IMG/VR virus record: IMGVR_UViG_3300046500_000236
Coordinates: 64,001-89,118 of that record
Origin: a virus
Strand: one strand, 5' to 3'
DNA: 25,118 bases
In this document: piece after piece, positions 1 to 25,118 of the stretch
How the letters are laid out: each line of letters begins with the position of its first letter
How positions within the stretch are numbered: position 1 is the stretch's first letter
Translations under genes and position numbers: made by a program
The notes under the pieces: model-generated
The model's input: only the letters and a program-made list of their open reading frames with translations
What the model was told of the DNA's origin: nothing
Databases searched by the model: none

Positions 1-2295
1 ACTGATCAGCCCACTGGTGGGCTTGCCGTCACTGGTGAGGTACTGAGCGGCCTCAGCATCGCCCAGGGACTGCAGGAACGCGGCAACGAAATCACGGTTG
101 GCGGCGCTGTTGAGGTCGCCGTCGGCAAGCTTGGCCAGCATGGCGGCGTCCAGGCGCTTGGCATCGCTACGGGCCTTCTCCGTCGCGGTCATCGCCAGCT
201 TATCGTCCTGGTTCGCTTCCACTGCGAATTCCACCCGATTGACATCCGACTTGCGCACGCGCACCAGCACCGGCGCTTTCATACGATTGATCTTGGCAAC
301 GTCGACGCCGAAGTACTCCGCGTTTTCCACCAGCCATTCGCGGTACTCGTCCGCGGCGCCGATGCGGTAAGCCTCTTTGATGGCCATCGCCCGGCCGTTG
401 CCCGACTCGACTACGCGGTCAGGGCCCACGATCGGGGCGCCACTGTCGGCGCGCTGGGTGCGCCCCAAGCTGTCCGGATCAAGATTGCGCGCGGTTTTCT
501 GCACCCAGGCCTGCGACGTTGCACGGGCGCGATCGCGCGGCTGAATCTCGGCCGGGTAGTCTGGGTTTACGGTGCCGTCAGCCTCGTGGCTGATCACCAG
601 GTTACGCGCCTCGATCACCTTAAAGCCGGTCAGCACCTTGGTGCCCTTAGCGGTCTTGACGGTGTTGTCGCGTCCATCAGCCTCGATCGTGCCCGTATCC
701 TCATCAGGGCCAGACTCGCCGGTTTGCGGCTCGCTGGTGGCCTCTGGCGCCGGCGCCGCCCCTACAGCCTGGCGCGCCTCATCGATCGCGGCCCGGAAAC
801 CCTGATCGATCTTGGCAGCCATGTCGCTGGCGCTTAGGTCTGGCTCATCAGTCCATTGCAGGTTGCTGCCTGTATCCTTCCAGGACAAAGCCCCTGCACT
901 GTCCTCGACCTTGCGCAGCTGGTAGGTCGCACCATAGAGCGGCAGGTCCAGCAGCACACTCGCGTCAGAGGTATTCCAGCCCAGGGCATCCAGCGCCCGC
1001 TTAATCGCCTTGCCGCGTTCCAGCTCGACCGGCGCAGGCTCAGCGGGCGCAGTAGCCGGCTCTGCCACAGGCTCGGGTGCCGGCGCGGCCTTCTTGGCCT
1101 CCAGCTCGGCCGTCAGCTGCTCAATCTGCTTATCCAGATCGGCCAACTCGGTGGTTTTGGCTGCCTCATCGGCTTTCAGCGCCTCGATCTGGGCGGCGCT
1201 CTCTGCCTTGCCGGCGCTGGCCTGGACGAACTTGGCGCTGTTCTTCTCCACCAATTTCATGATCCGGCGCGCAACCTCGCGCGGGTTCAGGTCCTGGCCA
1301 CGTTCAGGCGCCACCGTAATGGTTACGTCTTTCTTGTTGAGCACCCACTTCCAACTGACCATTTCATCAGTGGCGGTGAGCTTGTTCGGCGTTGTGTCCG
1401 GGTTGTGAAAGAACACACTGACACTCTGGCCATCGTCCATCAGGAACAGCATGGCCAGCTGCGTGGTGCCACGGTTCTTGAATGGCTTGCTGACTTCAAC
1501 GCTGGACGGTTTAACACCCGTGGCGGCCATCTGCATCACGCGCAACAGCTGGTTGGCCTTGCGCTCGAACTGCTGTACCTCGATCACCATGGCATCGAGC
1601 ATGCTGCCGTCGCTCAAGTACTCCTCGATGTCGCCGAGGCTGGCGGCGTCCATCATTAACCCGGATGCGTCATTGCGGCGCAGATCGGCGATCAGGTCGC
1701 CCAGGGTGCTGCCCATCGGCATACGCTGGTCATCCCAGCGCACAAATACGTCGTTCATGCTCACCGCCTTATCGTCTACCAGGTCGCCGGGCTCAAGCGG
1801 GCGGTTCAAATCGCCGTGTCTGAGCCAGTGCTTGAATTGTTTGATGCTGCAGGGCGTGAGGCTGCCCAGCCCGGTCCATCCCTTCTCATAGCTGTTCATG
1901 TAGGCGTTTCGGGCCGACTCCTCATCGCCGAAGCCCAGCAGCACCTTGTGTTCATCAAATGCGCCTTCTCGGTTCTGTTGGTTCACAACGAACACACGCA
2001 GGCTTTCCGGGATCGGCCCCACGAACACGTCCACCGCATCGCCATCAGCGCCCACGGTGCCGTTGATGTAGCCGTAGTGCGCCATGCACGTCACCGACCA
2101 CGCCACACCATCGGACTTGCCGCGGCGTGGCTGAAACATCGGGGTTTCGATGGTGATGGGCATACCGTGCAGGCGTGTCGAGCCCTTGGCGTAGTTGCCA
2201 GCGCGGATTTGCTCGGGGGTGGGGTTGGCGCGGGAGCCGGAGCCATACGCGCCAGAGTGGGCGGCGCCCATAAGATTCGAAAACGTGTCTGCCAT
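1..2295 (-). CDS. Large polyvalent protein, C-terminus beyond window: pyrophosphatase-like, DarA-like and DdrB/ParB-like parts
   Basis: The frame is open from an ATG at 2295 (GAGG about 8 nt upstream) to the window edge, giving 765 residues without a stop. Residues ~40-165 resemble the inorganic-pyrophosphatase-like domain of phage polyvalent proteins (motifs AHYGYINGTVGADGD, DVFVGP, DEHKVLLGF). Residues ~240-357 resemble the DarA-type antirestriction domain (DGQSVSVFFHNPD, then a helix ending KNSAKF). Residues ~358-405 are a Lys/Glu/Ala coiled coil, followed by a Pro/Ala linker. Residues ~550 onward resemble the DdrB-like ParB-superfamily domain (GAPIVGPDRVVESGNGRAMA). Such multidomain proteins are known to be co-injected with phage or plasmid DNA and to protect it; that role here is inferred from family. 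The gene has its own late-type promoter and follows a strong terminator. The true length is unknown. Confidence 0.85.
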   Translation of the reverse strand, partial: MADTFSNLMGAAHSGAYGSGSRANPTPEQIRAGNYAKGSTRLHGMPITIETPMFQPRRGKSDGVAWSVTCMAHYGYINGTVGADGDAVDVFVGPIPESLRVFVVNQQNREGAFDEHKVLLGFGDEESARNAYMNSYEKGWTGLGSLTPCSIKQFKHWLRHGDLNRPLEPGDLVDDKAVSMNDVFVRWDDQRMPMGSTLGDLIADLRRNDASGLMMDAASLGDIEEYLSDGSMLDAMVIEVQQFERKANQLLRVMQMAATGVKPSSVEVSKPFKNRGTTQLAMLFLMDDGQSVSVFFHNPDTTPNKLTATDEMVSWKWVLNKKDVTITVAPERGQDLNPREVARRIMKLVEKNSAKFVQASAGKAESAAQIEALKADEAAKTTELADLDKQIEQLTAELEAKKAAPAPEPVAEPATAPAEPAPVELERGKAIKRALDALGWNTSDASVLLDLPLYGATYQLRKVEDSAGALSWKDTGSNLQWTDEPDLSASDMAAKIDQGFRAAIDEARQAVGAAPAPEATSEPQTGESGPDEDTGTIEADGRDNTVKTAKGTKVLTGFKVIEARNLVISHEADGTVNPDYPAEIQPRDRARATSQAWVQKTARNLDPDSLGRTQRADSGAPIVGPDRVVESGNGRAMAIKEAYRIGAADEYREWLVENAEYFGVDVAKINRMKAPVLVRVRKSDVNRVEFAVEANQDDKLAMTATEKARSDAKRLDAAMLAKLADGDLNSAANRDFVAAFLQSLGDAEAAQYLTSDGKPTSGLIS

Positions 2296-2321
2296 GGCGA
2301 TCGCCTCGGATGAAAGCACAC

Positions 2322-2364
2322 ACGATATAGCGATGAAACGTCCGGTTTTGCTGGGGCTTTGCGC
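2322..2364 (-). promoter_or_regulatory. Putative late promoter P1 (box GCGCAAA, N30, TATCGT)
   Basis: The minus strand carries GCGCAAA (2358-2364), exactly 30 bp, then TATCGT (2322-2327), ending 26 nt before the ATG of the polyvalent protein. AA lies at spacer positions 10-11, as at most sister sites. No TTGACA-like -35 is present. It belongs to the six-site family described in the findings; promoter function is inferred. Confidence 0.55.
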
Positions 2365-2378
2365 CGATCTGCGGGTAC

Positions 2379-2404
2379 AAAAAAGGCGCCTCATTGGGCG
2401 CCTT
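2379..2404 (-). terminator. Rho-independent terminator after the 91-residue gene
   Basis: On the minus strand, GGCGCC - CAATGA - GGCGCC is followed by a run of six T. It begins about 16 nt after the stop codon of the gene at 2421-2696 and separates it from the polyvalent protein gene. Confidence 0.9.
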
Positions 2405-2420
2405 CATTGGCGGAGCTGTT

Positions 2421-2696
2421 TCAGCTCTTGCGAGCGAGACGGGCAGCTTCCCGGCGATCGACTTTGCGTTGACGGTAACGTGTCAGCGCTTCCTCAAGAA
2501 ACGGATCAGTTTCACCCTGAGCAGAACGCATACGGTGCGCCTCCAGCATCAGGTTGAGTAATTCCGATGGCCTTGGCAAACCCAGCTCAGCACTCGCCGA
2601 GCGCAACGTAACGTTGTTGCTGTAGAGCAAGTGCGCATTGAAACGAATGACTTCTTCATCCGCGGGTTCTGGATCGGGCTTGTTCTTGGGGGCCAT
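2421..2696 (-). CDS. Small hydrophilic protein, possibly DNA-binding, of unknown function
   Basis: This is a 91-residue protein with ATG at 2696 and AGGTGA as ribosome-binding site just upstream. The N-terminus is charged and Pro-rich. The middle is helical (residues ~20-55) and the C-terminus is very basic (YRQRKVDRREAARLARKS). I recognise no family. The promoter region carries three 16-bp direct repeats plus an inverted part-copy, the usual arrangement for an autoregulated DNA-binding protein or a partition/stability gene, so a DNA-binding role is a reasonable guess only. It is monocistronic, with its own promoter and a strong terminator. It lacks the late promoter box, so it may be expressed in the plasmid state. 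Confidence 0.7.
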   Translation of the reverse strand: MAPKNKPDPEPADEEVIRFNAHLLYSNNVTLRSASAELGLPRPSELLNLMLEAHRMRSAQGETDPFLEEALTRYRQRKVDRREAARLARKS

Positions 2697-2725
2697 TGCT
2701 CACCTGGAAACTGCTAAGGGACTGA

Positions 2726-2807
2726 GCGCGAACGCTTTGGCGGGATCATAAAGCAAAGGGCGCGTTCGCGCCAATGCGCGTTCACGCCAAAGCGCGTTGG
2801 TGCGTAT
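2726..2807. repeat. Operator-like array: three 16-bp direct repeats and one inverted part-copy
   Basis: Three adjacent 16-bp units begin with GCGCGTT at 2760, 2776 and 2792; the first two differ at two positions and the third has diverged at its 3' half. An inverted part-copy lies at 2726-2742: its core CGCTTTGGCG (2733-2742) is the exact reverse complement of 2785-2794. The direct units overlap the -35 and the inverted copy lies just downstream of the -10, as expected for repression. Confidence 0.65.
2745..2774 (-). promoter_or_regulatory. Sigma70-type promoter for the 91-residue gene
   Basis: On the minus strand, TTGGCG (2769-2774) and TATGAT (2745-2750) are separated by 18 bp, about 50 nt before the start codon. 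The -35 lies inside the 16-bp repeats. Confidence 0.6.
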
Positions 2808-2814
2808 CGCACAC

Positions 2815-2840
2815 AAAAAAGCCCAGCGCATGGCTGGGCT
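2815..2840 (-). terminator. Rho-independent terminator after the small membrane protein gene
   Basis: On the minus strand, AGCCCAGC - CATGC - GCTGGGCT is followed by a run of T. It starts about 19 nt after the stop codon at 2859. Confidence 0.9.
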
Positions 2841-2858
2841 CTGGTGCTGTGAAACGCT

Positions 2859-3092
2859 TTACAGTTTGGCGAGCTGTACCGGCGCCTCCAGTGCGCGAGG
2901 TGCGCACTCAGGCTTCATCGCAGACGGCCACGCCTTGTCCTTTACCATGTTGCAAGTGTACTGCGCATCCGCCACTTGCTGCTCATAGTCCCCACCACCC
3001 ACCAGCCCTACGACCAGGGCAAACACGAGCCCGCCGAGGAAAAGGGTGATCGGGGGAAGGCTTTGCGATTCGGTACGATCTTGAATGTTCAT
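2859..3092 (-). CDS. Small single-pass membrane protein
   Basis: This is a 77-residue protein with ATG at 3092 preceded by a good AAAGGA site. Residues ~14-34 form one hydrophobic helix (ITLFLGGLVFALVVGLVGGG). The short charged N-terminus is predicted cytoplasmic. The remaining ~42 residues hold two cysteines (in TCNM and PECA) that could pair in the periplasm. No lipobox is seen. The family is not recognised; candidates include a host-surface or superinfection factor or a lysis accessory, with nothing to choose between them. The gene is transcribed alone and ends in a strong terminator. It is divergent from the plus-strand gene at 3208, with a 115-bp AT-rich region between them that probably holds both promoters. 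Confidence 0.7.
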   Translation of the reverse strand: MNIQDRTESQSLPPITLFLGGLVFALVVGLVGGGDYEQQVADAQYTCNMVKDKAWPSAMKPECAPRALEAPVQLAKL

Positions 3093-3207
3093 TGTCGCGT
3101 CCTTTTGTTTCTGGCTGATTGGTACTGCGAGACGGACATTAGCATTTGCTTTATTTCATGTACATCCTTCAATAGCGTTTTATTTAATTTAACTACAGGC
3201 GAGTGCG

Positions 3208-3690
3208 ATGAAGATTGTTGTTACGGTGGGCGGATACGGCGGGGCGGGGTCGAAATCGATATCGCTGGCGGCAATGCGCGACGATGCAACGGGAATTCTG
3301 TCCGTCGCCAAAGAGGTGAAATATCGAGAGTCGGCACCGGAGCCCACGCCAGAAAAGCCCGAACGATGGGCGTTCGTGACAAACATGCGGCTGCCGAACT
3401 ACGACTGCCTGTTCACTGAGGAGCACCTGCAGGCCGCAATCCTGGCGTACAGGGAAGGGGATGGCATGGGTACATTTGTCATCGATGACGAGGTGGCCAA
3501 GTACCGCCCGCGAATCGAAGTGGATGGCATCGACACCAATGGCCAGAAGTACCGTCTGGCGTCGGATATCACCAACGGGGAGATGGCGGTACTGGCGCTG
3601 GCGCATTTCCAATCACGCCAGCGCACAGTGGGCGCACTCACCAGTCAGATGGACCGGATGACAAAGATGTACGACATTCTGTCGATTTAG
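3208..3690 (+). CDS. Hypothetical 160-residue protein, the only plus-strand gene
   Basis: ATG at 3208 follows an AGGCGAG site and an AT-rich leader (~3130-3200). The protein is soluble, begins MKIVVTVGGYGGAG, and has no membrane segment or recognised catalytic motif. Its C-terminal part (SRQRTVGALTSQMDRMTKMYDIL) looks helical and amphipathic. The stop codon (3688-3690) overlaps that of the convergent DarA-related gene (3687-3689) by two bases. I prefer this strand over the overlapping reverse frame (3193-3612) because of the start context, the fit to the stop junction and the protein composition, but the preference is moderate. The function is unknown; the position between plasmid-type and virion genes fits an accessory (cargo) gene. 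Confidence 0.6.
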   Translation: MKIVVTVGGYGGAGSKSISLAAMRDDATGILSVAKEVKYRESAPEPTPEKPERWAFVTNMRLPNYDCLFTEEHLQAAILAYREGDGMGTFVIDDEVAKYRPRIEVDGIDTNGQKYRLASDITNGEMAVLALAHFQSRQRTVGALTSQMDRMTKMYDILSI

Positions 3691-4907
3691 TCGTCACCAG
3701 CGGCGTAGGGCTCGCCATAGGGATCGTATCCGGCATCGTCAAGCGCGTTGGTGCCTTTGCCGGTCACCATGTAGAGCCCTGACTCGGTTTCGACCATGCC
3801 CAGCGCCAGCAGCTCGGCTAAAGCGTCCTGGTCTGTGATGCCCTCATCCTCTACAGCCGATTCCTTGGCGATCGCCACCAGCTGCGCCAGGCCCGCGTCA
3901 CTGATCGCAGCAGCGGCGCTGTCCAACATGCCGATGGCCAGCTTGAACGACTCGGCCAGATCCTTCTGCAGCTGCGCCTGCTCCAGGTTGCCCGCCTCGA
4001 CATTGATCGGGTAATTCGTTTCGACCACGTCCAGCGCCATGCGCAGCTGCGCCACAGCGCCCGCCGTCGCCGCACTGTCAAGCATTGCCGGATCTGCCGC
4101 CAGAATCTCACGCGCCGCGACGTAAGCACCCGCCAGCGTCATTGCAGGGGCTTGCGCTTCGGGCTCCTCGACTACTGCTTGAGCGCCAGTGCTATCGAGC
4201 ATGGCCAGAATGGTATCCAGAGCGCTGCGCCCCTTCACGTTCAGGACGTTTGCACCCTGCTCGGTGTAACGGTCGATATAGCCCAGCGCCTCCAGCTCAT
4301 CGCGTCCGGCCTTACTTGGCACATCACCATCCTCTAACGGCCCACGAGCCCCCAGAGCGCGCAGCACGTCCTCGGCAGCATCAGACAGGGAGGGCGGCTC
4401 GGCGCCAGTGCTGTCGGTCATAGCGCCCAGCTTTTGCTGCAGATCCGCCACAGTGGCTTTGCGATCGGCAATCTGATTATCGAGCGCGGTTACGCGTTGT
4501 TGCATCACTTCGGCGATCTTTGGCTTGGGCGTGCTCAGGCCAGGGGGCAGGGCGACTTTGACCCGCGCCTGAGCCTTCTGGAACGCAGCCTGATTCTTGT
4601 CTGCCAGGCTGGCCAGCTCGCCCACGGCCTTGGCCATGTCGTCATGGTTCTTGATGGGCACCACGGACTTGTTGAGCAGCGCCTGGAAGATGTCGCCGGT
4701 TGCGTTCACGCGCAGGGTGATCAGCTGTCCGCTGGCCAGCGTGAGCGAAGCCTCACGATAGGTCATGTTGTTGGTGCGCTTGGGCTTGTCGTTGAACTCG
4801 GTGGCCACCACCGGCTGCCCGCCGCGCACCATCCACTGCTTGACCTTCTTTAGCGCGCCTTCGGCGGCCGATGCGCTGGTGAAGTCCAGCGCGTTCGTAA
4901 CTGGCAT
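3687..4907 (-). CDS. DarA-related antirestriction protein, probable head-internal protein
   Basis: This is a 406-residue protein with ATG at 4907 and a GGGGG ribosome-binding site. Residues ~10-125 match my recollection of DarA-related proteins: a helix with KVKQW, a sheet with the phrase ASGQLITLRVNATGDIF, then VVPIKNHDD and KNQAAFQKA. Residues ~130-165 are a coiled coil. In phage P1, DarA is carried in the head and injected with DNA to protect it from type I restriction. The rest is acidic and Ala-rich and contains MTDS at residue 163 and MLDS at 236, 275 and 327, the motif shared with the prohead protease tail. The gene lies directly below the PAAR gene but has its own late-type promoter. 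Its first domain resembles residues ~240-357 of the polyvalent protein at 1-2295. Confidence 0.75.
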   Translation of the reverse strand: MPVTNALDFTSASAAEGALKKVKQWMVRGGQPVVATEFNDKPKRTNNMTYREASLTLASGQLITLRVNATGDIFQALLNKSVVPIKNHDDMAKAVGELASLADKNQAAFQKAQARVKVALPPGLSTPKPKIAEVMQQRVTALDNQIADRKATVADLQQKLGAMTDSTGAEPPSLSDAAEDVLRALGARGPLEDGDVPSKAGRDELEALGYIDRYTEQGANVLNVKGRSALDTILAMLDSTGAQAVVEEPEAQAPAMTLAGAYVAAREILAADPAMLDSAATAGAVAQLRMALDVVETNYPINVEAGNLEQAQLQKDLAESFKLAIGMLDSAAAAISDAGLAQLVAIAKESAVEDEGITDQDALAELLALGMVETESGLYMVTGKGTNALDDAGYDPYGEPYAAGDD

Positions 4908-4937
4908 GGTCTGCCCCCATTGTTGATGTCTGGGGAC

Positions 4938-4980
4938 ATTGTGCGCCGCGGGTGGCGCGCCGTTGGCCAGGGCTTTGCGC
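4938..4980 (-). promoter_or_regulatory. Putative late promoter P2 (box GCGCAAA, N30, CACAAT)
   Basis: The box is at 4974-4980 and begins 2 nt after the PAAR stop codon. CACAAT is at 4938-4943, exactly 30 bp later and 30 nt before the DarA-related ATG. The hexamer is identical to that of P6. No terminator hairpin with a T-run is seen here. Confidence 0.55.
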
Positions 4981-4982
4981 GT

Positions 4983-5246
4983 TCAGCCGACCAGCACGTT
5001 CGGCGAGCCTGTCGCCTGGTGGGTGCAACTGGCCGCGTCCCCAGCTCGACAGACCGGTATGCCGTTAGCCAGCACCGTGCCGCTGGCGCCGACCATCACA
5101 GGCCCTGCGTGGGCGCCGACGCCGTGTCCGGCCACTCCCGCACCCTTGACGACGATCGGCGAGCCATTGACCAGCACCGTGGGCGCCAGATTGCCATTGA
5201 TGACCCCACCCGCCGTATCGACCCCGACCCTTGATGCTCCAGGCAT
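4983..5246 (-). CDS. PAAR-repeat spike tip protein
   Basis: This is an 87-residue protein made almost entirely of Gly/Val/Ala-rich PAAR-type repeats (VLVNGSPIVVKG, GHGVGAHAGPVMVGA, VLANGIPVCRAGD, SPNVLVG). PAAR proteins form a small cone that sharpens the central spike of contractile tails and bind a metal ion near the tip. His41, His46, Cys66, Cys74 and His76 are the visible candidate ligands. The gene sits directly after the spike gene, the order expected for hub, spike and tip. The length is normal for phage PAAR proteins. Confidence 0.9.
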   Translation of the reverse strand: MPGASRVGVDTAGGVINGNLAPTVLVNGSPIVVKGAGVAGHGVGAHAGPVMVGASGTVLANGIPVCRAGDAASCTHQATGSPNVLVG

Positions 5247-5258
5247 GACGCCCTCCTG

Positions 5259-5699
5259 TCAGTTGAGTTTGATGGTGCCGGACTTCACTTCAACGGTGCT
5301 CGGCGTGATGGTCACAGTTGAACCGCCCACCGTGAGCACAATCGAGGTTCCGGCCGTCAGGTTGATGGTCTGCCCCGCGTTGAGATTGATCACATCGTCA
5401 GCGTTGGCCTCGATGTTGTCATGGTTGAACCGGCGCCAACCCACCTCATTGCCGACATGCGGGTTGCGATAGCCCATGATGACCGGGTAACGCGGGTCCC
5501 CGTTGTGAAAGCTCACGTTGACCGGCAGGCCCTCGACGATGCGAATCTCGGTGTCTTTGGAGTCATCGCCGATCGGGTAGTTGATTTCCGCCAGTGGCCA
5601 GATGCTCGCCCCGTCAGTCAGCGGCGGAATCTCCACGCGAATCTCTCGACGGTTACGGTCCACAGCGCGCACGAACGCAGGATAGATATCACACGGCAT
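5259..5699 (-). CDS. Baseplate central spike protein (gpV/gp5-like)
   Basis: This is a 146-residue protein. Residues ~1-85 look like the OB-fold of contractile-tail spikes (beta-rich, with GLPVNVSFHNGDPRYPVIMGY). Residues ~95-146 are a short beta-helix of alternating hydrophobic and polar residues rich in Asn, Thr and Val (INLNAGQTINLTAGTSIVLT). The protein would trimerise under the hub and carry the PAAR tip. I chose ATG at 5699, inside an 11-bp overlap with the end of the hub gene, which suggests translational coupling. A start at 5744 would add 15 residues lying wholly within the hub gene and is less likely. No lysozyme domain is present; that activity is on the tape-measure-like protein instead. 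Confidence 0.85.
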   Translation of the reverse strand: MPCDIYPAFVRAVDRNRREIRVEIPPLTDGASIWPLAEINYPIGDDSKDTEIRIVEGLPVNVSFHNGDPRYPVIMGYRNPHVGNEVGWRRFNHDNIEANADDVINLNAGQTINLTAGTSIVLTVGGSTVTITPSTVEVKSGTIKLN

Positions 5700-6579
5700 T
5701 GAACAGCTTCCCCACCCATAGACGGCTGCGATCCTCGACAGCACCCTCGTTATTTTCCATGCAGTGGGCGGCAGTCAGCACCACCACGTTTTCGCCCGCC
5801 ACGCGCAGTACATCGCCGGCGACAATCTGCTGGCAAATCATGCTGTCAATGGTTTTGGTGCGCACCAGCACGCTGCTGGCGTTACGCAGCTGGCGCAGAT
5901 CCAAGCCCGGCTGAAAGTTCATGCGCCGCCCCTGGCTCATTGGCCCATTGACGATATCGGCCTTGTCGTTGGTGCTGAAATAGGACGGCACCTGCTGGAA
6001 CTGGTGGAATTCGCTGGTGATCTTGGCGGTGCTGTCGACCTGGCCGATATCGTCGATCGGCGATTGCGCCATCAGGTCCACCAAACGGGTCGCGCTGATC
6101 TGTCCCTTGCGCAGCACCAGGGCGGCGCCTTCCTCTTGAAGGATCTGCACCAGGTGGATGCTTGGCTCGAACCCACGAAAGCAGGTGAAGCGCGGCACGG
6201 TGAAGTCGTTGGCGATCGTGGCATAGGCGCCACTGGCCCGGTAGGCGGCCCCAAAGGTCTGGCCCTCCTGCACAATGGCCGTCTGGCGCGGCTTGGCCAC
6301 ATTGGCGCAGTTGTAGAGCAGGGCAGTGACGTTCATCGACTGTTGCTGGCTCTTGCCCTGTACCTGGCCAATGGGCGGCGCCTTGTCGGTGTGGACAATC
6401 TCATAGCGCAGGTTTTCCCGGCCGGACCAAACCGACGCGCCCTCAACCAAACGATCTTCGACGCCGTCGATCAGCTTTACCGTGAACTCCAGGGTGCGCG
6501 GTACCGGCGCCAGGTCCGAACGCAGCACCCAGCGCAGCACCACGTCGTTCGGCAGCTGGTCGCCATTCTCCTTGAGCAT
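5689..6579 (-). CDS. Baseplate hub protein (gpD/gp27-like)
   Basis: This is a protein of ~296 residues rich in beta-strand, placed between a tail/baseplate protein and the spike, the usual place for the hub on which the spike trimer sits. Features seen include EFTVKLIDGVEDRLVEGASV near the N-terminus, a central region resembling tube-initiator folds, and IVAGDVLRVAGENVVVLTAAHCM near the end, typical of hub-type domains that set up an aqueous-channel ring. Family assignment is by position and general style, not by a diagnostic motif. ATG at 6579 is used; a TTG at 6588 overlapping the upstream TGA is an alternative adding three residues. Confidence 0.7.
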   Translation of the reverse strand: MLKENGDQLPNDVVLRWVLRSDLAPVPRTLEFTVKLIDGVEDRLVEGASVWSGRENLRYEIVHTDKAPPIGQVQGKSQQQSMNVTALLYNCANVAKPRQTAIVQEGQTFGAAYRASGAYATIANDFTVPRFTCFRGFEPSIHLVQILQEEGAALVLRKGQISATRLVDLMAQSPIDDIGQVDSTAKITSEFHQFQQVPSYFSTNDKADIVNGPMSQGRRMNFQPGLDLRQLRNASSVLVRTKTIDSMICQQIVAGDVLRVAGENVVVLTAAHCMENNEGAVEDRSRLWVGKLFNAV

Positions 6580-6584
6580 GACGT

Positions 6585-7370
6585 TCAAGGGGTGCTGCTC
6601 CAGTTCACCCCAGCAATGGTGCCCTGCGTGCGTACGCCAGTGGCCAGATCGTCCGTCTGGATGACCTGCACCAGTGGATAGCCTGGCGGTGTGTTGGTGC
6701 TGCCGTCGTTGTGCTCGCCTGGCGCGGGCGCATCAAACATCGGAATGGTGCATTTGAGCGTGATGTCGGCCGCCAGAATGCGCAGGTTCTTGGCGTCACC
6801 CGGGATGGCTATGTTCATCCAGTCCACCCGGTTGTTCTCCAGCTGCACTGGCATCGGCACCTTGTATTGGCCGAACTCGTAGGGCGCATCAAAGGTACGG
6901 TTGGACGGCGCCATCATGAACGAGGCCATTTGTGCGGCCAGGCTCTGTGCAGATCCGCCTTCGCTGGCGAAAATCACCACCTGCACCCGTCGATCGACCA
7001 TGACGTGCTTGTAGCCATACCAAGATCCGCCCTCGACGATCTGTAGAAGGCGCCGCCCGATGTGCATCCCTCCCCAGTCGGCGCCCATACCCAGAAAATT
7101 GTCATCCATGGCCAGCAGTATCACTGGCAGCTTACCGGCCGGCCCATGCTCATCGTGTTGGGTTTGGCGGTAGAGATTGAGCATGTCCTCGGCCGAATCG
7201 ATCATCCGCGCCGGCGCCCACTGGACTGCCTCGCTGAATTTCTTGTCCATGAAGGCCTGTACGGCAGGTGTGTCCGCATAGTCCGGATACAACCCCTTGC
7301 GCCAGCGCCCCAGGTAGCGGCCGAAACCTGTCCTGATCTGGTCGAAACTGCCGTTCAATGTGCCTGCCAT
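6585..7370 (-). CDS. Tail or baseplate structural protein
   Basis: This is a 261-residue protein with ATG at 7370, an AGGA site 6 nt upstream. It starts MAGTLNGSFDQIRTGFGRYL and has no membrane segment. It lies directly before the hub gene, and its stop overlaps the hub's possible TTG start. Proteins in this place in contractile phages usually connect tube and hub (gp48/gp54 or the DNA-circulation type), but I do not recognise a specific family. It contains MIDSA at about residue 59, a single near-match to the MLDS motif of the head proteins, which may be chance. A longer frame reaching 7505 overlaps the fibre assembly gene and lacks a good start. Confidence 0.7.
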   Translation of the reverse strand: MAGTLNGSFDQIRTGFGRYLGRWRKGLYPDYADTPAVQAFMDKKFSEAVQWAPARMIDSAEDMLNLYRQTQHDEHGPAGKLPVILLAMDDNFLGMGADWGGMHIGRRLLQIVEGGSWYGYKHVMVDRRVQVVIFASEGGSAQSLAAQMASFMMAPSNRTFDAPYEFGQYKVPMPVQLENNRVDWMNIAIPGDAKNLRILAADITLKCTIPMFDAPAPGEHNDGSTNTPPGYPLVQVIQTDDLATGVRTQGTIAGVNWSSTP

Positions 7371-7420
7371 AAAATCCTCTGCGCCAGCACCTGGCTGACG
7401 CGCAATGTGTTTGGAAACGA

Positions 7421-8140
7421 TCAGGCAGCTGCGGCCGTGTCGTCGAAGCCCTGTGCGGCCAGCCAGACAGACAACGCCTCGGCGCCGATCGGGCTGCTTG
7501 GCCACTGATCATCCGTGGGCGCTGCTGGCAGACGGCTCAGCAGAACCTGGTACACCTTCCAGGCCTTGAGCGAGGCGGTTTCGGCCTCGGTGGCCATGTC
7601 CAGGTCAGCGGCGTACTGCAGAGTGGTTATCGAATTGGCGCTGAGTTGCGTGAGCAGCGCTTTCTTTCTGGCGGCCTTAGCCACGCGGTCAGCCTCGATC
7701 GCGGTTTCGTCAGGCACCCATTCCCCGTCCTGCCACTGATCGTGCTCTGATGTGGGCGCGGTGAGCGTCCAGCTCGATGTCAGCTCGCCCAGGGTGGTGC
7801 ACACGTCCGCGCTACCATCGACGGTGCTGTAGATCGTTTTGCCGCGGTGATCTACCACCGGCACCCACTCAGTGCCGTCCGCCGATCTGACGGCCGCGTA
7901 GCCTTCCTGAGCCTCTGGCGGCTCGCACTGGTAGGCGAGCCCCGGAATGAGCCACACGCCGGGCTCCAGCGGGCTGTAATCGGCCTTGCCCGCGCTTAAA
8001 AACTCACGAGTCTCGCTGTCAATGTTGCAGATGCAGGGCGCAGTCACGCCCTCGACCCGCCACCAGTCCACCGCCAAGGGCCCCACATCCGGCGCTTCGG
8101 CGCCGTCATCCACCAGCGGGATATCGTTTTCGTCAGCCAT
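7421..8140 (-). CDS. Tail fibre assembly protein (chaperone)
   Basis: This is a 239-residue protein immediately downstream of the fibre gene, the standard place for a fibre chaperone. Residues ~150-215 match the tail-assembly pattern (ADRVAKAARKKALLTQLS, then a Leu/Ala-rich helix and WKVYQVLLSRLP). The N-terminal half is Trp- and Pro-rich and beta-like, with VWLIPGLAY. Such proteins bind the C-terminal end of the fibre and help it trimerise, and are not normally in the mature virion. ATG at 8140 has GGAG ~10 nt upstream. It is co-transcribed with the fibre, with 26 nt between them. Confidence 0.85.
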   Translation of the reverse strand: MADENDIPLVDDGAEAPDVGPLAVDWWRVEGVTAPCICNIDSETREFLSAGKADYSPLEPGVWLIPGLAYQCEPPEAQEGYAAVRSADGTEWVPVVDHRGKTIYSTVDGSADVCTTLGELTSSWTLTAPTSEHDQWQDGEWVPDETAIEADRVAKAARKKALLTQLSANSITTLQYAADLDMATEAETASLKAWKVYQVLLSRLPAAPTDDQWPSSPIGAEALSVWLAAQGFDDTAAAA

Positions 8141-8166
8141 GAATCAAGACTCCAGGTGTTCCGTAA

Positions 8167-11100
8167 TCAATATTGAATGCAAGCCAGCAACGCAATGTTG
8201 TAAGGACGCGTCTCGTTACCACCGGATGCAGCGATGGTCAGCGTGTGCGTATGCGCGGGGGCGGTGTTGGTGGTCAGGCTTTGCAGCCCGTCCTGAATGG
8301 CGTCACCCAAGACGGCGTTGCCCCCGTCTGTTGTGTTGTTGATCGGCAACTTCTCCCGCGGAAGATCAGCGGTATGGTTGTGCGCACCAGCAGCCACGGC
8401 TGTACCGGTGTGGGTGTGGGAGGCGTTCTGATAGGCCTGAGTCGAGCCGAGCGCACGGCCCGAGTCAATGCCGCGTCCGTCGTCCCAGCCCCGCGGGAAA
8501 TAGCCACGCATATCAGGCAGGTTGAACGTTGTAGAACCGTCGCCAGCGCCGTGCGTTGTGCCGATCCTTGCGAAAAGGTTGGCGTAAGTAGTGCGAGACA
8601 CTGCCGCGCCGTTGGCCTTGAGCTTCCCTGCGGGTGGCGTGGCCATCGCGTAGAAACTGACTTCGCCGATACCTTTGTTGTCGATCGCGTCCACATAGTC
8701 GGTGCTGGCGATTTCAAACCATGCCGTCCAGTTCCCGCCCGCTTGAGAACGCCAGAAAATTCGGCTACCTCCCAACTGAGAGGCAATCTGCAGACATCCG
8801 CCCGAGTTGTAGGGAGCGCTGATAACCGACAGGTTGGTAGCGAGCGGTGTGTTCGCGGTAGCGCTGGTGGTCCGGTAAAACCCCCCGCTAGTGGCAGCGT
8901 TGAGATCTGCGCTTAACGGACCTGTCGCTGTGCCTACGCCAGAGTTGGCAAGCGTGGCGGTGACGAAATCCTGAGTGGCCTGGGCAACCCAGGCATCAAA
9001 GCCAGACGCGTCCGCACTGTCGTCGGTGCGCACATAGACCTGGCCGCCCGACAATACAGCCCACTGAGTGCGCTGCCCGGCTGTTTCGACCTGGTAGCCC
9101 AAAGCGTCGTAGTTGGTGCCAGCTACGGCGCCGGTTGCCGTCCAGGAGAACCCAAAAAAGAGGGTGCCGCGCAGCGCGTTCAGGTCCGAAATGACGTTGG
9201 ATTTCGCAGCCAGACCATAAGCGGCCAGGGCGTTCTGGACAAAAGACGTGCTGGCCGCGTCGGTTGTGGCGGTTCCGTCGGCCACGGTAGGGACGGATAC
9301 ACCTTGGTTCAGTTGAACCTTGCCGGTCGTCAAGTTCACTGCAAACGGGCGCAAGCCGTTGTAATTGCCGTATTGATCGCCACTGTTGGTGAACATCAGG
9401 TACAGCGTACCGCCGTCGTTCCGCCAGAAGGCGCCATAGTTGCCGGCGACCATTCGAAAGCTGTTGAAGTTGGTTGTGATCACTTCACCGTCGAAGTGAC
9501 CGCCACCGAACCCAGAGTTTGCATAGCTGATGCCGGTACCGATAACCACCAGCTCAGCAGCTCGACCCTGTTTTAGGGTGGGGCCGCTTCCCGCGGCTGA
9601 GCCAGCGCGGATCGTGACCGTGAAATCGCCGGTGGTCAGGTTGTAGACGTTGTAGATGCCAGAACCGCTTGGAACGATCACGCTGACGTTCGCAGTCAGA
9701 GCGCCGGTCAGGTACAGCACCCCTACGTTTGCCTCAGCCGCCGTCAAGGTCACGTTGGAGCCCGAGAGGGTCTTGCTGGTCACGCCGTTGATCATGGCAC
9801 TGATGCCCAGCGTGGCTTGCGCCTCGGCCTGAGTGGCATCGTCGAGCAGCGTCTGAATGAACGCCGGCATGTTGGCGCGGCTGTAGATTTCCTGGAATGT
9901 GGGCGCACCGGTATTGACCGTGTTGACTCCCGCCCACATTCGCCCGGTGCTGTAGTCCGTATAGATCCCCATGTAGCCGCCGCCAGAGTCACGGCGACCG
10001 AGAACGGTCCAAGTGCCATAGTTGCTGGTATAACCCACAGCAGTCGGTACAGTGACACCCTTGGCCTTGGACGCGGCAATATCGATAAAGCCAGACCAAC
10101 CCTGGGGTTTTACCCAGTCCGCATCTGAGGCAAAGGTCAGTTTCAACCCACCCTCAAGCCCCATGCCATAGTCACCAACCTTGAGCATGCGGCCAAGGGT
10201 GGTATCAAGCGTTCCATCGGTTTTTACCAGTGTGGTGGTGTCCCACGACATCGACCAAACCGAAGCGGCTCCGTTGAAAATCCCGCGTGTCCAGATACGG
10301 CCGGCGTCATATTCCATGTACAGCTGAGTCACGATCGACGCGCTGCCACGTTGCACCAGTAACGTACCGGCTTTTGTAGTCGGGTAATTGAGCGCGAGCG
10401 TGGCTTTGGCGTTTGCGGCCTGGCCGTATAAACCGCTGACTGTGATGTTATTGAGGTCAGTGCCGTCCGGGATCAGGTTCGCACCCACCAACTGCGACAC
10501 GCCAAGGCCAAAATCACCGACCTTTAGCAGACTCCCTGCCGTGGTGTCGTTTACGCCCACGGTCTTGACGAGATTGCCAGTGTGCCAGCTCTCGTCCCAT
10601 GGCCCCCAAACGTTGTTGTAGCACATACGCGTCCAGGTTCTGGACGTGGAGCCTGACCCTTCCGTGAGACCAAAGGTTTGGGTAAGACGAGTAGTGGATG
10701 CGTTGTTATTACGACCTGTGACCGTTAAGACGCCATAAGTCTGACCGCCAGGCTTACCACCGGTTGTTGTGTTACCCACTGCGTACACGCCATTGGGTAA
10801 CGTCGGATCATCAATGTTTGCGATGTAGGACATCGTCAAAGCACCCAGCCCGAAGTCTCCCACCTGCAGCATGCGGCCCAGGGTGCTGTCGGCGTTGTTA
10901 GCGGTCTTGACCAAGTTGCCCGAATGCCAGGACTCAACCCAAGCGGTCCATACGCCGTTCGCACTCGACCGCTGATAGAAGCGCGAGCTGCCCTGCGGCA
11001 TGAATAGCTGCTGGGTGTTGTTGTTGGCGTTGGTCATCGCAATGACCATGCCGGAGATACCAGCGCCCGGAGCGTTAGTGGACGCGCTGCCCACGAAATA

Positions 11101-12771
11101 AAATCCGGTGGCTACCAGCGTGTTGAGGTCGATGCTCAGGTCAGTCAGGTCTTTACGACCTAATCCGAAGTCACCCACACGCAGCACGCTGCCAATGGTG
11201 CTGTCCTGCTCACCGGTGGTGAGGTCCGCGCGTGCTGCGGTGCCAAGTTTTAGAGCGTTCCGAGCCGTGGTGTCCGTGGTTCCGAGCGCGAATTGGTTGC
11301 CGTCATGGAACAGCTCGACGGTGGTCCATACGTTGTTGCTCTTGCGACGGAACCACATACGACTGGACAACTGGCTTGTGACCAACTGCGTGGCGTAAGC
11401 CGACGTATCGCCGGCCATGTGCAGAACTTCACCCGCCTCGGCGTCGACCGGACGCCCCGTTGTAGCCGTGCCCCAGGTGTAGAGACCGCTGACGGTCAGG
11501 GTGTTGATGTTCGCGGCAACCGCAACGCTTAGAGCGCCCAAGCCAAAAGAGCCAGGCACCAGCAGGCGGCCGGCAGCACCATCGTAGAAAGATGCCTGAA
11601 TGCGCGCGATGACCGCCTCATGCACCCGTTGCGGGGGCATCCAGCGGTCCACGATGGTCGAGGCCAGGTCCCGCGCCTGCGCCTGCGTGGCCACCATGGC
11701 CATGTACTCGCCCTTGGTGTAGGTGTCTGCCACCGCGAAGGTGCTCAGCGCGACGATGGTGACCAGCGTGCCTACCGCAATGTTGGCGGCAGCTGCAGTA
11801 GTCAGAGTGACGTTCTGGCCGTCGGTGGCGGTGAAGCTCGATTGCGGCAGCTTCTGCCCACCCGTGAGCGTGCCCACGAATACCATCACACTGCCAGGCG
11901 AGTAGGTGCCGACGTAGTTGGTCTGTTTGGCTGCGGCTGCGGTGTTTGGGTACTCGATGTAGAACTGACCGCCGCCCACGCCGCCGTTGAGCTGGAAGCG
12001 GGTGCCGTCGTACACCATGTCGTAGACAGAATCGACCTTGATGTCGCTCGGGGTTAGCGCGTTACCACCAGCCTTAACCACGGGCTTAGCACCCAGGCCA
12101 TTGATGTTGACGGTCACGGTCGTGGTGTTGGTGTAGGCGGCCACAAAGCGGAATACCTGGCCTTTGCGGTAAGCGTCGAGCACCACCTCGTCAGGCATGG
12201 TCAGCTGGATGGCGTTGGCCGATCCACCCACCACTTCGGCGAATAGGTCCGACTGCGCGTCAGGGAACAGCGAATGCTTGACGTAGTCCGGGTGAGCGTT
12301 GGATGCGCCCTCGTGCGCAGCAAGCGCGGCCAGTGCTACCGACTCAGCCGGGTCGACACTGATCGCGATGTTCACGCTCGGAACGGAAGACAGCGCCAGG
12401 TCCACAAAGTGAACTGCGGTCACTCCATCGGTTTTGGTGAATGCCGACTGACCGGCCGCGGTCGACCAGATGAATACCAGGATGTTGTTCGACCAAAAGC
12501 CGATTTCAGTAATGGGCTTTTCGCCGCCGATGTTCTCGCGCCAGGCGGACAGCATGCGCAGCTGGCGGGGATTGGGGCGGGTGCCGCCTGCCAGAGTCAC
12601 CTTGGCGCTCACAGGAGTTTTGAGCGCCACCTCTGTGCCGATCGGATCGTATTTGCCCTGCCCGAACGAGATATGGGTCAGGTTCAGCGAAACGCCCTGA
12701 TTGGACGCCGCCAAAGCTGCCTGCTGGCCCGCATTCGTCAGCTTGGGATTGATAATTAACGGATCAGCCAT
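8167..12771 (-). CDS. Tail fibre with tail-collar N-terminus and repeated knob-type domains
   Basis: This is a 1534-residue protein. Residues ~1-150 match the tail-collar fibre N-terminus that attaches to the baseplate. Residues ~400-960 hold repeats of ~105-130 residues. Each begins with a (L)xVGDFGLG phrase at ~403, 530, 636, 749 and 864 and most contain a pyocin-knob-like part (FYxVG, then RxWxRxxxNNVWxxW and SWHxGNL). Further knob-like parts occur near residues 1200-1255 and 1290-1355. The end (~1365-1534) is a phage tail collar/gp12-like tip (GEVSFYAMATPPAGKLKANG, FNLPDMRGYFPRG) with SHTHTG, GAHNHT and APAHTHT, histidine pairs like those that bind iron in T4-type fibre tips. It should bind the host surface. 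ATG at 12771 has GGGGG upstream and its own late-type promoter. Confidence 0.9.
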   Translation of the reverse strand: MADPLIINPKLTNAGQQAALAASNQGVSLNLTHISFGQGKYDPIGTEVALKTPVSAKVTLAGGTRPNPRQLRMLSAWRENIGGEKPITEIGFWSNNILVFIWSTAAGQSAFTKTDGVTAVHFVDLALSSVPSVNIAISVDPAESVALAALAAHEGASNAHPDYVKHSLFPDAQSDLFAEVVGGSANAIQLTMPDEVVLDAYRKGQVFRFVAAYTNTTTVTVNINGLGAKPVVKAGGNALTPSDIKVDSVYDMVYDGTRFQLNGGVGGGQFYIEYPNTAAAAKQTNYVGTYSPGSVMVFVGTLTGGQKLPQSSFTATDGQNVTLTTAAAANIAVGTLVTIVALSTFAVADTYTKGEYMAMVATQAQARDLASTIVDRWMPPQRVHEAVIARIQASFYDGAAGRLLVPGSFGLGALSVAVAANINTLTVSGLYTWGTATTGRPVDAEAGEVLHMAGDTSAYATQLVTSQLSSRMWFRRKSNNVWTTVELFHDGNQFALGTTDTTARNALKLGTAARADLTTGEQDSTIGSVLRVGDFGLGRKDLTDLSIDLNTLVATGFYFVGSASTNAPGAGISGMVIAMTNANNNTQQLFMPQGSSRFYQRSSANGVWTAWVESWHSGNLVKTANNADSTLGRMLQVGDFGLGALTMSYIANIDDPTLPNGVYAVGNTTTGGKPGGQTYGVLTVTGRNNNASTTRLTQTFGLTEGSGSTSRTWTRMCYNNVWGPWDESWHTGNLVKTVGVNDTTAGSLLKVGDFGLGVSQLVGANLIPDGTDLNNITVSGLYGQAANAKATLALNYPTTKAGTLLVQRGSASIVTQLYMEYDAGRIWTRGIFNGAASVWSMSWDTTTLVKTDGTLDTTLGRMLKVGDYGMGLEGGLKLTFASDADWVKPQGWSGFIDIAASKAKGVTVPTAVGYTSNYGTWTVLGRRDSGGGYMGIYTDYSTGRMWAGVNTVNTGAPTFQEIYSRANMPAFIQTLLDDATQAEAQATLGISAMINGVTSKTLSGSNVTLTAAEANVGVLYLTGALTANVSVIVPSGSGIYNVYNLTTGDFTVTIRAGSAAGSGPTLKQGRAAELVVIGTGISYANSGFGGGHFDGEVITTNFNSFRMVAGNYGAFWRNDGGTLYLMFTNSGDQYGNYNGLRPFAVNLTTGKVQLNQGVSVPTVADGTATTDAASTSFVQNALAAYGLAAKSNVISDLNALRGTLFFGFSWTATGAVAGTNYDALGYQVETAGQRTQWAVLSGGQVYVRTDDSADASGFDAWVAQATQDFVTATLANSGVGTATGPLSADLNAATSGGFYRTTSATANTPLATNLSVISAPYNSGGCLQIASQLGGSRIFWRSQAGGNWTAWFEIASTDYVDAIDNKGIGEVSFYAMATPPAGKLKANGAAVSRTTYANLFARIGTTHGAGDGSTTFNLPDMRGYFPRGWDDGRGIDSGRALGSTQAYQNASHTHTGTAVAAGAHNHTADLPREKLPINNTTDGGNAVLGDAIQDGLQSLTTNTAPAHTHTLTIAASGGNETRPYNIALLACIQY

Positions 12772-12779
12772 GGTGCCCC

Positions 12780-12795
12780 CAATTTCATAATTGGA
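12780..12795. repeat. Small inverted repeat in the fibre leader
   Basis: CCAATT and AATTGG flank 4 bases just upstream of the fibre ribosome-binding site. It could form a weak hairpin in the leader next to the GGGGG site. The role is unknown. Confidence 0.35.
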
Positions 12796-12799
12796 GGAA

Positions 12800-12842
12800 A
12801 TGCTACGGACTGAAAAAGCCCCTATTTTCAGGGGGTTTGCGC
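12800..12842 (-). promoter_or_regulatory. Putative late promoter P3 (box GCGCAAA, N30, TAGCAT)
   Basis: The box is at 12836-12842 and TAGCAT at 12800-12805, exactly 30 bp apart and 28 nt before the fibre ATG. The box is preceded by AAACC, as at P5. The terminator of the upstream operon lies within the spacer. Confidence 0.6.
12813..12838 (-). terminator. Rho-independent terminator of the gp25-J-I operon
   Basis: On the minus strand AAACCCCCT, a short loop, then AGGGGCTTTTT. It begins 7 nt after the stop codon of the I-like gene. The AAA of the promoter box pairs with the T-run, so the two elements overlap. Confidence 0.8.
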
Positions 12843-12845
12843 GGT

Positions 12846-13457
12846 TTAGCGGCCCGGCCGAATGGTCGTTGAGAAGCGCCCGGCGATGACGGTGCGCCCT
12901 GGCGCTGCGAACAGGAGCCCCAGCCCGATCGTTTGGGCAATGCGCAGCTCGAGCACGAACTTGGCTGCCACTGCCGTGCGGCTGGCGCGCAGGATTCGCT
13001 CGGGCACGATCGGGGTTTCGATGTCCACGCGCAGGCGACTGGTCAGGTAGTAGTCATCCATGTTGCCGCCGATATCGGTGATTTCCGTTTCACTGAGTGC
13101 ATCGGTGGGGTAGGTGCCGTTCTTGTGGCACCACAGCTGCGAAATCGTGTAGACCGGCCCGAACAGCGCGTTCAAATACGCGCCCAGGAACGCGGTACCG
13201 CGCTGCGGGTTGTTGTAGCGCCAGGCATGGAACAGATAGCGGATCTGTTCCACCGTGGTCGTGCGCAGTACCGCCAGCCCGTCATTGGAGACATAGCGTT
13301 CAATGATGCTGATCGAGCCCAGATGCGGCATGCCGTAGAGCGCCAGCTCGTTTACGCCATCGCCTACACGCTCCTTGTACAGCTGCAGAAACAAGGCCTT
13401 GAATTCAGCCTCCACGTCGTCGGCGACCGCACTGCGCTGCAGCGGGCTCAACTCCAT
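12846..13457 (-). CDS. Baseplate protein, P2 gpI-like
   Basis: This is a 203-residue protein directly after the J-like gene and before the fibre, the P2-type order J, I, H. The stretch FHAWRYNNPQRGTAFLGAYL with NALFGP fits the R..RG...l...fG pattern of tail protein I. These proteins help attach fibres to the baseplate wedge. The ATG shares one base with the J-like stop codon, so translation is probably coupled. A terminator follows at once. The assignment is by position and one motif. Confidence 0.7.
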   Translation of the reverse strand: MELSPLQRSAVADDVEAEFKALFLQLYKERVGDGVNELALYGMPHLGSISIIERYVSNDGLAVLRTTTVEQIRYLFHAWRYNNPQRGTAFLGAYLNALFGPVYTISQLWCHKNGTYPTDALSETEITDIGGNMDDYYLTSRLRVDIETPIVPERILRASRTAVAAKFVLELRIAQTIGLGLLFAAPGRTVIAGRFSTTIRPGR

Positions 13458-14860
13458 TATTCAGCCTCCTCGGTGACCACGGTGAGGCTGGCGTCGGTGA
13501 TGTACCGGTGGTGCTCGGGCAGCACGACAGGGATGGCGCTGGTGATGGAGTTGATCACCAGGTTACCGAGGCGGGGATTCAAGGCGTCGACGTTGGCGCG
13601 CAACAGATCGTAGATGTCCTTTTCCAGCATTTTGGCCTCACCACGCTGCGACCAGGCGGAACCGGCGCCGTATTTGTCGAGCATGAGGGTGCGCACCTGC
13701 TCGATCACGGCCGCACCGTCATACACCGACGTGATGTACAGCGTGAGCTTGACCGACATGATGGAATTCACCACCTCACGGCGTCGATAGCGCAGGCTGC
13801 TGTCGGCTCGGTGAATGATTTCCTTGATGCTGGCGTGAAGGGTGTCGTCATCGCCGCCATCCTTGGACGCTGCGACAAAGATTGAATTGATATTGGCATA
13901 GCTGGCGCCGCGCACGTCTTCTTCGCGCGCCTCGTTCCAGATGCTCAAAAAAGTCAGCGGAACCACCTTTTTACGCACCAGAAAGTCGAAATTCGACAGG
14001 AAAACCGCGCTTTCGTCGTAGATGGCCGGGTATGAGCAAATTTCCCGCATGGTGTTGATATCCATCGGGTCGGCGCCGGGCTGCGTGACCTCGGACAGTT
14101 CCAGCACCATTTGCGATTCCAGGTTGCCCACGCCGGTACCGGCATAGCGGAACGCGAATTTCATCCCCTCGGACAGGGTTAAGTCACCCTCGGTGTCCAG
14201 AATAGATACCGTGATGCTCTCGCCCAGGGCCGGCTGATAACCGGCCAGGTTCTGAACGCCGAACTGCACGCTGATAATGCTGCTCTCATCACATTTGATG
14301 TTGAACACCTTGTCACCGCCCAGTGTGTTGGCGAAGGCGTTCGACAGCTCGAACCCCGGCACCGTCACGTCGGCGATATAGCCCACCTCAGCTTCCGGAA
14401 TCTCGATGCTGTAGAAGGCCATGGACTTGCTCACCGTATGCGCCAGGCTTCGCGCCTTGACCTGCTTGGCGGTCAGATAGCCCACAGCACCGGCCAGCAT
14501 GGTCGCGCCACCGGTTACGAGCCAATAGCGGCCCTGCTGGTCGATCAGCTCGCGCCCGGCGATGATGCGCATGGTCGTGTTAGAGCCGTTGGTGACCTTG
14601 ATCAGGGCGATGGTAGGCGTGGCGAAGGGCAAGATGCCCTTCACCGAGGCATCGGCCCGCACGGTCACGTCGCGCGCCTTGGTGAAGGGCTCAGCGCCAG
14701 TCACGTCTACCTGATCGCTCAGGTGCGCCAGCATCGAGGCCTCGGCGGCGATCATTTGCATGATCAGCGGGTCACCGATTGAGTACCGCGCAGCGATCGT
14801 CGGGTAGGCCGCAATCTCGTTGACCGCATCCTGGATGAATTCGTCTTTAGTAACTGCCAC
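13457..14860 (-). CDS. Baseplate J-like wedge protein
   Basis: This is a protein of ~467 residues matching baseplate J/gp6-like wedge proteins in length, position (after gp25-like, before I-like) and general layout. It has a helical N-terminus, a beta-rich middle with the phrase RVMIAGRELIDQQGRYWL-like (ITIMRIIAGREL here) and a C-terminal helical-plus-beta region ending in a strand-rich domain. It would form the ring of wedge subunits around the hub. GTG at 14860 lies 6 nt after a GGAGAGG site and is preferred; TTG at 14866 is in frame but sits against that site. The gene overlaps the end of the gp25-like gene by a few bases. Confidence 0.8.
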   Translation of the reverse strand: MAVTKDEFIQDAVNEIAAYPTIAARYSIGDPLIMQMIAAEASMLAHLSDQVDVTGAEPFTKARDVTVRADASVKGILPFATPTIALIKVTNGSNTTMRIIAGRELIDQQGRYWLVTGGATMLAGAVGYLTAKQVKARSLAHTVSKSMAFYSIEIPEAEVGYIADVTVPGFELSNAFANTLGGDKVFNIKCDESSIISVQFGVQNLAGYQPALGESITVSILDTEGDLTLSEGMKFAFRYAGTGVGNLESQMVLELSEVTQPGADPMDINTMREICSYPAIYDESAVFLSNFDFLVRKKVVPLTFLSIWNEAREEDVRGASYANINSIFVAASKDGGDDDTLHASIKEIIHRADSSLRYRRREVVNSIMSVKLTLYITSVYDGAAVIEQVRTLMLDKYGAGSAWSQRGEAKMLEKDIYDLLRANVDALNPRLGNLVINSITSAIPVVLPEHHRYITDASLTVVTEEAE

Positions 14861-15179
14861 GGTCAACCTCTCCCACTAGGGCATCAACGCTGACGGAGCG
14901 GCCGTTGATGTTGATGTACAAGTTTTTGCGATCGATACCGTTGTTGGTGGCTTCCAGGTTGATCGTCCCCAGCGGCAACGCAGCCAGTACCGGGATATCG
15001 ATTTTCATCTTGGCCAGGAAGGCGTCGGCGATCGGGGAGGCGAGGGGCTTTTGCAGCAGATCATCCAGCGGGGCCCCATACGTTGACCCGAGGTAACTGT
15101 TCGGCTTGGTTCCCAGCCAGTGGGCAATCATCCGAAACAGCAGATCCACATTGAAAACATCGTCAGCCACGTCAGCCAT
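14847..15179 (-). CDS. Baseplate wedge protein, gp25-like
   Basis: This is a 110-residue protein beginning MADVADDVFNVDLLFRM. The size, the central IAHWLGTKPNSYLGSTYGAPLDDLL pattern (split here as GTKPNSYLGSTYG and LDDLL) and the place just ahead of the J-like gene fit the gp25/W family of small wedge subunits. The family EPR-type motif is not clear, so confidence is moderate. ATG at 15179 is chosen because the late promoter and the preceding operon's terminator lie at 15208-15250; a longer frame starting at 15233 would have to be translated through that terminator. The ribosome-binding site is weak (GGTG). Confidence 0.7.
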   Translation of the reverse strand: MADVADDVFNVDLLFRMIAHWLGTKPNSYLGSTYGAPLDDLLQKPLASPIADAFLAKMKIDIPVLAALPLGTINLEATNNGIDRKNLYININGRSVSVDALVGEVDRGSY

Positions 15180-15207
15180 AGGGCACCAGAACGGTTTATT
15201 GGCTGAA

Positions 15208-15250
15208 ATGGTGACAAACAAAAACCGCCACATTGCGTGGCGGTTTGCGC
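15208..15250 (-). promoter_or_regulatory. Putative late promoter P4 (box GCGCAAA, N30, CACCAT)
   Basis: The box is at 15244-15250 and CACCAT at 15208-15213, exactly 30 bp apart and 28 nt before the gp25-like ATG. The box is preceded by GAACC. The terminator of the tape-measure operon occupies most of the spacer. Confidence 0.6.
15217..15246 (-). terminator. Rho-independent terminator of the portal-protease-tape measure operon
   Basis: On the minus strand AAACCGCCAC - GCAAT - GTGGCGGTTT runs into TTGTTTG. The 10-bp stem is perfect. It starts about 14 nt after the stop codon at 15261. Confidence 0.92.
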
Positions 15251-15260
15251 GGTTCGAGCG

Positions 15261-18224
15261 CTACAAGCGGGCGGTACCGGACATTCCTATCCCCCCAGTC
15301 GCGGCGTGGGCAATCCCCCGATCGGCGAGGTTCTGGGTCAGTGGCACCATCATCTGGTTTGCCGGTGCAGCCGGGGCCTTGGCAGGGGTCATGGGCTTGG
15401 TCACCTGTGGCGTAGGATCAATCCGCGCCTTGCCGGCATCGGGTGCTGGGGCGCTGTACGACGGCACCTGAATGGGCGCAACGTTCGCCGGCGCGGCAGT
15501 GCTTAGCATCATGGACGGCGCTGTGGCCAGCACACTGCCTGGGTTTGCGCTCGGCGACACTGGCGCCGCGGTACTGGCCGGGATCGGCAGCACTCCAATA
15601 GGTTGCGCCTGACTGAGTTTGCCCGGCGCATTCTGCAAAGGCGTAGGAGCCTGCGCCACGCCCGCGGTGGCCGACGGCTGGCCCTTGACCATGGCCATGG
15701 TGCCGTTGATTGCATCATTGGCCGCTGCTGGAGCGGGAACACGCACCTCATTGGCCTGGCGCGTCGGCGTCAGATCCCCCGCTTGCGCCTGTGCCAGGTA
15801 CTTGTCGTATTTGGCCGTTACATCGTCCAGACCGTTGGTGCCGCCATTGGTCTTGACCCGCGCGCCTTTGATGTCGCCCTTGGATGCCAGTGCGTCGGCG
15901 CCGGATTCTTTCCAATGCTGCACGGCAATTTGCGCGGAGTACTTTGGATCGCTGGCCAGTTCTGGGTTGTTCACCAGGTCGATACCCAGCTTCTTGCCCA
16001 TGGCAGCGTATTGATCCTTGCCCGTCAGCTGGATGTCGCCACGCCCCCGGAACTTGAACCCGTCACCCGGATCGGTGTTGCCCATGCGGCCGCCATACAC
16101 CTTGTTGGCGATCGCTTCGGGGTTACCGGCATCGGCGCGGGCGCTGTCGGCGTCCTTGTAGTACTTGGGGAATACCTCCTGCAGGCGCTTGGCGCTGTAG
16201 TTGAGGTTTTCCTCTTTCTTGGTGAAGCCCTGGCTCTCGTGGTCGACATTGGCCATCAACGCGGCTTTGGATTGTGGGTCGGTGATACCGCCCGCATCCA
16301 TCGCCTTAATGAGCTCATCCTTGCGAGCGTTGGAGCCGCCCGTATAACGCCCACCGGTCAGCGTGTTGAGCGCGTTTTGCCCTGCATCCTTGACCTTGGT
16401 GGCCTTATCGCCGACATAGTCCTTGGCGGTCTGGACTTTGTCGCCTACCTCATCCTTGACGTTGTTGTAGGTCTCGGCGACCTTGCCCCACTTCTCCTTG
16501 ACCCAATCCCCCATGCTCGACAGCACTTTGCTGCCGGAGGCCACCAGGTCGCCCCACTTGCCCTGGACGTAGTCGAACGCGCCGCTGGCCATCTTGCTGG
16601 CCGAATCCGCCCACCCGTGAAAGGTGCTCGTGATGTCGGCAATCATGCTGGTCATATCGACGGTGCTCAGCCACTCGCCGACGGCGGTACCGAGCTGATC
16701 ACCCAGCATGCCGCCCGCGATCGCGCCGGCAGGACCACCGAACATGCCCAGCACACCGCCGAGCATGCCGCCCGCTACGCCGCCCATGGTTCCCCATCGG
16801 TCTTTCTTGTTGGCTGCGCGCTCCTCGGCACTGGCGCCCGGGTCATCCTTGGCCATCGCTGCGCTGGCAAACATGCCTGCACCCAGCAACGCGCCGATAA
16901 ATGGCAGCTTGCGCAGCAGGCCCTTACCCAGTTTGGCGGCGCCACCGGCCACCTTGCCCAGTCTCGAGGGTTTGGCGACCTTGGCGGACTCTGCAGCTGG
17001 CGCGGCACCCGGCTTACCCTTGGCGGGCTTGCCGTCTGGACCCATGACCTGGCCAGGGACTTCCTTGCTGGCCGCCGTGGCGGGTTTACCATCAGCCCCG
17101 ACCTTGCCTGCCCGCGCAGTTCTGCCTTCACGCGCCGGCTTCGCACCTGGTTGGGATTCAAACCGCCCGGTTTCAGGGTTGCGCCGTACCCGGTTCGCCT
17201 CGGCCGTACGCCGCCCCCGCTCGGAGACGGCAGCTCGACGGTCTCTTACTGGGCTGCCTTTGGCGCCGCGGGCACCACGCAGGCCGCCCAGACCCTTTGC
17301 CAGTCCTGCCAATGCGCCTAGCGCACGCGTCAGCCCCATGATGCGCGACAGTGCGCGCAGCGGCGCCAGCAGCATGCCCATCAAGGACATAAGCCCCGTC
17401 AGCAGCAGCCCCATCCGGCCGCCACCGCTCTTTTTGTTGCCTTCGCGCAACTCGCCCCAGATCCGGCGCAGCAGCGACGTGTTCTGACGCTGCGCTTTCT
17501 CCTCGGGGGACTTGCTACGCCCGAACAGGCGCCCCAGTGGTTTGAGGGTGCCGATAACCGGCGCGACAATGCCACCCAGCTCCTTAGCCGCGGACACGGC
17601 CGGGTCGATGTTGTCAGCGCCGCTGGCCAGGCCTTCGCCTGCGTTCTTGAGCGATTCCCCGGCTGCCGACAGCGCCTTGGCCGCGCGCGACTCATCGCCC
17701 TTAGTATCAGCGACACCCTCCGAACCAAACCGCCCGTTGGCTTGACGCTTCTGTTCCATTTTTTCCCGATCGCGGCGCGCGTGGCCGGGATCGGCGATAA
17801 CAGGTGCTTGGCTGTCGATTTTCGCCGGCGCTGGACCTGCAGGCGGTCTGGCCACCTGTGCCGTGGCTGGAATAGCTGGCGCCTGGGTGGTCAGTTGGGC
17901 GGTAATGCCCACGGGTGCGACCGTACTGGCCGATGCTGGCGAAGACGCTGGATCATTGGCCGCACCTGGCAGCGCCGGCGCCATAGTCCGGGACAGGCGC
18001 TCCTCTTGCGTGTTCGGGCTTCCGGCCGGGCGCGTAGGCTCGGACGGCCCCACCGCGTCAATACCGCTGAGTGCATCGAAGATACGCCCCAGCTGGTTGA
18101 CTGTTTCGCTGGTGTCACCACGGATAGCGCGCAGCAGTTCCAGTTCGCGACTGATCTTGTCCAGGTCATCGGTCAGCTTCGGCCCTACCAGAAACCCGGA
18201 ACTGTCGTGTTTAAGGTCCGCCAT
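15261..18224 (-). CDS. Tape-measure-like protein with GH19 lysozyme domain
   Basis: This is a 987-residue protein. The N-terminus is helical and Ala/Pro-rich. Residues ~270-300 form a hydrophobic stretch (GLLLTGLMSLMGMLLAP), ~440-455 another (FIGALLGAGMFASAAMA), and ~477-511 a Gly-rich hydrophobic block, all typical of tape-measure proteins that enter the host membrane. Residues ~640-780 match a glycoside hydrolase 19 domain, with MANVDHESQGF (Glu663 is the likely catalytic acid) and FRGRGDIQLTGKDQY. The C-terminal ~180 residues are Pro/Ala-rich. It would set tail length and open the cell wall at injection; the assignment as tape measure rests on length and hydrophobic layout. The ATG comes 1 nt after the protease stop codon. 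Confidence 0.75.
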   Translation of the reverse strand: MADLKHDSSGFLVGPKLTDDLDKISRELELLRAIRGDTSETVNQLGRIFDALSGIDAVGPSEPTRPAGSPNTQEERLSRTMAPALPGAANDPASSPASASTVAPVGITAQLTTQAPAIPATAQVARPPAGPAPAKIDSQAPVIADPGHARRDREKMEQKRQANGRFGSEGVADTKGDESRAAKALSAAGESLKNAGEGLASGADNIDPAVSAAKELGGIVAPVIGTLKPLGRLFGRSKSPEEKAQRQNTSLLRRIWGELREGNKKSGGGRMGLLLTGLMSLMGMLLAPLRALSRIMGLTRALGALAGLAKGLGGLRGARGAKGSPVRDRRAAVSERGRRTAEANRVRRNPETGRFESQPGAKPAREGRTARAGKVGADGKPATAASKEVPGQVMGPDGKPAKGKPGAAPAAESAKVAKPSRLGKVAGGAAKLGKGLLRKLPFIGALLGAGMFASAAMAKDDPGASAEERAANKKDRWGTMGGVAGGMLGGVLGMFGGPAGAIAGGMLGDQLGTAVGEWLSTVDMTSMIADITSTFHGWADSASKMASGAFDYVQGKWGDLVASGSKVLSSMGDWVKEKWGKVAETYNNVKDEVGDKVQTAKDYVGDKATKVKDAGQNALNTLTGGRYTGGSNARKDELIKAMDAGGITDPQSKAALMANVDHESQGFTKKEENLNYSAKRLQEVFPKYYKDADSARADAGNPEAIANKVYGGRMGNTDPGDGFKFRGRGDIQLTGKDQYAAMGKKLGIDLVNNPELASDPKYSAQIAVQHWKESGADALASKGDIKGARVKTNGGTNGLDDVTAKYDKYLAQAQAGDLTPTRQANEVRVPAPAAANDAINGTMAMVKGQPSATAGVAQAPTPLQNAPGKLSQAQPIGVLPIPASTAAPVSPSANPGSVLATAPSMMLSTAAPANVAPIQVPSYSAPAPDAGKARIDPTPQVTKPMTPAKAPAAPANQMMVPLTQNLADRGIAHAATGGIGMSGTARL

Positions 18225-18225
18225 A

Positions 18226-19140
18226 TCAGGCGAACCCTACGACTTTCTGCACCATTTCGAGACCCTTGCGCAGCAAGGTCTTTTCTTCGGCCTCCTTGGG
18301 ATCATCCGGCAGCGGCTCAAGGCCTGGCAGCGGCACTGTCATGTAGTGTTGGGCGCTGTCGAGCATTTCCGATGCCCTGTCGCGCGAATAGAACGTGCCG
18401 CGCTCCAGCAGCGTCGGCGCGGTGCTGTCGAGCATGGCGCCACCGGGCTGGCCCTTCTTGAGCGCCTTGATACTCTCCTCGAGCTTGGCGCAGCGCGTCA
18501 CCAGATCGTCGTTGACCTGGCATTGGTGCAGGTAGGCGGTGCTCATGCCCTCGGCCATTTCCTCATTGGCCGCGAGGATGCTCTCCACGCTATCCATCAT
18601 CGCGGCATAGTCCTCGGTAAAGCTGCCCTGCAGCGCGCCAGCGTCGGTACTGTCCAGCATGGCGTCGTAGCCACGGTTCGTGTCGTAGTTGGGGCTGCGC
18701 ACGAAATCCATGCCGAAGTAGTTCTTTGGCGTGCGCTTGCCGTTGATGGACGGCGCATAGAAAACCGAACTGAAACCCCATTGCTTGTTTTGGTACAGGC
18801 GCCGAGCGATGCGCCCGGACGATGTCGGCATGAACTCCTGCTGATGCTCAATGGTGCCGTCTGGGTAGGCTTTGATCATCACCGTCTTCACCGTAGGCTC
18901 AAACGTGATCGTCTTGCCCGATACGGGGTCAATGGTGGCCTCTGGCAGGTCCAGACCGTACTTTTCACGGAACCCGTGACCCATGTACCCGTAGATATCG
19001 CCCTTGCGCACCGACTCCTGCACGATCGGGCCATTGAGCAGCAGCACCAGCATGGGGATGTCGATATCGCGGTCTACGCCGGTGAAGTCGCGCCCCCGGT
19101 CCTTTACGTTGTAGCGGATTACCTCGGTACGGTTATTCAT
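18226..19140 (-). CDS. Prohead protease with scaffold tail (gp21-like)
   Basis: This is a 304-residue protein. The N-terminal ~150 residues fit the gp21/assemblin-type serine protease: a His in GYMGHGF (His55), the pattern G..a..l......G.SS at residues 109-125 with Ser124 or Ser125 as nucleophile, and DFVRSPN (Asp145), the family's closing motif. The rest is a helical scaffold-type tail rich in Glu, Met and Lys. MLDS or MMDS occurs at residues 161, 181, 236 and 259, just after the protease domain and along the tail, so these are plausible self-cleavage sites that release the scaffold. The gene lies directly after the portal, whose TGA overlaps its ATG (TGATG). The major capsid gene is not next to it. 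Confidence 0.8.
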   Translation of the reverse strand: MNNRTEVIRYNVKDRGRDFTGVDRDIDIPMLVLLLNGPIVQESVRKGDIYGYMGHGFREKYGLDLPEATIDPVSGKTITFEPTVKTVMIKAYPDGTIEHQQEFMPTSSGRIARRLYQNKQWGFSSVFYAPSINGKRTPKNYFGMDFVRSPNYDTNRGYDAMLDSTDAGALQGSFTEDYAAMMDSVESILAANEEMAEGMSTAYLHQCQVNDDLVTRCAKLEESIKALKKGQPGGAMLDSTAPTLLERGTFYSRDRASEMLDSAQHYMTVPLPGLEPLPDDPKEAEEKTLLRKGLEMVQKVVGFA

Positions 19141-20747
19141 CAGGCGGCGGCCTCGTCATCGTCATTTGCATTGGTCAGAGCGCGTTCCGGTTCGGGCGGC
19201 TCCTGGTTCTCATCCGGGCCGTCGAAGCCCATGCCCGGGGGTGCGGGCGGTTTGGCGTTTTTCATGCCGTTGGCCAGCACCTTGGCGAAATCGGCGTCCA
19301 GCTCGGACTTGAGCAGGACCTGCTCGTTGGCTTCGGACGGCATGCCCAGGTCACGCATGGCACCCAGGATCTGCACCAGCATCAGTGAGGTGTTGATAGC
19401 GCGCTCACGGCTGGCTTGTTTTTCAGCTTCAAGTGCAGCGATCGAGCCATAGAAGTTGATGGCGTAGGGGCGTTCGTCGTCGTTCCAGGTGCGCCCGTAC
19501 TTGGCGATCATGTGGCGGTCGATCACGTCGTTGCAGAATGCGGTGAAGGCGGTGCGGATGATCCGGGAGCGCTCAGCGGCCTGGCTGCTGGTGCGGTTAA
19601 AGCCCCCTTCACCCAGCCCACCGGTCAGCTGGTCAGCAAAGCCCACCATGGACAGGTCAATGCCTGCGGTGCCGGCGAGCTTGCGGGCGTGAAACATCAC
19701 GTCCTCGATGTTGGTACCTACGCCCGAGTTAGACGTGCCCTGAAACGAGCTGATCTGTTGCAGCTGCTTGTCGTTGAAGGTCGGCATGATGTGGAAGTGG
19801 CGCGACGTGGAGTAACGCCCACGCTTCACCGCATCCTCGGCGCGTTGCTTCATGGTCCTGAGCATGGTCTCCAGCGAGCGCATGAAGCTCTCTTGCTGGT
19901 CGATCGTCATGTCAGTCATGTTCGCGCCGATCATGGTTTCGTCGATCGAGCCTGCGATGCGCTGCCCGATCAGACCACGCAGCGCCGCCTCCAGGTTGTC
20001 GAAATCCTGCTCAGCGGCCTCGAGGAACGATCCGCCGATCAGCGCCGGCAGCGGCACCATGTCAGCGGGGTCGGTGGCTTCCAGGTTGATGCGCTGGGCG
20101 TTCTCCACGGCGCGCATCTGCGGCAGGTAACCCATGCGCGGCATTTTCATGCGCACCATGTCCATGTGGCTGACCCGCGATGTCACCTTGGGGCCCAGGG
20201 TAACCACGTACGTCACCGTCTGGTTCAGAACCTCATAGGGCTGGACCATGGGCGGGAAGATGTCCGAATTCATCGCAAACAGCCCTTCCTTGGGCCGCAC
20301 GTACAAGCGGGCGAATGCATCGCCATAGCCAGCAGCGTTGAAACAGATTTGGTGGGCGTTCTTGTTGAAGAAACCGGCCAGCATCTGCAGCTCGTCGACC
20401 ATTTTCTTGTCGCCGGCCGTGGCGTCGGGTTTGGGTTCGATGAATACCGTTTCACCGGTGGTCTCGTGACCACCCAGCGCCATCTGCACATGAAGGCGCA
20501 AGATGGTGTTCATCAGGCCTTCTTGCACCATGTGGTGCCACTTCATGTAAATCTCGATGCGCGACCGGGCCGGGCGGTCGGTGTTGCCCAGCAGCATTTC
20601 AACGCCCACATAGTCGGCGTCAAAGGTGGACACCGAGGTTTGCAGCTGTGGCTCCTCCACTTCACCCAAAAGCAGCTGTGCGGCGTTTCTCGTGGCGCTC
20701 GCCAGGCTGCTCAGGATCTTGCGTTTCGGTTTTGGTTCGTCTGCCAT
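19140..20747 (-). CDS. Portal protein
   Basis: This is a 535-residue protein of the myovirus portal type, forming the dodecameric ring at the head vertex through which DNA passes. Visible features are an early ...HHMVQEGLMNTILRLHV... region (short pieces: VQEGLMNTILRL), the central FNDKQLQQISSFQG stretch, RKLAGTAGIDLSMVGFADQL, and a long helical RSRIIRTAFTAFCNDVIDRH segment before an acidic C-terminus. The start is the ATG at 20747; the frame remains open to 20930, but that part overlaps the preceding gene, terminator and late promoter. The ribosome-binding site is poor. The gene is followed by the protease through a TGATG overlap. Confidence 0.85.
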   Translation of the reverse strand: MADEPKPKRKILSSLASATRNAAQLLLGEVEEPQLQTSVSTFDADYVGVEMLLGNTDRPARSRIEIYMKWHHMVQEGLMNTILRLHVQMALGGHETTGETVFIEPKPDATAGDKKMVDELQMLAGFFNKNAHQICFNAAGYGDAFARLYVRPKEGLFAMNSDIFPPMVQPYEVLNQTVTYVVTLGPKVTSRVSHMDMVRMKMPRMGYLPQMRAVENAQRINLEATDPADMVPLPALIGGSFLEAAEQDFDNLEAALRGLIGQRIAGSIDETMIGANMTDMTIDQQESFMRSLETMLRTMKQRAEDAVKRGRYSTSRHFHIMPTFNDKQLQQISSFQGTSNSGVGTNIEDVMFHARKLAGTAGIDLSMVGFADQLTGGLGEGGFNRTSSQAAERSRIIRTAFTAFCNDVIDRHMIAKYGRTWNDDERPYAINFYGSIAALEAEKQASRERAINTSLMLVQILGAMRDLGMPSEANEQVLLKSELDADFAKVLANGMKNAKPPAPPGMGFDGPDENQEPPEPERALTNANDDDEAAA

Positions 20748-20780
20748 GGAATGGGTACGCGATAGGCCTATTTGGGGACC

Positions 20781-20823
20781 AGCGTACCGGCGCAAAACGC
20801 CCCAAATTCCGGGGCCTTTGCGC
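20781..20823 (-). promoter_or_regulatory. Putative late promoter P5 (box GCGCAAA, N30, TACGCT)
   Basis: The box is at 20817-20823 and TACGCT at 20781-20786, exactly 30 bp apart and 33 nt before the portal ATG. The box is preceded by AAACC. The spacer contains the upstream terminator; here the whole box pairs with TTTTGCGC on the far side. Confidence 0.6.
20791..20823 (-). terminator. Rho-independent terminator after the 171-residue gene
   Basis: On the minus strand GCGCAAAGGCCCC, a loop GGAATTT, then GGGGCGTTTTGCGC: a long imperfect inverted repeat with a T-run inside the right arm. It starts ~12 nt after the stop codon at 20836. Confidence 0.75.
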
Positions 20824-20835
20824 GGTTTGAACGGG

Positions 20836-21351
20836 CTACAGCGAGTCGGTGGCGACTTCGTCCGGCCGTGGGTTGAGCAGGTACTTGCGGGTGTATGGCG
20901 GGATGTTGATTGAGCCGGATATACCGACAATCTCGTAATTGATGATCACGCCACCACCCACAAGCAAGGCCACCAGCATGTGCTTGTCCGGTAGCACGTA
21001 ATCGGGGGCCCCCGGCTCAGGGATGGGCTCGATTGACGCCTCGATGACGCCTTGGGCGTAGTCCAGGTAGGCGCTGTCGGTTGAGGTGTTGCCCAGATCC
21101 GCTGCATAGCCCTGGGCGAAGTGCACCACCGCGTCGCAGGCCATCACCCATGTGTAGTTGACCTCATCGTCATTGCCCAGCACGCCGGCGCCACCCAGCG
21201 TCCCCGGTTCGTCCTCGATGTCATCGGGGTCCGAAGTGACGTTGGTGCGCTCCACCTGCTTGGTAAAGAGCACACAGTCCACCCGGTTGGGTTCGCGCAG
21301 GGTGCGCTGACGGTTGGCGCGGTTAACGGCGATCGCCACGGAATTCATCAT
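20836..21351 (-). CDS. Hypothetical virion-operon protein, 171 residues
   Basis: The protein starts MMNSVAIAVN (ATG at 21351, with a second ATG at 21348) and is preceded by GGGGTAAA. It is acidic in the middle (TSDPDDIEDEPG), then predicted alpha/beta, with a hydrophobic stretch MLVALLVGGGVIINYEIVGI (~residues 125-145) and a basic end PPYTRKYLLNPRP. I recognise no family. It is the last gene of the LysM-SWIM operon and comes 6 nt after the SWIM-like gene. By position a neck, head-completion or tail-tube-associated role is possible. A terminator follows. Confidence 0.65.
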   Translation of the reverse strand: MMNSVAIAVNRANRQRTLREPNRVDCVLFTKQVERTNVTSDPDDIEDEPGTLGGAGVLGNDDEVNYTWVMACDAVVHFAQGYAADLGNTSTDSAYLDYAQGVIEASIEPIPEPGAPDYVLPDKHMLVALLVGGGVIINYEIVGISGSINIPPYTRKYLLNPRPDEVATDSL

Positions 21352-21357
21352 GCTGCT

Positions 21358-22440
21358 TTACCCCTGCGCCTTGTCTGCGGCGGCAATTGCGGCCAATGCG
21401 GCGTCACGGGAGTACCCGAGCCCCATCAGCACTTTGATTTTCTTGGCCTCATCCACCGGTTTGTTCACCTTGGCGGCGTGGGTTTTCTTCAACGACTCAT
21501 TGGCCGCCTTGATCCGCGCGGCTGCGGCAGCCATGGCCTTGGGCGTACCTGCGCGCCGTTCGCGGCGTTCGGCCGAGGTCGTGAGCTTGCGATCGCGGCT
21601 GCGCACGTTGGCGGCGGCCTCAACGAACTTGCGCTGATCCGCCACCGTATTGATCTGGCGCTTGTTACTCAGCGTCTTACGGCCGGTTTCGATCATCTTG
21701 GTGGCGAAGTTTTCGAACGTCGGCCCGTGGGTGATCACCTGCATCACGCGCAAGACGTGTTTGCAGCCCACGCCATACATCGTGGGGTTTCGCACGCGCG
21801 GGAAACCATCCTCGGCCCGGCCGTAGTTGAAATTGCCGATGGTTGCGATGTAGCGGTACCAGAACGTGTGCCGGCCACAGTCGCAGTCAAACCTGATCTT
21901 GCTGCGCATCATGGTGCGGGCGGCGCCCTTGGCGCTGTCACCGTCGGCCAGGGCGCTGTCGTACCCCAGAAACTGCACCATGACGTGATGTCGCACGGCG
22001 CCATAGTTCGGCCCGGCGTTGGTCTGGAAATGCACAAGGCCCGCGCGGTTACTCACCGGCACGGCAAAGTGGATTTCCTTCTCGGCGCGCTTGCGGTCCT
22101 GCGCCCTGGACAGGTCGATCACCTGTTTGGGAAGAATCCCGCCGAATACACCCTTGCCGTTCTTCTGCAGGCCGTGGCGGCGCTGCACATCCTTCACCGC
22201 GGCTTTGAATGCCGCGATGTCGTCGAGGGTGAGCAGGCGTGGGCTGCCGTCGATCGTCGTGAACAGGCGACGGCTTGGGTCATACAGGCCCGACATATCG
22301 TCGGCGGTGAGGATCTTGGCTTGATCCGCCAGGCGGCGGTTCAGGTCATAGGTGAATCTGTTCTTCGCCTGCTGGCCCGCTTGATTGGCGCTCTGGATGA
22401 CCGCGGCGCGCGGGTCAATCTTCTCGGATTCGTCAGCCAT
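21358..22440 (-). CDS. SWIM-like zinc protein of unknown function in the virion operon
   Basis: This is a 360-residue protein. At its centre is the arrangement Cys-X-Cys (FDCDCGRH, residues ~185-191) and then, ~38 residues later, Cys-X-His (GVGCKHV), the CxC...CxH pattern of SWIM-type zinc fingers, within a segment resembling a conserved phage block (WYRYIATIGNFN, RNPTMYGVG). The C-terminus is basic, then ends in a short three-helix-like segment (VLMGLGYSRDAALAAIAAAD) that resembles UBA-type folds. The ATG at 22440 overlaps the upstream TGA (TGATG); TTG at 22443 is in frame. The role is unknown: nucleic-acid or protein binding in the head or neck is a guess. Confidence 0.7.
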   Translation of the reverse strand: MADESEKIDPRAAVIQSANQAGQQAKNRFTYDLNRRLADQAKILTADDMSGLYDPSRRLFTTIDGSPRLLTLDDIAAFKAAVKDVQRRHGLQKNGKGVFGGILPKQVIDLSRAQDRKRAEKEIHFAVPVSNRAGLVHFQTNAGPNYGAVRHHVMVQFLGYDSALADGDSAKGAARTMMRSKIRFDCDCGRHTFWYRYIATIGNFNYGRAEDGFPRVRNPTMYGVGCKHVLRVMQVITHGPTFENFATKMIETGRKTLSNKRQINTVADQRKFVEAAANVRSRDRKLTTSAERRERRAGTPKAMAAAAARIKAANESLKKTHAAKVNKPVDEAKKIKVLMGLGYSRDAALAAIAAADKAQG

Positions 22441-22751
22441 CAACGAACCCTCCGGGTCTCAGTGCTCAGCCCGCACTTCTGCTTGAGATAACGCAGGTGC
22501 TCGGGAGTCGGGAGCACCAGGTTCTGCTCCTTGAGCTCTGCATCGACGTTGGGCAGCCCGGCAGCGGCCATGATGGCCAGCGTCTCGGTAGGGTCGCCAT
22601 ACACACGCCGCGCAACCATGCTCAGGTCATAGCGTTCACTGGGCAGCGTGCGCACCACCTGGCGGGCGCTGGAATACGTCGGCTCGCTGACGGCGAACAG
22701 GCGCACCTCCCGATAGAATCTCGATACCTCGATCACGTCTGTTTCCCACAC
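22440..22751 (-). CDS. Small LysM-like tail or baseplate protein (gp53-like)
   Basis: This is a 103-residue protein. The C-terminal half (YDLSMVARRVYGDPTETLAIMAAAGLPN, split as VARRVYGDPTETLAI and GLPN, then LVLPTPEHLRYL) has the shape of LysM-like domains seen in baseplate gp53 and tail protein X: a helix with a YG motif, then a phrase ending in LxxP. It would link baseplate parts. The start is GTG at 22751. The frame stays open well upstream, with CTG and ATT but no ATG, GTG or TTG before the regulator's coding region; the predicted -10 at 22781-22786 and the lack of a usual codon support GTG. The ribosome-binding site is weak. Its stop overlaps the next ATG. Confidence 0.65.
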   Translation of the reverse strand: MWETDVIEVSRFYREVRLFAVSEPTYSSARQVVRTLPSERYDLSMVARRVYGDPTETLAIMAAAGLPNVDAELKEQNLVLPTPEHLRYLKQKCGLSTETRRVR

Positions 22752-22780
22752 TGGCGCCAGCGTCTGGCCTTCAATGGGGA

Positions 22781-22823
22781 ATTGTGCGGGGGCGTGGGAG
22801 CGGGTTTTTTCGGGGGTTTGCGT
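22781..22823 (-). promoter_or_regulatory. Putative late promoter P6 (box ACGCAAA, N30, CACAAT)
   Basis: The box (one mismatch, ACGCAAA) is at 22817-22823 and CACAAT at 22781-22786, exactly 30 bp apart and 29 nt before the GTG start. The hexamer and the following TCCCC match P2 closely. No terminator is seen in the spacer. Confidence 0.5.
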
Positions 22824-22837
22824 GGGAGGCGGGGTTA

Positions 22838-23089
22838 TTACGCCCCGGGAGCTGGCTCGACGGCGCGCTTCATGTAGCCGATGCCTTTGACCAGGGCAGC
22901 CAGCGCCCAGTCAGGACAGGGGCGAGAGCTAGGCGTGAGCGGATCGGCCAGCCAGGTGCGCACGGCGCGATCGGAACAAGGCTTGCCAGTGATGGCCGCA
23001 ATGATCTTCACCGCACTGAGCTTGTCCTTGCTGGTTTGTGGAATGCCGTGGAGTTCCAGCAGATGCAGGAATTGTTTTCGATTGTCCAT
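22838..23089 (-). CDS. Small helix-turn-helix-like regulator
   Basis: This is an 83-residue protein beginning MDNRKQFLHLLELHG. Residues ~30-50 (TGKPCSDRAVRTWLADPLT) read as a helix-turn-helix recognition region, followed by a short helical part. It resembles small phage or plasmid regulators that bind DNA as dimers. ATG at 23089 is preferred; an upstream start at 23116 would put coding sequence across the first operator copy. The two 17-bp operators directly upstream suggest it controls its own promoter. The gene lies between repA and the virion operons and so may be a copy-control or lysogeny-type switch. The function is inferred only. Confidence 0.6.
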   Translation of the reverse strand: MDNRKQFLHLLELHGIPQTSKDKLSAVKIIAAITGKPCSDRAVRTWLADPLTPSSRPCPDWALAALVKGIGYMKRAVEPAPGA

Positions 23090-23109
23090 CGTCTCGCCCG
23101 CTGATGATG

Positions 23110-23153
23110 TAGGCACAAATACCTAAAGCAGCATACTAGGCACAAATACCTAA
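23110..23153. promoter_or_regulatory. Paired 17-bp operator, TAGGCACAAATACCTAA twice
   Basis: Identical 17-bp copies lie at 23110-23126 and 23137-23153, 27 bp apart start to start. Each has the outer inverted arms TAGG and CCTA. They fill the gap between the regulator start and the repA stop. Confidence 0.75.
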
Positions 23154-23157
23154 CGAA

Positions 23158-24240
23158 TCAATCACCCGACACCGCCCACTGTTCCTGCTGGCCACGGTGC
23201 ACCATGCGCAGCACGAAATCAGTCTTGCCCTGCTCCTCAGCCAAGGAGTAGTCCGGGAGGTCGTTGGCTTTGATCAGCGATCGCAGCAGGCGGTTGAACT
23301 CTTTGCGCGTGCCCTTGCTGCCGCTGCGCTCGAACAGCAAGCCGAAGTTCCACGCGGCCTGATCCTTGCCGGCCGCCCGACGCGCCAGGCGGTACAGAAA
23401 ACGCCCCAGCCCCTGATTGATCAAGAAGTAGTCCGGATTGACCGTCAGCACATCAGGTTTCAGGCCCTTGGTGATTTCCTGATACATCCAGTCGGCCACC
23501 TTGATTTGCAGACGCTCGGTTTTCTTCGTCCGAGGGTTGCTAATGACCTTGAACGGCCCGATCAGACCCTCGCCCTCTGTAATGAGCTTCTGCTCACCAT
23601 CGATGTTTTTCAAACGCTCGATTGTGACGTTGGTGGTGTACAGACGTTGGAGCGCGCCCACCACAGCTTCTTTCTGATTGCCCCCGTTGTCCTTGCGGCA
23701 GAAATGCAGGATGTCTCCGATGTGGGGCGTAAACGTCTGCCCCGGCTTCGGCCCTTTACCCTCACGGAAAAGGTTCATCGCCTCAGTAAGATGCGACACA
23801 GCCATCAACACGATGTCGTAATCCCAAACGGACGCCATACCGTAAGGGCCAGATGCGACCTCGACGTGACCATCAGGAATCTCGTATCGCAGGATCGTAT
23901 TAGCTCGCAGGTCTGACTTGGACAGGCGGAATACGGCAACGTCCATGATCGCGCGATTGTCTTTTGCGCCCACGTCGTACAGCAAAGGTGCATAGAAGTC
24001 GCCTTGCGGTGGTCGCTCCTTGCGGCTGCGCTTGGGCGTCTGGATCAGCGGCGGCGAAGGGTGAACGGCGGCCCAGGACGACGGCTCATGTTTCGCGGAT
24101 GGCGCGGACTTCTCAGGCTCAGGTGGCGTCTCAAGATTCAGGGATTCCAGCAGATCGCCCTGACTGGCAAGTTTGCTTGCACGGATTTCGGCTATCCGCT
24201 GCTCTCGGGCATTGAGCTGTTTTGGTTCGCAGTCAGGCAT
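23158..24240 (-). CDS. repA: Plasmid replication initiator, RPA family
   Basis: This is a 360-residue protein with ATG at 24240. Residues ~78-205 match the replication initiator protein A family of proteobacterial plasmids: PQGDFYAPLLYDVGAKDNR, FRLSKSD, the signature GPYGMASVWDYDIVLMAVS, FTPHIGDILHF, and a winged-helix stretch EAVVGALQRLYTTNVTIER. The rest is a basic, second winged-helix-type part. It should bind the iterons and open the origin with host DnaA. The N-terminal ~70 residues are a low-complexity Pro/Ser linker. A promoter and one inverted iteron lie in its leader, consistent with self-repression. It lies directly beside phage virion genes on the same strand. Confidence 0.88.
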   Translation of the reverse strand: MPDCEPKQLNAREQRIAEIRASKLASQGDLLESLNLETPPEPEKSAPSAKHEPSSWAAVHPSPPLIQTPKRSRKERPPQGDFYAPLLYDVGAKDNRAIMDVAVFRLSKSDLRANTILRYEIPDGHVEVASGPYGMASVWDYDIVLMAVSHLTEAMNLFREGKGPKPGQTFTPHIGDILHFCRKDNGGNQKEAVVGALQRLYTTNVTIERLKNIDGEQKLITEGEGLIGPFKVISNPRTKKTERLQIKVADWMYQEITKGLKPDVLTVNPDYFLINQGLGRFLYRLARRAAGKDQAAWNFGLLFERSGSKGTRKEFNRLLRSLIKANDLPDYSLAEEQGKTDFVLRMVHRGQQEQWAVSGD

Positions 24241-24272
24241 GGTCTATCCCGGTATACGTGGGCGCGAGGCCG

Positions 24273-24301
24273 ATGATAGGTGCTTTGGCGAGTGGTGGAA
24301 A
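24273..24301 (-). promoter_or_regulatory. Candidate repA promoter
   Basis: On the minus strand, TTTCCA (24296-24301), 17 bp, then TATCAT (24273-24278), 32 nt before the repA ATG. The -35 is weak. The inverted iteron begins ~20 bp upstream. Confidence 0.45.
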
Positions 24302-24321
24302 CCTTGTGGCCATCGTAGGGA

Positions 24322-24337
24322 GGGTGGGTGATTTACG
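24322..24337. repeat. Inverted iteron near the repA promoter
   Basis: GGGTGGGTGATTTACG is the exact reverse complement of the first iteron and lies between the iteron array and repA. An inverted iteron next to the rep promoter is a common Rep-binding autorepression or handcuffing element. Confidence 0.8.
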
Positions 24338-24414
24338 GAAATTGACAGGCTTAGTAGGCCGCGGGCCAGCAAAAACGGGGGTGTATGCCCGTTCATCATG
24401 GTGCTAAAGGGTCG

Positions 24415-24423
24415 TTATCCACA
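24415..24423 (+). promoter_or_regulatory. DnaA box
   Basis: TTATCCACA is a perfect match to the DnaA consensus. It lies 8 bp before the first iteron. Confidence 0.8.
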
Positions 24424-24430
24424 GAAAAGT

Positions 24431-24549
24431 CGTAAATCACCCACCCTTGCGTAAATCACCCACCCCTCTGGCGTAAATCACCCACCCAAACCCGTAAATT
24501 ACCCACCCTGTCCCGTAAATTACCCACCCTTTCCGTAAATAACACACCC
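24431..24549. repeat. Six-iteron array of the plasmid origin
   Basis: Units of the form CGTAAATNACCCACCC start at 24431, 24450, 24472, 24493, 24514 and 24534. The first three carry C at the variable position, the next two T, and the last is CGTAAATAACACACCC. Spacing is 19-22 bp, about two helical turns, so RepA would bind on one face. Confidence 0.92.
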
Positions 24550-24603
24550 ATCCACAGGCTTATAAACAGGCTGTAAACGGCGCCACATATGGTGTGGCCT
24601 CGG

Positions 24604-24612
24604 TTATTCACA
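24604..24612 (+). promoter_or_regulatory. Second DnaA box
   Basis: TTATTCACA fits TTATNCACA. It lies between the iterons and the AT-rich segment. Confidence 0.7.
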
Positions 24613-24619
24613 TTCGCCA

Positions 24620-24662
24620 AAACATACTTAAAACTTTCTTTAAAACTCTTAAAACAAAATGG
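24620..24662. other. AT-rich unwinding region with TTAAAAC repeats
   Basis: The segment is strongly AT-rich and contains TTAAAAC at 24628, 24640 and 24649. This is the expected kind of DNA-unwinding element beside the iterons and DnaA boxes. Confidence 0.7.
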
Positions 24663-24669
24663 CCTGTGG

Positions 24670-24698
24670 AAAAGCGCCTGCAAAGCCGCAACAGGCGC
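24670..24698 (-). terminator. Rho-independent terminator after the acidic-tailed protein gene
   Basis: On the minus strand GCGCCTG, an 11-base loop, CAGGCGC, then TTTT. It starts ~13 nt after the stop codon at 24711. Confidence 0.8.
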
Positions 24699-24710
24699 CA
24701 CTTCCAGCGG

Positions 24711-25115
24711 TCAGTCGTCGATGTCGTCGTCATCCGGATCGTACGGCGCAGGGGTCAGATCGATGCCCAGCGGGAACTTGCCAAAGAGCGACTGCGCAGC
24801 GATCAGCGCGATACGCATACCCTTGGCCATGTCCTCGTTTAATTCGAGCTCGGTGGGCTCGCTGTCACCGTTGTGGAACTTAACCGCTACACCAGGCGCC
24901 ACCGCGTTGTGCAGGGTGGCCAGCTGATCCCTACGCGACGAATACCAACGCTCCAGGAAGCGCAGGCCTTCGACTGAGTCAGGCAGGTGCACGACGCGGC
25001 TCACCAGGTTCTCCAGCTCGTGCTTTAGGCGCCCGTGCTCGTGGATCGAATCCTCGCCGGCGAATGGGCCATCGATCAGGCTCCAGGCCGACGAAACCAC
25101 CTGGTGCTGCTCCAT
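24711..25115 (-). CDS. Hypothetical protein with acidic C-terminal tail
   Basis: A 134-residue reading frame with ATG at 25115; the window ends 3 nt later, so a start further upstream cannot be excluded. The N-terminal part is helical, with RFLERWYSSRRDQLATLHNA. The end is very acidic (DPDDDDIDD). I recognise no family. It lies just upstream of the origin and carries its own terminator. An acidic tail can mark a DNA-mimic or a protein that docks on single-stranded-DNA-binding or replication proteins, but nothing else supports that here. Confidence 0.65.
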   Translation of the reverse strand: MEQHQVVSSAWSLIDGPFAGEDSIHEHGRLKHELENLVSRVVHLPDSVEGLRFLERWYSSRRDQLATLHNAVAPGVAVKFHNGDSEPTELELNEDMAKGMRIALIAAQSLFGKFPLGIDLTPAPYDPDDDDIDD

Positions 25116-25118
25116 GAC

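What the first reader, a model, noticed from the sequence alone, without database searches (positions are those of the whole stretch)
1..4907. Two proteins carry versions of the same DarA-like domain
Residues ~10-125 of the DarA-related protein and ~240-357 of the polyvalent protein align by eye: a helix, a V-rich strand, (L)xxGQxxxxxxxNxTGD or DGQSVSVFFHNPD, and a closing helix with KNxAxFxxA. Both genes have the late-type promoter. This suggests a duplicated module, free in one case and fused to a pyrophosphatase-like and a ParB-like domain in the other. The pyrophosphatase-like domain in an injected protein is itself of interest.
Basis: partly seen in the sequence, partly recalled or inferred. 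Interest (0 to 1): 0.5.

Follow-up and report, generated by a model that had tools for sequence, protein, structure and literature searches.

The report
Two paired, protease-cut phage head proteins
Two proteins of a bacterial virus do share one domain, but it is the old, known partner pair (Hdf and DarA) that phage P1 packs inside its head; what looks new is a map of likely cut sites, where the virus's own head protease may clip these proteins apart before they are injected into the host.

Summary
In detail: both proteins carry Pfam DarA_N (56.6 and 131.6 bits, cut-off 27), and both predicted folds match solved P1 DarA. It is not a fresh duplication. The 406-aa protein (A) is Hdf-type, the polyvalent protein (B) DarA-type: a tree puts A with P1 Hdf and B with P1 DarA (100/98), and 24 of 27 related viral records carry two copies. 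That pair, and InPase in phage polyvalent proteins, are published. The phage looks like a P1-type phage-plasmid, probably of Pseudomonas.

Beyond the finding: P1's capsid protein is cut at MLE|S (published). At that aligned place 21 of 21 capsid proteins have [D/E]|S. In this genome MLDS occurs 8 times, all in A, capsid protein, protease and one polyvalent protein. Like sites lie just before DarA_N in B (28 of 28 rows), where P1 DarA's ordered structure begins. I infer that the head protease cuts the pyrophosphatase-like domain off DarA_N and trims A to Hdf size. No cut was shown experimentally.

The parts
3687..4907 (-). Protein A, Hdf-type, 406 aa
   Evidence: Pfam DarA_N 56.6 bits; PHROG 1620 'Hdf-like' 1.6e-32; profile matches P1 Hdf 9ukm_H E 1.2e-12; tree
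4590..4862 (-). DarA_N domain of A (aa 16-106)
4425..4637 (-). Helical part of the shared module in A (predicted helices aa 91-118 and 131-161)
   Evidence: AlphaFold2 model, mean pLDDT 74.2
4410..4421 (-). MTD|S, predicted protease site right after the Hdf-size core of A (aa 163-166)
   Evidence: [MI][TV]DS there in 17 of 20 A proteins that have an extension (alignment, counted by eye)
4191..4202 (-). MLD|S site in A (aa 236-239)
4074..4085 (-). MLD|S site in A (aa 275-278)
3918..3929 (-). MLD|S site in A (aa 327-330)
1..2295 (-). Protein B, DarA-type polyvalent protein from its likely start M34; continues 824 bases left of the window to G000:63176
   Evidence: start inferred
1822..2214 (-). 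InPase domain of B (aa 61-191 of the 1072-aa frame)
   Evidence: PF18823 161.8 bits; DGD..D and FDEHK motifs
1645..1659 (-). Predicted protease site 1 of B, LMMD|A (D249|A250)
   Evidence: [DE]|[SA] in 26 of 28 rows
1591..1605 (-). Predicted protease site 2 of B, SMLD|A (D267|A268)
   Evidence: [DE]|[SA] in 28 of 28 rows incl. P1 DarA E69|A70
1237..1602 (-). DarA_N domain of B (aa 265-386)
   Evidence: 131.6 bits; model matches P1 DarA, VIA Z 15.3
1087..1284 (-). Long helix of the shared module in B (aa 371-436)
   Evidence: model H126-191
250..648 (-). ddrB-ParB domain of B (aa 583-715)
   Evidence: 119.2 bits; B aa 574-975 match P1 DdrB at 42.5%
18226..19140 (-). Head maturation protease, homologue of P1 Pro
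   Evidence: tblastn to P1 Pro and to Xanthomonas phage Rb1 'prohead core protein protease'; H55 and S124 invariant in 20 of 20
18355..18660 (-). Stretch with four M[LM]D|S sites in the C-terminal part of the protease (aa 161-164, 181-184, 236-239, 259-262), probable self-cleavage sites
4973..4979 (-). Late-type promoter box CGCAAAG upstream of A
2357..2363 (-). Late-type promoter box CGCAAAG upstream of B's M34

Best explanation
A and B are the Hdf-type and DarA-type members of an ancient pair of internal head proteins in a P1-type phage-plasmid. Shown here: homology of the shared module (DarA_N plus trailing helix) between A and B and to solved P1 DarA; orthology of A to Hdf and of B to DarA; fusion in B of the DarA module to a P1 DdrB-like ParB region, with an InPase domain in front; and a conserved motif, (hydrophobic)(hydrophobic)[D/E]|[S/A], concentrated in capsid protein, protease and Dar-type proteins and aligned with P1's sequenced capsid cut site. 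Inferred: the Pro-type head protease cuts at these sites inside the prohead. It would separate a ~24-kDa InPase fragment from an ~86-kDa DarA_N-helix-ParB fragment of B and trim A to a ~17.7-kDa Hdf-size core plus small pieces. The two DarA_N-helix cores would then sit paired on the inner capsid face, as DarA-Hdf pairs do in P1, and go into the host with the DNA. What InPase and ParB do in the host is not shown.
For: Pfam, PHROG and PDB-sequence matches; profile-profile E 2.5e-9; fold matches of both models to P1 DarA; tree split 100/98; two DarA_N copies in 24 of 27 records. Cut sites: P1 gp23 mature N-terminus SVAAEM by Edman (PMC9024508, section read) sits in KAMLE|SVAAEM; 21 of 21 aligned capsid proteins have [DE]|S there. 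Exact MLDS: 25 in the head set of four genomes (8, 8, 5, 4), 0 in other kept ORFs, while the 23 other orders of the four letters give 8 in all in the head set. B site 2 in 28 of 28 rows, site 1 in 26 of 28. P1 DarA density starts at residue 70 and a ~9-kDa piece is reported cut off (PMC12810830, section read); the predicted cut E69|A70 gives 7.9 kDa, and the B model aligns to DarA from residue 70. P1 Hdf, reported unprocessed, has no such motif.
Against: No cut, packaging or pairing was shown in this phage. B's sites are MMDA and MLDA, not the MLDS found in the protease and capsid protein; B and the LPD1 protein hold no exact MLDS in any of the genomes where they were scanned, and A of G014 holds none. 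In ABMM1 site 1 is lost, and in L037 it reads D|P. Edman sequencing of mature P1 DarA gave no clear signal. In P1 the looser motif also occurs 4 times outside the head/Dar set, against 8 inside, 5 of them in Pro; a P1 DdrB match at 439-442 does not explain its reported 76-kDa product. The head set was chosen partly after seeing the motif. A and B helix charges do not mirror P1's charge complementarity.
Confidence: 0.75

Rival explanations
1. Recent duplication of one DarA module inside this phage, one copy free and one fused.
For: Both genes lie within 5 kb and share the domain.
Against: The tree puts A with P1 Hdf and B with P1 DarA (100/98); pairwise A-B similarity is near noise (E 0.34), while each matches its own P1 partner far better.
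Confidence: 0.02
2. The MLD[S/A] motif is a capsid-targeting or binding motif, not a cleavage site; the proteins enter the head whole.
For: It occurs in several proteins expected to enter the head, and one protein can hold three or four copies.
Against: The aligned P1 capsid site is a sequenced cut. P1 DarB, which carries a mapped N-terminal targeting signal, has no match to the loose P1 form of the motif.
Confidence: 0.12
3. The protease cuts capsid protein, itself and A, but the MLDA/MMDA sites of B are not used, so InPase stays on the DarA_N-ParB chain and is injected with it.
For: The residue after the cut is Ala, not Ser, at site 2 in 25 of 26 rows without P1 and ABMM1, and B has no exact MLDS.
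Against: P1 DarA itself has Ala at the predicted cut and is reported processed at about that place; the two Asp are invariant in 26 of 26 rows.
Confidence: 0.2
4. The shared module is first of all a DNA-binding, counter-restriction domain acting in the host, and its capsid contact is secondary.
For: P1 DarA has been tied to anti-restriction; in P1 the N-terminal domains face DNA.
Against: Loss of DarA or Hdf in P1 changes head size and excludes the other Dar proteins, which points to an assembly role. Not exclusive of the main reading.
Confidence: 0.3

Closest known systems
Phage P1 DarA-Hdf pair (PDB 9ukm, 9vz0)
   Same: Both members, DarA_N plus helix, and homologous head protease and capsid protein
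   Different: Here the DarA-type protein carries InPase in front and a DdrB-like ParB region behind in one chain, and the Hdf-type protein has a ~240-aa C-terminal extension with predicted cut sites
Phage polyvalent proteins with InPase, DarA-N and DdrB-ParB domains (Iyer et al. 2017, PMC5512222)
   Same: All three domains of B are named there; InPase predicted packaged and injected
   Different: That paper points to a built-in metallopeptidase for processing; Pfam finds no metallopeptidase in B, and head-protease sites are proposed instead
Xanthomonas phage Rb1 'internal head protein' and DarA_N protein (PQ569993)
   Same: InPase-DarA_N order in one protein, a separate short DarA_N protein, homologous capsid and protease
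   Different: Its Hdf-type protein is only 160 aa; part of A's C-terminal extension is found instead in its DarA-type protein (aa 642-693)
Head-protease processing of internal proteins in T4 and SPN3US
   Same: One protease cuts many head proteins during assembly (SPN3US: abstract read; T4: recalled)
   Different: Other phage lineages; I did not compare motifs

Membership tests
DarA_N (PF18788) | Score over the curated cut-off | tested here: met
   A 56.6, B 131.6 bits, cut-off 27
DarA_N (PF18788) | Same fold as the solved P1 DarA N-terminal region | tested here: met
   A: Foldseek E 2.9e-6, VIA Z 10.7, rmsd 2.4 over 111; B: E 1.5e-10, Z 15.3, rmsd 5.5 over 168
DarA_N (PF18788) | Conserved Asp and Asn-x-basic (NX+) named by Iyer et al. 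| tested here: inconclusive
   Invariant D72 and N79 in A, D98 and N108-K109 in B; in window A the residue two after N79 is Ser, and I did not check which Asp the paper means
Hdf (P1) | Orthology to P1 Hdf | tested here: met
Hdf (P1) | DarA_N is the sole domain, small protein (203 aa) | tested here: not met
   A is 406 aa with an extension; only the predicted cut core (165 aa) would fit. So A is filed as Hdf-type, not as an Hdf
DarA (P1) | Orthology of the DarA_N-helix region | tested here: met
   9ukm_I E 1.9e-28; tree
DarA (P1) | Penton-binding domain after the helix | not tested
   Only the segment up to the helix was compared with P1 DarA
DarA (P1) | N-terminal piece removed by the head protease | not testable with these tools
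   Site conserved in 28 of 28 rows, cleavage itself not seen
Type I inorganic pyrophosphatase, phage InPase branch (PF18823) | Family score and acidic active-site motif | tested here: met
   161.8 bits; GY..DGD..D and FDEHK in 24 of 26 relatives and in Rb1, absent in L034, L036 and ABMM1. PF00719 itself is below its cut-off
Type I inorganic pyrophosphatase, phage InPase branch (PF18823) | Hydrolyses pyrophosphate | not testable with these tools
   needs enzyme assay
P1 Pro-type prohead protease | Sequence homology and conserved His and Ser | tested here: met
   tblastn E 2e-13 to P1 Pro; H55 and S124 invariant in 20 of 20
P1 Pro-type prohead protease | Cuts the capsid protein | not testable with these tools
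   inferred from the conserved D|S site

The most novel reading that the evidence does not exclude
In P1-type phages the head maturation protease reads one short signal, (hydrophobic)2-[D/E]|[S/A], in capsid protein, itself and the injected Dar proteins. The polyvalent proteins are therefore polyproteins: DarA_N-helix cores are the capsid-docked platform, and enzymes (InPase, the C-terminal pieces of A) are cassettes cut free in the head and swapped between the two partners during evolution. The same rule predicts the cut of P1 DarA at E69|A70, which N-terminal sequencing had failed to give.
Probability: 0.6. Interest if true: 0.6.

Novelty: new variant of a known kind. Interest (0 to 1): 0.4.

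Why it matters
The domain sharing is known biology. What could matter is the cut-site rule: it would say where P1 DarA is processed (Edman sequencing had failed), how multi-enzyme phage proteins without a peptidase of their own come apart, and which pieces are really injected. It is testable on P1 itself with standard virion proteomics.

Tried and rejected
Recent duplication: rejected by the tree, which has long branches (P1_Hdf 2.36), so depth inside each half is unsure. Different folds: rejected. Electrostatic pairing of A and B helices as in P1: net charges computed show no such complementarity, so pairing rests on homology only. A shared C-terminal domain in A and B: hhalign 5% probability, not supported; a resemblance of A's C-terminal part to P1 DarA 567-627 is weak (domain E 0.0066 against two sequences). 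P1 motif scan: 8 in the head/Dar set against 4 elsewhere for [ML][LIMF]ES, modest. Late-promoter pattern with a -10 element: strict form 0 hits, loose form 5 hits, one of them before B. PADLOC: no match for A or B. Host search in genome contigs with A: none confirmed. Near DNA search of phages: none. VIA matches to actin-capping proteins (Z 6-8) are below the level that means anything alone.

Rows dropped before counts: the MCP alignment used 17 of 18 records with a match (fragment L073 left out). The B alignment left out L032 (no DGQ anchor) and L038 (fragment), and L026 was dropped as a copy of L024. A rows: 22 loci plus the window, P1 and Rb1. Whole-genome motif counts used 4 records (the window's and 3 of 27 relatives). 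Searches for a published cleavage rule or its link to polyvalent proteins found no paper giving it (open-licence PMC only, listings seen).
Full report
What is there. The window is bases 64001-89118 of an 89,118-base virus record with a 127-base direct terminal repeat, a RepA replication initiator (PF10134, E 1e-61) and a ParA-like partition protein. The nearest named relatives of B lie on Pseudomonas plasmids: P. putida NZ_AP015032, P. fluorescens CP048608 and P. atacamensis NZ_CP070504. The first two have the same lengths as records G001 and G016. I read it as a P1-type phage-plasmid, probably of Pseudomonas. Protein A (3687-4907, minus) and protein B (1-2394, minus, continuing to G000:63176; full frame 1072 aa) are the two proteins of the finding.

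Both carry DarA_N over the Pfam cut-off. Pairwise BLASTP is at noise level (E 0.34). Profile comparison is clear (96.2%, E 2.5e-9). Both AlphaFold2 models (mean pLDDT 74.2 and 73.3) show a helix, a sheet and closing helices, and both find P1 DarA as their only Foldseek matches with E <= 0.001 (A 2.9e-6, B 1.5e-10). VIA-align 2 gives Z 11.7 (rmsd 10.0, 152 residues) and 10.7 (rmsd 2.4, 111 residues) for A, and 15.3 (rmsd 5.5, 168 residues) for B, against 7.2 and 7.6 for the best other chains.

It is the Hdf/DarA pair. A's profile finds P1 Hdf (9ukm_H, E 1.2e-12) before DarA (E 0.0095); B's finds P1 DarA (9ukm_I, E 1.9e-28). In a tree of 53 rows, 25 A/Hdf rows and 28 B/DarA rows fall on two sides of one branch with support 100/98. 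All 27 related viral records have DarA_N over cut-off; 24 have two, one strong and one weak; G022, G026 and G027 have one and may be fragments. B aa 574-975 match P1 DdrB at 42.5%, so B is a DarA-DdrB fusion with InPase in front; in P1 darA and ddrB are separate genes.

Known background. Iyer et al. state that DarA-N is the N-terminal domain of P1 DarA and the sole domain of Hdf, and discuss InPase as a packaged phage domain (PMC5512222, passages read). Zheng et al. show 55 DarA-Hdf pairs on the inner capsid face, joined through helical domains (PMC12810830; abstract and four sections read, plus passages).

A cut-site rule. P1 capsid protein gp23 matures to SVAAEM (Edman; PMC9024508, section read). 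In the P1 sequence the context is KAMLE|SVAAEM. The G000 capsid protein (51957-53639, 38% identical to Rb1's) and 20 others all have [DE]|S at that aligned place, 21 of 21. In this genome exact MLDS occurs 8 times in six frames: three times in A, once in the capsid protein, three times in the protease and once in an LPD3-methyltransferase polyvalent protein. In four whole genomes the counts in the head set are 8, 8, 5 and 4, with none in other kept ORFs (two in frames not kept); the 23 other letter orders sum to 8 in the head set. The head set was chosen partly after the motif was seen, and the four genomes are related, so I give no p-value. The protease is the P1 Pro homologue, with H55 and S124 invariant in 20 of 20 rows.

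Sites in A and B. In B two sites precede DarA_N. Site 2 has [DE]|[SA] in 28 of 28 rows, including P1 DarA LLE|A (69|70) and ABMM1 LYD|S; site 1 in 26 of 28. Both Asp are invariant in the 26 rows without P1 and ABMM1, in a stretch (aa 200-300) with only five invariant columns. They lie in the first 22 residues of the model, of which 1-20 have pLDDT under 50. P1 DarA is ordered from residue 70 and loses a ~9-kDa piece; the prediction gives 7.9 kDa. In A, [MI][TV]DS follows the Hdf-size core in 17 of 20 proteins with an extension (counted by eye); the exceptions are L015, L024 and L030. Short Hdf-type proteins (Rb1, L034, L036, L103) lack the extension. Part of A's extension is found in Rb1 in the DarA-type protein instead (aa 642-693), lying between TMDS and VMDS, which suggests that cassettes moved between the partners.

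InPase. The acidic motifs are kept in 24 of 26 relatives examined and in Rb1; L034, L036 and ABMM1 lack them. L034 and L036 still keep both cut sites, so the sites do not depend on InPase.

Mechanism. Shown: homology, orthology, architecture and motif conservation. Inferred: cleavage in the prohead, pairing of the two cores on the capsid wall, release of InPase, injection. Unknown: the host-side effect. Restriction protection was not testable here.

Verdict. The finding as written is correct but largely known. The added value is the cut-site rule and the polyprotein reading, which are testable on P1.

Noticed in passing
G000:53748-56960 (outside the window): Polyvalent protein with LPD3 and a C-terminal methyltransferase-like domain (NPPF motif, recalled as typical of N6-adenine methyltransferases), one MLDS and one MLDA site.
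   Followed up: partly
window 4979, 2363, 12841, 15249, 22822 and elsewhere, minus strand: Box CGCAAA[CG]C before several late genes, sometimes followed by a short hairpin; candidate late promoter element of this phage group.
   Followed up: partly
P1 NC_005856 19014-20033: RefSeq calls P1 Pro a 'tail fiber protein', while its His and Ser are invariant across 20 head-protease homologues; PHROG 1801 carries the same label.
   Followed up: partly
window 3208-3690 (+): 160-aa gene on the opposite strand between A and B, PHROG 4179 of unknown function.
   Followed up: no
window 24711-25115 (-): 134-aa protein with a weak match to Mu Gam-like end-protection families (phrog_6755, E 1.1e-6), in a plasmid-type phage.
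   Followed up: no
window 8167-12771 (-): 1534-aa tail-fibre-like protein with repeated GDFGLG-type units.
   Followed up: no
L007 (Rb1) 36802-40467, internal head protein aa 642-693: Piece of A's C-terminal extension sits in the DarA-type protein of Rb1, between TMDS and VMDS.
   Followed up: yes
L010 (ABMM1) 30776-32728: DarA-type protein whose N-terminal ~170 aa look like an InPase without its acidic motif; perhaps a decayed copy (by eye).
   Followed up: no
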